Assembly: GCA_019828595.1 (NCBI GenBank)
Contig: JAHQRK010000007.1
Location: forward strand, 1,178,001-1,242,000
Source: Aphanomyces cochlioides
Lineage: Eukaryota; Oomycota; Saprolegniomycetes; Saprolegniales; Verrucalvaceae
Direction of reading: 5' to 3'
Length of the DNA: 64,000 nt
The stretch's first letter is position 1. Every line of letters begins with the position of its first letter. The notes under the pieces are model-generated. The model saw only the letters and a program-made list of their open reading frames with translations, was not told the origin of the DNA and ran no database searches. Shown piece by piece: positions 1 through 64,000 of this stretch. Position numbers and translations under genes: made by a program.

Positions 1-83
1 GGGGAATGGAAAGAAGGTGTGCTCGTGCCAGGAACTCTGGTGTTTCAACTCGCCCCGGCATCGCCGTGGAACGAACCAACCTA

Positions 84-1975
84 TTAATTTAATCGTGCCA
101 AGTCTAACTGGACCCTGTCCTGGACGTCTTGTCCCTCAGGGCGCAGAGCGGACAAATTCTTCGGCACCGACGAAGTTTTGCGTTCGATATTGGGAATGAT
201 TGAAAATTGCGATAGATGCTGGCTTCGTATCCCCAGTCTCCGGCTGCTAAGTTTATGAAGTCGAAGCATCGACGTTGGTTTAGCAGGACGATGAGGAATC
301 GGCGTTGGAAGAATTCGTTCCGTGGCAGAAGCAGACTCATCGGTGGACGTTTTGTTGTCGTCAGTCACGATACTCATGCGATGAAGACCGTCGTAGACAT
401 GGGCAGCATCATTGTGGATGGGATGGAGGTCATAAAGCGGCCCAGTGTTTGGAAACAATGGGACTGCTTCATGGATTGTGTTGGGCACCGATGCTGCGAG
501 TGGTGTTACAGCAGCAGGGCGAACAATTCCCTTGCTACCTCCACTCTTGCTGCTGTCTTGTCGCTTTGACGTGGGAGGAAGCTCAATGTCTTGACGGATT
601 AATGTATTCTGGCGAGTCGTGGGGCCTTGGGCGGGCATGACACGAATGCCAAGCACGGGAACTTCTTCCAAAGCGACGCGGGATTTGATAATAACGCAGT
701 AGCGTGGAGCATTGAAAGCCCAGTACGTGTTCCGCACCATGTAGATCGTTAGGATCTGAAGGCGTTGGATGGCAAAGTCATAGACGTTGAAAGTCCACGT
801 CAGCGGCACGTCTTCGACAACTTTGCAATCCAAATGGACGAGGCCATGAACAACGTCAACATAAAGTCGATGATCGAGGGAGCCGCTGCTGACACTCATT
901 GAAACAGTCGCAACAAAAAGGCAAATTAAAATGATCAGGAGAATGTACTTGGCGAGGTTGCGCATCGAGAGAGGGTAGGCATCGTACATCACGACAGCGG
1001 AAAAGCCTAGGATGCCAATGATGTTGTATATGATGATGACGAGGTCCCATTCGTAGAGAGCCATGATCGCGACGGCGTACAAAATGGCTTGCGTGATGAA
1101 GAACCATGAGTCAAAGTAGCGCAACACGGTGACAGTCATGCGCCAGTTGAGCTGCGACCAGAAGTAGAGCACGAGCCAGAGGATTGAGCCCATGGAGATG
1201 AGGCGGCAGGTTATGTCGCTCGTCAATCGAAGTAGAAAATGCTGCAGTGGCGAATTGTACAGCAGACTCCACACTGTTGTAATAGCTGCCAGACGACTAG
1301 CGACTGGTTTGTGGAGCGACCAAAAGGACCCAATGGCTTGACCAAAGAGTTTTTCAAAGACGGACGTGTTGACGTCGTACTCGGACAACTCTGTGAAAGG
1401 CGTCACTGCGCATAGGATGCCTTTGATCGCGGTCGTGGCTAGCCCGCTCTCCGTTTCGGCATGTGTTGCCACCAAACCGACAGAATGCCGCGACACTGAG
1501 CCTAAATGCACGCATAATGGAGTGAGGAAAGGAAGCTCAAAGATGCCATACCAGATCCAGAGAAGCGATTGACGGGATGGAAGTTGGACGCATTAAAGTA
1601 TTGCCGCCCTGAGCTGCTCAAGCTCGTTCGCCGCCGATGATACCTATAGATGCGATCGACGTACTCTTTGAGTGTGTACATGGCTTTGACTTCGTCATCT
1701 GTGAGCATGGGCTTTCCACGGAGGTAGTTTGTCGTTGCGGCAAAGAGCCGCGTGCCGACAGTCTCAGCCATTGTTGAGCCCTCGAGTTTGCTAAGAATAG
1801 ACTGGTCAAGGCATACCATACTTAGGCGTCCTGAAAGAGTGTAACACCTTTCGTCCACTGACAATATGACAACTAGCGAGCTGCAGTCGCGGACTCCAGA
1901 CTGGCCATGATATCGGCACCTTCCAACTGCATTGTCAATGTCAACAATTGCCAGATACAGAATAATACTCTTCAT
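84..1975 (-). CDS. Multipass membrane protein of unknown function
   Basis: I do not recognise the family. The main frame (stop at 84, open upstream to about 1590) encodes several strongly hydrophobic segments, including stretches rich in I, L, F and V around 1150-930, followed by a polar, Ser/Thr/Pro-rich tail of about 170 residues that is probably cytoplasmic. An upstream frame (1975-1502) carries a plausible soluble part with an acidic stretch (LTDDEVKAMYTLKEY) and runs out of frame near 1590-1640. The main frame can be read upstream through an aromatic membrane-like segment (LLWIWYGIFEL), so the two parts most likely join through a short intron or a frameshift there. A further exon at 2042-2224 ending in a GTGAGC donor is possible. 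The gene is divergent from the SDR gene. The membrane topology is seen; the exon structure and function are uncertain. Confidence 0.55.
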
Positions 1976-2599
1976 CTACCAACTGGACAACTCGTCGTCA
2001 CGACTGGGTTGGAAGCGCAATGGATTTGGAGCGCTCAAGTTTTAGCTCACCCTGAGAGTGTCGTCTAGCATGTTCACTCCATTAATTTCTTTCACTTCAT
2101 CATTCGTGGAGGCAATTCTTGTGAAAGAACCTGTCCAACGAGACCTTCCTTGGTTGCATTGCACCATTGTTTCAGCTCTCTTTGAGTAAGACAAGAGGCC
2201 ACAAACAAGACCAAGAGTGAGCATACAGAGCGGACTCTACATGGCAATCGGTTATGTGCTCGCAAAGTCTTAGGCAGCGAAACTTTGTCATCGTCCTAGC
2301 TTTTTCCTTGTTGGCACGGCCAAAGTGGCCTCGATTGTGCTCTTGGCATTGCTGGCTTTTGATCGGCACGCCAGATCTTTCAACGTGCAAGCAAGACTTG
2401 CCGCTTTCTGGTCTTACTCGCATATGGATGCCCTGTGCATCCTCGTTGCATTTTCGTGCTGCCACGTCATCCTTGAGGGAAGTCATCACGGAATCAACTT
2501 CAACATGGAAACCTCTCATTTCAAGTAAAATATTAAATTTCAAAGGGGATTCGTCAACTGAAATCATTTTTCAATTCGAAGTCTGAGGCTCAAATCACC

Positions 2600-3722
2600 A
2601 TGTCGACCAAGTACCGCTTCGATGGACAAGTTGCGATCGTGACTGGATCTGGCGCTGGTTTGGGCCGCGCATATGCCCTCCTCCTCGCTGAACTTGGAGC
2701 CAAAGTGTAGGTTTTCACGATTTATGTGTCGATATATCCGGTTTTCTAGCATTGTGAACGATGTCGGTCCTGCTCGCGACGGCGGTGTTCGTCCCGCGGA
2801 TCAAGTTGTGAACGAAATCCGCGCCAAGGGAGGTGTTGCTGTTGCCAACTACGATTCGGTCACTGATGGTATAAAAGCGATGCATGATTTTTCAGCCAAG
2901 TGACGATGCAATGTAGGTGCCAAGGTTGTTGCCACTGCAATTGAAGCTTTCGGCCGCGTTGATATCATTGTCAACAACGCTGGTATCTTGCGTGACCGCG
3001 CTTTCCACAAGATGACCCGCGCGGAATGGGATGCAGTCAAGAGCGTCCACCTTGACGGAAGTAAGATATTGTTCAAGTTATCCGATATTAATTCTTGCAT
3101 GTGTAGCTTTTGCTGTCACGCACGCTGCTTGGCCCTACATGCGCCAACAAAAGTATGGTCGCATCGTCAACATCACGTCGGTCAACGGCTTGTACGGTCA
3201 AGCTGGCCAAGCCAACTACTGTATGATCCATTTGTGGTGTCTTGTCTTACTCGTTGTTCGTAGCATCCGTAAAGGCTGGTATGATTGGTTTCACCAAGGC
3301 TTTGGCAAAGGAAGGTTCCCGCTCCAACATTAAAGTGAACGTTGTTGCTCCTGGCGCTGGCTCGAGCATGACTGCCACCGTTCTTCCTGAAAACGTACAC
3401 ACGAGTCACTGCATCGCATGTAATCGCTTTTGTGTAGATTGTCAAGAACTGGAAGCCAGAGTACGTCGCTCCTACGATTGCCTTCTTGTGCCACGAAAGC
3501 GTTCCTTGCACTGGTGCCGTCTTTGAATCCGGTGGAGGCTGGACTGCCCAAGTCAAGTACACGCGTGCTGAAGGCCACTTTTTCGACTTGGAGAAGGAAA
3601 TCAACATCGATGCCGTGGCGAACAACTGGAAGAAGATCACGGACTTCACTCGCGCGACAAACCCTGAAGAAGAAGACGCCGCGAGCTCTCCTCAGATGAA
3701 GCAAATCTTGTCCAAGCTTTAA
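2600..3722 (+). CDS. Short-chain dehydrogenase, peroxisomal multifunctional-enzyme type
   Basis: Six exons (2600-2706, 2750-2868, 2917-3060, 3107-3220, 3264-3394, 3438-3722) join to 900 nt, 299 residues. The five introns are 43-48 bp with GT-AG ends. The Rossmann nucleotide motif TGSGAGLG lies near residue 15, followed by NNAG, the catalytic Ser (ITSVNG) and YSSVK with the Tyr-x-x-x-Lys pair. The segments [18 protein letters not shown] and [18 protein letters not shown] resemble the 3-hydroxyacyl-CoA dehydrogenase domain of HSD17B4/MFE-2, so an NAD-dependent step of fatty-acid beta-oxidation is the likely role. Here the domain stands alone, without the hydratase and SCP-2 domains of animal MFE-2. 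No PTS1 is visible: the protein ends in KL but not SKL-stop in the canonical context (ILSKL), which is in fact close to a PTS1 and compatible with peroxisomal import. Substrate is inferred. Confidence 0.92.
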
Positions 3723-3834
3723 ATGTAACGTCGAGCTTGCCATTGTTTTTTCACTTGCTAGCCGTTTCGTCAATGAAAAGATCCATCTTTCGAATTTTCA
3801 TACTTGAGAGGCGGGCGGCAGTAGTCGATTCGGC

Positions 3835-5401
3835 ATGAAGTCCCAAGCGTTGCTGAGCTTGTACGCTGCGGCGGTCATGGCCATCAAGCCGATTGAGATC
3901 AAAGGCACGCACATGTTTGAGTACGGCACTGGAAAGCCGTTCCAAGTACGCGGCGTGGACTATTACCCGCGGCCAAATGCGGGACTTCTCGATGTGAACA
4001 ACCATGATTTCTTCACAGACGACTACCAAGACGTGTGGGAGAACCACATCAAAGAGTTCATCGCGCTTGGAGTGAACGCCGTCCGCTTGTATGCTGTGGA
4101 TCCATCCAAGAGTCACGACAAGTTCATGTGTGCGTTGACTGGCGCTGGCATCTACGTCCTTGTAGATCTTGCCTCGAGTTGTGAAAATTGTGCCATTACG
4201 AGCGATCCATATCCAGCTTGCTATCCTGCTGCGCTTAAGACCCGCGGCCAACAAATCATCACGGCCTTCTCCAAGTACAACAACGTCCTGGTATGCTTGC
4301 ACTTGCATCTCATCTCTGATTCTCGATATCTTGAAGGGCTTCAGCGCTGGGAACGAAGTCAACCACGTCGTGACTAACATGAACACCAATGCTCCGTGTC
4401 AAAAGAAGTTTATCCGTGACATGCGCGCGTTCGTTTCATCGTGCGCATCCAAGATGCGATCAATCCCAGTCGGCGTCGTGCTTGCTGACACGGATCGTGG
4501 CCCGAATGCGCTCTACTATGGCTGCCGCACGAATCCCAACGATGTCCTCGAGAACGTTGAATGTAAAACCGCTCGTCCTCATAGTCGTTCCTCATCTCAT
4601 CGTCTAGGGTACGGTCTCAATGCGTACTTGCAATGCGATCCTTTGGCGTCGCTCAACCCAACTGTCGTCGGCGCGGGCTACCGCAACCTCCTGACGGACT
4701 TCCAGTCGTACAAGTTGCCATTTCCATCGTTGTTGACTGAGTATGGTTGCCTAAACTCTGGGTTTCCCACCAAGCAAGGCTATGCTGCGCAAAGGACTTG
4801 GCTAGACGCTGGTTGGTTGCTCTCGTCAACGTTCAGCGATGTCTTCGCGGGCGGGTTTGCGTTCGAGTTCTCCACTGAGAATGCCAACTCGAAAGCAGAT
4901 TCGCCTTACCCGTTCACGAGCTTTGGCACACAGAACTACGGCCTTGGGTACTTCAGCCCCGCGACGTGCGATAGCACGTCGACGCCTTGCAAGTTCAACC
5001 ACATGCCCAACTTTGAAGACCTGGCAACGCAATACCTTAATACCAACACGACCGCAGCGCTGCCAGTGAAGAGCGCGTACACTCCAACTATTACTTCATT
5101 CCCAGCGTGCCCTGCGGGAGTTCCCGGCTTGAGTGGAGTCACATGGCCATCGGATAGCCAAACGGATATGCTTTGCCCGGATTTGACCCAGACGCCGCTC
5201 TGCCCTGGCGATGTCATCAATACGGCAACGGGCACGACGCTGCCTCCGAGCACTGTAACAGTCAGTCCTGTTCCCAATGTCCCGACGGTGACACCAGCTT
5301 CTACTGGCGGCTCCCAAGGTAGTGCTGGATACCAGTCGGCTAGCACTGTTGCCAGTGTGAGTGCTACTGTCGTTGTCGCGATTGCGCTCTTGGTTGTGTA
5401 A
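3835..5401 (+). CDS. GH72-type beta-1,3-glucanosyltransferase, GPI-anchored
   Basis: Three exons (3835-4290, 4337-4562, 4608-5401) give 491 residues. A short hydrophobic N-terminus (LLSLYAAAVMA) is a signal peptide. The sequence then follows the GAS/GEL/PHR family: VRGVDYYPRP, a long cysteine-containing catalytic barrel, the acid/base Glu in SAGNEV (about residue 159) and the nucleophile Glu in LLTEYG (about residue 272). A cysteine-containing region, a Ser/Thr/Pro-rich linker and a hydrophobic C-terminus (VASVSATVVVAIALLVV) suggest GPI attachment. Family knowledge: these enzymes cut and re-ligate beta-1,3-glucan chains and elongate wall glucans outside the plasma membrane. The stop lies only 34 bp from the stop of the convergent anamorsin gene. 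Function is confident; the anchor is inferred from hydrophobicity. Confidence 0.93.
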
Positions 5402-5435
5402 GGCAATGAATATACAATTGGTTGCATGAAGAGAT

Positions 5436-6290
5436 TTAGAAGTCATCCGAGTTGTCCAAGTTGAGCACGACTTTGCCCATGCCGGGTTTGAATGCTGGTT
5501 GGCCAAGGTAGGGGCAACTGCCGCATCGGAAGGCGTCGCCTTTATAACACTAGATGCAAAGATGAGAACGAGCAAATCGAGTAAGACGTACATTGCCGCA
5601 GTTGGAGACCATTTCCTTGAGCTCATCTTCAGTCACGAATGGCTGTTCATCTTCATCTTTGCGTCTACAATAGCAATCGCCTTAGAACATGATTCAAGGA
5701 GGAAGATCCCACCCGCATGTGCAATCTTTGCATCGGCGCTTCTTGCCGTCTTTGCTCACACCGCAGTCATCTCTCGACTTCTTCAACACATCGTCTGTGT
5801 CATCCAAAAGATCATCTTCATCCATGATATCGTCTTCGTCATCGGCAACGACGGTCCATCTATATGTTGGTAAGACACACAATCTAGAAAAGTCGGTGAT
5901 CTCTTACTTTGGCTTCAGCACGCGTTGAAAGGACACGGTGGCGCTGGCACCATTGGTAAATCCCGACTTTTCAGCGCGCAGGTGCAATCTGTCGCCTTGG
6001 AGATCGACGTTGGAGTTCAAAAAACCTTGTAGAAGCAATTGCATTAACGCCGCATTCTTGTTGTCTTCGCCTTGAGCATAGATGTATCCTTCCAAGGATC
6101 CACCAGGTTGAAGCACACGATGGAGTGTTGCAAAATGCGCCAAGCCGCCAAAGAAGACGACCTTGGCACCTGCTGACCCATCATCCTTCTTTTCTGCTTC
6201 TTGGATATCAATCACAGACACATTTTGAGCCTGAGAAGACGCGAATTCGTCCGCGGCCGTGCGGTAAGGAGCTTCCGAGATCACGAGCAT
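5436..6290 (-). CDS. CIAPIN1: Anamorsin / Dre2 cytosolic Fe-S assembly protein
   Basis: Four exons on the minus strand (6290-5908, 5859-5713, 5664-5592, 5549-5436) join to 717 nt, 238 residues. The N-terminal part is the methyltransferase-like domain (start [12 protein letters not shown]). The acidic linker ([15 protein letters not shown]) leads to the cluster-binding CIAPIN domain: a first cysteine group, CGVSK then CKDCTCG, and the second cluster motif of two CxxC pairs, CGNC and CGSC, in [20 protein letters not shown]. The C-terminus [12 protein letters not shown] is typical. Known role: with the diflavin reductase Tah18/NDOR1 it delivers electrons to the cytosolic iron-sulfur assembly pathway. 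The three introns are 42-48 bp. The start is the first ATG in frame and matches the usual N-terminus. Confidence 0.95.
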
Positions 6291-6436
6291 GAGCTTTTTC
6301 AGACAAGAACCACCGATGCATTGACTCTTTTCTAAATTGGATTATTGTATAGTATACAAAACTGAATACTATTGATATCATTTTTTAATTTGCTTGTTCG
6401 CGAGCATTCCAGAAGCGCGCGAAAGTCACCACCTTA

Positions 6437-7571
6437 TCAAGACAGGACTTTGAGCTGGATGTGATGGCCATTCAATGTTGTGACGGTTGCTGAAGGAGAG
6501 ATACGAGGACATTGAACAATATTGAGGACTTTCAGCGATGTGCAGACGTATTGTCCAGCGAAATGGAACGAATTGTCAGCTGAAGTAAGTCGGGGCATAA
6601 ACTTGTTTGGCGTTGATTCACACCAAAGACCGACAGCCTTTGGTCGACTCTTAAAGTGCAAGACCAGTTCATGCTTGTTGTCTCGCATGATACGAAAGTT
6701 TACGCTGGAGCAACCAAATTTGCGCAATTGGGTTTTCATATGATGCAAATCAAACTATCCAATTGTCATGGGAGATCGATGGGAGAAAACCCAACCTCAA
6801 GAGGAATGCGAGGTTCATCGCATGGGTGCACTCGAAGAACGACACGACTTGCTGGTAGGAGGGAGGCAATTCCATCTTCGTTGAGCAATGGACATCCACT
6901 CATGTGCAAGTTGTCCAGATAGAGCAGCTCGTTTCCTATGCACTCGAGCGACGCGTTGGTGACCTTGACACACCCGCCAAAGTTCAAGAATGTCAAGTAT
7001 CGGCATGAAGAAACCAAGCCTTTCAAGCCTGAATGATACATTAGAGACAACCACTGATCTCAAGTACAGCCTACCAATGTCAGATAGTTGATGGCATCCC
7101 CAGACAACACAATGAGTGAGAAGAGGGCAGCCATTTGCTAGTGTTTGAATGGTGGTGTCGGTAACGTAGGCGTGACAAAACGAAAGATCAAGGCTAAGAA
7201 TCAACGCCTTGTGCAAGTCTACGTTCGAATTGTCTTCAGATCCACGTGACAACAAAGTACCGAAAATGCGTTCAAACACCGTGAGGCTCCAGCGCGGACG
7301 AAGAACCATCCAGCGAAACAAGTATGGATTCTTCGTTGCCAGTTTGAAGTATTTGGTGCACGTGAGCATGAGCGTCGTCGCAAAGCACGCTGGGCTGATG
7401 TTGTGGCCAATCGAATGCTACAAGTCAAAACCAGTCAATCTTGACTCGACAAACTCCGACCACCTCCATGCCCAAGAATGCAATGACTCGCGTCAGAATA
7501 GGCTCGGTCGATTTGGTGCCATTGAAGACGATTTCCTTCCGGGCTAAGAGGTCCAGTAGTGTTGGCGCCAT
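6437..7571 (-). CDS. F-box/LRR-type protein with cysteine-containing leucine-rich repeats
   Basis: Four exons (7571-7464, 7417-7075, 7028-6796, 6754-6437) total 1002 nt, 333 residues; introns are 41-46 bp. The N-terminal 70 residues (start MAPTLLDLLARKEIV) resemble a divergent F-box-like helical region. The middle carries LRR_CC-type repeats of the AMN1/FBXL kind, for example LSLDLSFCHAYVTDTTIQTL, LTHCVVWGCHQLSDIGLKGL and LTFLNFGGCVKVTNASLECI. The C-terminal 100 residues (FDLHHMKTQLRKFGCSSVN onward) are unassigned. FBXL proteins are substrate receptors of SCF ubiquitin ligases; that role is inferred because the F-box is weak by eye. Confidence 0.75.
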
Positions 7572-8041
7572 GACTTCATGACAGTTTCTCAGTCGGTTTC
7601 ATCCAAAGTTGGACCTTCTTTGTGGAGCGTGTACAACAACGACAGCACGACACGGACAAAACCGATTCCAAGGGACATGACGAAGCGCTATGATATCCAC
7701 ATTCGAAGTTAATTTGGTTCCTAGCAAGTGACCTCGTTGTCAACCCCAAGAAAGCCTCATCGCGCGCAGTCACTCGGAATCCAAAGGAGTAAGTCTAGAC
7801 TGGCACGAAAGCCTATCCTCTCTTTCGCGCTAAAACTACACATAAATAGTGCACCATCGATCTTCATGAATCATGGCCACGTCAAAGTTGCTCTTCCGAG
7901 AATGGAACTCGCAGTAATCGAGCGCCAGTTGGATATTTTCTTTGATTGGGTTGCAGTTACATGGTCGGTTTCATATGTTTGATATAAGAACTTTGATGTT
8001 CTTATATCGAAATTTACATTTGATTGGCCCGCATTGTCACG
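7572..8041. other. Divergent intergenic region with a small hairpin
   Basis: This 470-bp spacer separates the divergent F-box/LRR and helicase genes and must hold both promoters. At 7981-8008 there is a perfect 11-bp inverted repeat (GATATAAGAAC, loop TTTGAT, GTTCTTATATC) about 34 bp upstream of the helicase ATG. Nothing else is recognised; open frames here have no coding character. Confidence 0.5.
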
Positions 8042-10567
8042 ATGGATGGCTTTTCGCTCAATATTGCCGTACGTGGATCGACGTCGGCGCGTCCGGCCAA
8101 GAAGAAGATCAATAAGTTCCGTCAGAACAAGAACAAGCATAAAAAATCAAATGGAGCTACGCCGCCACAATCTGCCGCTCGTAACAAGCCAGTAGCACCG
8201 CGAACAGCTGAGAAAGACCAAGCCAAAGTCAACAACCAAGCTGAAAAAGTGACAACCATCGCGCAACCAGCCAAAGAAACCCTAAAAGAAGAGGATCCAT
8301 TGCCCAAAGAGGCAACAATAGATGTAGCTCCCGCAGCGAAGACGCTAAGCAAACCAAAGGACACATCAAAGGAGGAATCAGTGCCATCAAAGGAGCCAAC
8401 CAAGCTAAAGGCACTTGCACCAAAAGTCGACAACAAACCAGTCGAGGATGGACTGAAGATCAAATCCGCAGTAGAAAAAGGCACACGACGCAACCCAAAC
8501 AAAGAAGCATACACAGCCGAGACGTACTTGCGACCTACAATTGATATGAGCAAGGTTGTCGTCCACACTGCGCCAGTGGCATCGAAAGAATCGACTGACA
8601 TCTTTGCCTCGACGACATTTGAGGCCATGAAGCTTCATCCACATTTAGTCTCGATCTTGACAAAAGAAAAGGATGCCGGTGGCTTTGGCTTTGCCAAGCC
8701 GACGCGAGTTCAAGTTCAGAGCGTACCGGCAATTCTTCGTGGTGGAGATGTGCTCCTCAAGAGTGAAACAGGTTCAGGAAAGACGCTCTCCTACTGCCTG
8801 CCACTTGTCCATCGACTCATGGCCCGGGAACCACGCGTCAATCGAAGCGAAGGCTGTCTCGCCATGATCTTAGCACCTACGCGAGAGCTCTGCACACAAA
8901 TCCAGGAAACGCTCGAGAGGTACTCGTACAGATTGATGTCTCGGCGTCATGTTGTCAAATAGATTGCTCAAAGTTGCCGTGTACATAGTCGCTGGCAGCG
9001 TCGTCGGTGGTGAAAAGAAGAAGGCAGAGAAAGCTCGTCTTCGCAAAGGTGTTCGTCGTTGCCTTTGATTACAACTGACATCGATTCTTTCTTCTAGGCG
9101 TGTCCATTCTCGTGGCAACACCCGGTCGACTCCTCGATCACTTAACCAACACACATGCATTCACATACACGCGGCTGCAATTCCTTGTCCTCGACGAAGC
9201 AGATCGTCTGCTTGATCTCGGGTTTGAAAAGTCCATCGCTCAAATCTTGGACTGCCTCACTGCCAAGCAAGACGACGACGTGAAACGCCAGACAATTCTC
9301 GTCTCCGCGACTATCAACGCTGGTGTTGAGCGTCTTGCAGCGCTCAGTTTGACCGACTCGACCTTCATTGACGCCGACAACTCCAAGTACGTCGAGCAAC
9401 ATGCCTGTTTCTCCTTACTCACAACTTTTTAGGGGAGCTACGACTACGTTTGCCACACCAGACCAGCTCGTGCAGCATTTCATGATCGTTCCTGCCAAGC
9501 AGCGACTCTGTGCCCTCGCTGCATTTGTTCGATCCGAGTGCAAGCGCAACAAGCGAGCCAAAATCGTCGTCTTTCTCTCTACGTGTGATGCCGTGGATTT
9601 CGTCACGTCGCTCTTTCAAAAGTGCACGTGGCCACAGAGCACAGCAATGTTTGGTCCGTCCGTCTTTCGCCTCCATGGCAATGTCGTCCAGCAAGAGCGC
9701 ACATCAACGTTTCAAGCATTCTGCAAAGCCACTGCTGGCGTCTTGTTTTGCACTGACGTGGCAGCACGAGGGCTTAATCTGCCCACAGTAAGAATAGAAT
9801 CCACGACGTGGATGGTAACATTGAGCTAGGTGCAATGGATCGTCCAGTATGATCCACCGACGGAAACACGAGATTACGTCCATCGCGTCGGTCGTACGGC
9901 TCGCAGCGGAGCGGTTTGTGCGATTCCATGTAGCTCTTGGCCTAAATCTCAGTTTAGGTTGGCAACTCGCTCTTATTCCTGCTGCCATCTGAAGCCGCTT
10001 ACTGCGATCACTTGCAATCCTTGGGCCTTAACGTCACGGCGCTCAGTTTGGAGTCGACGCTAGCTCGCAGTGCGTTCAAAGGGGAATTCAAAGCGTCGAG
10101 CAAGAAGGCTGTCCATGAAGTACGCAGCATCTTTTCTGCCATGTAGCAAAGTTTATTGTCTAGGTTGTCGTGCATGAGCTCCAATACTTGTTTGAGCAAA
10201 CTGTGCTTGCAAATGCTGAATTATTTGATGTGGCATGCCAAGCATTCCAGTCATTTGTACGAAGCTACGCCACTCATTCGAGGTAGATTTTATCTGCTGT
10301 GACTTTGAGATTTTCTCCTTTAGTGAAACAAGACAGTACTTCCACGTGCGCAGTTTGCATTTCGGCCACGTTGCCAAGAGCTTTGCACTGCGAGAGCCAC
10401 CGGCATCAAACAAAGTGACCAAAGCTAGTCAGCAAGCCAAAGGCGGGTCGCTCAAGAAGCGCAAGGAACGACAAGATATTGATGACTCGATTGAAAAGAA
10501 GAAACAGAAGAAGGTCATCCAGGAGAAACGAAAGTACAACCACCACGTCTCCGAGTTTGCAGAATAA
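8042..10567 (+). CDS. DDX31: DEAD-box RNA helicase, DDX31/Dbp7 type
   Basis: Eight exons (8042-8919, 8963-9048, 9098-9386, 9433-9787, 9830-9913, 9958-10119, 10164-10282, 10324-10567) join to 2217 nt, 738 residues. The first 190 residues are a basic, lysine-rich, low-complexity extension. The core shows motif Q/I (SETGSGKT), Ia (APTRELC), Ib ([10 protein letters not shown]), II as DEAD ([13 protein letters not shown]), III (SATI), V ([11 protein letters not shown]) and VI ([10 protein letters not shown]). The insert [17 protein letters not shown] and the C-terminal SxxAYxxxLxxL region are characteristic of DDX31/Dbp7, a nucleolar helicase for 60S ribosome assembly. The C-terminus is again lysine-rich. 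I chose the ATG at 8042; an upstream TTG is in frame but unlikely. The first exon carries an uninterrupted 293-codon frame. Confidence 0.95.
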
Positions 10568-11585
10568 ACAAACAACATGCCAATCTCTGCAACTCTTCTC
10601 ATCGTCGACGATAGAAACATTCAAATTTGAAATCATGCCATGGGCTGAATGAGGATGCAATAATAACCAAGTTAGCCAGGAAACTTTAGGCAAAGTGAGA
10701 CGTGCGGTGGTCGGCGACTTCAGTTCCTACAATTGAGAGTTTTGGCAACGCAGTTCCATCCTGGGCTGTTCGCAAATTTGGTGTGAGTGCCTTCCTTCGA
10801 TAGTTTCACTGTGGCATGGACGTAGTCGACAACGACGTCGCTGGCCCACACGTGCGGTGAGGAATTGCCAGCGTAGAAAGCCATGTGGCCTCCAGTGTGT
10901 GTGACGGCAAGGACGACGTTTGGGTTGATCGAGCAGTCTTCGTATGGGATCGCAGTGTGCGAGCTGATGGGATCGTCCTTCGACGACAGACATAGCAGTG
11001 GAATTGCAACGTGCTTGATATCTACGCTGAAACTAAGTCACTGGATTGCCGCTATCAGCTTACATGGCGTGCACGAAGCATCTCGGTAAAGCTCAGTGAC
11101 AGTGTCAAATCTGTGGCAAAGCTAGTCTTCGCGACAACCTCTTGCTTACCCAAAAATGCGACGCGTGTATTGTTCATCATAGTCGCTCAAATATCTGCAC
11201 TTCCGTAGAGCCTCGTAGTCAAGCGCGGGATGGTCTTTGTGAACTTCAGCTGCATTGGACTAGAAAATCAAACATTAAGAACTTGGAGCGCGACGCGACG
11301 TCGAACTTACAAGTTCGAAAAAGTATTTGACCATGCATTTGCCCAAGATCGTGTTGTAAACCACGCGATGAAGCCACGAGTATTTGAGAAGTTGGTAGGT
11401 AGTCGTGCAGCAGTAAGGCCCTGGTCCGCCAAAAAGTTCAGGTTTTACGTTCTCTCAGTACGCAATATGATTGGTCGAGAATAAACCTAGCCCTCTAAAA
11501 TGGTTCTTCGCCAAGAACTTCTCTAGGAGCGGTTCTGGTGCTGTGACTGTGCTTAGTGGTCTCTACTGCTTGGTTTGGCAAGAAA

Positions 11586-12731
11586 ATGGACGAAAAGCTC
11601 GTTGTCGCTACGATTATCACTGTTGCATCTGCTGCCATAGCGGCATACGTTGCCAGTACGGACGGCCGCGAGATTCGAGAAACTGTGCGTCAGCGCTTCA
11701 CAGTGCAAAACGATCAATTCGAGAAGGCATTGAGTGGTGCGGTGAACGGGTGGTTTGTCAGGATGGTTCGATGTGATATCAACACCTTTTTGGAGGTAGT
11801 TCAGCGTATACAACTGGTTTGGAAAGATGTAAATGGTCCCCTTCCAAACAGACTCGGCCAGACGTCGACTATGAAGCGCATTGCTCTATGTATGCATCAT
11901 CTGTCATCCGGTGGAACGATTATGTCCGTCTCAGCTGTGTTTGGCGTTAGCCATACTCTGGTGTCGTCTTTATCAACGAAGTTCTGAGGTGTCTCGTGCA
12001 CCTATCCAAGTCCATATTTCACTCGCCAAGATCAGTCGATTATTGGGCATCTACTGCGGCAGCATTTGAGTCGATTGCTGGGTTCCCAGATGTCATTGGT
12101 GCCGTTGACGGTACTCTTATACGCATTGCCCACCCCGCTGAACATGAGGGTTGGTACTGCAGAAAAGGATTTCCGGCTGTGAATCTGCAAGCGGTGGTTG
12201 ATAGCAGCTTACGCTTTATATCGTGCTCTGTGCGCGCTGGATCAGCAAACGATCAATCTCTCTGGAATCGCTCCGGCTACCGTTTGCATCTCCTACAGCA
12301 TTTCCCAGCAATACCACCTCTTGGGAGACTCTGGATATAAGATTTGGAGGCATCTTGTCACTCCCTACCCTGACCACGAAGCTACAATGTCGTTTTCAAA
12401 ACGTCACTACAATTACTGCCATTCGCGCACGCGAATTCTTGTTGAGCGTGCTTTTGGTTCGCTTAAGAATCGATGGAGAGTTCTCCTCCGCAAACTCGAT
12501 CAAAAGTCCGAAGAGACATTGCGCAATACGATTGTGAGCTGCTTCGTGTTGCACAACTTGATGATTGATCTAAATGACTCGGTTGTTGTTGGTGGTGATG
12601 ATCCATTCGTCGGTCTTAATATTGGTCTTGCTGATACGTTTGTTCACACTGAGAACATGGAAGCTCATGTAGATGGCAAGAAAAAGCGAGAAATACTGAC
12701 GACGTACTTGACGAATATTCATTCACGTTGA
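11586..12731 (+). pseudogene. Harbinger DDE transposase with two frameshifts
   Basis: Three consecutive frames reconstitute a DDE_4-type Harbinger nuclease: 11586-11987 (N-terminal helical region ending at SVSAVFGVSHTLVSS), about 11965-12340 (VHLSKSIFHSP, then the first Asp in PDVIGAVDGTLIRI and NLQAVVD) and about 12305-12731 (second Asp in LLGDSGYKIW and catalytic Glu in RILVERAFGSLKNRWRVL). Changes of one base near 11965 and near 12305 break the frame; the surrounding protein is otherwise well preserved, so the breaks look recent. Introns do not explain them because no GT-AG pair of adequate length fits. The copy is probably not able to make transposase. Confidence 0.85.
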
Positions 12732-12750
12732 ATAGTTATTGAATACTAAT

Positions 12751-13563
12751 CTAATTGCGATGAGCTAGAGCATTCATGAGTTGTTCCATCAATGCATTCT
12801 GTCTTTCTTGCATTTGCACCACACGCTCCATTACATTTCGATTCTCTTCTTGCGACGTGCGAAGGAGCATGGTGATATCATTGTTTGGCTGTGTATTTCG
12901 AAAAGCATCAGTAATTGCTTGCATACCGCGTCCCATTTCTTGTGTAAGGAGGTTTACTCCAGCTTTTGCTTTCGGCTCGTTTTCAAGTTTGATGCGTTTG
13001 ATTGGAGTGCCTTCATCATCGCTGTCGTCCCCGATTTCTTTTTGAGTTTCGTCATAGTCATTCGAGTCGAACATACTCTCGTTTGCGACGCCAGTTCGCC
13101 CCGAAAACCATTGCAGGATGTGCAAGTATCTCGGTGGTTTGGTCTTTATTCCCCCATTGCCAGTACGTCCAATATCATCGCAATGGGCTTTGTACTCGTG
13201 CTTGACTTTTTTATATTTGTCCCGCAGTCGTTTTGCTGACACACCAATACCAACCTCACTCGTTAGAACAGCCGCAAAATAACACCAAAACGTGTCCTTT
13301 TTGTTGTTCGTGTCGGCAGCGAGAAAGCGGCTCACAATCGTAGGGTCGGTAAAACGAAGACGGAGCATGGACCGAATCATATCGTCTGTCCAGTCAAACT
13401 TGGACTCGGTCGTCTTGGTGGTCTGGTTGGTGCCAGCCTTATGAGGAGTCTTGCGTTGCGACTTGCCCTTGGAGTGTGGTGGTGACGTTGTGAGATCGGT
13501 GTCAGCTTGTGCGGCGAGCAAATCATCGAGAAAGCCAGCGGCTGGAGCGCAAGGAGTTGACAT
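12751..13563 (-). CDS. Myb/SANT-like DNA-binding protein of Harbinger 1
   Basis: The open frame of 270 residues starts at an ATG and ends 20 bp from the stop of the convergent transposase gene. Residues 55-150 form a trihelical Myb/SANT-like domain (KFDWTDDMIRSMLRLRF, FWCYFAAVLTSEVGIGVSAKRLRDKYKKVKHEYK). A C-terminal coiled-coil-like helix follows (SQEENRNVMERVVQMQERQNALMEQL). In PIF/Harbinger elements the second gene encodes such a protein, which brings the transposase to the nucleus and the element ends. The frame is intact, unlike its partner. Confidence 0.85.
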   Translation of the reverse strand: MSTPCAPAAGFLDDLLAAQADTDLTTSPPHSKGKSQRKTPHKAGTNQTTKTTESKFDWTDDMIRSMLRLRFTDPTIVSRFLAADTNNKKDTFWCYFAAVLTSEVGIGVSAKRLRDKYKKVKHEYKAHCDDIGRTGNGGIKTKPPRYLHILQWFSGRTGVANESMFDSNDYDETQKEIGDDSDDEGTPIKRIKLENEPKAKAGVNLLTQEMGRGMQAITDAFRNTQPNNDITMLLRTSQEENRNVMERVVQMQERQNALMEQLMNALAHRN

Positions 13564-14004
13564 TCACAGAGAACCAAAAGGACGAAAGACCAGAAATGGC
13601 TGGTCCAATCATGATCATTTTTTACAATGTGCAAAAATCCGGATAGAACCAGAACCAAATCGCGGACCAGGGCCTAAGACCATCTCCAGCAGTCACTGAG
13701 TGTCACACTGAAACTGGATAAAGTCAGTGGATGACAAAATCAGACACTGGATCCATCCCCATCAGACACTGAATCCGACACTGGAACTGAGTTTCCAAAA
13801 CCCGGCCTCGGACTTTTGGTGTCGGCGACACGGAGAAATACCAAAATACTCCGTGTCTGGAGAAGACACTGAGTGTTCAGATCATTCCAACTTTCAAACA
13901 TTAAAATAAAAACACAAGTATACAATTTTCAAAGTAAAAATTAACACAATAAAAGACAATACAATGTCGAAGACATTTTTATTTGCACATCATTCGTCTG
14001 GAGA

Positions 14005-14667
14005 ATGTCCGTGTGGATGAACGAGGCCGAGAACGAGGTCTTGTGCAAGGCCTGGGTCCATGTGTCAGAGGACTCGTCAACAGGCACGGGTCAGAAGTCT
14101 GCTACGTTTTGGGAGTCTGTCGGTGTATTCTACAATGCTAAGAGGCCAGAAGGAAGGCCGGCTCGAACAACAAGAGCCTTGGAAACCAAGTTTGGCGTCA
14201 TCAAACATGATGTCAGCAAGTTTTGTGGTTTCTACGCCCATGCAATGGACCTCCAGGCAAGTGGGACGAACTCCGACGACCTTCTTGACAGTGCTCGCAC
14301 AATGTATTTCGACGCCACGATCGACAAGACTGGAAAAAAAAAACATTTTAAGTTCATCGAATGCTGGAGATTCCTCCGAGACAAACCAAAATGGCAAGTT
14401 TACCGCGAAGGCATCTCCGGTCAAGGGCATGGCACAAAGAAAAGACAATCTGAAGCGTCCGAATTAGATATTCCATCAGCTATATCTACTTCGTCCGCTT
14501 CGGGTAATCTTTCCTTCGTGCCACGTCCCCAAGGTGTAAAAAATGCAAAAAAACTCAAGCTCGAAAGTCAAATTGTAGCCAAGAAGGATGAAGCAATTGC
14601 TTTTGCCACCTCCCGAGTTGCAAAAGCCATAGAGAATAAAGCAAGTGCGCAAGCCATTATCGTTTGA
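14005..14667 (+). CDS. Myb/SANT-like protein of Harbinger 2
   Basis: An intact 220-residue frame from an ATG. The region MNEAENEVLCKAWVHVSED through TTRALETKFGVIKHDVSKFCGFY matches the general pattern of the plant PIF/Harbinger second ORF (a SANT-like domain with NAM-associated C-terminal part): conserved Trp residues, FW and a basic recognition helix. The C-terminal part is Lys/Ala-rich. Its 3' end runs up to, and slightly past, the truncated end of the convergent transposase, which suggests that an internal deletion brought the two together. Confidence 0.7.
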   Translation: MSVWMNEAENEVLCKAWVHVSEDSSTGTGQKSATFWESVGVFYNAKRPEGRPARTTRALETKFGVIKHDVSKFCGFYAHAMDLQASGTNSDDLLDSARTMYFDATIDKTGKKKHFKFIECWRFLRDKPKWQVYREGISGQGHGTKKRQSEASELDIPSAISTSSASGNLSFVPRPQGVKNAKKLKLESQIVAKKDEAIAFATSRVAKAIENKASAQAIIV

Positions 14668-15464
14668 ACCTGGCACTCCAAAAAATGCGTGCCATATCCA
14701 CAAATTCTGTGTAGCTATAGCTTCAAGAATACCACCACGATCTTGGAATTGTCCCTGCCATGCCACCGGACAATTCTTCCACTCCCAATGAGTGCAATCA
14801 ATGGAGCCGAACATGCCAGGAAACCCACGAGTCTCGTTTTCATGAAGATGCTTCTCAATATCGTCCAGCGTTGGTTGTCTGAGATAGCATTGTTCAAATT
14901 CACCAAGAACAGCTGCGCAAAATCGTTTTAACGCTTCAGCCGCAGAGCTTTCGCCAAGACGGCAATACTCATCTGTAGCGTCGGCGCTTAGGCCGTATGC
15001 AAGCATTCGAAGAGCTGAAGTACACTTTTGTATAGTTGATAATCCTATTGAATAGTCTGAGTCAAAGTACTATCGAGATATATCTTGCCTAGAAGTCCAG
15101 CGGCATTTGATTTTTGTTCAAAGTAATTGTCTCTGGTGGATACAGCTTTACATATACGAAGGAATAGCTCACGAGGCATGCGAAATCTTCGTCGGAATAT
15201 CTTGTCGTTGTAGATAGGAGCGCGATCACTGCACCCAAAATAGTCTCGCATTATTCGTTGGTGGCCTTGGAACGCCTCCCTGTTTACGTTCGGGCTGCGT
15301 CCAGGCAGAGAGCCTCCATGTTTTGCTTTCTTTGCTGGTTGAGCTATGGTCAATCGCTCGTGTAATACGTGGTGCATCACGGATACAACTACGTGGTCTT
15401 CTTCGTCCGAGGAATCCAGAACATCCTTGGATAAACGTGCGAGTTTCTCGTGCCAAGCGGCCAT
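14664..15464 (-). pseudogene. Truncated Harbinger (ALP1-like) transposase of element 2
   Basis: Two frames, 15464-15045 and 15006 downwards, encode the N-terminal two thirds of a plant-transposon-protein (ALP1-like) transposase. Recognisable parts are RIMRDYFGCSDRAPIYNDKIFRRRFRM, GLSADATDEYCRLGESSAAE, the first catalytic Asp in FPGMFGSIDCTHWEWKNCPVAWQGQF, and IWHAFFGVPGSNDN. The protein stops being homologous near 14664, so the second Asp and the Glu are missing. A stop separates the two frames near 15040. The copy cannot encode an active enzyme. Confidence 0.8.
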
Positions 15465-16011
15465 TGTTCGGAATGACAAGTGAGTGAAGACAACCTTCAG
15501 AATACATATTATACAGTATTAAATTTTGCGAGTTCCTGGGAGAAAACCAGAGTGACTGGTGGGGAGATTTTTGCAACGACACATACTCTGGCTTATCTGC
15601 GCAAGAAATGCCACTGAGAAAAATTCAGTTTCAGTGTTGAAACTCAGTGACTGCTGGAGATGCTCTAAGGGTTACATATGAGGACACGGAAAACAAAAAG
15701 TACCTTAGCCACCTTTTGCATTTTTCGAGAAAATGGCCTTCAAAGTCGATGCATGATATTCAGTGGTGATTTTTCCGTTTGACGAAAATCGAAAAAACAG
15801 TTGGAATAAAAAACAGTGATCTGTTGCAATCTGATTTGGAAGCAGCAATGAAAACAAAATCGAACAGAGCTCAAGCGAGAAATACCAGACTCAAGGCAGT
15901 CAAGCCAAACAAACGCGTTGAACTCAAACTAGTTGGACCTGAAGAGTGCCCTTCATTCGACATTGTTTCTTCAGGCATTGTTGATGACGATGATGGTCTA
16001 GACGCCAGAGA

Positions 16012-16170
16012 AATCAAATTCAGGCTTATTGACGCGATAGAAACCACTTCAGAGAAATCAAAACCAGTCTTATTGACACGATAGAAATCAAAATCAGTCT
16101 TAATGCCACCATAGAAATCAATTTCAGTCTAATTGACTTGCTCGAAATCAAAAACAGTCTTATTGCCAAA
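16012..16170. repeat. Degenerate 30-bp tandem repeats inside the mariner element
   Basis: About five copies of a unit near GAAATCAAAATCAGTCTTAT continuing with TGACACGATA, with substitutions and one 12-bp interruption. It lies between the left terminal repeat and the transposase ATG. A short open frame (15779-16084, no ATG at its start) runs into it. Subterminal repeats can be transposase-binding sites; that is inference. Confidence 0.75.
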
Positions 16171-16408
16171 ACATTGTTTTAAACTGTTGAAAAAAACATC
16201 AACGCACTTTTCGATCCTGTTTTTCTATGTCATTGAGTATGAATTCATTGATCAATACAGTATCAAACGATTCAGCACAAAATTCTCTTTTTGGAAATAT
16301 TGTAATTTCCAAATTCTTTGCAAAAAACAAACTTTTATTATTTGAAAAAAATATTTTGTTATCTCGAAATGGACAATTATCGAACGCTCGTGCAAGGCAC
16401 AAAACACG

Positions 16409-17503
16409 ATGCAACGTTCAGGGGGGTTGTGGAACTCTCGACGACTTCAACAGCTCGTGATTGATATGCATGAGTGCGGACAAACTCCATCCCAAATTAT
16501 TCAATCAATGCCCCGAACGCTTCATCTTGTGACCGTTTACCGTTGGATCAAGCATTTTCAGCTCTTTGGACAGCTCCCCTGTGAAACGAAACGCCTAAGG
16601 CATCGGTGTTGTACCACTCGACTTGAGGGTGACGACATTATCCAGCTCAAGCACATTGCAGAAGAAAGCCCTCATCTCTATCTCGATGAGATGCAAGAAA
16701 ATCTCTTCCTCAGAACGGGACACTGCTACGCACTTTCGACAATCCATCGATCGCTTCAAACACTTGGATTAACCTTGCAAGTATTGACAGCAAGAGCGAC
16801 ACAGCAAGACGAAATTTGTCGTTCTCAATTCCTTGATGCAATCCGACGATATGATACCCATTGCCTTTTATTTGTCGATGAAACACATAAGGGTCGCAAT
16901 GTTGCAAGACGTCGACGTGGATGGGGCGTACGTGGTCAGCAGAACTGTGTCAGTGAAATATTTGGCCCAACGTGTGAACACCGCTTTACGCTACTTGCTG
17001 CTGCTGATCAGGACGGTTTCTTGCCTCAAGCGTGTCAGCTAGTACAACGAAAAATGGATCCAAATGATGACGATTTAACACTCGGAACAGTTGATACTGA
17101 TGGATTTCTATTCTGGACGAGACGATATTTGCTTCCGTGTCTTGGAAATTTCCTACTCAACGAAGCGCGAAGTGTGGTGGTGATTGACAATGCTACAATC
17201 CATCATAGCCCAGAGTTTGAGCAGCTTGTTCAGTCAGTTGGCGCAATCGTGCTCTACACAGCACCATTCTCACCTGACCTGATGCCCATCGAATATTGCT
17301 TTCACGTGTACAAAGCAAGTTTGAAACGCAATTCAAATTTGACTCGCGCCCGATTTTGGGATGCTCACATGGACGCGCTGGCATCTGTTGATCGATCGAT
17401 GATGTTGAACTTCATGCGAAATTGTGGTCTCGATGTTGAAATTGTCGATGATGATTTGAAACAATGCATGCTCCTGTACGCCTTAATCGAGGAATCCACT
17501 TAG
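16409..17503 (+). CDS. Tc1/mariner-superfamily transposase (DDE_3, DD34E)
   Basis: An intact 364-residue frame. The N-terminus is a helix-turn-helix of the homeodomain-like kind (RLQQLVIDMHECGQTPSQII, HLVTVYRWIKHF) followed by a second DNA-binding part. The catalytic core has the first Asp in LLFVDETHKG, the second in VVVIDNATIHH and the Glu in SPDLMPIEYCF. Exactly 34 residues lie between the second Asp and the Glu, the DD34E signature of Tc1-like enzymes. The spacing between the two Asp residues is longer than usual. It cuts and pastes the flanking element at TA sites. Confidence 0.93.
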   Translation: MQRSGGLWNSRRLQQLVIDMHECGQTPSQIIQSMPRTLHLVTVYRWIKHFQLFGQLPCETKRLRHRCCTTRLEGDDIIQLKHIAEESPHLYLDEMQENLFLRTGHCYALSTIHRSLQTLGLTLQVLTARATQQDEICRSQFLDAIRRYDTHCLLFVDETHKGRNVARRRRGWGVRGQQNCVSEIFGPTCEHRFTLLAAADQDGFLPQACQLVQRKMDPNDDDLTLGTVDTDGFLFWTRRYLLPCLGNFLLNEARSVVVIDNATIHHSPEFEQLVQSVGAIVLYTAPFSPDLMPIEYCFHVYKASLKRNSNLTRARFWDAHMDALASVDRSMMLNFMRNCGLDVEIVDDDLKQCMLLYALIEEST

Positions 17504-18042
17504 ATTTCATTAGTTGGAGAATAAAAAAAGCCTAGGTCCATCAATGATTTGTATTCATCAATAAACGATGCTGGAGAAGGCGTCATTGTATGTGGAGGCT
17601 CTGACGTGGCTTGCACTAGATTGGCAAGCATCTTTGTATTTCGATCATGCAGCAAAACTTTCACCATTTGTCGGATTTCGTTAGATGGGATCAGCCCTTG
17701 ATTTTGCGCTTCTTTTGCAACATAACGAAGGGCGCTAATCCAGGTATCACATCCCATTTCCATTTGGCGCGATTTCATTTGCACTAGAGCTGCTAGTGTG
17801 TCAGCAAGAGATGATGTCGGTGGCTTGAAAACGAATGTGGGTGGCTTGTTAGTTCCTTCACTAGGGGGGAATTTGTCTTTCATTGGCAGCTCACCATTTC
17901 CACATGCCTTCTGTGCGGTACGATGCTCCCAGTCTAGAAATTCCAATTCCTCAAACAGTTGAACAAAATCCTCTACATCGAGCATTGCGCCATACTTGAT
18001 CGTTTTCGAAGGGTGTTGATTCAAATAATTTGCCAAGAACAT
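17500..18042 (-). CDS. Accessory protein of the mariner element, C-terminal frame
   Basis: A 180-residue frame that I do not recognise. It starts at an ATG 22 nt upstream of the stop of the preceding frame (18021-19187) and ends 4 bp inside the transposase stop region. Its composition is coding-like (MLDVEDFVQLFEELEFLDWEH; helical, Met-rich segment LADTLAALVQMKSRQMEMG). It is most simply the C-terminal part of one protein of about 560 residues broken by a one-base frameshift, but a separate gene is possible. The stop is convergent with the transposase stop with a 4-nt overlap. Confidence 0.6.
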   Translation of the reverse strand: MFLANYLNQHPSKTIKYGAMLDVEDFVQLFEELEFLDWEHRTAQKACGNGELPMKDKFPPSEGTNKPPTFVFKPPTSSLADTLAALVQMKSRQMEMGCDTWISALRYVAKEAQNQGLIPSNEIRQMVKVLLHDRNTKMLANLVQATSEPPHTMTPSPASFIDEYKSLMDLGFFYSPTNEI

Positions 18043-19187
18043 TGCATGTCGTGAGTGTGATCATGGTAATATGGACTCAAAGGATTGGAATATACGGCTT
18101 GAACAATTTTCTCAGCAATCGACATGGAGATTTTGCTGTCTGCACTCGCTTTCTTGTTGGAGTCAGCAATGTCCGAAGGTAAAGGGGTTGATATGTCAGA
18201 CTGTGAAAAGTGGAACTCGCCATCAATCGTAGCAGTCACCAGACAATCACTTGCCATCGGGCCACTCCCAAAGGCAATGGTCAATGTTTTAATACCTGCA
18301 GCATGTGGCATAGAGCGTACAATTTGCCTCATCATTCGGGTGTCAATAATATGCTCCATTTTTGTCCCTGATCCACAAGCTTTGTAAACTCCTCCATGCT
18401 TTTGATCAATCTGGGCAAGTGCTCGTCTAGCGGTATCATTTCCAGAGTGCAAATGTTCAAAGCAACGCACGCGTAAATCGCCCAAAGACAACGTTGTCAG
18501 CAACTCAAGTTCCGGAAGTTCCAAAGTTGCAACAATTGCTTTTGAGCCATGCACTTCTTTGCCTGATCTGAATTCACGTGTTGAACGTTTTGACTTGCCT
18601 TCGTGCAAATAAATTGGGGGACAAATCACAATCTGAACTGTGGTTATACGAATGCGCTTTGATCTTCCTTCTCCATCTTCATGATATACTCGCTTGGGTT
18701 GTTTCTTTGTCCATAAGATAACGTCTACTTCGACGCTGACGCTCGACAAGTCTGAGTAACGAGGCGATGTCAACGATTCAGTGTTGTCTTTCAAAAATGT
18801 TTCCCAGTCATCTTCATTTCGTATTGCCGAACGAATCCGCTTTATTCCTCCCGGCCAACGAGCAAGAAACAATGCCTCTTGACGATGCGACGTGTTTGGC
18901 TCTTTCCATAGTGGATCGTCAATCGAATCGTAAACGTCAAGGAGGGAGTCTCGAATGTCAACGGCCGTTGTGTTCAAAGGGAGAATTGAGTCATATCTTC
19001 CGCTTAGAGGGTTGAAACGTCGGCGTCTCTGAGGAGCTCGTGTATACGTTGAACACGAACGTTCGTTCTTCCACAGGACGATGCATCTCTCTGTTTTCAC
19101 AATGCGCGCCAAATCATCTATCCGGATATTGGTGAATATTTCTCGGCTATTTCTTTTTCTTTTTTGCAAAGAATTTGGAAAATACAA
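18021..19187 (-). CDS. Accessory protein of the mariner element, N-terminal frame
   Basis: A 388-codon frame of unknown family. No ATG lies near its beginning (first codon TTG), so an upstream exon or a 5' frameshift is likely. Visible features are a conserved-looking globular start (DDLARIVKTERCIVLWKNER), a segment rich in Asp and aromatic residues (DVYDSIDDPLWKEPNTSHRQEALFLARWPGG), a basic patch (EGRSKRIRITTVQIVICPP) and a Ser/Lys-rich tail. There is no catalytic motif I can name. Its place in the element, antisense and convergent to the transposase, resembles the two-gene layout of Harbinger elements rather than a simple mariner. Confidence 0.6.
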   Translation of the reverse strand: MYFPNSLQKRKRNSREIFTNIRIDDLARIVKTERCIVLWKNERSCSTYTRAPQRRRRFNPLSGRYDSILPLNTTAVDIRDSLLDVYDSIDDPLWKEPNTSHRQEALFLARWPGGIKRIRSAIRNEDDWETFLKDNTESLTSPRYSDLSSVSVEVDVILWTKKQPKRVYHEDGEGRSKRIRITTVQIVICPPIYLHEGKSKRSTREFRSGKEVHGSKAIVATLELPELELLTTLSLGDLRVRCFEHLHSGNDTARRALAQIDQKHGGVYKACGSGTKMEHIIDTRMMRQIVRSMPHAAGIKTLTIAFGSGPMASDCLVTATIDGEFHFSQSDISTPLPSDIADSNKKASADSKISMSIAEKIVQAVYSNPLSPYYHDHTHDMQCSWQII

Positions 19188-20349
19188 TACATAAATCTCA
19201 AAATGACATTTTTGGTCGAAAATTGGGATCCATCACCTTCAAGCCTTCATAACTTTGGACTCGAGCGTCATTTACGAGATGTTAAGGTGTCAAAATGTAG
19301 CTCGAAGACTCTGGTTTGTGATGCAATAGCTAACTCAAACGTTGCACGATGGTTGATTAGCCACATTTTGTTTTCTGTGTCCTCATATCGAGTCTGCCGA
19401 CGTCAGCTGAGCGTTCTTGCCTTCTTCGCCCAAGTACTTGACGAGCAAGTTGGCCCCCAGCGAAAAGCCAACGCCGATGAGAAGGACTCTTGCTCCAATG
19501 CGCTGACGAATGTGCACGACGGACTCGCGCAAGTCATTTGTGCACCCCAAACTGAAAAGCTAAAGACAAGCATGAGCGATCCATTCTGCAGCGCGATCAG
19601 TACCTTTGGGGTCCGTACTGGCGTCTTGTTGCATCCTCTGGCATTCATGACAACAACTCGATAGCCAGCTTTCAACAACCGATCAGCATGCATGCGAATG
19701 TAAATCTAAGACTTGAGTTAGATGCAGTCAACGGAGACGACGTTTACCGCCCGACTGCCGCCTGTAAGACCGTGAAGTAGAAGCTGGAGGGGGGCTAGTC
19801 AAACGACATGAGCAAGAAAGATGAGCTTACCACAGTCGGCTGGTTGATTTGCCGTTAAGGTGTAGCAAGTGTCGCCCAGTCAAGTGCTACAACCCCGCCG
19901 TCTGAGAGTTTGAGGAGTTCTCGCTCGTAGGGAACACTTGAATTCGGAGCTTCATGGTTCAGATTGAGGAGAAGGGAGTGCAAATGACTTCAAGGAGATG
20001 AGATAACGAGCAAAGAAGACAATCTTACGCCCAGAATAAATATTAAGTTGGATGATATGGCTCCTCTATGACCATTGTGAGGGCTTGACGACAACGAACG
20101 ATGAGATTACCGAGTATGGGGCAAGATTGCAGGATGCGATTGTTCACTTTGGACGGTTTGTACGTGAGTTGAGGTTTCCTCGCGGCCAACCAGTAGTGCA
20201 GTTGGTTCAGCGCCAAACAAATCCTGTCGAGGCCAATGAGCCACAGGGCTGCACATGCGCTCAATATACGTAACAAGAACAACTAGCCATGTCAAATCAT
20301 CCCTCGTGATTGTACTACCGCGACGTACACTAAACGTGGCGACGTCCAT

Positions 20350-21294
20350 TGATGGGCAACTTTGAAACCATGATTGACAGCGGAAACGAAGTAGATCGCA
20401 TTGATGAATATCAAGACGAAACAACTGGATCTTCGCAAATTGTAATTCGTTGAAGATAAAAATTCACAAGTCTGGTCCAACGAGCACACGAAGCGCTGCT
20501 GTTCGCAATGCCGCAATGTGGTTTATCAACTCCACAACTTGAAATCCCGTGTGAACAAGGTGGAGTTGTGAGTGTCAGGTAGTACTTCATGGAGTATAAG
20601 TACTTTGCTCTGCCATCATACTTCAGCGGCTGCTCCACGTTGAAGGTTCTACTCAGCATCCCACGGCAGAGACATGGCTGCGATGATGAATCCACTCCGT
20701 TCACCCTCACTCATGAATTTCGCGCTTGTTTAGTAGATCCACTGTCCATCGGCGAAACATATTTTGACGTGGCATTTCGTCGTGTTTTGTTGTCGCCCCG
20801 ATGTATTAATAGTTTAGATCACTCGGGAAAGGAGCGCATTCAAGAACGATTCATGCGGGAGAATTACCAAGGAAACCCATGCATCGACCACAACAATGAA
20901 GTCGTCCACTCTCGTTGGTCAAAAACGGAAGAAACTGCTCACTTCTCAGTGGCAGGTGATTGGTCAGAATACCGTATCCGGATAAATTTCATTCACACAA
21001 AGGTGTGGATGGGATCATAAAGGTTGGTTAGCGAGTTCATTGTTTGGATATCAGTGGGATGGTGACTGCCTCTTCGATATAAAGACAGTCCAATCAATCG
21101 CTTAGCGTTCTTTTCCAATCGCAAACCTGGAAATTCACGTGAAGCAACAAATAAATTTACGTGCATGAGCCATTGAAATCAACTTTTAAACCTGATATAC
21201 TAGTATGTATAAGGGCCTGTTCGGCAGCACCTGTATACTACTATTGATGTCACAATATTTGAATTTCGAGAAATAGAAATTTTCACTATATATA
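20350..21294. other. Spacer with one unassigned open frame
   Basis: About 945 bp between the 5' end of the broken hydrolase and the pogo-like element. A plus-strand frame at 20589-21020 (143 codons, ATG start) has a cysteine- and histidine-containing sequence with no family I recognise and may be spurious. Nothing else is supported here. Confidence 0.3.
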
Positions 21295-23355
21295 CTCATA
21301 CGACAGGTTCCGTGACATGTTTTAACAGCACACATTGAGCGACTTACTATTTGCTGCACACAGTAATATATAGTGGGTTCGATAGAGGAAGAAAAACGCA
21401 GGTTGTTGATGGAAAAAAAACATGGTGTTCCAAGATAAAAACGTGATGAATTTTTGACTTATGATGGGCACAAATAATCCTGATGGCATATTCCGTGACA
21501 TCACTATCCGTATCCGGAAAACCTCACAATACGCCAGCAACTACCATGTGCTCAGTTTCGTCGTGGACCGCGCGTTTGCGCTTGCGTCGCGTGGGCTTTT
21601 GCTTGTCCTCCATCGCCATAGTTCTTCTTTCCATCTTTTCTTTGTTCTTGATTGCAACTTGCAGTTTCTTCAAGACAGCAGCAGAGCGTCGTATGTCGCG
21701 TGCTTTCTTGTTTTCGGCCATAACGCGTTGCTTTTCAAGGTACGCGTCTTCTCTCTCCTTCACGGCCTTTATAATTGCTTCTGTAGTCATCAAGCAGCCC
21801 CCGTGAACCCATGTGTCTTGTACCTTTGGGGCTTTCAAGCGTTGCTTCATCTCAATCAAATGAGATGTGTTCAGATGGACGACTCGAGCTGCATCGGGAT
21901 CAATGTTGAGCTCTCGAAGCAAGACATCAGCCGCGGGTGAAATGGAGATTGCTGGCTGGATAAGCACTGTTCGTTGCATTGAGTGTGGCTGATCACCAAC
22001 TATCTTTGATAACATCACATCCAAGCACAAAGGCCACAGTCCGGTCTTCTCAAAACCACTTACAATGTTTGCCCTTGAGACGCTTTTGGCCAAAGCCCGA
22101 GATCCAACGGCAACCATGTCACCCAGCTCTGGCGTTGTTTTGTTTAACGATATGAAATTGACAATTTCTTTGTCCAGATTGCGTTTGAAATGGAAAAAAA
22201 CTGTTGCGTCAAGTGGCTGCAAAAAGTGTGATGTGTGTGATGGAAGCGCATACAGCAGTAGACCATTCTCCTTTGCATAAGCAAGTGTTCAAGCCGACCA
22301 ATGGGCTTTGTATCCATCCATGCACAACAAAACAGGTCGCTGGGGGGCAATTTGGTCCACAAACCAAGTAAAGTATTGAACAAAAAGCTTCGTTGTCAAG
22401 AATGACGATTCGGAAGCAGCAAAGTTTGAGCCTTCCATGGCACCGTGAGTCCACCGCTGTGCAATATTTTTTCCAGGGAATATAAAGAAATGTGGCAAGT
22501 AGTCCCCTGCAGCATTCATACAGACCAATGCAGATACGTTTCGACGGCATTGTGAGGTCTGAACGTTAGCCGCTTGTCCCTTTGGAGCAATGACTCGTCG
22601 TTTGTTTCTTGAACCTTGGGCACACATGCCAGTTTCGTCCAAATTCCTTAGCCGTTCGGGTGTAATGCCATTGTCGCGAATAACTTTCTCAATTGCAGAA
22701 TAGTGATCAGTGACGACTTCCTCCGTGCTTCGCATTGCACGATTGGTCTCTAAAAACTGCGCTTGTCGGTGTGATATTTTGTCTTTGTGGCGCTTGACGA
22801 ATCGTTGAACGAATCGTTTGGATGGAAAACCACTTGGAATTATGCGTGCGTGGGGGCTTTCGTCAATACAGCGACGGATGAACCCAGCCAACTCGTTGTT
22901 TGTAAAGCATTGGCCGTGTTGGGCGCGCTGATTGATGGCGTCTATCAAGCCCATCTCCTCGCCCTGGGTAAGAACTGAAACTGGTCCGTTGGTTGCATTC
23001 ACTTCGACAGTCCCTTTAAGACGCCGATCGAGGAGCATGCGACCAATGCCATGTTTGGCAGCAGCGCCTCTGCAAGACATGTTGTTATCTCGGACATCAA
23101 TAAGGGCCATTTCAACCCTCTGGAGAAGATCTTCATCCATAGCGGAACCCTGAAGGTCTTGTTGGAAGGGGGAGAAATGACGTATCACCCACAAAACTTC
23201 GTCGATTTCTCTGTTTCGAACGGCAATACGTCGTGTCTGTGATTGGTCAGAATCGCGTCTTTTTATTATCATTAAATGAGCCAATCCTTGCGAGGCAAAA
23301 GCGCGAGATGACAAATGTCACGGAATGTGTCGTGTCACGGAATTTGTCGTGCAAG
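21295..23355. mobile_element. pogo-like DNA transposon
   Basis: A 2061-bp element flanked by TA (21293-21294 and 23356-23357). Terminal repeats are imperfect: CTCATACGACAGGTTCCGTG on the left and, complemented, CTTGCACGACAAATTCCGTG on the right (18 of 23 positions alike). A further copy of the TGTCACGGAAT motif sits just inside the right end. It carries one minus-strand DDE_1 transposase with a single stop. The boundaries rest on short repeats. Confidence 0.75.
21524..23272 (-). pseudogene. DDE_1 (pogo/Tigger/jerky-like) transposase with one premature stop
   Basis: One frame runs from an ATG near 23272 (or the better-placed ATG at 23140, MDEDLLQRVEMAL) to 21524, broken only by an in-frame TGA at 22289-22291. 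The N-terminus has a pipsqueak-type helix-turn-helix (NMSCRGAAAKHGIGRMLLDR), then the CENP-B-like second DNA-binding part, then the catalytic region with LRNLDETGM (first Asp), RPVLLCMDGYKAHWS (second Asp) and the downstream QPLDATVF. The frame resumes without shift after the stop (LAYAKENGLLLYALPSHTSH). The C-terminal 100 residues are Lys/Arg-rich. A single base substitution separates it from a full frame. Confidence 0.88.
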
Positions 23356-23374
23356 TACATAAAATATTGGTATA

Positions 23375-24320
23375 TTGCGTGTGTGTTCGGCTGCGCAAAG
23401 TCGCAGCTGTTCTTTTGAACCAGTCAAATACGTTTATGATCAAGGAGGCTGCATCGCGAATGCTGACCGGGACGCGTACTTCTTGAAACAGCTCCTTTTG
23501 CAAAAGGAAGCCGGGAAGCAGTCAGACAAAGGCTTTAAGAAAGAAGCGTGGTCGGCGATAGTGACGAAGTTTAACAACCGATTCTCGTTATCCTTGAGCA
23601 TCAGCCAGCTCAAGACGAGATACAACCAAGTAACTACACACACTGTCTTCTTAATCTATGCTTTGTCTAGTTGAAAGCTGACTGGAAACTCTTTAAATCC
23701 ATCACGGATGATAGTGGCTTTGGGTGGGACGCGGATAAACGAGCCCCGACTGCGCCATTAGACGTGTGGACTGAGAGAATTGAGTCAAAGCCAAGGCCAA
23801 TTCAAGCCAAGATAAGACAATTCAAGTTTATGGCATGGCAAACCAAGACTCTCTTCTCGAATTGTTTGATTGAACCTATGCGACCGGTGCGTATGCATCG
23901 TCAATCGGGTTATATGATTATGCTGACGACGATGAATTTGATGGTGACGACAAAACTGATGAAATTGAACGAGGAACAGAGAACGGTGAGGACATTTCAA
24001 GCGAGGACGAGCCGTCCCAAAAGCAGCCCCGAAATACAAGTGCAAGCGAGGACGATCCTCCACAAAAGAAACCAAGAAATGCAAGTGTGTCAACCACAGC
24101 TCGAAGTCGGCCATCCGCTGGAAAGGCAATTGCAGAATCTATCAAAGCTTTGGTCGAACTTGAAAGGGAGAAGCTTTCACAAACCAAAGGGGATAAGCCA
24201 TCGCTGACCGAGGCTACGACCCTTGCTGTGCAGTTGCTCTCAAGTGAGTATATGGACGTGATGAATGACAAACTTTCAAGACTATTAATTACTTTGAAGC
24301 ACTACGTAGTACTACAGTAG
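23375..24320 (+). pseudogene. Myb/SANT-like (MADF-type) protein remnant
   Basis: The first exon (to about 23627) lacks an in-frame ATG and encodes DRDAYFLKQLLLQKEAGKQS, KEAWSAIVTKFNNRFSLSLS and QLKTRYNQ. A 43-bp intron with GTAACT donor and CTAG acceptor joins it to LKADWKLFKSITDDSGFGWD. This is the domain found in transposon-encoded Myb_DNA-bind_3 proteins. A frame change near 23830 separates it from an acidic stretch and a C-terminal helix (SAGKAIAESIKALVELEREK). Missing start and frame change indicate a decayed copy. It may be the second gene of a lost Harbinger element. Confidence 0.6.
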
Positions 24321-24413
24321 TTGGTAAAATACTACTCTGTCCAATATTATTAACCTTCTAGGATGTGAAGAGAAACTATACTTTAGAAACATCTTGAATA
24401 AAGTATGATTTTT

Positions 24414-24508
24414 GCTGTGTGAGAATATTTCTCACGCAGAAGTTCAAGTTGGGCATATTTTTATTCTAACAAATCTTATGCGTGAGAAATATTCTCACAC
24501 AGAGCAGC
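24414..24508. repeat. Foldback element with nested palindromes
   Basis: The arms CTGTGTGAGAATATTTCTCA (continuing CGCA) and its complement at about 24480-24504 are identical over 24 bp and enclose an AT-rich centre. Each arm is itself a near palindrome (GTGAGAATATTTCTCAC). The whole can form a single hairpin of about 95 nt. It may be a small MITE; no target duplication was identified. Confidence 0.7.
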
Positions 24509-24823
24509 CAATCAATTCCAAGGATTAACCTCTCAAGAAATGTCGCATACCGGATAAAGTTGAAAAGTATAATATAAATGAAGTAGCCATAAAGCCAATC
24601 GGAAGGCAAAACAACTTAAGTAATTGTGCGTGTTCTGTAAAACAAGGCACAAAATTCCCTTGGATAAGTGGCAAATTTTATCCGGTGGCACCAAGCTATC
24701 TTAGCTTTGATTGGACGCAGTTTGAAAATTTAAATCTGCTTATCCGTCACATTCTTGTTTTCACAAAACTAATTCACCATTTCGCTTCCTCTTCTGAACA
24801 TCGCATACATCCTGGTCACCGTT

Positions 24824-25126
24824 ATGGCGAGTAACCTCTGTGCGCGATGCCGGCTTGATGGAGCAACGGCGGTTCTCCGCCGCTGTGCTCGTTGTGGCGG
24901 TCACGTCCACCATATGTGCGCGTTGGAGCTTGCAGCCGAGCAAAATTGGGACGAAGTATCTGAGGGATCGGAGGTAAGCTCGACTGCAATGCTGACATTG
25001 ACATGAATTCAGGTGTGCAGTGTTGATTGCTACAGTGCTAGCCGAGGAGGTGCGGCATTGCTGCCCACCGGACTCTCTTGTGTAGATAATAAGCTCAAAT
25101 TTGCATCTAATTTTATGGTCAAATAG
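24824..25126 (+). CDS. Small cysteine-rich zinc-binding protein or orphan exon
   Basis: An ATG opens a frame with four CxxC-like pairs (LCARCRLDG, RRCARCGGHVHHMC) that looks like a treble-clef or PHD-like zinc site. A GTAAGC donor after SEGSE and a CAG acceptor 39 bp later join it to VCSVDCYSASRGGAALLPTG, which ends at TAG near 25126. Total is about 87 residues. Similar cysteine clusters occur at the C-terminus of piggyBac transposases and in transposon-borne proteins, and the decayed piggyBac copy lies just downstream, but its orientation and position do not prove a link. Confidence 0.45.
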
Positions 25127-25337
25127 GCACCCAATTTGAAGAATATCACTTCTGTTTGGCCATTCCAATATTTGCGTGCTCTGTGGTGAAGACACGGCGA
25201 TTCAAGGAGAAAGCATCAAGCCGTGCAGTGCTCGTGAAAAAGGTTGTTCACACTATATACATTCTACCTGCTCAATATACCAATTTGGTATCAAGGTTGA
25301 GTCGCATACATTTATCAACATATCTTATTTAGTGTGT

Positions 25338-25598
25338 CTAGGTTTGCAGTAGTAAATGTAAAAAATGGTGTACACCTGTTGTGAAGGAGCGCTCGAAGAC
25401 GGACTTGAAAGTTGCACGCACACATCCACGGAGCCAATAGGGACCGCATGCTTCATAAAATTTCAACAGCTTCGGATCATTGCCATGAATTTCTACTTCT
25501 TCCATTGGCTTAAAAGCAACGTATTGCATCTCCGTGGCTGACTTGAAAGATGTTGCCAAAGGCGATGACTTCGTCGCCCCGCATTTTGAGCTGGACAA
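25338..25598 (-). CDS. Unassigned 86-residue open frame
   Basis: The frame from an ATG encodes a fairly well-behaved protein sequence (MQYVAFKPMEEVEIHGNDPKLLKFYEACGPYWLRG) and stops in a low-complexity region. I do not recognise it. It may be a fragment of a host gene displaced by the surrounding repeats. Confidence 0.35.
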   Translation of the reverse strand: MSSSKCGATKSSPLATSFKSATEMQYVAFKPMEEVEIHGNDPKLLKFYEACGPYWLRGCVRATFKSVFERSFTTGVHHFLHLLLQT

Positions 25599-25602
25599 AT
25601 GA

Positions 25603-27140
25603 TTGTCATACAGTCATACTGTACTATATTCTGATCCAACATGGTCAGTGCTATTTTTTGCAACATCCAGAGGACTCCATTTCACTGTCGATTCTTTCAC
25701 TTTTCTTGGAGACTTAGGAGCGGGGTCTCCATCCTCCTTCCTCAAAGTCGCGAAGTCCGTTCAAAAGGACGAAAAAAATGGACCTCACAAGCCAAGAGCG
25801 AACGAGACACAATATATTGCTATGTGTACAATAAATTGGGTGGATACGCGATTTCACAAGCACGAGCCGACAGTTTGTACTACAACAATGCTCAAAGGTA
25901 CGTTGCTCGGCCAATATGATTGAAATTCTGGCCCTTGTAGGGATATCCAATTACGCTCGCATCCGAGCTGCATCTGCGTTTGATAGATCTAGAACATTTC
26001 TGTCAATCACGGCTTTTAGTCGTGAACATCACGAAATAATGTTGTCAGACGTCGCTGATCTGAATCGCGACCACTCAGAAGAAGAGACAAGGGATGTAGA
26101 CGACGGATTCAAAGATGCCTCCAGCTCTGACGACGATTTGACGGAGTAAGTTGAACGATCGTGGAAACAAATGACGACACCACGCTGGAGCACGTTGAGG
26201 AACTTCAAAATGTGAAGTGGGAGTATGGTGTTCAATGCTCTGGTCCACAAGCTTTTTTGTCCATGACGATGATGTGACGCCACCAGAAGAGTTGAAAGTG
26301 AAAGCCAAGTTTGAGGGGTTGTTTGAAAATCCCGTCAAAGGTTTGCTCGCTCAATGATCTATTCTCTAAATTGCACCCAGGCTTTTTAGGCATAATGCCA
26401 CTGGACTATTGGCGACAGGTTCTTCTCATGACAAACAAGAACGCACACAAACAGCGGGAGGCAAGTAGTCGTGGTCATGTTGGTGGCCGTCCATTTGTGT
26501 GCGATTTCAGTCTTGGGGAGATGATGAAGTTCATTGGAACTCTGATCATGATGAGCGTGGTTCGCGCTGGCGAATACAGGCTGTACTGGCAAGACCCAGA
26601 GCGGCTTTCCTTCTTCCTGCCAGGTGCAATTTTTGCATACTTATACGAACGCAACTTATCCTTTCGTAGGAGGAACGACAATAAGGTCTATCATGACGAT
26701 TGATCGGTTTAAAGCTCTCCGTGCTTGTCTTACATTCAATGACGTTCGAAATGATTATGGCGCCTTCGACCGCTCATCAATCTGCTGAAATCCTCATTTA
26801 AGTTGTTTGTGATTGCTGGTCGAGAAATCTCTGTAGATGAAGCGTCCATTCCATGCCGCTCATCTCACGCTCGCTCGCTCATAGTCTACAATCCAATGAA
26901 GCCGCTGGGTAAATATCACTTTCGAATTTACACTGCGGCCTGTGCTACAAGTTGGTATGTTCATGACTTTAAAGTGCATGCCAAGGCTTCTTCGACATTC
27001 GACACGCCAAACGATGTGGGGACAGAAAATGAAGACAGCAATATGAACGACAGCCATATGACTTACTCCCCGATGGAGGCAACCACATCATTTCTAATGC
27101 GTTCCGCATGGGAGCTTGACGGGTGTACGAGGCAATGAGT
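25603..27140 (+). pseudogene. Decayed piggyBac-type (DDE_Tnp_1_7) transposase
   Basis: Fragments in several frames line up with a piggyBac-type transposase: an acidic N-terminus (25916-26149), then FSLGEMMKFIGTLIMMSVVR, YRLYWQDPERLSFFLPG, RFKALRACLTFND, and REISVDEASIPCRSSHARSL with NPMKPLGKYHFRIY, which contains one of the catalytic Asp residues (the DEA motif). Multiple frameshifts and stops interrupt it, and the C-terminal half is lost. I could not locate terminal repeats or TTAA duplications with confidence. Confidence 0.75.
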
Positions 27141-27267
27141 TCTAGTTCGAGTTCATTGGACCAGAGCGCTACAGACTGTTCTTCCATGATTCCCCCTATT
27201 ATAAAATCGAACATATTCTGGATTGGCTTGTTCGAAATTCTCAAATGATATTTTGCAGATATATTTT

Positions 27268-27322
27268 TCGGAACTATATGGAGTTTTCTCGGTCATGGAA
27301 CTATATGGAGTTTTCTCGGGCA
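27268..27322. repeat. Two tandem copies of a 27-bp unit
   Basis: The unit GGAACTATATGGAGTTTTCT followed by CGGTCAT or CGGGCAT occurs twice head to tail. Short palindromes (ATGAC-TGCG-GTCAT and TGGTC-GTTTTAT-GACCA) follow directly. A related GTCATGACCAGGGTCGTGAC lies at about 27648, so a small inverted-repeat element may occupy 27320-27670. Confidence 0.6.
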
Positions 27323-27890
27323 TGACTGCGGTCATGGTTCATTTTTGGTCGTTTTATGACCAGGATAAAATATTCTGTTTTTTCATTTTTCTTTCACAAT
27401 AGGACACCGAAAATCTTGTTTTCAAGCTTAAATCAGGCATCACAAGACATGTAAACTTTGTAATGACCGCTCTAGCAGTAGAGATGGCTCTCATCATGGA
27501 GCATGATAGTCTTGACCTTGGCAGGAGTGATGACAACGAGTGTTTGTATTAGCTTAAAATTAGTATGATGACCAGAGTTAAATATATCTCGAATATTTAT
27601 TCAAAAACAGCCAATTTGGAAACTATATCTCTGATATTTATTTTCTTTGTCATGACCAGGGTCGTGACCGCAAAATTTATATTTGTGGAGGAGACGGTTG
27701 GAGAAAGTGATATAATTGACATAAAATAGTGTTATTAATGCACCTTTGACGTATGACACTTCTTCTAAATTAATGTTAAAGTAGTATACTTTACACACTA
27801 TTTCGATACTACCACAATCGGAGACATGGATCGTGGCGGTTTGAGCAGTTGAGTCAACCGCAGAAAGACGAAGCTCACTTTCGTTTCACA

Positions 27891-29616
27891 ATGAGCGCAA
27901 TGGATGCGACTATTGAGTCGTTCACGCTCAATAAGTACTGGGCAGCTTCCATGCCGGCGGTGCGTGCACAAATTCATTTGATTTTGAATAAAAGTCTGGC
28001 GATATAGGACCATAAAGCTTGTGCTCTCTTGGTAGCGAGTGGATTGTTTTTGCCGCTTTTGTACTCAGTGGGTCTATCGATTCTCCATCAAATCCACTAC
28101 TGGTGTACTGCCAGACTTCCTAGCTTAACGTATCATGAATCGTCGAAGCTGGTTGATCGTATTCTTCAATCGTGTCCTCTGCTTGGTATGGCAGTCTTTC
28201 GATTATCTCATCACTGTTTCTTCCAGTGCAGCCTTACCATCCAACATGGTTCTTGTTCAACGGGTATTATTCCTTGGTATGATGAATCGTTTGTTAAGCT
28301 GCTTCTAGCCATTTGCAATCGGCGCGAGTCATGGCAGAAGATGAAGACATTCATCCTCAAGTTCAATACAAGCGAGAACTTCTTGATCTCTCGGATGGTG
28401 GCGTTGTCTCCTTGGACTGGGCTACATTTGCATCTGCCGAAGATCAAATCAATCAACCTACTGTGGTATGTGTGATTGCATGAAGCCCTGCATCACTTTC
28501 TCGTGATATAGCTCATGTTTCATGGCCTTGCTGGCAACAGCCAAGCGGTTCGTTCTTCATACGCCTCCCATCGCGCACTATGACGGCTCTTTTGTAGAAA
28601 TATGCTCGAGTCCAAGCCGACAAACTCCTCAACGCTGGCTTTCGTGTGGTTGTTATGAACGCCCGGGGTTGTGGTAAAACTCCTGTACGAACACCAAAGG
28701 TATGCAGTCGGTCATGTCGTCAATATCTAAATGTCTTCGCCAAAGCTATTCTGCGCTGCATACACTGAAGACGCACGCGAGGCTGTTATTCATATTCGTC
28801 AGCGCATCGGGGCTACGGTTCCCCTTATTGGTCTTGGCTTTTCTCTTGGGGCTAACATTTTGCTCAAGTACTTGGGTGAAGAAGGTAGCAGCGCTCAGCT
28901 CACAGCAGCCGTTTCAATCTGCAACCCGTACTGCTTCACGGCTACGTATCAGTTGCTCACATATTCGTGGTTCCACCGTGTTGTGTACAACAGCACACTT
29001 GGGAAATGCCTCGTCCGGTTCTTCTTTGAACATGTGCGTTCATTATTCAATGTTGAGCTCATTTTGGCATAGTCGAATGCTCCTGAGACGCACGAAGACC
29101 ATCCTGACATCGACTTGAAAGCGTTGAGAAATGCAAAATACATTAGCGACTACGATGATCTGTACACGCGTCGTATCTACGGGTATGACACTGTAGCCGA
29201 GCTTTATCGTGATGCGTCGTGCACACCTTGTACGTCTCGCTGGCTTGTGTCATGTTAAGCATGTCGTAGATATCAAAAAGATTGCCGTTCCTGCCTTGTG
29301 TATTTCGGCAAAAGACGATCCAGTTTGTGCAGCCGTGGCGATTCCATATCTCGATTGCAAAGTGAATCCCAATGTTTTGCTTGCGGTCACACACGGGGGT
29401 GGTCACATTGGCTTATTCACAGGGCAATGCAAACCCAAAATGTGGTGGAGCGATGTCGCCTTGCAATATTGCAAGACCATCGTTGAAATGACTCAGGAAG
29501 GCCTTGTCTCGACCAACTTGCGAGCGGTGCAGGAGAACGGCGCCCTTTCGCCAGAGACGACAGTGCCTGAAACAAGTAATTTGCGCCACCGAGGAGCCAC
29601 AGTTGCTTCGTTGTAA
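27891..29616 (+). CDS. EMB8/YheT-type alpha/beta hydrolase, intact paralogue
   Basis: Nine exons (27891-27959, 28008-28185, 28227-28263, 28309-28465, 28512-28547, 28598-28699, 28746-29033, 29073-29229, 29270-29616) join to 1371 nt, 456 residues. An N-terminal hydrophobic helix (VASGLFLPLLYSVGLSIL) suggests membrane anchoring. The fold follows: QPYHPTWFLFNGHLQS, DGGVVSLDWA, LMFHGLAGNS, VVVMNARGCGKTPVRTPK, nucleophile Ser in GLGFSLGAN, acid Asp in AKDDPVC, His in GGGHIGLF. The family (ABHD1/ABHD3 in animals, EMB8 in plants, YheT in bacteria) contains lipases and phospholipases; the substrate is unknown here. It is the functional relative of the broken gene at 10720-20349, 7.5 kb away and in the opposite orientation. 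Confidence 0.92.
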
Positions 29617-30318
29617 ATACCTGTATCATTCAGATATCAGAGGTAACTCAGCTAAGAGCACAACATGTTTCCAAAAACGGAAATCGTTTCTGTTCACAAG
29701 AATCACGCGATCCAATTGCGTTTGTAGAAGAGATTTAAGACAGGCTGCAATTGAAATGATCATAAAGTCGAATCTAACGATCTTTTGGAGCTATCCTTAT
29801 CACCTGCATACTCAATTGTGACCAACCGCTTGTACCTGTTAGTGACTCGCACGCGGTGGATGATTGTCATGCTATCACACTTCTTCTTGGCTGCTCTGTG
29901 TATTTCGCCGTGAACTCCTCTCGGCGCAATGCTGCGTAGTGAACTGAAGGGCTACCAAAGGCAAACGCCAGGCTCGCTACGATCACGCAACGCTGTTCAA
30001 AGATGCAAAATGTTGAAAGAGGTGCATGGATATGTATCACTGGTATGAAATCTAGTGCTGCTAGCATTGCTCATGCCCTTCCTAGACACATTCAGCAGCA
30101 TGAGAAGCAACGACAGCGGCATTCGCAATAGCCCCACGGCGTCTTCATAGAAGGTGTTTGTGTCAATGACTGAAGCTGCACTTCAACTAGCACGGTAATT
30201 TTATTAATTTTCAACTTGATTTTTGTATAGAGCTGCATGAAATTAAATTGTGGAAAAAGTCAAAGTGGAAATTTCACCCAATCAACCAGAATCATACAAT
30301 CCATCGAGGGACCAACGC
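29617..30318. other. Intergenic region with a possible minus-strand remnant
   Basis: Between the hydrolase and NAD kinase genes. A minus-strand stretch around 30190-29870 can be read as a short spliced sequence (DTNTFYEDAVGLLRMPLSLL LMLLN in one frame) followed by an unrelated frame, and may be a gene remnant, but no start, stop or family supports it. Nothing else is seen. Confidence 0.25.
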
Positions 30319-31899
30319 ATGATGGACGAGATTCGGGAAGCTGCCGCTAGCTTGCAAAAGCTCCTGGCGGCGCTCGAGATAGAAGAAAAGGGCAATCACT
30401 CGGCGACGTGTATTTCGACGTGCAACCTCAGATCCCGCGTCGAGCAATTGGAACAGCAGATGAAAGATGTCGTGGAAGAAAAGGACTACTGGAAAAGACG
30501 CTGTGTGAACTACGAGGCGAGTTTTGCCACCATGGTACGCCGGACACGCACGAATTCCGAGCTCAAGGAAATTGCCAACTCGGTCACAGTACCCAAGACA
30601 AGTCCCCCGCGAGGCACATTGAACGGACCGCATTTTCACACGGATGTTGATCCATCGATTCCGCCATCGGCAATGGACAAGCGGTCATCCTTTCGACTTC
30701 TAAAATGCAGCGACGAAGAATGCGAAGTTTTTACGCCACTCAACAGGACGATTCAGACTCAGTGTCGTGCCAAGAACAATGTACAACTGATGTGGGAATG
30801 TCCCCCAACGACGGTTCTACTTATCAAGAAGCCAAACGAAGACAACGTGACGAAAAGTATGCTCCAAGTTGCCAAGTGGCTCATGGAAAACAAGCACATG
30901 CGTGTCTATCTCGAACCCAACGTGCATCAAGACGTAAATTTACCTGGCACCTACACATGGACGGATACTCAAGACTGGCATCAAAAGCAGTCCGAGATCG
31001 ATTTCGTTGTCACACTTGGCGGCGATGGCACGGTGTTGTGGGCTTCATCACTTTTCAATCGAAGCGTGCCCCCTGTCTTGTCCTACGCGATGGGATCTCT
31101 TGGTTTTCTTACGCCATTCGACGTCGCAGATTATTCAGGTTTGTCCTTTAAAGTAAAACCGAGTTCTCAGTGCTCATTGCGTCGTAGATTCATTGTCGAA
31201 GCTTATAGCCGGTGCTTTTCACATTTCGCTGCGTCAGCGATTGCTCTGCACGATCATTCGGGCCCATTTGACGCCTCAAATCGAGCCAATTCAAATGCCT
31301 ATACATGCCCTCAACGAAGTAGTGGTGGACCGCGGTCAAATGGCGGCACTCGTCGAGCTAGATTGCTACTGCGACGGTGTCGAGCTCACAAAAATCAGTG
31401 CTGATGGTATTATCATTGCATCACCGACTGGATCGACTGCTTATTCTCTCTCCGCTGGCGGCAGTATGACCCATCCAAGGTCTGGACAATTACTTCTCGA
31501 AATGTTTCTCACATCTGACTAGTGTTCCATGCATGCTCTTCACTCCTATTTGCCCTCATACTCTTTCCTTTCGACCTCTTCTCTTCCACGATAGTGCTCG
31601 CTTGCGGATTGTCGTGCCTGAAACAGCGCGCACATCGACGGTAAACCTTTGACTCCAACGCATTTCATTTGAAATTTATCCAGGTCATGGTATCATTTGA
31701 CGGCAAGATGCGCGTACCCATGAGTCGAGGAGATGCTCTTGAAGTCCGCGTCGCGGCGTATCCGCTCCCTTCTGTATGCAATTTGAACGAGAACGAAGAT
31801 TGGTTTGCGTCCGTCAAGAGCAATTTGAATTGGAACCAGCGCAAGGAAACCAAACCGTTCAACATTGACGACCAAAACTTCTCGATTAATAACCTTTAA
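30319..31899 (+). CDS. NAD kinase
   Basis: Four exons (30319-31138, 31188-31479, 31523-31640, 31684-31899) join to 1446 nt, 481 residues. The N-terminal 80 residues form a coiled coil ([21 protein letters not shown]). The catalytic part carries [11 protein letters not shown], the signature [27 protein letters not shown], then [31 protein letters not shown] and the hydrophobic-rich [15 protein letters not shown]. The last two are the NAD/ATP-site motifs of the family. It phosphorylates NAD to NADP. I preferred the ATG at 30319 because the frame above it begins only with a GTG just after a stop; an upstream exon is possible. The stop codon overlaps the stop region of the convergent ankyrin-PDZ gene by 4 nt. 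Confidence 0.95.
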
Positions 31900-32840
31900 G
31901 AGGACTCGCATCGCGCAATCGTGTCTTGGATGAGAAGCAGCACTTGGTCGTGGATCTCGTGCTGGGAATGACACCAAGCACTCGCTTCTTCGTCGTCAGC
32001 GCGGCGCTCGCTATCCAGCGCTGCCGTAGCTTCACCTGGCTGAAAGGCCAGGTCAACTGGTTTGCGCAAGCTCATGAGCATCTCCATGACGCCACGCACG
32101 CTCAATCGTTCGACATTCTGGCCATTGATCGACACAAGCACATCTCCGAGACGACAGTTCATGATGCCTGTCGTGATACCATGGCCCTGCGATAGCTTCT
32201 CAACCCGGCAGCCCATCGAAGAGTTGTAGAATCGAATGCCAACGTCTCCTTGCTTCCACTTGACCACGTAGCGCTCTCTGCTATCTCTATTCGGTGTTGG
32301 TGCACTCGGTGGCGTGACGGAAGCTGCCCAATTGTGTTTACGAAGATGGGCGTAAATTTTGGTTTGTGCTTTCATGGCTTTTTGCAAGGCGTGGAGCTGC
32401 TCGAGGAGTTCTGGAAGATGGTCGGCCTCGTTCTCCGTGTCTTCTTGAAAACTGGATTGACCAGCTAGGAGCGCTCGTTGGATATCTTGCTTGGTCATAC
32501 TCGGTCTTGGATCCTCCTGTTTGCTCATGAGAAGGTTTTTGTGTGTTTCAGGAAGACCATGGGCAACGGCGAGTTGCAGCGGGATCAGTCCTGCGTGGTT
32601 TTCCACTTGACAAGCTCCTGGGAATGCGCCCAGGAGCAATGTTAGCAATGATAGTGGGACGTGGGGGTCTCGACATGCCAAGTGCAGAGGGAGGTTTCCC
32701 ATCACGTCTCGGTCGCACGCATGCGCTTCATTCGCTTCAATGCTTGCTTGCAGCGCTTCCCACTCGCGGGCTTCGGCCAGAACACACGGCGACTTGGCCA
32801 ATGCCATCGTCACACGACCAGCAAAAGTTGTCAAATCCAT
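31896..32840 (-). CDS. Ankyrin-repeat and PDZ-domain protein
   Basis: A single exon of 314 residues. Residues 40-110 contain two or three ankyrin repeats (DVMGNLPLHLACRDPHVPLSLL, NHAGLIPLQLAVAHGLPE). A helical, Gln-rich linker (LLEQLHALQKAMKAQ) follows. Residues 190-285 form a PDZ domain (VVKWKQGDVGIRFYNSS, IMNCRLGDVLVSINGQNVE, GVMEMLMSLRKPVDLAF). The combination suggests a scaffold at the cytoplasmic face of membranes. It is convergent with the NAD kinase, the two stops overlapping on opposite strands. Confidence 0.8.
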   Translation of the reverse strand: MDLTTFAGRVTMALAKSPCVLAEAREWEALQASIEANEAHACDRDVMGNLPLHLACRDPHVPLSLLTLLLGAFPGACQVENHAGLIPLQLAVAHGLPETHKNLLMSKQEDPRPSMTKQDIQRALLAGQSSFQEDTENEADHLPELLEQLHALQKAMKAQTKIYAHLRKHNWAASVTPPSAPTPNRDSRERYVVKWKQGDVGIRFYNSSMGCRVEKLSQGHGITTGIMNCRLGDVLVSINGQNVERLSVRGVMEMLMSLRKPVDLAFQPGEATAALDSERRADDEEASAWCHSQHEIHDQVLLLIQDTIARCESS

Positions 32841-33515
32841 GACAAATCACATCCATGCTGCGTACCTAACAGGATGCCACTCTGAAATAAACAGGTGGCA
32901 GGCTCATTCCACAGACACACTGGCAGCATTACATAATCACAACCAAGGCTTGACAGCTCGAGATGACTTCAAGGCTTTGCAGAGCCATCTCTATTAATTG
33001 GCAATTGATGGGAAATCATGCCATGCTTGCGACTATATGATAGGGGAATCCGGATAATTACCGGATGCGACTATTCGAGCATATACAGTGGAAGATTGTT
33101 AAAACGACCGCCACGACGACGGACGACGCATAGCGCTGAGCTCCGTCCGCGAACCATCGAGACATATACTAAAAGCGATAAATTGTTGCATTTGAGTACC
33201 GTGAGCCCAGTATCTCGTTGTGGCCATGCACCGCGGAGGTAACGACTGACATGTTGGGGATTGAATAGAAAGCCTAACAGCGCAACAGCACATCGGCAAC
33301 GAATGATCGAGTGCATGATACATCTCGGAAGGACAGGCTATCATTGCTGACTTCATGGGACGAATAGACTGCGAGGACACTTGGCAACAAAAGATATATG
33401 TGGCAAAGTGCATGTTCAAGGTGGATCTTTCGAAAAAATGCGAGGCGTTTCTCCATATCGAACAAAAACTGTCCCATGGGTTTCCGTCGCTCGATTCATT
33501 CGACATCTTGCTGTC
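32841..33515. other. Divergent intergenic region with a TCCGGATAAT repeat trace
   Basis: The region upstream of two divergent genes. Open frames here are short and non-coding in character. At 33048-33075 the sequence AATCCGGATAATTACCGGATGC followed by GACTAT matches parts of the intergenic repeat at 47690-47780, so both probably derive from one repeat family. Confidence 0.4.
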
Positions 33516-34217
33516 ATGGCTGCGAAAATGGACGAGCTTCAGTTAGCTGAAGCGATTCCTTACAATCGATTCAAGCGGACGGAAGCTTCCCGTGTTGTGC
33601 TCCGGCCATTCCCAAGCGAAAGAGTGGACCAATTTCTCGCTCGCGTCCGACCTTCCATGGTTGCCACCTCGTCATCTACGCCATGGCGATGGATTTGGAT
33701 CGATGGACCGATCAACCACAACACGACAGCCTCAGTATCTCCGAACGATGACATCAAGCAACGATGCATGAATGAAGTCCGATCAGTTGTCGACGCATGG
33801 TCAAGACGACTTCCGACATTACCCGCGACTGACGTTGCCTCCGAAGCAAGAAAAGTATCAGCGAGCTTGTTTGCACTCGCAAAACATTACAACTATGGCT
33901 CTGGGAAGCTTCTCCTGTCCGTTCCATCTTCCACCGTCGACGCTGTGTGGTCAGCCGTGGCTGAATCCACTGTCGCTGGTAAGCTGGGCTGTGGTGCCAA
34001 GGTCTCAACGCAAGGAAAACACCAGCCCCATCATATTATCTGTGTCCTCGTTGACTGTTTTTGGGACGAAGCTCGTGTGTTGCGCATCCTCGAGCACCTC
34101 TCGACACTTGGGCTCCATGTGAGTGCGTTTAAACCCGACCTGTTATCCATATTACCTCGCGCATACGATCTCAAGGCTGTGCACCTCCACACTTTGCTTT
34201 ACAACCCGGCACCTTAA
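33516..34217 (+). CDS. Bles03/C11orf68-like (DUF1917) protein
   Basis: A single-exon frame of 233 residues; I took the ATG at 33516 (MAAKMDELQLAEA) because the frame above it has no ATG. The C-terminal 150 residues match the pattern of the small conserved family UPF0696/Bles03: GKLLLSVPSSTVDAVWSAV, AGKLGCGAKVST, HHIICVLVDCFWDEARVLRI, HVSAFKPDLLSIL. The family has an eIF4E-like fold by published structure of the human protein, but its function is unknown. The N-terminal 80 residues are specific to this lineage. Confidence 0.8.
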   Translation: MAAKMDELQLAEAIPYNRFKRTEASRVVLRPFPSERVDQFLARVRPSMVATSSSTPWRWIWIDGPINHNTTASVSPNDDIKQRCMNEVRSVVDAWSRRLPTLPATDVASEARKVSASLFALAKHYNYGSGKLLLSVPSSTVDAVWSAVAESTVAGKLGCGAKVSTQGKHQPHHIICVLVDCFWDEARVLRILEHLSTLGLHVSAFKPDLLSILPRAYDLKAVHLHTLLYNPAP

Positions 34218-34670
34218 TGTAGAAATTCAAATGACCTTGACAAATACATTACGCTTGAAGTTCGCGTGTATTCCCTGCCACTAGACAGTTCTAGTTGCGG
34301 ATTGCATGCCGACTGGCGTCCACGGGACACGATCGCAATTTGGGATGCTAAGGGCTTCAAGACGTAAAGCGATAGCTAGGTAGAGTGAGAGCACTGTGGT
34401 GAAGATTCACGGCATTGACACAGCAAGGAGCTTACATTACCAGTTCCAGAGCAGTGCAGTAGAGGCGAGAAAGACCAAGCTCGGAGGATGCGATCCTGGC
34501 GAGACGTCGCGGTTGTTTTGTCGCACCAAGGAGCCAGATGCTTGTTATCTTTGGGCAAAACCTGTCAAATCTTATAGTTCCATATTTGGCTCATTGAGTA
34601 TAGTCAATCCAAGTGAATTCTATCTTCTGACCTCAACTCATCATTCTGAAATATTCATCTCCCACATCAA
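34218..34670. other. Intergenic region, no feature seen
   Basis: About 450 bp between two plus-strand genes. Short open frames on both strands lack coding character. No repeat or hairpin stood out. Confidence 0.4.
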
Positions 34671-35501
34671 ATGCAGTGTCAAGTGGCCAAGCGGAGTCGA
34701 GCGACGCCGTCGCCGCCTCGACTCGGCACGACGCAACCTCACATGTTTGATATGAACGAACCAAAAGACACAATCCAGACCCCGATCGTCGTCACAGCAA
34801 CCGCCACAGCGTCTCCCGACGATACTACAGCCCACCTTGAGGAGTCAGTCTTGGAAGCGATGGAGAAAACTTTATTGCGATGCATTCAGTATGTGCTCAG
34901 CTCGATTGATCCAGTACAGGCGAGAAACGTCGCTCACTGCGTCCTTCATGTATGCCGAAGGTTACCCGTGCTGTCGCCGTTGGCCCAAGCGCTCGAAACG
35001 AACGCTGATGTGCAGAAACTCCTCCAGTGTTCAACCGAAACATCTACAGCGCTTCCAGGCCATGCAGTGACTGCATCAAGATGGCAATGGTTGTGGCCGT
35101 TTGGAAGTCGAACACCAGTCGGGTCTCCACTCGCCCCAATGCACATGTCCGACGGACACCCTGAAGAAACGGATGGTGAATCTTCCGAAATTGGATGGGC
35201 TGTACGATATATGCAACGCGAAGCCAAGTTACCTCAAGAAGTGCATCGACGAATGCAATATATGATGCACACACAAGTCCCATTGAATCTCTTCCGCGTC
35301 GAAGTCGAATTTGCCTCGAAAGACATGGATACGATGGTGGGCAACGTTTCCCCCGAGAGCTTTCCCCCGACACCGATCGGCCGCGAATTCCACACGCAAC
35401 GTGTGACGTGGTATACAGTTGCTGTGCTCGATCGAGCCAACCAAGCGTTGCTGCACCTCCACGATCACATGCAGGAAGCCCCACCACCCCATGGTCATTG
35501 A
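34671..35501 (+). CDS. Hypothetical protein, 276 residues
   Basis: A single open frame that I do not recognise. The first 50 residues are low-complexity (Ser/Thr/Pro/Ala-rich); an ATG at 34743 (MFDMNEPKDT) is an equally good start. A helical region (LEESVLEAMEKTLLRCIQYVL, VAHCVLHVCRRLPVLSPL) follows, then a Trp-rich loop, a helix (EIGWAVRYMQREAKLPQEVH) and a C-terminal part with regular hydrophobic spacing. There is no signal peptide or transmembrane helix. Confidence 0.6.
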   Translation: MQCQVAKRSRATPSPPRLGTTQPHMFDMNEPKDTIQTPIVVTATATASPDDTTAHLEESVLEAMEKTLLRCIQYVLSSIDPVQARNVAHCVLHVCRRLPVLSPLAQALETNADVQKLLQCSTETSTALPGHAVTASRWQWLWPFGSRTPVGSPLAPMHMSDGHPEETDGESSEIGWAVRYMQREAKLPQEVHRRMQYMMHTQVPLNLFRVEVEFASKDMDTMVGNVSPESFPPTPIGREFHTQRVTWYTVAVLDRANQALLHLHDHMQEAPPPHGH

Positions 35502-37164
35502 GTGTATGCAAAGTATGGACAAAGTGAATTACAAGTGTTAATAATTTAATATTGGGTTAAGTATCGGTGTCGACTTGACCTACACTGTGCCGCCGATCTT
35601 CAAGCGAGTGGATTCTTTCGAAGCGATCGCGAGAATCATCGTGGCTTCGATGGACCAGGCCGCGCTGATGACGTCATGGCCGCCAAGTCGCTTTTACACG
35701 ATGGGGAAATCCACAAACACTGGACATGGACGGCCGTAGAGATGCCGACTGCGTCGATCTTTCCAAACGCCCCGTTGCGTCCGTTCGGTTCAACCACATC
35801 AAGCTTCCATCCAGTAGATTACAACTTTCTCCACAGCACCACAAAGTAGACATAGCATATTGTATTGTGATTGGAAATGGACATCGCGCACGACCTTACT
35901 GGATAAAATTATATCTATTTTATTCAATCAATTCTCGTAGTCAATCTTTTGACATCAGCTTGGAGAAAAACTAACACATTTCGATGAGAACAGCGATGTC
36001 CATCACTTAGAAGAAGGCTCGGATTCATTTAAACTAAACGCTGATAATGCTGCCACATTGAAACATTGTACTTAATCCCCGAGTTCACGTCACAACTGGA
36101 CTACAAAGCAGAAACACAAAGAACGATAGACGACTCGTTCTTTGTGTTTCTGCGTTTGCATCACCTTAATGTTGATAGAAATACCACACGCTACAGGTCA
36201 CAATCAATTTGTTGACACAATAAGTGAATTTCACCCTGTAATGTGTGGCTTTCGATCTGCTCTGAAACCGCAGATTGCGCGCAGTGAACCGTGAAATCAT
36301 TCAAACAGTTTTTCGGCAAAAAATGTAGTTTCCTCGATATGACTTTTAAAACATCAAGGAGCACTGCAAACATGCACCTCCTAGGTGGTTGTCCAACCAC
36401 CTGGGTGGAGCGACACAGAGAAAAGAACTCCTCGCTTTGATATCACGGAGGAAGGGAAATGTGAAGTGAGACCATGCACGGGTTGATGGCTATACTTCCA
36501 TGCTAACTAAGCATTGCACCTTACTTCATGGGGTTAGAAAGTTGTGGTCAGTGTAAGGATTATGAAACGAAAGGAATATATCGACATCAAGCACGAGAAA
36601 ATTCAAAGCAGTGCTCGCTCCCCTAATTTTTGCCAATAAGATACTGCTGGATGTTTATCCAGCATTTTCAATCATAATCTGGACTCACTTCGTTTCACTA
36701 TGCTTTTCAAATCTATGGTGGTGAAAATGCTTGACACTCGTCCAGCACATGACTGAAATTTACGGATACTGTCCAGCAAAAACCGGAGAATGGCAAATTT
36801 GGACGGAAATCACAATACAAAAATTAAGATTAAAATGTACTCGATAATGTATTTTGATTGAGTATTGTACGGCGAAATGTACGGCATTTGTACACGAAAC
36901 GTTCGCAACGGCATTTTTCGTTCGATTATTATAAAGTTTGAGAGGTGTTGAAGTTGAAAGTTACCCAAAGCCTGTCTTTATGGAGCGATCTCACCCTTCC
37001 AGTCCAATTGAAACGGACGATGGAGACCGTCGATGGAATGTTGACCGAAAGAGAACTTCGAATCGTTCTTGCACAGAGAAGAGTGCCCCCCCCTTCTCTA
37101 TCTCGTTCTCTGTTTTGCCTCGTCGCGGGGGGCGCTTCTCGGTGCGATGGAAGTCTACAGCTTG
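35502..37164. other. 1.66-kb intergenic region with hairpins
   Basis: A repeat-like, AT-rich region with no convincing gene. It contains a perfect 19-bp hairpin at 36108-36153, a 9-bp hairpin at about 36379-36402 (AGGTGGTTG/CAACCACCT) and a 7-bp hairpin at about 36645 (GCTGGAT/ATCCAGC). The stretch from 36650 to 36790 repeats short motifs (CCAGCA, GCTGGA) and may be a decayed element. Direction and identity are unresolved. Confidence 0.4.
36108..36153. repeat. Perfect 19-bp inverted repeat
   Basis: Arms GCAGAAACACAAAGAACGA and its exact complement are separated by 8 bases (TAGACGAC). The stem is long enough for a stable hairpin. It sits between genes and could be a terminator-like or small foldback element; function is unknown. 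Confidence 0.85.
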
Positions 37165-37617
37165 TCAATCAACTATGAGATGAATTCGTGATACCATGGG
37201 TGTGAGAGATTTGCGCATGGAGAAACATTCGACGCCACGTGGCGAGATGCAACAGTGGATGCGACTCGACCTTGACACGAAGTCGTCGCCAAGTGGGATG
37301 CCTTTTGTCAACATTTCTCGTGTGCAAACAGCCCAGAAACTGAAGCGCCTTTGTGGGTTCACCGTCTCTAACTTATCGTCGACGATGTGCACCCCAGAGA
37401 TGCGCATCATGGGGACTCAAAGCCTCGCTCTCGTTCATGTCGAGTGCGATGTGTTGGTGGAATCAAAAGTTCCCTTGGACAGAGAGTCCATCATCTCCTT
37501 TGACTGCATTGGTTGTCTCCTCTCTTCTGCAATGTCGTCATGAAGCACTTCAGATCGTTTCGCCAACGATGGCTTCATGAAGCTACGGCTCTCAATCTTC
37601 TCCGTCCGAGTTGTCAT
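37165..37617 (-). CDS. Possible short minus-strand gene, unassigned
   Basis: Two adjacent frames, 37617-37435 and 37410-37165, have coding-like sequence (for example MMRISGVHIVDDKLETVNPQ and VSRSSRIHCCISPRGVECF) and could be joined by a short intron near 37420. I see no domain. The plus strand also has an open frame here (37196-37543), so the direction itself is uncertain. It lies just downstream of the ABC transporter on the same strand. Confidence 0.3.
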
Positions 37618-37768
37618 CCCCAGCCACTTCTTGTAATTTTGAGTTATTCCCTCGAGTTGAACTCTCTGAAGGTGAGGTCAGCTCGCCTCATCTGAAGCCA
37701 TTCTTTTCAACTGGGAGAATAGATAAGGATTGTGATTAAGTAGATAATGACTGGGACCGCTGCGAACT

Positions 37769-40700
37769 CTACAATTGCCGCGACACCAGCTTGGCATAGA
37801 TACCATTGGGGATGGCCATGAGCTCGTCGTGTGAACCAAGTTCAGTGATTCGTCCACCATCCACAACAGCAATAACATCAGCGCGACGGATGGTTGACAA
37901 CCGATGGGCGACGATGATAGTCGTGCGACGCTTCGACTCGAGTAATGCATCCAGCGATGCTTGGACAATTCGCTCGCTTTCTGTATCGAGGGCACTTGTG
38001 GCTTCGTCAAGGAGCAACACGGCTGGATCGCGAATAATCGCTCTGGCAATCGCAATGCGTTGCTTCTGTCCACCTGAGATTTGACTGCCGTAGCTGCCCA
38101 CTGACGTGAGGTATTGGTCGGGGAAGCGTTGAATAAACTCGTGAGCATTGGCTCGCTTCGCTGCCTCTTCAATTTCAGCGTCGGTAGCTCCTGGTTTGCC
38201 CATGGCAATGTTGTCGCGAATGGTGCCACTGAACAAGACGGGCTCTTGGCCGACGATAGAAATTTGACGGCGCAGCGCTTGGACGTTCAACGTCTTGAGG
38301 TCAATTCCATCCAAGAAGACGGTGCCTGCGGTTGGGTCGTAGAACCGCTCGATCAATTGAATGGCTGTGCTCTTTCCACTGCCGCTGCTTCCAACCAAGG
38401 CCAAAGTTTGACCACGTTGAATCTTGAGATTGTAGTTGGTGTAAATCTTGCTCTGGGGCCGACTTGGGTAATGGAACGCGACTTGACGGAACTCCAAGTC
38501 TCCCTTGACCGCGCCCAAGACATGGCCACCGAGGTCTTGGCAGGAAATGTTTGGTTGACTGTCAATCACATCGAAGAGAGCTTTGACGGCCGCCTTGGCC
38601 TTGGTGGCATCGCCGAGACCTTGGACAGCTTTGCCAAGACCGAACGAGCAGTAAAGCACAGGGTTAAAGACTAAGAAGATGTTTTCGACAGTGTTGATCT
38701 CATGGAGGATCAACCATCCACAGTAGTAAGCAATCGCGGCGAAGGCAAAGAGCAATGCCGATTGAATGATCGAGTAGACGAACCCACCGACAATACCAGT
38801 TCGCTGGTCAATCTTTTCGCTTTCCAGGAGGTGTTTCAAGTACGCCACTTCGATTTGCTCCTCCATGTTGAAAGACACGACAGTACGAATGGCGCCAATG
38901 GCTTCGGTAAGAAGAGCCCCGGCTTCGACATCGCCACCGTTGACACTCTTGTTGGCTTGCGACGTGAACATCTTGACTTGGAGCATGTAGGCACCGCCCA
39001 TGATGGGAATGACTGCCAAGAGTGTCAATGTAACTCGCCAACTCGAGTAGAAAGCCACGCTGAAAGCCACAAGTAGAGCGGTAGCATTCATCAAGATTGC
39101 GTTGAGAGTCTCGGCGGTCAGAGTTCGTACAGCAGCGGCATCAGATGCCAGACGAGTGGTGAGGGCTCCTGGAGCATGGTTGGGATGGTCAAACCAACTC
39201 ATTTCTTGGTGCAGCATCGCACGAAAGCTCATACCACGCAAGCGTGCGGTGAGCCGCTCACAGACGATGGCAAACTGGTAGTACTGGACTACGGAAGCAC
39301 CAAGCGCAGCAACGCCAAGGCCAAGGAATCCCATCGCCCACTTGAAAGCTTCAGAGCGCATAGCATCGAGACCAAGATTGTACGAGTAGAAAATGACCGT
39401 GCACTTGGCAAAAAAGACGCCCCAGAGAGGAAACATGGCCCCATGAACAATGGCTCCGAGACTGCCCATGATCAAATTGGACAATTCAGGCATGCTCAGT
39501 CGCCACAGTCGAGACGTGTCGGGGCGAGATGGAATCGACTCGCTTGATTCACTTGATTCGCTCGGTGTTGTTTCTTCAATTTCTTGACTCATCGCCTTTG
39601 GAGATCTCATTTCTTGGACTTGGGTGACGTCAATGGCAGATTGCGATGCTGCTGGCTCCGACGTGTTGGTGTCGACCATGGACTTGTATTGACCATTCGG
39701 AATCAACATCAAGGTCTCATGAGAGCCATCTTCGATGATTTGACCGTCTTTCAGCACAACAATGCGATCAGCTCCTCGAATAGTTGACAACCGGTGAGCA
39801 ATGATGATCGTCGTGCGCACACGAGAAGCCACGAGCTCGTCAAGCGACCGCTGCACGATGTGTTCACTGTCAGCATCAAGCGCACTGGTAGCTTCGTCCA
39901 GCAGGAGAACTGCCGGGTCTTTCAGAATCGCCCGAGCAATGGCGAGGCGTTGCTTTTGACCCCCTGAGAGCTGAACGCCGCGGTTTCCAACAAATGTGTC
40001 AAAGCCGTCGGGGAACTCCATGATGAAGTTGTAAGCATTGGCTCTCTTGGCAGCATCAATCACTTGATCCATCGTCGCATTGGGATTGCCAGTGCGAATG
40101 TTGGAAGCAATCGAGCCAGCAAATAAACATGGTTCTTGACCAACAAGACCAAACTGAGAGCGAAGCCAGTGGACATTGAGTGACTTGAGATCGTGTCCGT
40201 CCAGAGTGACGCGACCACTGAGAGGGTCGTAATATCGTTCCAAGAGCGAGATCACCGTACTTTTGCCGCTGCCACTACCACCGACCAACGCAACCTTCTG
40301 GCCAGCAGGGATCACAAGCGAATACCCAGCGGCAACGAATACATCGGGACGCGAGGGGTAGGCAAAATGGACTTGTTCGAGCGCAATGTTGCCCTTGACA
40401 TGCTCCAAGCGAAGTCCTTTTGAAGACGAAGCGTCGATTGTTGGCTTGCGTCGGATCAATTCAAACATTTCCGCGGCAGTGGCGCGGGCTGTCATGATGG
40501 CTTGGAGACTTGGTCCTGTTTGACCGACACCCATCGAGCCGATGGCAATAGCAAAGAAGGCTGTGATGATACGGCCACCATCGTAGCAGTGTCGGCGAGT
40601 GCATGGCTCAGGGCCAACTTGATCCCTCGAGACGAGGACTGTGCCGTAGTACATGGCTACAGCATAGGTCGCAAGTGTCAAAAGATGCACAACACCAGTG

Positions 40701-41542
40701 CCAAGGCCAACCGCGAGGCCTTTCTTTTCGGCAGCCGTGCTAGCTGTCTTCAGTGCAGCGTTGTACTTCTTGGTGATGTCATTCATCGAATTGAACATTT
40801 GCACGGTCTTGACGTTGGCCAGACCCTCTTCAGCGATGCCACCAGCTTCAGCATAAGCCGCGGTGCCGCCTTGGACGGCTGACGCAATCGACTTGGTCGA
40901 ATAGAAGGTCGCTAGTGCCACGAATGGCGTAAACACTGAGGTGGCGAGCGAAATCTCCCAGCTGAACACGAAGCCAATAATAAATGATGCGACTGCCATG
41001 GACACCATGCTAATGCAGTCGCCAAGCTTGCGGCCCATACCTTCTTGGACGACGAGAGTGGTGTCGACTACACGAGTTGCGAGTTGAGTTGGCGCATGGA
41101 GATCAAACCAGGTCATATCTTGGTGCAAGATCGCTGTAGCATAGGCGTGCCGTAGACGTTTGGCCTGTCGAGCGGCCGACACGGAGAAACAAGCTACTTG
41201 GGCAAAGCCGCCAAGAAAGGTGACCGCCCCAACGACGATAAACTGGTCCACGACAAAGTTGACACCGTGTTGGAAAGCTGGCACGTCTTGAATCTTCGCT
41301 GTGAATGCATTCACGACATCTCCCCAGAAGACCATTTGGAGGGGGAGACTCACGCCACTTGCAATCGCACCGATCGTGCCAACGACCATGAGTACATAAT
41401 CGGTCGTGTCGGCAAAGTGGAAGAAATCTGTGAAGGAGGCAATGTGCTTTTTCGATTCGACATGGGATTCATCGGAGCCAGACTTTTGTGTCGGCGAGAG
41501 GACTTCGACAAACGGGTGGTGGCTTGCCTTGGGGCTCTCCAT
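37769..41542 (-). CDS. Full-length ABCB (P-glycoprotein/MDR-type) transporter
   Basis: One uninterrupted frame of 1257 residues, without introns, unlike most neighbours. The layout is TMD1-NBD1-TMD2-NBD2, as in eukaryotic ABCB exporters. NBD1 has Walker A GGSGSGKST, signature LSGGQKQR, Walker B VLLLDEATSALD and a His switch in AHRLSTIRGAD. NBD2 has GSSGSGKST, ISGGQKQR, VLLLDEATSALD and AHRLSTIRRAD. A linker rich in Ser and Glu (about residue 640-680) joins the halves. Transport of hydrophobic compounds or lipids across the plasma membrane is the family role; the substrate is not predictable. Both ATP sites are complete, so the protein should be active. Confidence 0.96.
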   Translation of the reverse strand: MESPKASHHPFVEVLSPTQKSGSDESHVESKKHIASFTDFFHFADTTDYVLMVVGTIGAIASGVSLPLQMVFWGDVVNAFTAKIQDVPAFQHGVNFVVDQFIVVGAVTFLGGFAQVACFSVSAARQAKRLRHAYATAILHQDMTWFDLHAPTQLATRVVDTTLVVQEGMGRKLGDCISMVSMAVASFIIGFVFSWEISLATSVFTPFVALATFYSTKSIASAVQGGTAAYAEAGGIAEEGLANVKTVQMFNSMNDITKKYNAALKTASTAAEKKGLAVGLGTGVVHLLTLATYAVAMYYGTVLVSRDQVGPEPCTRRHCYDGGRIITAFFAIAIGSMGVGQTGPSLQAIMTARATAAEMFELIRRKPTIDASSSKGLRLEHVKGNIALEQVHFAYPSRPDVFVAAGYSLVIPAGQKVALVGGSGSGKSTVISLLERYYDPLSGRVTLDGHDLKSLNVHWLRSQFGLVGQEPCLFAGSIASNIRTGNPNATMDQVIDAAKRANAYNFIMEFPDGFDTFVGNRGVQLSGGQKQRLAIARAILKDPAVLLLDEATSALDADSEHIVQRSLDELVASRVRTTIIIAHRLSTIRGADRIVVLKDGQIIEDGSHETLMLIPNGQYKSMVDTNTSEPAASQSAIDVTQVQEMRSPKAMSQEIEETTPSESSESSESIPSRPDTSRLWRLSMPELSNLIMGSLGAIVHGAMFPLWGVFFAKCTVIFYSYNLGLDAMRSEAFKWAMGFLGLGVAALGASVVQYYQFAIVCERLTARLRGMSFRAMLHQEMSWFDHPNHAPGALTTRLASDAAAVRTLTAETLNAILMNATALLVAFSVAFYSSWRVTLTLLAVIPIMGGAYMLQVKMFTSQANKSVNGGDVEAGALLTEAIGAIRTVVSFNMEEQIEVAYLKHLLESEKIDQRTGIVGGFVYSIIQSALLFAFAAIAYYCGWLILHEINTVENIFLVFNPVLYCSFGLGKAVQGLGDATKAKAAVKALFDVIDSQPNISCQDLGGHVLGAVKGDLEFRQVAFHYPSRPQSKIYTNYNLKIQRGQTLALVGSSGSGKSTAIQLIERFYDPTAGTVFLDGIDLKTLNVQALRRQISIVGQEPVLFSGTIRDNIAMGKPGATDAEIEEAAKRANAHEFIQRFPDQYLTSVGSYGSQISGGQKQRIAIARAIIRDPAVLLLDEATSALDTESERIVQASLDALLESKRRTTIIVAHRLSTIRRADVIAVVDGGRITELGSHDELMAIPNGIYAKLVSRQL

Positions 41543-42333
41543 CGTTAGAAAAGTGAAAAACTGGGTCGTTCGGTTGACTCAGCAACTTCTGAAGAGGTGG
41601 ATAAACTGTATTCGCGTCGCAACCAATCGCGCTGAGAAAGCCACTCCCAAGAGATGGCAAATTTCACGTTCATTCGCCCACACCGTGATGGCGCACTCGT
41701 GTCATCCATGTTTGCAACTCGAATGCCGCCACCGCCTCGGTCGTTACTTCTCATCTGGTCTCAAATTTTGACAATTCAGAGCTCCGTATCAATTCCAACA
41801 TCTCACAAATCCAATTCGTCAACATAGTTTATTGGTGAGAATATTTATGAAATATTGTAATAAATTACATAAAACTGAACTTTAATTTCGTATCATTTTC
41901 AAGATTTTTTAATAATCACGATCAAAATAGCTGCAATATTTTGGCCAAATATGAAAAAGGTGAGGTTTTTAAGGCACTTGAATTGGTGAGACATTTGAAT
42001 CTGTGAAATAGAAAAAGAACCATCAGACTGTTTTGTGGACACATCTCAAAACTGTCTTTAGCCAACAAACGCAGTCGACCGCACGACAAGAGCTGATGGG
42101 TACCATGACAGTCGGCTCGTAGCTACAGTAGGTGTGGACGAAGGAAGCGCGTCGCCAGAGATTTTTCGATCGTCTCTGTGGCAATTACAAAGACCCGACG
42201 GGCGTGTTATGTCGAAGAAATCGTGCAAATCGCATTCTTAGTTCGATCCTGAGATGACGACGATGTCGCTGCGCTTTTGTCGTGCTGGTCGTGGGACTCA
42301 CGATTGGCAAGATTAGTTGCTGCCAACCTTGGA
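41543..42333. other. Intergenic region, AT-rich
   Basis: The 0.8-kb region upstream of the transporter and downstream of the WD40/IQ gene. Part of it (41800-42000) is strongly AT-rich. No repeat structure or conserved frame was recognised. It presumably holds the transporter promoter. Confidence 0.4.
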
Positions 42334-44803
42334 TTAATTCAGCTGACGCCGAGCGTGAAATCCTCGCCACTGCTTTTGGATCATGACGACGGCAGACGTG
42401 TTTTCGACTTGAATGCTATCGAGCACCGACGGGAGTGAGTCGACGACCCATTTTTCAATCTTCTTGGCGTAGCTTGAGATGAGGATCGTGCATTCCATGG
42501 CGTGGTCGCAAGTCACGAGCACGTTGGACGGCGTGGGAGTTGTTACGTGAAACGAAAAGATACATATGTGCTTGGCAGTGTCCCAGAGCTTCATCACGTG
42601 ATCGGCACCCAGTGTGCAGAGAATCATGTGGCGAGGAACCCATCGCATGAACTGGATCGCTCCAAAATGCGCTGGAACCCGCCCGTTCACCCTCTTGGTC
42701 TCGACGTTCACGAGGGAGAGATAGCCATGCTGGACGCCCTTGTCCCCGACCGACAGCTGGCTACCTAGTGATGCAAACGCCATGCACGTCACTCGACGAT
42801 GCGAAACAACCAGCTCGTGCTTGCAGTACTCGCGTGGTCCCAGGACAAACAACTCAACACAGGTGCCACAGCTGATTCCAATATGAGGCAGGCAAGGACT
42901 CGTCGCGATGAGCGAGATACGCTTGGTTGTTGTGACTGTATACGTTGGCAATTGTTTCTCGACGTTGCCGTCTTTGTCCAACGCAAAGAACTGAATCGAG
43001 TGCTCCATGTCGGAGGCTACGAGCCATTTGTCTTGCCCAACGACTGCGATGCACTTGACTTGATGCAACGATGTGGCGAATTTTGCATGCGTCGTAACCA
43101 CAGCATGAGGTTTAGCGCCAGCTGAAGTCACGACGGAAGGGATCGCAGGCTTACGTTTAGAGCTCTCTGTCGGTGTGGTTTCTTCTGACGGAGTAACAAT
43201 TTGCACCGACATGACCTTGATAACACCTTCAGGGGAGCCCGTGAATACTTTTGAAGTGCTGCTTGCCATCGCAAGTGTGTGATCGGGCTCAGGCGGCGGT
43301 GGTAAATGGCGCAAGGGGGCGGAAAACAAGCAGAAGGACAAGCTCTGAAGCGTCCTGAGACAGAGAACTTGGTCACGGAGAAGCATGAGACTATAGACAA
43401 TCCAAGGAGTTGTGAGGCGTTGGACGAGCCGAGGTTTCAGCGCAGCTAGAGCCTTCTTGTGAGCGAAAGAGACGGAGGAGAGACTACCTGTGGAGACAAC
43501 GCATGCTGTGGATTCCAGAGAGCCGTCGTCGTTGACGCAGCGACAAGTGTACGAGCCACACATGGTCTTTGTGAAGTATTGAATCTTCAGAGAGGACGAA
43601 TGCACGCCACGGTAACCAGGAGTGTCATCGCTTAATGGTTTTCCATTGAGACACCACGTGAACGAACTTGTAAAGTCTGCGACGATGCGGATAAACGCGC
43701 CGTGACCGGGAAGAAGGACCAAGTGAGGCGGTGGCTGGCGGCGGATGATCGGCTCGTAGCCTAATGCCAGGTGGGTTTCGCATCGTGGTGCATTGGTGTA
43801 CTTTGGTTTGGATTGAGACCTCGTGCTGCCTTTTTAGCACGAACGAGGGCAAGCCTTCGTCGTTCCTGGGCAATTTCTTCGAGTTTCTTGAGCTCAGCTT
43901 GACGCTCTCGCTCTTGCTCCAACGCTTGGTCAACCACGCGAGCTTCTTCTTCCTTCTCCAACGCTTCCTCTGTCAAGTTCACGTTGTCAAGGGAGTGTTG
44001 TGGTGCTTCACATACCAGCTTGAAAGTTGTTTTGTGGGGAGAAGAGGACACGGAGCTGCTCTAGCCCATCGAGGAGAAAGGTATCATCTCCAACGTGCTC
44101 CTGTATAGCTCGAATAGCTTTGATCACCCCTGCCAGATTGTCCGTGAAGCCAAATCTACGCAATGCTAAGAGCCCATGCAGCACCATCAGCACCTCGTGA
44201 CGACGCTGACAACGATTTGCAAGGCAATGGGAGTATGCAGCTACAGAGAACAATTGAGAATCTTCTTCGTGATGCCAAAACTACCAGGACAAGCTCAAGA
44301 AGCTGGCCCTTGGCTGCTCATGCTGTCAAGATTAAAAGACCGCGATCGCATTACCTCGTTTCACTGCATCATCAAGGCGTTGTTTGGCATGCTCCGTCTT
44401 GAATGCACTCATCATATCCCGGAGCATCTCTGTGCTGACGATCAAACACATCATTGCAATCGTTATAAGATGTACCTGCTGCATCCTCCGGAGTAAGTCG
44501 TTCAGCCTCGAGCAATGTATCCTTGAGACGTCTGTCATAGACATTCCTGGACGTCGTGCGGCACATTCGACATGTTATAGAGTAAGTTTTCGCGTTAAGC
44601 ACGACGCTCTTGCTTCCACAGACATTGCAACTGTACGGGTGTTCGTTGGCCTACGAAATCAAAGCATTAGCTGACCTAAGGCGAAGCGCTACCTTGGCTT
44701 GGATGATCGCATTCGCCCAATCGGTATCTCGCACTGGAAGAACAATAGCAGGATCCTCATGGACGCTTTTGCTGCTTTGCGTGCTCCGCGACGGGCTCTT
44801 CAT
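42334..44803 (-). CDS. WD40 and IQ-motif scaffold protein with an Ig-like domain
   Basis: Seven exons (44803-44693, 44650-44476, 44429-44355, 44313-44285, 44205-44016, 43969-43802, 43760-42334) join to 2175 nt, 724 residues. In order: a zinc-ribbon-like pair of CxxC motifs (YSCNVCGS, ITCRMC), a helical repeat (VLHGLLALRRFGFTDNLAGVI), a charged coiled coil (EEALEKEEEARVVDQALEQE), an Ig-like fold (FTWCLNGKPLSDD, CGSYTCRCVNDDG), six or so WD40-like blades (for example VKCIAVVGQDKWLVASDMEH, MKLWDTAKHICIF) and a C-terminal IQ motif (VMIQKQWRGFHARRQL) for calmodulin. The splice around 44206-44284 (79 bp) is the least certain, though it is the only join found that keeps the frame. The start ATG lies 23 bp from the ATG of the divergent neighbour. 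Confidence 0.8.
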
Positions 44804-44826
44804 CCGTGACAGTTTCGATCCGGTAG

Positions 44827-45423
44827 ATGGCGGTGCACTGGCATCTATTTTTAGTCAAGACTTACCACAAGCTGCGTCTGGCAGTGGCAAATCTCATGGC
44901 CCAAACCTACTTGCAGCTCTGGATAGACTACGCAGCGAGCATTTATCGCTTGGTGATCGAAGCAGTGTGGATGGCAGTGCCTACAGACGACCAAGGTTCA
45001 AACGACGCGTCCAACTTGCTCTTGGGCGGCGCAGCGTACACTCGGACAGCTTCGTCGCCAGACTTGACGTCCGATACGATTGTGATCATCCATCATGGCA
45101 GTGTGGATCAATTCTGCCACTTGGGCACGGATGGAGTGTACCATGCAAGTCTCGACGCATTCTGTGCCCCACAGACCAACGACGAGCTGATCGAATACAT
45201 TGATGGATACGTAGGATGGCTCACGTCGCCTCGGGAGGAAAAGACGAACGATTTTAAGGACCATGGAAACAATACACAAGAGTTCATTGAATGGCTTGAA
45301 GAACCGGCTGAGATGGAGAAGACTCTTGACAAGAACGACCTCTTGAACAACGACAACCAAGAAGAGCCTCAATGGGACGACGAATCCTCCACCGACGACA
45401 AGCGTCTCCTCAGTCTTGCTTAA
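44827..45423 (+). CDS. Hypothetical acidic protein, 198 residues
   Basis: A single frame from an ATG. The first half is predicted helical with many aromatic and Leu residues (YHKLRLAVANLMAQTYLQLW). The second half is acidic (LDKNDLLNNDNQEEPQWDDE). I do not recognise it. Its 5' end almost touches that of the divergent WD40/IQ gene; with only 23 bp between the ATGs the two starts share one regulatory region or one start is misplaced. Confidence 0.6.
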   Translation: MAVHWHLFLVKTYHKLRLAVANLMAQTYLQLWIDYAASIYRLVIEAVWMAVPTDDQGSNDASNLLLGGAAYTRTASSPDLTSDTIVIIHHGSVDQFCHLGTDGVYHASLDAFCAPQTNDELIEYIDGYVGWLTSPREEKTNDFKDHGNNTQEFIEWLEEPAEMEKTLDKNDLLNNDNQEEPQWDDESSTDDKRLLSLA

Positions 45424-45799
45424 CGCGGCTATGTATTTATATACACTCAATTCATATCATTTATCATGCAAACACTTCCACCCACTTGGACATCGAGAAT
45501 CAGAGATATACACCACAACATGGAAGGTGTTTCAGCTTTATCAAAGCACTTCCATTGGCATGGAGTGCAATCCACAAGTGTCATCATCTTTGCGATCTGT
45601 GAAGGAGCCTAAAGAGCTTGTTGGCCACCCAAATTTATGATTTGATCGCTGACTTCAGAGGCTGTCATTGAGCTCAGTCTCGTCTGCGACCTTTCGGTTG
45701 TTGTGTTTCAAATAGATCTATGATCTTGATTAAAGTATGAGAATATATTATTCCAATATTAGATCTTTTTCTTTCAGCCCCACTTTCTATTGGGACACG

Positions 45800-46603
45800 A
45801 TGTCGGCATCGCCGCCGAAAGACAGCGCTCTGTACGCAGCTCTACATGGAGGCTGCCACGCTGCTCCAGGACACTTTAACTACCACTCCACGCCAGATCC
45901 AAGCAGCATCTTTGAGCATTTCCAGCGCACGGCGGCGACGTGGCAAGAATTTGAACAAGCCATTCGAGCAATGCCTCGCAAGGTCAAGGTGCTCTATTTC
46001 TTGCGTCACGCTGAAGGCGAGCACAATGCAGCCAAGATCCGACTCGGCGCTGAAGTTTGGTTTCGCGACGTTGCGTGCACAGATCAATACTTGGATGCCC
46101 TCCTGACGACTAAAGGACAAGCTGCAGCAGAGTCAGCCTCACTCAAAGTCCAAGCTGAGCTGCAGAACGGCATGCCGTTGGAGAAAGTGATTGTGTCGCC
46201 GCTACGTCGCACTCTTCAGACTGCCACGACTGTCTTTAGCCACCAAATTGGCCGCATTCCACTCGTCTCGATGGAACTCTGCCGAGAAACCATGGGGATG
46301 CACACTTGCGACAAGCGAAGTTCTATCTCGGTCGTCAAACCGCTCTTCCCTTCAGTCGACTTTTCCCTCATTCAAGACGACCAAGACGTCTTGTGGCGCC
46401 CAGACGTTCGGGAATCCCTTGACGATATTCAAGCACGTGCTGTGACCTTCCTCAAACAGGTCTACCACGACGTGCCCGAGACTTTTATCGCCGTGACGTC
46501 GCACGTTGGCTTCATCGGCGCTTGCTTCCGCGTTCTGGAGCTACCAGAGTACCGAGTCAGCAACTGCGAGATCGTTCCGTTCGTGCTAGAACTTCCAAAA
46601 TGA
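45800..46603 (+). CDS. Histidine phosphatase (phosphoglycerate-mutase-like)
   Basis: A single exon of 267 residues; I took the ATG at 45800 (MSASPPKD), 21 codons below the longest frame. The RHG-type active site is VLYFLRHAEGEHNAA with the phospho-acceptor His. Further landmarks are VIVSPLRRTLQTA (second catalytic Arg), ELCRETMGMHTCDKRSS (acidic and Arg residues) and TSHVGFIGACFRVL (second His). The pair of Arg and the two His residues are conserved, so an active phosphatase or mutase is expected. Its paralogue follows tail-to-tail 40 bp away. Confidence 0.9.
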   Translation: MSASPPKDSALYAALHGGCHAAPGHFNYHSTPDPSSIFEHFQRTAATWQEFEQAIRAMPRKVKVLYFLRHAEGEHNAAKIRLGAEVWFRDVACTDQYLDALLTTKGQAAAESASLKVQAELQNGMPLEKVIVSPLRRTLQTATTVFSHQIGRIPLVSMELCRETMGMHTCDKRSSISVVKPLFPSVDFSLIQDDQDVLWRPDVRESLDDIQARAVTFLKQVYHDVPETFIAVTSHVGFIGACFRVLELPEYRVSNCEIVPFVLELPK

Positions 46604-46643
46604 CGACAGACAATGAGAGACAAGAAAGAGAGATAGGTTTAAA

Positions 46644-47546
46644 TTAAGAGGCCGATCCTTTGCGAAATGCAAATCGATAGGAAACAAATACGACAAGGAG
46701 AGCGACAAGGAATGCACCGAAGTCGAGTGCATCTTCATCATCACGGAGAGCAGTGCGCTGGACAACCACAGGTACAACTTCGCAGTTGCGGGGCTTGTAG
46801 CTTGGAATGTCGAGCACATTCATGCACGCACGGATGAAGCCACCGTGGGAGACAACAGCGACATACGTTTCTGACACAGTCGTGAACACTTCCTCTAGGA
46901 AAACGCGGCAACGGGCTTCGATTTCAGCTGATGTTTCTCGATGGTCGGATCGCCACAACACATCTTGCTCGCTTGATATGCGACTCCAATTCACAAACAT
47001 AAAGTCTCGAGCGAGGAGAGACGTCGGTCGTCGTTTGTCGCACGTGTGTACGCCTAAAGTTTCCCGGGCGGATTCGATCGCATCAACTGGAAAGAGCACT
47101 GTCGATGAGAGGTTGAAGTAAATGTCTGCTGTTTGTATGGTTCGCGTCAACGGCGACACAAGAATTCGATCGATGGGCATGCCTGCGTCTAGTTCGGTCT
47201 TCATGAAGATGGATCGTTTCTGCGCATCTGCAATCCCGTCTCGGTTCAATGCCGCGTCGAGGTACTTATCGAGTTTCGAGATGGATGCATCCCATACTTC
47301 TGTGCCATAGTCCCGCTCTGCTGCATTGTGGTCACCTTCGGCGTGTCGAATAAAATACAGCGTTTTCACATTCGGGTCGTTGAACACTTCAAGCGATCGA
47401 AACGTCGGCCAGGACGCCGCGACGCGTGTATAATGCTCAAAGAGAGATGTCATCGTCGAGCTAGATTGATACGAGAAGATCCCTGGGACGCTCTTGAACG
47501 CATGTCCCGTCGTCGTTGACGTTTGATTCTTCGCTCTGTCGATCAT
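46644..47546 (-). CDS. Histidine phosphatase with C-terminal membrane anchor
   Basis: A single-exon frame of 300 residues, homologous along its length to the gene at 45800-46603: TLYFIRHAEGDHNAA (catalytic His), ILVSPLTRTIQTAD, ESARETLGVHTCDKRR and VVSHGGFIRACMNVL. It differs by a C-terminal hydrophobic segment (FGAFLVALLVVFVSYRFAF) followed by basic residues, a tail-anchor arrangement. The two copies probably arose by an inverted duplication; the anchor in one suggests different cellular locations. Confidence 0.9.
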   Translation of the reverse strand: MIDRAKNQTSTTTGHAFKSVPGIFSYQSSSTMTSLFEHYTRVAASWPTFRSLEVFNDPNVKTLYFIRHAEGDHNAAERDYGTEVWDASISKLDKYLDAALNRDGIADAQKRSIFMKTELDAGMPIDRILVSPLTRTIQTADIYFNLSSTVLFPVDAIESARETLGVHTCDKRRPTSLLARDFMFVNWSRISSEQDVLWRSDHRETSAEIEARCRVFLEEVFTTVSETYVAVVSHGGFIRACMNVLDIPSYKPRNCEVVPVVVQRTALRDDEDALDFGAFLVALLVVFVSYRFAFRKGSAS

Positions 47547-47689
47547 CTTGCCAAAGATTCAATGTGCATGTTTTGTACGAGAAAAAGCTCGACATGAATA
47601 TCAAGCTCTGATTGGCTGAAATTCCACATGTTATTTTAAACCACCAATCAAAATGCAGATATCGACAACGTGTCGGGTTTGGATTATCC

Positions 47690-47795
47690 GGATGTGATAG
47701 CACCACGAAATCCGGATAATTAGATTGATAATCGGGAATTATTATCCGGATTGAAAGAGATGCGACTATAACCGGACATTGAGAACATTATCCGG
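47690..47795. repeat. Clustered TCCGGAT motifs in a divergent promoter region
   Basis: Four copies of ATCCGGAT (at about 47687, 47708, 47746 and 47790) occur within about 110 bp, together with TAATCGGGAATTATTATCC, which is partly palindromic. A related sequence is present at 33048-33075. They lie between two divergent genes and may be a decayed repeat element or a regulatory cluster. Confidence 0.6.
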
Positions 47796-47862
47796 ATAGC
47801 TGTTTTGATTGGATGCAAGCTATGACCATCATGAGAAAGGCGGTTTCCATGGATTTCGGAAG

Positions 47863-49835
47863 ATGGCGAGTCAAGCAACATTCCTGCGCGTGCTCACGGA
47901 CCCTGGCTTGTATCTCCTCGTGAATGCGTTCAACGACGGCTTGGAATTCAAGTACTGGACGAGCGCAGACCATGCTGCGTACGCTGGCCACTTGTACATA
48001 TTGCAGACGCGACTCCAAGAAGGCCTCGAGCTGGCCGCGACGACAAATGCAATGGATTGGGCTGCATGCAACGGGCACATGGAACTACTCAAGTGGCTAC
48101 ACAACCACCATGACAGAGGATGCACATTTCGCGCCATGGACTGGGCTGCGAACCATGGACGCCTCGAAGTAGTTCAATGGCTGCATGAGAATCGAACAGA
48201 AGGATGCAGCGCCGGTGCGATTGACAACGCTGCCTCTGGTGGATATTTGCACGTGGTACGCTTTATCAATAAATTGTTCTCTGATGGATATAGGTCGAGT
48301 GGCTCTTGGCGAATCGTGAAGAGGGCTGTTCGATTCATGCGATGGACACTGCAGCACGCCATGGTCATCTCGAAATGTTAGAATACCTTCACGAACACAC
48401 TGATGAAGGATGGAGTATTATGGCGATGAATGAAGCAGCAGGCTACGGTCACTTAGAATGCGTCAAGTGGCTACATGCTCACAAAGACGAAAATAAAGCC
48501 AACAAGAAGGTCGAGGAGTCATCAGCCAAAGCTGAGGCACTGGAAGATTTATTTGGTGGCGAAGAAGAATACGAAGAAGAATTCGACGAGACTGCGTTTG
48601 AAACAGAGGCGCCATATATCCCAGACTTGGAGTTCATTGACGAAGAACACTTTGACCGAGCTCATTTGGAGCAGGACGTAGTCGAAGACAAAGTAACTCT
48701 TGGGCCGATGGACATTGCAGCATCGAAAGGCCAACTGGCAGTTGTGCAGTGGCTCCATGAAGCAGGCTACGAGTGCACAACTTATGCCATGGACTCGGCT
48801 ATCGGTGCTGGCTATTTGGAATGTTTCCAATGGCTCGCTGCTCATCGAAGTGAAGGTTGCACGACCTTGGCAATGGACATGGCCGCAGAAAACGGCCATT
48901 TGGAGATGGTTCGATGGCTCCATGAAAATCGCGCAGAAGGCTGTACAACTGACGCCATGGACCACGCAGCCCGGAATGGTCATTTGGAAGTTGTTCAGTT
49001 TTTGCACCTCCATCGAACAGAAGGTTGCACCACCGGCGCGATCGACGGCGCAGCTGAAAATGGCCACCTCGAAGTCGTGCAGTGGCTATTTCGACACAGA
49101 AACGAAGGATGCACAACTGAAGCCATGGACAAAGCAGCCTCAAAAGGACATTTGGATGTGCTAAGATGGATGCACTTCGACGCAAACCAACGTTGCACAA
49201 CCTACGCGATGGATTGTGCTGCTGAGAATGGCCACCTTGATGTGGTTCAATTCCTGCACGAGAATCGACTAGAAGGATGCACAACCGAAGCCATGGACGC
49301 TGCTGCATTCCAAGGCCACCTGGATGTCGTCCAGTGGCTCCATGCCCATCGAACAGAAGGATGCACTGAACATGCAATGGACGGTGCTGCTGAAAATGGC
49401 CATCTAGAGGTACGTGTCAATCAAATATTACCTCTCTCACCATGCTTTTTCAAGGTTGTCGAGTGGCTGCACTACAATCGATCCGAAGGCTGCACGACTG
49501 AGGCGATGGACCGCGCAGCGCGCAATGGACATCTCAAAGTTGTGCAATTTCTCCACGCAAATCGTCACGAAGGTAAATTTCCATCCAGCCCACATTGACA
49601 ACAATTTCAACCTGCTTTAGGCTGCACTGTAAATGCAATCGATCGAGCGGCTGGGAATGGTTATCTAGCAACCGTGCAGTGGCTCGTTGAGAATCGTGAC
49701 GAAGGTTTCACCGGCGCGGCATATGAGCAAGCTGACGACTATGGCTACAACAACGTGATTCAATACTTGTCGTCGCTCCAAGATGCCGAAGACGAAGCTA
49801 TGGAAGTCTCAGGGCATGCAATTAACGCTGAATAA
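47863..49835 (+). CDS. Large ankyrin-like repeat protein
   Basis: Four exons (47863-48255, 48294-49409, 49455-49572, 49621-49835) total 1842 nt, 613 residues. After about 55 lead residues (MASQATFLRVLTDPGLYL), the protein is built of repeats of roughly 31-33 residues with the consensus AMDxAAxNGHLEVVQWLHxxRxEGC. I count at least fourteen units. The unit is the ankyrin-like form very common in oomycetes. An acidic insertion (LEDLFGGEEEYEEEFDETAF) separates the first four repeats from the rest. Ankyrin arrays bind proteins; no other domain is present. The ATG at 47863 is the first in frame; an earlier TTG is unlikely. Confidence 0.88.
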
Positions 49836-50062
49836 AGTGGATGGCTTGACCTAGACCGTGCTCGAGTTGCAAGTCGTCCAAGATGTCCGCCGATGTGATG
49901 CTTCGGTCGTTTCCAGTAACTTTACTGAAACGAAAAATGACTTGAAATTTGTATGTGAAACAAGTTGGGCCAACATTCTGATGACGAATGTATGTCTCAT
50001 TTCTCGTCATCCAAAAAGTCACTTAGTTGGTCAGCGCCGCTGGTCCAAGGTCGAGTTTCGCC

Positions 50063-53000
50063 ATGGCCACCGAGTCGTCTTCATGCGCGATCCGCGTGGT
50101 GGTTCGTGTTCGTCCAATGAGTGAGAAGGAGACCGCCAGTGGCCAGGTGGCCATCGTCGAAACGATGAGCAACGCTCTCACAGTTCGCCAACCGCCGAAT
50201 AACCGCAACGAGATCAAAGAGACTGGACCGCCGCGGACATTTCAATTCGATCACTGCTACGGCGAAGCTGAATGCGAAAAGAATGTCCAACAGACCATCT
50301 TTGAAGATATTGGTCGCGACCTTGTTGAGAATGCATTCAATGGATTCAACTGCAGTGTCTTTGCCTATGGCCAGGTAGGACCATTCGTAGCCACAGATGA
50401 GTCACCAAGGAGATACTTGGATTAGACAGGAAGTGGCAAAACGTATACGATGGTCGGCGACAAAACAGACTCTGGTAAGGGTCTCATTCCACGCATCTGC
50501 GAAGCGCTATTTGATGCTATCGAGACGGCCAAAACAAACGACCAGGATGCTGAACAGCACAAGCCGCTGTATAGTGTCCAAGTAGGGCCACGCACTCCTT
50601 GCGTCTTTGGCTGACCAGACTGTAGATGAACTATTGCGAAATCTACAAGGAAAAGGTCAAGGATTTGCTGGAAGAGACCAGAGTGTCTCGTGGAAATAGC
50701 AATGCCCAGCCGTTGTCACCCAGTTCAGGCGACAACGACTCCTCTCGTCATCTGAGAGTCAGAGAGCATCCCATTCACGGCCCATTCGTCGAAGGACTCG
50801 TGACAAGAACTGTTGCCTCTTATGCTGAGGTACAAGCAAGAGATTCCGAATTGTCCTAACTGGTTGTCGTCTGAAGATCGAGGAGGAGTTGCTCGCCGGA
50901 CAAAAGCTACGAACTGTGGCTGCAACGCTCATGAATCCTACATCGTCGCGCTCACATGCTATTTTCACGATAATCTTCACACAAGTAGGCAAACTTCTTC
51001 CTACTGGAATGGAGAATTTGACGATGATACCTACGTGTAGACCCGAGTGGACCCGTCAACGCATTGCGCCCATGAAAAGGTGAAATACCTCTTCCACAGT
51101 AACAATGACTGGGTTTGCCTAGACGTCCAAGATTTGTCTGGTCGATCTCGCTGGCTCAGAACGCAGTGATACTTCTGGAACTTCTGGAGAACGACTAAAA
51201 GAAGCGTCGATGATCAACAAGAGTCTCTTCACGCTTGGACGTGTCATTTCGTCCCTCGGGGCGAAAGAACGGATCCCATATCGAGATAGTACATTGACGT
51301 GGCTGCTCAAGGAGTCTCTCGGCGGGAATGCCAAGGTAGAAAGATGAAAAGATGCACTTTGAGATGCGCTTTGACTAGACGACGATGTTGGCAATGGTCA
51401 GTCCATCGTCAGAGAACTATGATGAAACTTTGAGTACACTGCGATATGCAGAGTCGGCCAAGAAGATTATTAACAGAGTTGTCGTCAACGAAGACCAAAA
51501 TGCAGCCATCATTCGACAGCTCCGTCAACAGATTGAGGATCTGAAGGCCCAACTCTTGAACACACAGCGAAGGAGGAGCTCTGAAACGAGCGTCGGTCTC
51601 GTCAAGTCGCTCCTTGAGCGAGAAGAAATGCTCGGACAGCTGGAGCGCGAGACAAAGCGACAGCAGAAAGCCGTGCATTTACCAGTTCAGCATCCCAGCT
51701 TGATCAATCTTCAGGAAGATTTACTCGAAGACGAGCCGCTAGCTCACGTTGTTGAGCCAGGAGTCACAGTGCTTGGCACTGATCCATCAACATATTCAAA
51801 AGAAAGCCATCGTGCTGGTGACTCTGTCGTTGGCGATCTGGTATGTTTGCTGTTCATTAATAGCATTCTCGACTGTGTCTAGATTCGGCAACAGAGCGAC
51901 GTCCAAGCAGTGCATTCCTTGCCCTTTATTCACGACACAGAGAATATCTTAGCGCTTCATGCCAAGGTTTTCAACGATAAAGGCTTCTTAACGATTGAAC
52001 CTTGGCCGAACGCTGTGGTGCTAGTTAATGGTGAGTTGTAACCAGCTAGGACAAAGCTAAAATTGTACATCCCCGCTAGATGTTGCAATCACAAGCTTTA
52101 CGCCTCTGAAGCACCGAGATCGAGTCCAAATTGGCAAGCAACACATCTTCCGAGTATTTGGTACGCCATCCACCAAAACATGATGTTTGATGAGGAGCGT
52201 AGTTCCATCCGAAGCAGCATTTCGACGGGAATCCAGTCATGTGGACAATCAAACCGACGGTGCGTTCTCGCGATGTGGACGCACTCATGTATGATCGTAC
52301 TAGAAGCGAATGCACTGTGCGAACAAGCGAATATTCCATACAGGTTCCAACGAGCCGATTCGAACGAAGTCGCGGTCGTCTTGGCAAATGGAGACGCGTC
52401 GGGTATCACGTGGGAGCGATCGGTCTTCGTTGAGCGGTTGGAAACTTTGCGGTCACTCAAAGCGGAGAGTGCCGATTATGACACGCTTCTGACTCATCTG
52501 GGACTACCAAACGACCACCTCGTGTCGAACAGCAACGCGTCCACCGAGAAAGAAACAAGTGATGACATGTCGGACAAGAATTCGAGCAGCGATGATATGG
52601 AACATTTAACGATCGAAGTCCCCCAAGAAGACGACGATCCATTCTTCCAAGTGCGCTCAAATGCAGTGCGACTGATGGGCAAAGCTCGCCTCTACTTTGG
52701 CTTTGACTCGACCAAGTCGGAAATCAAGGAATTGCAAACCATGGATCGAGTCGTCTCTGTCTTTGACCCTGTCGGCATCCACGTTGCATCGATAACGCTA
52801 GAGTTGTCACTCAAGCCAGTCGACAAACCAAACAAGAGCTCACAGGACGCGACAACCAAGTGGCAAGTTCAAGTCCAATGGAAAGAAGTCCGATTTTGCA
52901 TTCCCAACGCTCCCGATGGCATCTACGTCACGTTCAATGCATTGGATAAGACAAAGTCGAGGTACGTCGACGCTTCCCAGTGCGTTCGATTGAGTTGTCT

Positions 53001-54565
53001 GGTGTAGCTCGACACCGAAAGCCACGAGTTTGACGGGAGTTTTCTCCCTGATGCATATTTTCACGACGGAAGTGTCCTGTCCAAAGCAACAGCCAGCATG
53101 GCAAGTCCTCCGCGATGAATTCATGAGCATGGATGTGTGGGGATGGGGCAAAATTCCAGCATCGCCACCATCTCCACTGTTGATCAAATCCTCCTCAGCG
53201 CACTTGACAAGTCCGCGTCGTGTGTCGCCGATAAATATGGACGTCTTTGTCTCAGTGGACGTGGAGGAGCGCATGCAGGATGGGCTGTACGCCCCCGTAA
53301 CAGTCAAAGAAGACGGCACACTGCGGCTATCGCAGAATTCATCACGGCGGATTGTCGTTCGCATCGTTCAGGCCGATCAGAGACCGTTCTGTTTCCAATC
53401 CATCTCACAAGTTCGCATTGCTCCTGCACAACACGTCAAGGAGTCGACTCCATTCGAAGCAGCGAGCGCTTTGGGATCAGCTACACTTGGAGGTTTCTTC
53501 AAGCGCTTTGGCCCGAAAGAAGTAAGTCTTCACAATTGGCAAAGTTTATCGACTATGTGACATTGGTAGACGCAAGCTCCAGCTGACGACTGGACGTCCT
53601 GGACGACTCTTCCCGTTCGAACTCCAAGTCAAGTAGACCCTGAAGGTCGATCGATCGTCTGCGTTCTCAAATGGGAATCGAAATCCTCCGAAGCCATCAG
53701 TGTGAAAGGCCACCGTCGCGTCTTTCATGTTGCGTTGGCCCTGGAGACTTCTCTATCCACTGTACCAGTTATCATCTCGACAAAGTTCACGACCAAGACG
53801 TTGGCCAAGTTGAAACGAGAGACAGCGTGGTGGGCTCGAGAGCAAGTGAGTCGAATGCATCGACTTGGCCATTGGTATGCAGTCGATGTCGGTCACCAAG
53901 ACGCTGGACGACACGAAGTCGTGGCGGAAAAGCTCTTGGATCATTTTGGCCAAGGCATTGAAAAGCTTCAACTCCACCAATCCATGGAACGCTTTCGGCA
54001 GCAAATCGTGACGGAAATCAATGCACTCGTAGGCATTGTATCTCCTGATCGACTGGCAAACATGTCGAATGAATCGTTCCAAGTCCGTCAGCAATGCAAT
54101 GAATGGGTCGTTGTGAGCTTCAAGTACCCCGACTTGGTTCTCCATGCTACATCTGGCGTCGCCATGAGCTATCCCAATGCCAAAGACGCTCCATTTCCAT
54201 ATCTATCGCAAGCAATATCGGATCCCAACCCACTGGATCCCTACGCGGGTGAAATGAGTGGCTATCTAATGCTCCTAAACACAGCCATGGCGTGGAATCG
54301 GCGGTGGTTCGTGCTCCAGCGACCTCTGTTGTACTGTTACAAGACGTTTGCCAAGCACGATGTGGTGGGCGTGATGGACATTTCAAAGTGTGAATGCAGT
54401 GTCGAGAAGGCGTCGTCGCTGTTTCCGTTTTCATTTCGAGTGACAAGTTTTGCCGACAAGAGTGCGCTCACGTGGTATTTACAAGCATCGACGGCAGAAG
54501 AGATGAAAGTGTGGACAATGGCGTTGACGTCAAGAGCCAAGACAACGACCGATGCAACCGAGTAA
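50063..54565 (+). CDS. Kinesin-3 (KIF1/Unc104-type) motor
   Basis: Thirteen exons join to 3948 nt, 1315 residues; the introns are 42-56 bp. Exons: 50063-50374, 50426-50581, 50626-50829, 50877-50984, 51041-51079, 51123-51335, 51379-51840, 51883-52030, 52080-52160, 52203-52259, 52304-52961, 53008-53521, 53570-54565. The motor head has [11 protein letters not shown]-loop [12 protein letters not shown] (across an intron), switch [10 protein letters not shown] and switch [11 protein letters not shown], then neck coiled coil. An FHA-like domain ([20 protein letters not shown]) follows, then the KIF1B and DUF3694-type region and a C-terminal PH domain ([19 protein letters not shown]). This is the vesicle-transport kinesin-3 layout with a lipid-binding tail. 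A decayed copy of its 3' end lies at 57155-57750. Confidence 0.95.
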
Positions 54566-54604
54566 CACCGTTTGATGTAATGAAATCAAGTTATAGTCCT
54601 GACT

Positions 54605-54875
54605 ACTCATGCGTCTCGCCGTCATCTTGCGACAATGTCTCTGTACGATTTGCCCTGCGATTTCTCGACCTTAGCGATGACGGGCGTCTTTTGATTGTCG
54701 ATTTTCTATCGTGCATGCATAAAAGTAACTCGTTGGGATTTCACGACAAGTTTGTGACTGCACGCATGATGGAAAATCGGCAATCAAAAGACGGCCGTCA
54801 TCACTCAGGTCGAGAAATCGCAGGGCAAACCGTACACTTTCTCCATCAGCCACGTATGCGTGAAATGCATCCACG
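54605..54875. repeat. Inverted duplication of a gene fragment
   Basis: About 75 bp around 54645-54720 reappear in inverted orientation at about 54758-54833. The arms share GATTTGCCCTGCGATTTCTC, GACGGGCGTCTTTTGATTG (one mismatch) and a third block. In both orientations the arm encodes VRFALRFLDLSDDGRLLI, so one family fragment has been duplicated as a hairpin. It begins some 40 bp after the kinesin stop. Confidence 0.85.
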
Positions 54876-55130
54876 AGCGGTCGATTTTGTCAGCATCTTG
54901 ATCGAAATGACTGGCGAGGGCGTCAGTGTTGAGTTGAGGAGAGTTTTGCGAATACCCTTGGTCGTTCTTGTCCGAGTCGTAGCAGAATTGCAGCAGATGT
55001 CGCTGCAACTTCTTCAGCGAGTCTCGCTTTCTTGGCCTTGGGCTCGTATGACGAGGGCGACTTCCTGTCGCCTGAACTAGCGACACTGACCTTTTCTAGT
55101 GATGGACAATTGCAGATTGCTTTGACGAAC
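54671..55130 (-). pseudogene. Truncated copy of the local family (copy B)
   Basis: Minus-strand frames show SSYEPKAKKARLAEE (compare EPKSKKARHSEATDE in the intact copy), then VDAFHAYVADGESVRFALRF and DGRLLIADFPSC. The middle is out of frame and the C-terminal half is missing, replaced by the inverted fragment. It shows the start and the first 150 codons of the family only. Confidence 0.75.
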
Positions 55131-55339
55131 CGAACTTGAGTGCTGCACTTTCTGTGGTTCTGTGGTGGAGAGACGACGAACGCTCCAAAGACTTCATCGT
55201 CACTTTGAAGTATCACGCAGTACGAATACAGTACAGTAATTCAAGTGAATATATTATTGCACTCTTCCCTGTGAGCGTTGCTGAGGTGGATGCGAACAAC
55301 GAGACAGACGTAGTGTGGTGTTGCTCCTTGTTAACTTGA

Positions 55340-55440
55340 TTATTGCATAACCAGGATGAAGTGATCACAATCCAAGCCGCAGAGTATTTGATCAACCAAG
55401 GAACCGCCGTTGACACATTGAACTCTGTTCACTGTGGCCA
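55340..55440 (+). pseudogene. Ankyrin-type 3' fragment (copy 1)
   Basis: A plus-strand stretch encodes VITIQAAEYLINQGTAVDTL NSV, which is like the fragments at 58975-59216 and 60560-60716. No start or stop is present. It lies 120 bp beyond the 5' end of copy B, on the opposite strand, as in the other units. Confidence 0.6.
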
Positions 55441-55619
55441 CCGCTGGTGGAAAGCTCTGTTCGTCGTCATGGAGCCTCGTGTTGCAGTCTCAGGTCCATT
55501 GCCACATGCGCTCAGCAACATGATTTCGAGTCACCCAGTTGACAATCACCACTCTTATCATCACTGAGCTCGAGCACGCACTTCTTCCCCAATCACAAAC
55601 TTACTCACGCATCTACGAA

Positions 55620-55810
55620 CATTGTTGTCCAACATGGCGATCAATATAACTACAAATCTACACATCATCGAATTCTACCACCGCCACCACGCATGGTTTC
55701 TGACAGGGTCACTCTTGCAATGTTTGTTGTTGGAAGTGAATGGCAAAGTGATAGAAATTGAAACTTGTCGCTACGACATCCTCACCTTTCGCAGTGCAAG
55801 CTACAAGTGA
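55620..55810 (+). pseudogene. Short fragment of the local family (copy C)
   Basis: A plus-strand stretch resembles the middle of the family: PPPPRMVSDRVTLA (compare PPPPRTVSDWVTFAVE) and CLLLEVNGKVIEIETCRYDI (compare ILLLKVNATATELEYRQYAI). Frames are interrupted; the fragment is short and only partly alignable. Confidence 0.6.
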
Positions 55811-56105
55811 ACTTCACCCCCTATAAATCCCGATGCGAGCATGGCCAAGCATGATATGTCACCTGTGGTGGATATTTTGATGAGTGAACAGAGTCCTTGT
55901 CTCTCGTTTCAACGGTGATGCAGCGTGCGTTCACTACTGTACTAGCATATTCAAGAGTTAACAGCAAATTGACAGTTCGACAAGAGCAGTTGAAGTTCTG
56001 TGAGCCACGTCCCAGTTCGAGAGAGAAGATAGAGTCGCATCGCAGTGCGGGAATTATTTGCCACATTTTCAATCCAAGACAGCGGAACTCACTTTGGTGG
56101 TAATC

Positions 56106-56919
56106 ATGGCGGAAAATCCTTCAATTATGGCAAAAACAGTCCACGACATTCGTGACATCATGAATGCTCTCAATTATGACGACCTCGCCATGCATTTCGA
56201 CCAAGAAGCCGACGAAATTGATCCCTACGTCGTTTGTGAAGGAGTGTCTGTGGATGTTTTCAATAAGTACGTTGATGAAGAAGACGAAAGCCTGCCGGTT
56301 CGACTTCAATTTCTCGACCTCAGTGACGATGGGCGCCTTGATCGTGGACCTTGCAACGACAGTGCATGAGAGCACCAAATGTGTCCTTGGAACCGAGTTC
56401 GTCTTTGCAAGTGGAAATAGACATGCAATTGGGAAGCGTGGCTCGATGACAGTGAGTAGAAATGCGCTTCCCCACAAGGGAGCCGATGCAACTTATGGGC
56501 CAATGCGGGATACACTCAACCGAACACCACCACCGCCACCTCGAACGGTCTCTGACTGGGTGACATTTGCTGTGGAGGTTGGAAGAAGTCAAACCTGGGA
56601 GAGTCTCACAAGAGCTGCGAGATGGTGGGTTGGATATATTGGTATCCAGTACATTCTGTTGTTGAAAGTGAATGCCACAGCGACCGAGTTGGAGTACCGC
56701 CAGTATGCCATCGTTTGCCTTGGGACCTTTCCAGATCCACCAACAGTGAGTGGGGTAGTTCGACGCGATGCTCCACCCGATGCCGTTGCTGATAGTGTCG
56801 CCTTCAACATGCGTCGTATCTTATCCATCCCAGCGCATGATGCTCTTCCTGAGGGTGTAAATGAAGCCGCTGTCGTCAACCTGCGCGATGTCTTGAATCA
56901 AGTGTGGCGTCATATCTAG
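56106..56919 (+). pseudogene. Near full-length copy of the local family with one frameshift (copy D)
   Basis: The ATG at 56106 opens MAENPSIMAKTVHDIRDIMN, then VVCEGVSVDVFNKYVDEED and LQFLDLSDDGRL, where the frame breaks near 56336-56340. It continues in another frame as LIVDLATTVHESTKC through GADATYGPMRDTLNRTPPPP, DWVTFAVEVGRSQTWESLTR, WWVGYIGIQYILLLKVN and FNMRRILSIPAHDALPEGVN to a stop at 56919. The family, intact at 59321-60319, is unknown to me. The C-terminal half has the pattern of a PD-(D/E)xK or Uma2-like nuclease core (DATYGP, then AVEVGRSQ); this is inference. Confidence 0.75.
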
Positions 56920-57154
56920 CGTGTGCATCTTAGTGTAGTTACCATTATCCAGAATGTCTTGACAAAGTCGTCGTTGTCATCTAGAAGAAGCAAGTCAACT
57001 ACCATGGTATGTCAAAGTAGTCATGGACAAGCCATTATCAAAGATTGCCAAACATTGATTATGTATTTCGTGGGTGTCAAGCTGATGCGCACTAGTGACG
57101 CTAACTATGCAATACCTAGATTGCATCTAGGTCCCACTAGCGCTCGATTTCCTC

Positions 57155-57750
57155 CAGCAATGCAAAGAATGGGTCGTAGTGAGCTCCAAGTACCCCACCA
57201 CGTCCGGCGTCGCCATGAGCTATCCCAATGCCAGAGACGCTCCGTTTCCATATCTATCGCAAGCAATATCAGATCCCGATCTATTTGTCACGTACGGCAA
57301 CCCTGAAAACCCCCTGCCCTTACACAAGCCCTACTTCGCGACCAGATTTCCTGACTGGATTAGCTGCAGATAGTTAACTTTGGCTTTTGCCACCGACCTA
57401 ACAAGTGTCGTTGCCTCAGTTCCCGACCGACGCCTCAGAGCCTACGAAGACCCTGTTTTCACGTGTTTCACGTGACATATTGGATCCCTACGCGGGCGAA
57501 ATGAGTGGCTATCTCATGCTCTGGAACACAGCCGTGGCGTAGAATCGGCGGTGGTTTGTGCTCCAGCGACCTCTCTTGTACTGTTAGAAGACGTTTGCCA
57601 AGCATGATGTGGTGGGTGTGATGGACATTTCAGTGTGTCGAGAGAAGTCGTCGTCGCTATTTCCATTTTCATTTCGAGAGTGCATTCACGTGGCATGTAC
57701 AAGTGTCGACGGCAGAAGAGATGAAAGTGTGGACGGTGATGTTGACGTAA
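57155..57750 (+). pseudogene. Decayed copy of the kinesin 3' end
   Basis: 57155-57275 matches kinesin coding 54091-54228 (GTCGCCATGAGCTATCCCAA in both) and 57478-57750 matches 54229-54540 (GGATCCCTACGCGGG, then the PH-domain part). Between them lies an unrelated insert of about 200 bp. The copy has TAG where the gene has TGG (GCGTAGAATCGG) and other stops and small deletions, so it is non-functional. No introns fall in the corresponding part of the gene, so DNA duplication and retroposition cannot be distinguished by that criterion. Confidence 0.9.
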
Positions 57751-58059
57751 TGACATCGAGGATATTTGTGATCATGCTATTACTGTAGATCGGAGAAGAT
57801 TTTCGATGAGAGTGTCAAGCCAACCGTGAGTTACTTGCTAGCTGTCAAGATGGCGCGCAGGTTGACGACAGCAGCTTCGTTGACACCGGAAAATAAAGAG
57901 CTTCATGCGCAGTGATTGATTAGATAGGCGCATGTCGACGCTGGCACCGGAATCGGGTGGGTCGAATATCACCAGTCGCTGTTGGTGGATGTAGGAGTTT
58001 TAGACTGGCGATGTCACATTAACGATACTAGTACGATAACTTGGCCACCATCCCGTTGC

Positions 58060-58260
58060 CGTTGTCTGATTCTCCAAGGTTTAACTCCTTCCAACCTCCG
58101 CCACCAGTGTCACCCAGTCAAAGACCATGCGAGGTGGCGGCGGTGGTGTTCAGTTGATTCTATTCCACATCGGTCCATAAGTTGAATCGGCTATCTTGTC
58201 GGGAAGCGCGGCCCTTCTCACTGACATCGAGCTAAGTTCAGCTCTCTTGGATTGCAGTTG
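58060..58260 (-). pseudogene. Fragment of the local family (copy E)
   Basis: The minus strand reads SVRRAALPDKIADSTYGPMW, then a stop where the other copies have RTPPPP, then PPPPPRMVFDWVTLVAEVGR. The rest of the family is absent on both sides, although a minus-strand frame continues upstream to 58503 with unrelated sequence. Confidence 0.7.
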
Positions 58261-58559
58261 CAAGTGTGGCAAACGATTCTCGTTGTCGGAAAACGTGGAA
58301 GAGACTCGGGATGCTGAATTACTGTAAACTGGACTTCCATCACGGGCCATGAACCTAAGCATCTCTCCTTTCTGGCTTAACGTTAGAAAGGCTACACCGC
58401 TTTCCATTATGCTGCAGTCCGCGGTCAAATTGACAATGTTCGCATGCTTCTTCAAGCCGACAACATTGATATCCACGCCAAGACAAAAGCACGACCACTC
58501 CAATCTTTGCGCAGACTCTGACGGACAGTTAGGACGGCGATTCCGTCATCTATCTCGCT

Positions 58560-59216
58560 TGTACGTCGGGAAACACTTCTGTGGTCGACGAGATCCTCAA
58601 GCGGATTCCAGACATCAATGCTGCCAACGATGTACTCTACACAACATCACTGAGGTCATCTTGGCTCATCAAAGGCTTGCTTAGGAGAATCAAACGCCGC
58701 TGATGACTGCCGCCATCTTCAGTTGGATTGAAATCGTTGCCAAACTCATCAGTTGCGGCGCCCACTTGACGATTCGAGATGCGGTGCGTTGTCAACAAGA
58801 CTGGTAATTCCTTTGACTCACTTTGCTCTTTCCTAGCGACATGACGGCTCATGCAGTCTACTGCGGCGCCAAGTTGGAGGTTGTTCTGTGTTTGGTCGAT
58901 GCCAATTCGGATGTGAACAACGCGATACACGTACGTGGACATCGCCCCGTCCTTAGTTGACTCATGAGGATGTTCATGCGCAGGATGAAATGAAAAACAC
59001 GATTCTCCACGATGTGATCACGGGAACGACCGTCCAAGTCGCAGTGTATTTGATAGCGCGCCGTGAACGCATTAAATTCTGTGCGCTGAGACCATCTATT
59101 TGGCATCTCATGAGCTCTGATCGTAGGAAAACAAAACGCCCGCAATGTTGGCCAAACAAGTAGACCGTGATGATATGATAGACATGCTCATCCAGCATGG
59201 CGCCGAGCTAGCTCCA
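58560..59216 (+). pseudogene. Decayed ankyrin-repeat gene, 3' part (copy 2)
   Basis: Plus-strand segments in changing frames encode ankyrin units: VVDEILKRIPDINAANDVLY, EIVAKLISCGAHLTIRDAV, VYCGAKLEVVLCLVDANSDV, EMKNTILHDVITGTTVQVAV and KTPAMLAKQVDRDDMIDMLI, ending QHGAELAP-stop at 59216. Short GT-AG introns may join some of the parts, but the frame is not recoverable by eye throughout. It ends about 100 bp before the stop of copy F on the other strand. Confidence 0.65.
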
Positions 59217-59320
59217 TGATAAAGCGCCTTCTGCAAATCATATCGACGACGATTCTTTGTTATTCATCACCATTGGCCTATTGCATTGTCGTCTTTTGGC
59301 ATTTCCATGGTGTGCATGAA

Positions 59321-60319
59321 CTAGATGGGATGGCTGAAACCTCCATAGACGATATTCAGAACGTTGCGCAGGTCAACATCAGCGAAGTCGTTCACTCGCT
59401 CGGGGAGAGCTTGATCGACAGGGATAGACAAGATACGGCGCATGTTGAACGAGACAATGTCTCCTGGATTTGGCGCTTCGTTTCGTCGAACTGTTCCATT
59501 CGCTGTTGGTGCATCTGGAAGAGGCCCTGGGATGACTATGTCGTAGAGACGATATTCCAACTCGGTCGCGTCGTCATTCACTTTCAGCAGCAGTATGTAC
59601 TGAATGCCAACATATCCAGCCCACCATGTTGCTGTTCTTGTCAGACTGTCCCATCCTTGACTTTTTCCAGCCTCCACCGCCAGTGTCACCCAGTCGTTGA
59701 CTGTGCGATGTTGCGGCGGTGGTGTTCGATTGGGTGTATCCTCCCTCGGTCCATAGCTTGCGTCAGCCTCCTTGTCGTGAGCCCCAACTCGGTGTGCCGT
59801 CATCGAGCCTCCTAGCGCAATCGCATCTCCGTGTCCCATTGCAGACAAGAACTTGGCCTCAAAGAATCTCGTGATGCTTTCATGCAGTCTTGATGGAAGT
59901 TCCACAATCAATAGACGTCCGTCGTCAGCGAGGTCGAGGAAACGTAATGCAAACCGCAGCTCTTCACCATCGGCAACATACTCGTTGAAAGCTTCAACAG
60001 AAACGCCGTCGCAAACGACAAAGGGACCGGCATCGTGGTCAAGATGATTGGCGACGTCGTCAAAGTCGACTTCGGAGATAATGCGTTGAATGTCCGCCGC
60101 CGTCCTTGCCTGTGTCGTGGCGGGCATGATTGCGAGAGCAGTAGATTTTTCTTCGATTTCTGGAGCTGCAGACTTCTCTTCGATAGCGCGAGCAGAAGAT
60201 TTTTCTTCGATTGCTGGAGCTCCAGGTTTCTCGTCAGTTGCTTCACTGTGTCTAGCCTTCTTGGACTTGGGCTCGCAGGAGTAAAACGATTCGCCGTCGC
60301 GTGAACTTGGGACACTCAT
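59321..60319 (-). CDS. Lineage-restricted protein with a possible Uma2/PD-(D/E)xK-like domain (copy F)
   Basis: The only intact member of the local family: 332 residues from the ATG at 60319 (MSVPSSRDGESFYSCEPKSK). Residues 15-60 are basic then imperfectly repeated (PAIEEKSSARAIEEKSAAPE). Residues 75-160 hold DIQRIISEVDFDDVANHLDH and VVCDGVSVEAFNEYVADGEE. The second half has DASYGPREDTPNRTPPP, VTLAVEAGKSQGWDSLTRTA, WWAGYVGIQYILLLKV and FNMRRILSIPVDQALPE. The spacing Asp (DASYGP) to Glu (AVEAGKSQ) followed by a helix and hydrophobic strand recalls Uma2-type nuclease folds. That assignment is a guess; no catalytic Lys is evident at the xK position. Confidence 0.65.
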   Translation of the reverse strand: MSVPSSRDGESFYSCEPKSKKARHSEATDEKPGAPAIEEKSSARAIEEKSAAPEIEEKSTALAIMPATTQARTAADIQRIISEVDFDDVANHLDHDAGPFVVCDGVSVEAFNEYVADGEELRFALRFLDLADDGRLLIVELPSRLHESITRFFEAKFLSAMGHGDAIALGGSMTAHRVGAHDKEADASYGPREDTPNRTPPPQHRTVNDWVTLAVEAGKSQGWDSLTRTATWWAGYVGIQYILLLKVNDDATELEYRLYDIVIPGPLPDAPTANGTVRRNEAPNPGDIVSFNMRRILSIPVDQALPERVNDFADVDLRNVLNIVYGGFSHPI

Positions 60320-60559
60320 CTTTTCTTTCGGAAAAATGGGAATGGACAATCGGTCCGAAAATCTGAACGGGATTGCAGCACTTTCTGCGGTGAAGAGACG
60401 ACCTCTTCGAAAGCATCATGCAGTGATCAATTGAATATTGCACTCTTCCCTTCAAGGCATGAGATGAGCGCTGCTGTGTCGAATATGAACAATACGATAG
60501 GCGTACTGTATGTTTGCCGTCACTCCTTGTAAATTTGACTGTGTTCACATCTGGATTGA

Positions 60560-60716
60560 AATGAAGAACACAAATCTCCATGATGCTGAACGATGTCGAA
60601 ATCGTAGAGTATTTGATTAATCCAGGCGCTGTCGTGAACGCGTTGAATTTTCACGTTGATCGAGGCGATACGATAGACCTGCTCGTCCAGCACGGAGCCG
60701 AGCTAGCACCGTGATA
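60560..60716 (+). pseudogene. Ankyrin-type 3' fragment (copy 3)
   Basis: A plus-strand stretch encodes VEIVEYLINPGAVVNALNFH, then DTIDLLVQHGAELAP-stop at about 60716. It matches the 3' end of copy 2 (MIDMLIQHGAELAP) and the segment at 55340. It lies about 240 bp beyond the 5' end of copy F, on the opposite strand, repeating the arrangement of copy B with copy 1. Confidence 0.7.
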
Positions 60717-60813
60717 AAGCACATTCATGTCAAATTCTTCTTACAAGCCATCCTGTGAATTGTCACGAGACTTGGACATGGTACGCCTGCCTTTGCCGCA
60801 CTTTCGCGAGTTA

Positions 60814-61112
60814 ATTCCATAAACAACACATATTCCGGATAATATTCCATAAAAAGACACTCATGAGTGCCTGCTCTGAAATTCAACGCAAGTCCAAGGC
60901 CGACAAACTCGTCGGAGGGCGACGCAGTTTGCAGCGCGAGGCGCAGTTAGCAATTTCAAAACGTTGGAAATGAGCTAGGCATTGGGGTTCTGTCGTTGGT
61001 ATGCCGAGACTTAGTTTATCAAAATGGTCAGCTGGTCAGCCTGCAGACTCGCACATTTTACGAGGAGTGTCTTTTATGGAATATTATCCGGAATATAAGC
61101 TGTTTATGGAAT
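60814..61112. mobile_element. MITE with about 50-bp terminal inverted repeats
   Basis: The left end, ATTCCATAAACAACACATAT then TCCGGATAATATTCC, is complemented at the right end (61065-61112) with few differences. The element is 299 bp and is flanked by TA on both sides (60812-60813 and 61113-61114). It has no coding capacity. TA duplications suggest mobilisation by a Tc1/mariner-group transposase. Confidence 0.85.
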
Positions 61113-61437
61113 TACAGAGGCCTGGTAAATATACAAGTATAGTGGTACACTATTTTGATTGGGCAAGAGGTCTTCCCTCGCCCTTATCAATTTTCACAAT
61201 ATTCTCTAAACATTATATACTTGTATATTTAATACTTTAATATTCACACAGCCAGCAAATATACTAAACAAGCTGCCTTCAAAAACTATCAACTATAATA
61301 AGCAATAAATATGGATGACATTACAATAGACAATGAGAATGACTCATTTTACACAAGGGTTCTCCCTTGTGTAGAAGCCAATTCAAGAAAGTCTCTAAAT
61401 AGTGTCGATATGAAAATATATACTAGTGTGAATATTA

Positions 61438-62756
61438 TCAACTAGTTTTCTTGGGAATTGCTTTATCAAAAGCTTTCTTGATCGTTTCAGGGGATATTAA
61501 ATCCCATGCCTTGATTGCCCGCTTGATACAGACCATGCGCTTCTCAACAGCGCTTGAAGGGTGGTGGGTTTCTTGTAGCTACAAATTTCTCAATTTAGCC
61601 TTAAAAGGACCCATGACCCTGACGTCTAAGGGCTGCAAAATAGACGTCATATTGGGAGGGAGAGTATACACTGTCGAGCTCAATTCCTCTTCAATGTATT
61701 GAATGTTCTTTGGGGTTCGATGAGCCTCAAAGTTGTCAGTCAAGATCAACGAAGGTCTCACAATTTCCGGTCTAACACTAATAAATAAATTAAAAATAGT
61801 ATATTACCTTAAAATAGTGCCAAGATAGAAATTCCATCCTTCACCGTCGATCCATGCATTCTTTTGGACAGCATAAAAATGGCCAGGGATAGGTCCGAAG
61901 CTCGTTTGCATCAATCAAGCCCCCTGGCTTGCCTTTGACAACAAAAAGAATAGATAATTTATCTCCTAAATAGAGTTAGTAAGACTAAAAATGGGAAAAA
62001 ATACCGCTACGTTTCGCTGCTAACACAGCTGTAAGACGACAGGATTTGTCCGCGCGGGAAATGCTGACATCGCTGCCCCTCTGAGCGAGGATATAGCGCG
62101 GAGGAGTGTCAAAATAGATGCCAGTTTCATCACAATTGATGACGTCACTGGAATCAAAATGATCGTTTTCGATCCAAAAATCATCGAGAAATTTCGCTCG
62201 AACCTCGAGCATCTGCAATGTTGTCATTGCTTTTGCTGTCGAGGCTCGTCGGTGCGAAAAACCGTGCCTATAGACAAATTCCCTACATAAATTGAATAAA
62301 GACTTATAGGGATCCTCCTTTGAGGCCAAATACTCATTAACCCATTCCTGATGATTACCTTTGACTTGTTGAACTACATGGTAAGTCGTCAAGGGAAAGT
62401 TCTTTTCCCTCATGGCAACCATGTAGTCCAATAAATCCTAATATAACAATGAGATAAACTTTATTATAATGACTTACATCGCCTCCAGGAAGGATTTCTT
62501 TGCGGCCTGGGGCCCCTAAGTGCTGTCGTCTCTTTGCCAAGAGAGACGCTTGAATCGTGTTCTTCTATCGTGCACAATTTTGAACGGTGCGGAGTGGAAT
62601 CCAACTTAGTTCAGCGACTTGCTTTTGTGTGTGCTCTGATAGAGCACGCAGAACATTTCGTTTTCTCTCCAGGCTGTACCGGCGCCGAATCTTCACAATC
62701 TTAACTTCATCGTCCATGTCGAAATTTGAATGGACTTCTATCAACCATTTATCCAT
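61438..62756 (-). pseudogene. pogo/Tigger-type transposase, spliced but damaged
   Basis: From the ATG near 62756 the protein starts MDKWLIEVHSNFD, has a helix-turn-helix region (SLERKRNVLRALSEHTQKQV) and meets a TAG in frame (after QNCAR). Introns of 40, 39 and about 30 bp then join LLAKRRQHLGAPGRK, LDYMVAMREKNFPLT, the first Asp (SDVINCDETGIYFDTP), GDKLSILFVVKGKPGG, and after a one-base frame break near 61890 AVQKNAWIDGEGWNF, the second Asp (SLILTDNFEAHRTPK) and the third (ILQPLDVRVMGPFK). The stop is at 61438-61440. One nonsense codon and one frameshift make it inactive. Confidence 0.85.
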
Positions 62757-63293
62757 CCTCTCTCTTTTCCCTCCAAAATATCATCATTGTTAAATTTTAT
62801 ATTGTGATTTTCGTCCAAATTTGCCAATTTCAGGCGATATTTCCAATCGCCTCCAAATCGACCAGACGATATGATTGGCTAAAAATAATTTTATTTCAAT
62901 TGATTGGCTAAAAACTGACCTTAGTTTGTGTGAAAAAATGCTGGGGGTGGCACTTAATCTCTATGACTCTGAATGACTTCGCAGGGTGACCTCATCTCGT
63001 AGAGCATTCCACATTAATCAGCGCACTTCACGTTGAGTGGAGAGGTCACTGGCCTCGCCAGCGCAGCGACAAGGCTTCATCGATTTCGTGTACCGTCCAG
63101 ATCACGACTTCAACAAAGGACCAAAACTACCTTCTAAAATTGATATTTGCATAATATTTCAGAGGTCTGGCGATTCGCCGGCGGTTGATCCAACCAATCG
63201 CAGGAGGAAAATTTGAGTAGAACACACAATACTAAAATATGTTAGAGGTCGCAAGAATCGGTCTCAAAGTTCAAGTACAACTGTACGTGTATA

Positions 63294-63888
63294 CTACTCC
63301 GTCCCGCATCTTTTGTCCTTCTGATTATTACACTTGATTTTTGTATTGAAAAATATTGAAGTATAGAGTATTTTATAAATATTAAGAGTTTCTCTAAATG
63401 GCGGGAAGATAAACTCATTTCATAAGCTCCAGGCTTTGTATATTAGACATTTGATGCACTGAATCTCTTAATATCATTGTTTTGATACATCATACCCAAT
63501 CTGACTTCCATAGTGACCCTCCTTGGCTTACATTTATGGGTTGAAGTATTTTCTTTTAGTCGAAGTTTTGGCTGCTATAAAGCTTTCTGGGCAACAAAAC
63601 CAGGACGATGCCATTCAAAACAGTATAGCTGACAACTCGACAAAGATATGTAGACGGCGGCTTCAAAACGAAGCTCTAGCGAGTCTTTCTCTTTTTCACT
63701 CATGTATCCCACTCTACTTCAGTGTCGATAAAATTTTCGTTGGAAGAAATCAACGAATTTAAATATTGTCTAAAGAAAGAGGAAATCACGAGCTTGAATT
63801 TAAGCTAATCAGGATCGCATAATTCAGAAAGCTGCAAAATGTACACAAATGAAAAATTTTTGTGGACAAAAGATATGGGACGGAGTAG
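63294..63888. mobile_element. Stowaway-like MITE nested in the pogo element
   Basis: Ends CTACTCCGTCCCGCATCTTT and, complemented at the right, CTACTCCGTCCCATATCTTT, flanked by TA (63292-63293 and 63889-63890). At 595 bp it is non-coding (the open frame at 63523-63762 looks spurious). The CTxCTCCGTCCC end resembles plant Stowaway MITEs of the Tc1/mariner superfamily. It sits 15 bp inside the right end of its host element. Confidence 0.85.
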
Positions 63889-64000
63889 TATTTACCAGGC
63901 CTCTGTAACTCCCCTTTTGCTTTCACATATTCCGCTATTGGATGGCTTCAGAAATTGACACAAACTATTATTGTGTCGACAAAATCATCCGGAAATTTAA

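What the first reader, a model, noticed from the sequence alone, without database searches (positions are those of the whole stretch)
11411..19400. Three transposons of two superfamilies inserted within 11 bp of a single exon; excision in silico restores the frame
Reading the minus strand across 19395-19386, the 11-bp sliver at 15668-15678 and 11416 downwards, and leaving out the three elements plus one copy of each TAA or TA duplication, gives ADSICNPYCCTTTYQLL, which aligns codon for codon with AVSICNPYCFTATYQLL in the intact paralogue at 28900-28960. This proves the element boundaries to the base and shows that at least three independent insertions hit the same few bases. Either the site is an unusual hotspot or the first insertion made the region permissive.
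Basis: seen in the sequence. Interest (0 to 1): 0.9.

Follow-up and report, generated by a model that had tools for sequence, protein, structure and literature searches.

The report
Transposon pile-up inside one oomycete gene
Four jumping genes, not three, sit within a few bases of each other in one enzyme gene of what appears to be a sugar-beet root-rot organism, and two of them share a single three-base landing mark, a pattern that recurs elsewhere in the same genome.

Summary
Other copies support the ends. Aligned separately, the two host flanks leave exactly the sliver's length in the paralogue and five residues in 20 of 22 homologous proteins.

E3 is not one element. It is a pogo-like non-autonomous copy into which a two-gene Tc1-like element (E4) jumped; 10 of 10 inspected E3 relatives carry the empty E4 site. 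So there are four elements.

E1 and E2 abut with one shared TAA. The same TIR-TSD-TIR arrangement (up to 3 mismatches) occurs at 20 sites in this genome, this one included (14+4+2; reversed-pattern control 0); 16 were inspected. Best reading: a resident Harbinger's duplicated TWA is itself a favoured target, also for other Harbinger families. For E3's nearness nothing beyond chance is shown. Transposon dimers of this sort are known elsewhere: a new variant of a known kind.

The parts
19388..20300 (-). upstream part of the interrupted alpha/beta-hydrolase gene (approximate outer limit)
   Evidence: piece 19542-19387 aligns to paralogue 28763-28918; 95% identical to A. euteiches P0005
10720..11413 (-). 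downstream part of the interrupted gene (approximate outer limit)
   Evidence: piece 11415-11147 aligns to paralogue 28929-29185; exon pieces 88% and 97% identical to P0005
15669..15676 (-). 8-bp host sliver between E2 and E3
11417..13674 (+). E1, PIF/Harbinger element: DDE_Tnp_4 reading frame 12183-12728 (+), weak Myb/SANT-like frame 12754-13563 (-)
   Evidence: 98% identical full-length copy at C7:68734-70995
11414..11416 (.). TAA duplication, outer left
13675..13677 (.). single TAA shared by E1 and E2
   Evidence: a mixed E1-type/E2-type junction is found once more, with other elements, at C23:934273
13678..15665 (-). E2, PIF/Harbinger element, internally deleted: truncated Plant_tran frame 14479-15069 (-), NAM-associated frame 13945-14664 (+)
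   Evidence: Plant_tran matched at profile 3-83 of 205; the copy at C6:890037-892719 holds about 766 bp more at query position 986
15666..15668 (.). TAA duplication, outer right
15677..15678 (.). TA duplication, left of E3
15679..16297 (+). E3 left part: non-autonomous pogo-like element
   Evidence: relative L076 encodes HTH_Tnp_Tc5 plus DDE_1
19190..19385 (+). E3 right part
   Evidence: continuous with the left part in other copies
19386..19387 (.). TA duplication, right of E3
16300..19187 (+). E4, Tc1-like element nested in E3, flanked by TA 16298-16299 and 19188-19189
   Evidence: four further copies elsewhere; TA at 10 of 10 ends, two of them the window's; 10 of 10 inspected E3 relatives have the empty site
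16346..17500 (+). E4 transposase frame, 385 codons, DDE_3, DD34E spacing
17500..19232 (-). E4 second gene region (ORF2), convergent; broken into two frames in this copy (the frames as listed run slightly past the element)
28331..29616 (+). intact paralogue, six exons predicted by me from frames and splice signals
   Evidence: 97% identical to A. euteiches P0003

Best explanation
An alpha/beta-hydrolase gene that has a paralogue nearby was hit by four separate cut-and-paste transpositions. One Harbinger (E1 or E2; order not shown) inserted at a TAA and duplicated it. The second Harbinger, from another family, then inserted exactly into one of the duplicated TAAs, leaving the two elements abutting with one shared TAA. 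A pogo-like non-autonomous element (E3) separately took a TA 8 bases away, and a two-gene Tc1-like element (E4) later jumped into E3. Shown: boundaries, duplications, E4 after E3, recurrence of the shared-TSD junction. Inferred: that the resident TIR-TSD junction attracts new Harbingers, perhaps because every Harbinger end of these families supplies the preferred C beside TWA, perhaps also because transposase already bound at the resident end guides the new one.
For: TSD identity in 25 of 26 other Harbinger copies or family members. TIR|TNA|TIR junctions at up to 3 mismatches: 14 E2-type, 4 E1-type, 2 mixed (the window among these), reversed-pattern control 0 in each. 16 of the 20 were inspected; in 12 the two sides differ within about 20 bases, so these are not simple mirror copies. 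Random placement predicts about 0.02 E2-type junctions, 0.49 if only CTWAG sites were usable (from 234 exact E2-type ends); even the four E2-type junctions without any mismatch, at three loci, exceed this. C precedes TWA in 18 of 44 half-sites against 19.7% background, p = 0.001. Empty E4 sites in 10 of 10 inspected relatives. The predicted protein of the likely A. euteiches orthologue, P0005, runs through the site.
Against: Two tandem members (C15 middle element, C11 right element) carry TTA on one side and TAA on the other, which plain serial insertion does not predict. Four of 16 inspected junctions are near mirror images and could be inverted duplications; the two C78 junctions, both among the 12, belong to one mirror-symmetric structure. 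Four of 20 were not inspected, two of them matching only at 3 mismatches. The randomness estimate uses the window's TWA density and ignores transposon clustering; spacings other than exact abutment were not surveyed. Order of E1 and E2 is undetermined.
Confidence: 0.7

Rival explanations
1. Plain accumulation: after the first insertion the gene was dead, so further transposons were tolerated there and landed together by chance or in a transposon-rich, open region.
For: The surroundings are transposon-rich: for example a DDE_1 transposase frame at 22289-23317. The gene flanks hold only 24 TWA sites, so re-use of one is not very rare. This probably does explain E3.
Against: It does not predict base-exact re-use of a duplicated TWA at up to 20 sites genome-wide.
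Confidence: 0.2
2. Abutting Harbingers are made by end-joining: elements excised with sticky TTA/TAA overhangs are ligated together at a break, giving one TSD between them.
For: Passages of PMC4561436 propose that mPing cleavage at the TSD leaves a 5' overhang. Two tandem members have centre-mismatched TSDs.
Against: At the window site the three TAA copies are identical, as serial insertion predicts; 5 of 7 assessable tandem members have matching TSDs.
Confidence: 0.15
3. E1 and E2 moved in together as one composite unit.
For: They share one TAA and are bounded by TAA outside.
Against: A mixed E1-type/E2-type junction occurs only here and once more, with different elements (up to 3 mismatches); E1's and E2's best copies lie apart, on C7 and C6.
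Confidence: 0.03
4. One reading: three elements, the third a single 3.7-kb Tc1-type transposon.
For: The outer inverted repeats and TA duplications are real.
Against: Inner and outer parts have separate copy distributions, and the inner part has its own inverted repeats and TA duplication.
Confidence: 0.01

Closest known systems
Transposon dimers by double insertion into a TSD (McGurk and Barbash, Drosophila; seen only as cited in passages of the review PMC12628747)
   Same: second insertion into the duplicated target; insertion-site preference as main cause
   Different: [quoted passage not shown] here PIF/Harbinger, a 3-bp TWA, and in two cases elements with E1-type and E2-type ends side by side (window; C23:934273)
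Pithovirus M1/M2 MITE-like repeats (passages of PMC10664404)
   Same: neighbouring elements share one target duplication
   Different: TA duplication, palindromic repeats in repeated M1-M2 patterns in a giant virus, no transposase found in the annotations; the paper itself doubts transposition for one example
PIF, Pong/mPing (PIF/Harbinger; passages of PMC2836001 and PMC4561436)
   Same: TTA/TAA duplication, target preference reaching beyond the 3 bp, two element-encoded proteins
   Different: no shared-TSD tandems are described in the passages seen
Coral CMITE tandem arrays (passages of PMC2872659)
   Same: full-size MITEs in tandem
   Different: piggyBac-related, highly similar units and spacers, ascribed there to replication slippage

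Membership tests
PIF/Harbinger (E1) | 3-bp TWA duplication | tested here: met
   window and C7 copy TAA on both sides
PIF/Harbinger (E1) | Harbinger-type DDE transposase | tested here: met
   DDE_Tnp_4 66.6 bits, cut-off 24.8, profile 72-158 of 158 in one frame; the N-terminal part is not in that frame
PIF/Harbinger (E1) | second Myb/SANT-like gene | tested here: inconclusive
   Myb_DNA-bind_4 22.0 bits, below cut-off 27
PIF/Harbinger (E2) | TWA duplication and inverted repeats | tested here: met
   family members
PIF/Harbinger (E2) | complete transposase | tested here: not met
   Plant_tran 104.9 bits but profile positions 3-83 of 205 only: a deleted, non-autonomous copy of the family
pogo/Tc5-like (E3) | TA duplication | tested here: met
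   TA on both sides in the window; 9 of 14 other ends, 5 of 14 not
pogo/Tc5-like (E3) | own DDE_1 transposase | tested here: not met
   absent from E3; present in the relative L076, HTH_Tnp_Tc5 49.9 and DDE_1 47.4 bits, above cut-off: E3 is placed as a non-autonomous relative
Tc1/mariner (E4) | TA duplication | tested here: met
   10 of 10 ends, two of them the window's
Tc1/mariner (E4) | DDE transposase with DD34E spacing | tested here: met
   DDE_3 52.0 bits, cut-off 28.6; invariant D178, D281, E316 in the two-sequence alignment, assigned as catalytic by me
Tc1/mariner (E4) | single gene (usual form, recalled) | tested here: not met
   a second convergent gene is kept in a relative whose transposase is 56% identical
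Transposon dimer by double insertion | second element in the TSD of the first | tested here: met
   window: three TAA around E1 and E2
Transposon dimer by double insertion | dated order of two insertions | not testable with these tools
   needs strains with a partly filled site

The most novel reading that the evidence does not exclude
Harbinger transposases in this oomycete recognise a resident Harbinger's TIR-TSD junction as a privileged target across family borders, so that each insertion makes the next landing pad and elements of different families chain up through single shared TWA triplets (at C15 two complete elements, 1064802-1065411 and 1065414-1065642, and the near end of a third from 1065645, whose far end was not found).
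Probability: 0.35. Interest if true: 0.65.

Novelty: new variant of a known kind. Interest (0 to 1): 0.48.

Why it matters
If TIR-TSD junctions are real targets, a Harbinger insertion changes where later ones go with single-base precision. That would explain clustered insertions without any special chromatin, would give a start for composite elements and satellites, and could be tested directly with known active Harbingers in yeast. It also warns that in-silico removal can hide nested elements: the third element here was two.

Tried and rejected
E3 as a single element: rejected. Joint arrival of E1 and E2: no further E1+E2 copy seen. Coral-type slippage arrays: the two sides differ in 12 of 16 inspected junctions. 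AlphaFold of the E4 second protein from a 3-sequence alignment gave mean pLDDT 37.7 and was not used. For that protein no Pfam family reached its cut-off and no solved relative was found up to E 1. Literature: nine searches, of which I saw listings, and passages of ten papers (an eleventh, PMC12595863, had no occurrence of my terms). No listing or passage that I saw describes shared-TSD tandems of PIF/Harbinger elements; but Jiang and Wessler 2001 on nested MITEs is not held and most subscription journals are not, so a prior report is possible. A search for A. cochlioides with 'genome' and 'transposable' listed six papers, none of which I opened.

The chance estimate is rough: TWA density is from the window only. 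Junctions C2:2212407, C5:515535, C21:426589 and C56:907286 were not inspected. For the target statistics I dropped, from the 26 other sites, L079 and L075 (tandem members), L086 (same flanks as L083) and L089 (unequal TSD). In the count of E3-family ends I dropped two chance matches and one more distant end; that scan lists identical contexts once.
Full report
What was checked. The window is G000:C67:1178001-1242000 of a 76.2-Mb genome in 94 contigs. C67 is 3,046,785 bases long, the same as the longest contig given for an Aphanomyces cochlioides protein, P0019, so I take it to be that species (a sugar-beet pathogen; recalled). The interrupted gene is an alpha/beta hydrolase: its own flank pieces hit no such Pfam family, but they align to the intact paralogue, whose pieces hit Hydrolase_4 and Abhydrolase_1 below cut-off, and to full-length homologues carrying those domains. 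Nothing seen suggests a toxin or effector.

Boundaries. Exact coordinates: TAA 11414-11416, E1 to 13674, TAA 13675-13677, E2 to 15665, TAA 15666-15668, eight host bases, TA 15677-15678, E3 to 19385, TA 19386-19387. The ends agree with other copies: identical 3-bp duplications at 25 of 26 other Harbinger sites, the exception being L089; 22 of the 25 are TTA or TAA, 3 are TCA or TGA. TA lies at 9 of 14 other E3-family ends, not at 5, and at 10 of 10 E4 ends, two of them the window's.

Continuity of the host exon. To avoid joining the gene, each flank was aligned alone. Right flank: paralogue 28763-28918; left flank: 28929-29185; ten bases between, matching sliver plus duplication remainder at 7 of 10. 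Of 22 homologous proteins (E up to 1e-60), 20 leave exactly five residues between the two pieces; P0019 and P0022 gave no usable left match. In many of the 20 the end of a piece was extrapolated without gaps. P0005 of A. euteiches is the likely orthologue (95, 88 and 97% identity for three pieces); its predicted protein runs through the site, so the simplest reading is that the insertions came after the two species parted. Its DNA was not looked at.

E3 is a nested pair. The E3 query split in two: positions 1-622 and 3509-3709 recur together without the middle, and the middle recurs without them at four other places. E4 has its own inverted repeats (28 of 30) and TA duplication. All ten E3 relatives inspected carry the uninterrupted site. 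A longer E3 relative, L076, encodes HTH_Tnp_Tc5 and DDE_1 domains, so E3 is a non-autonomous pogo/Tc5-like element. E4 carries a DDE_3 transposase with DD34E spacing.

The shared TAA. E1 and E2 abut with a single TAA. Pattern searches (up to 3 mismatches) for two Harbinger ends separated by TNA gave 14 E2-type, 4 E1-type and 2 mixed sites, the window included, with none for the reversed pattern. I inspected 16 of these 20: in 12 the two sides differ within about 20 bases (two of the 12 belong to one mirror-symmetric structure at C78); 4 are near mirror images. At C15 two complete elements and the near end of a third are chained. The genome has 234 exact E2-type ends against 2 for the control. 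With about 1.17 million TWA sites, random placement predicts about 0.02 E2-type junctions, or 0.49 if only CTWAG could be used; four E2-type junctions at three loci have no mismatch at all. Copies prefer C beside TWA (18 of 44 half-sites, background 19.7%, p = 0.001), and the E1 and E2 ends, which begin with G, supply that C. Against simple serial insertion, two tandem members have TTA on one side and TAA on the other, which end-joining of sticky TSD ends could give (PMC4561436, passages).

How unlikely is the pile-up. The two host flanks hold 24 TWA and 59 TA in 1607 bp. By my own rough reckoning from these, a second Harbinger re-using the same TWA and a TA element landing 8 bp away are each of the order of several per cent, together a few in a thousand, for a case picked because it was striking. 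The weight therefore lies on the genome-wide recurrence, not on this locus.

Order. E4 came after E3. Nothing here dates E1 against E2 or either against E3. If E1 came first, its right-hand TAA would have had the preferred C on both strands, which fits the weak preference; that is a hint only.

E4's second gene. A convergent 539-codon frame is open in two other copies, and a 578-codon relative sits beside a diverged transposase in L077. Between the lineages the transposases are 56% and the ORF2 proteins 50% identical; ORF2 dN 0.47, dS about 3.4, near saturation, while dS of the transposase could not be computed. Nine loci plus one weak match carry ORF2 here; seven of the nine sit beside a transposase match; the other two were not followed. 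Outside this genome two A. euteiches proteins were found and no others (in one search only the 8000 best candidates were scored). The window's own ORF2 is broken.

Verdict. Real, well delimited, partly misread. The new part is the recurrent, partly cross-family, shared-TSD chaining of Harbingers; the principle of transposon dimers through a TSD is already in print (PMC12628747, passages).

Noticed in passing
window 17500-19232 (-); L077 2097-3830 (-): E4 carries a second, convergent gene of unknown family, found so far only in Aphanomyces, kept beside a DD34E Tc1-like transposase in two diverged lineages.
   Followed up: partly
L120, L118, L124: Some junctions hold a solo 9-11-base TIR tip between two TWA triplets, like a remnant of a lost element.
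   Followed up: no
G000:C78:482863-483395 (L115): Mirror-symmetric structure: a 64-bp Harbinger-like unit on each side of a 401-bp one, with inverted outer flanks.
   Followed up: no
window 22289-23317 (-): A further DDE_1 transposase frame lies between the interrupted gene and its paralogue.
   Followed up: no
L075 (G000:C1:519000-522700): An E3-family copy is itself filled by a 404-codon DDE_Tnp_4 (Harbinger-type) frame and by an E1-type MITE.
   Followed up: partly
window 56164-56919 (+) and 59321-60415 (-): Two similar-looking open reading frames in opposite orientation, perhaps a duplicated gene; judged by eye only.
   Followed up: no
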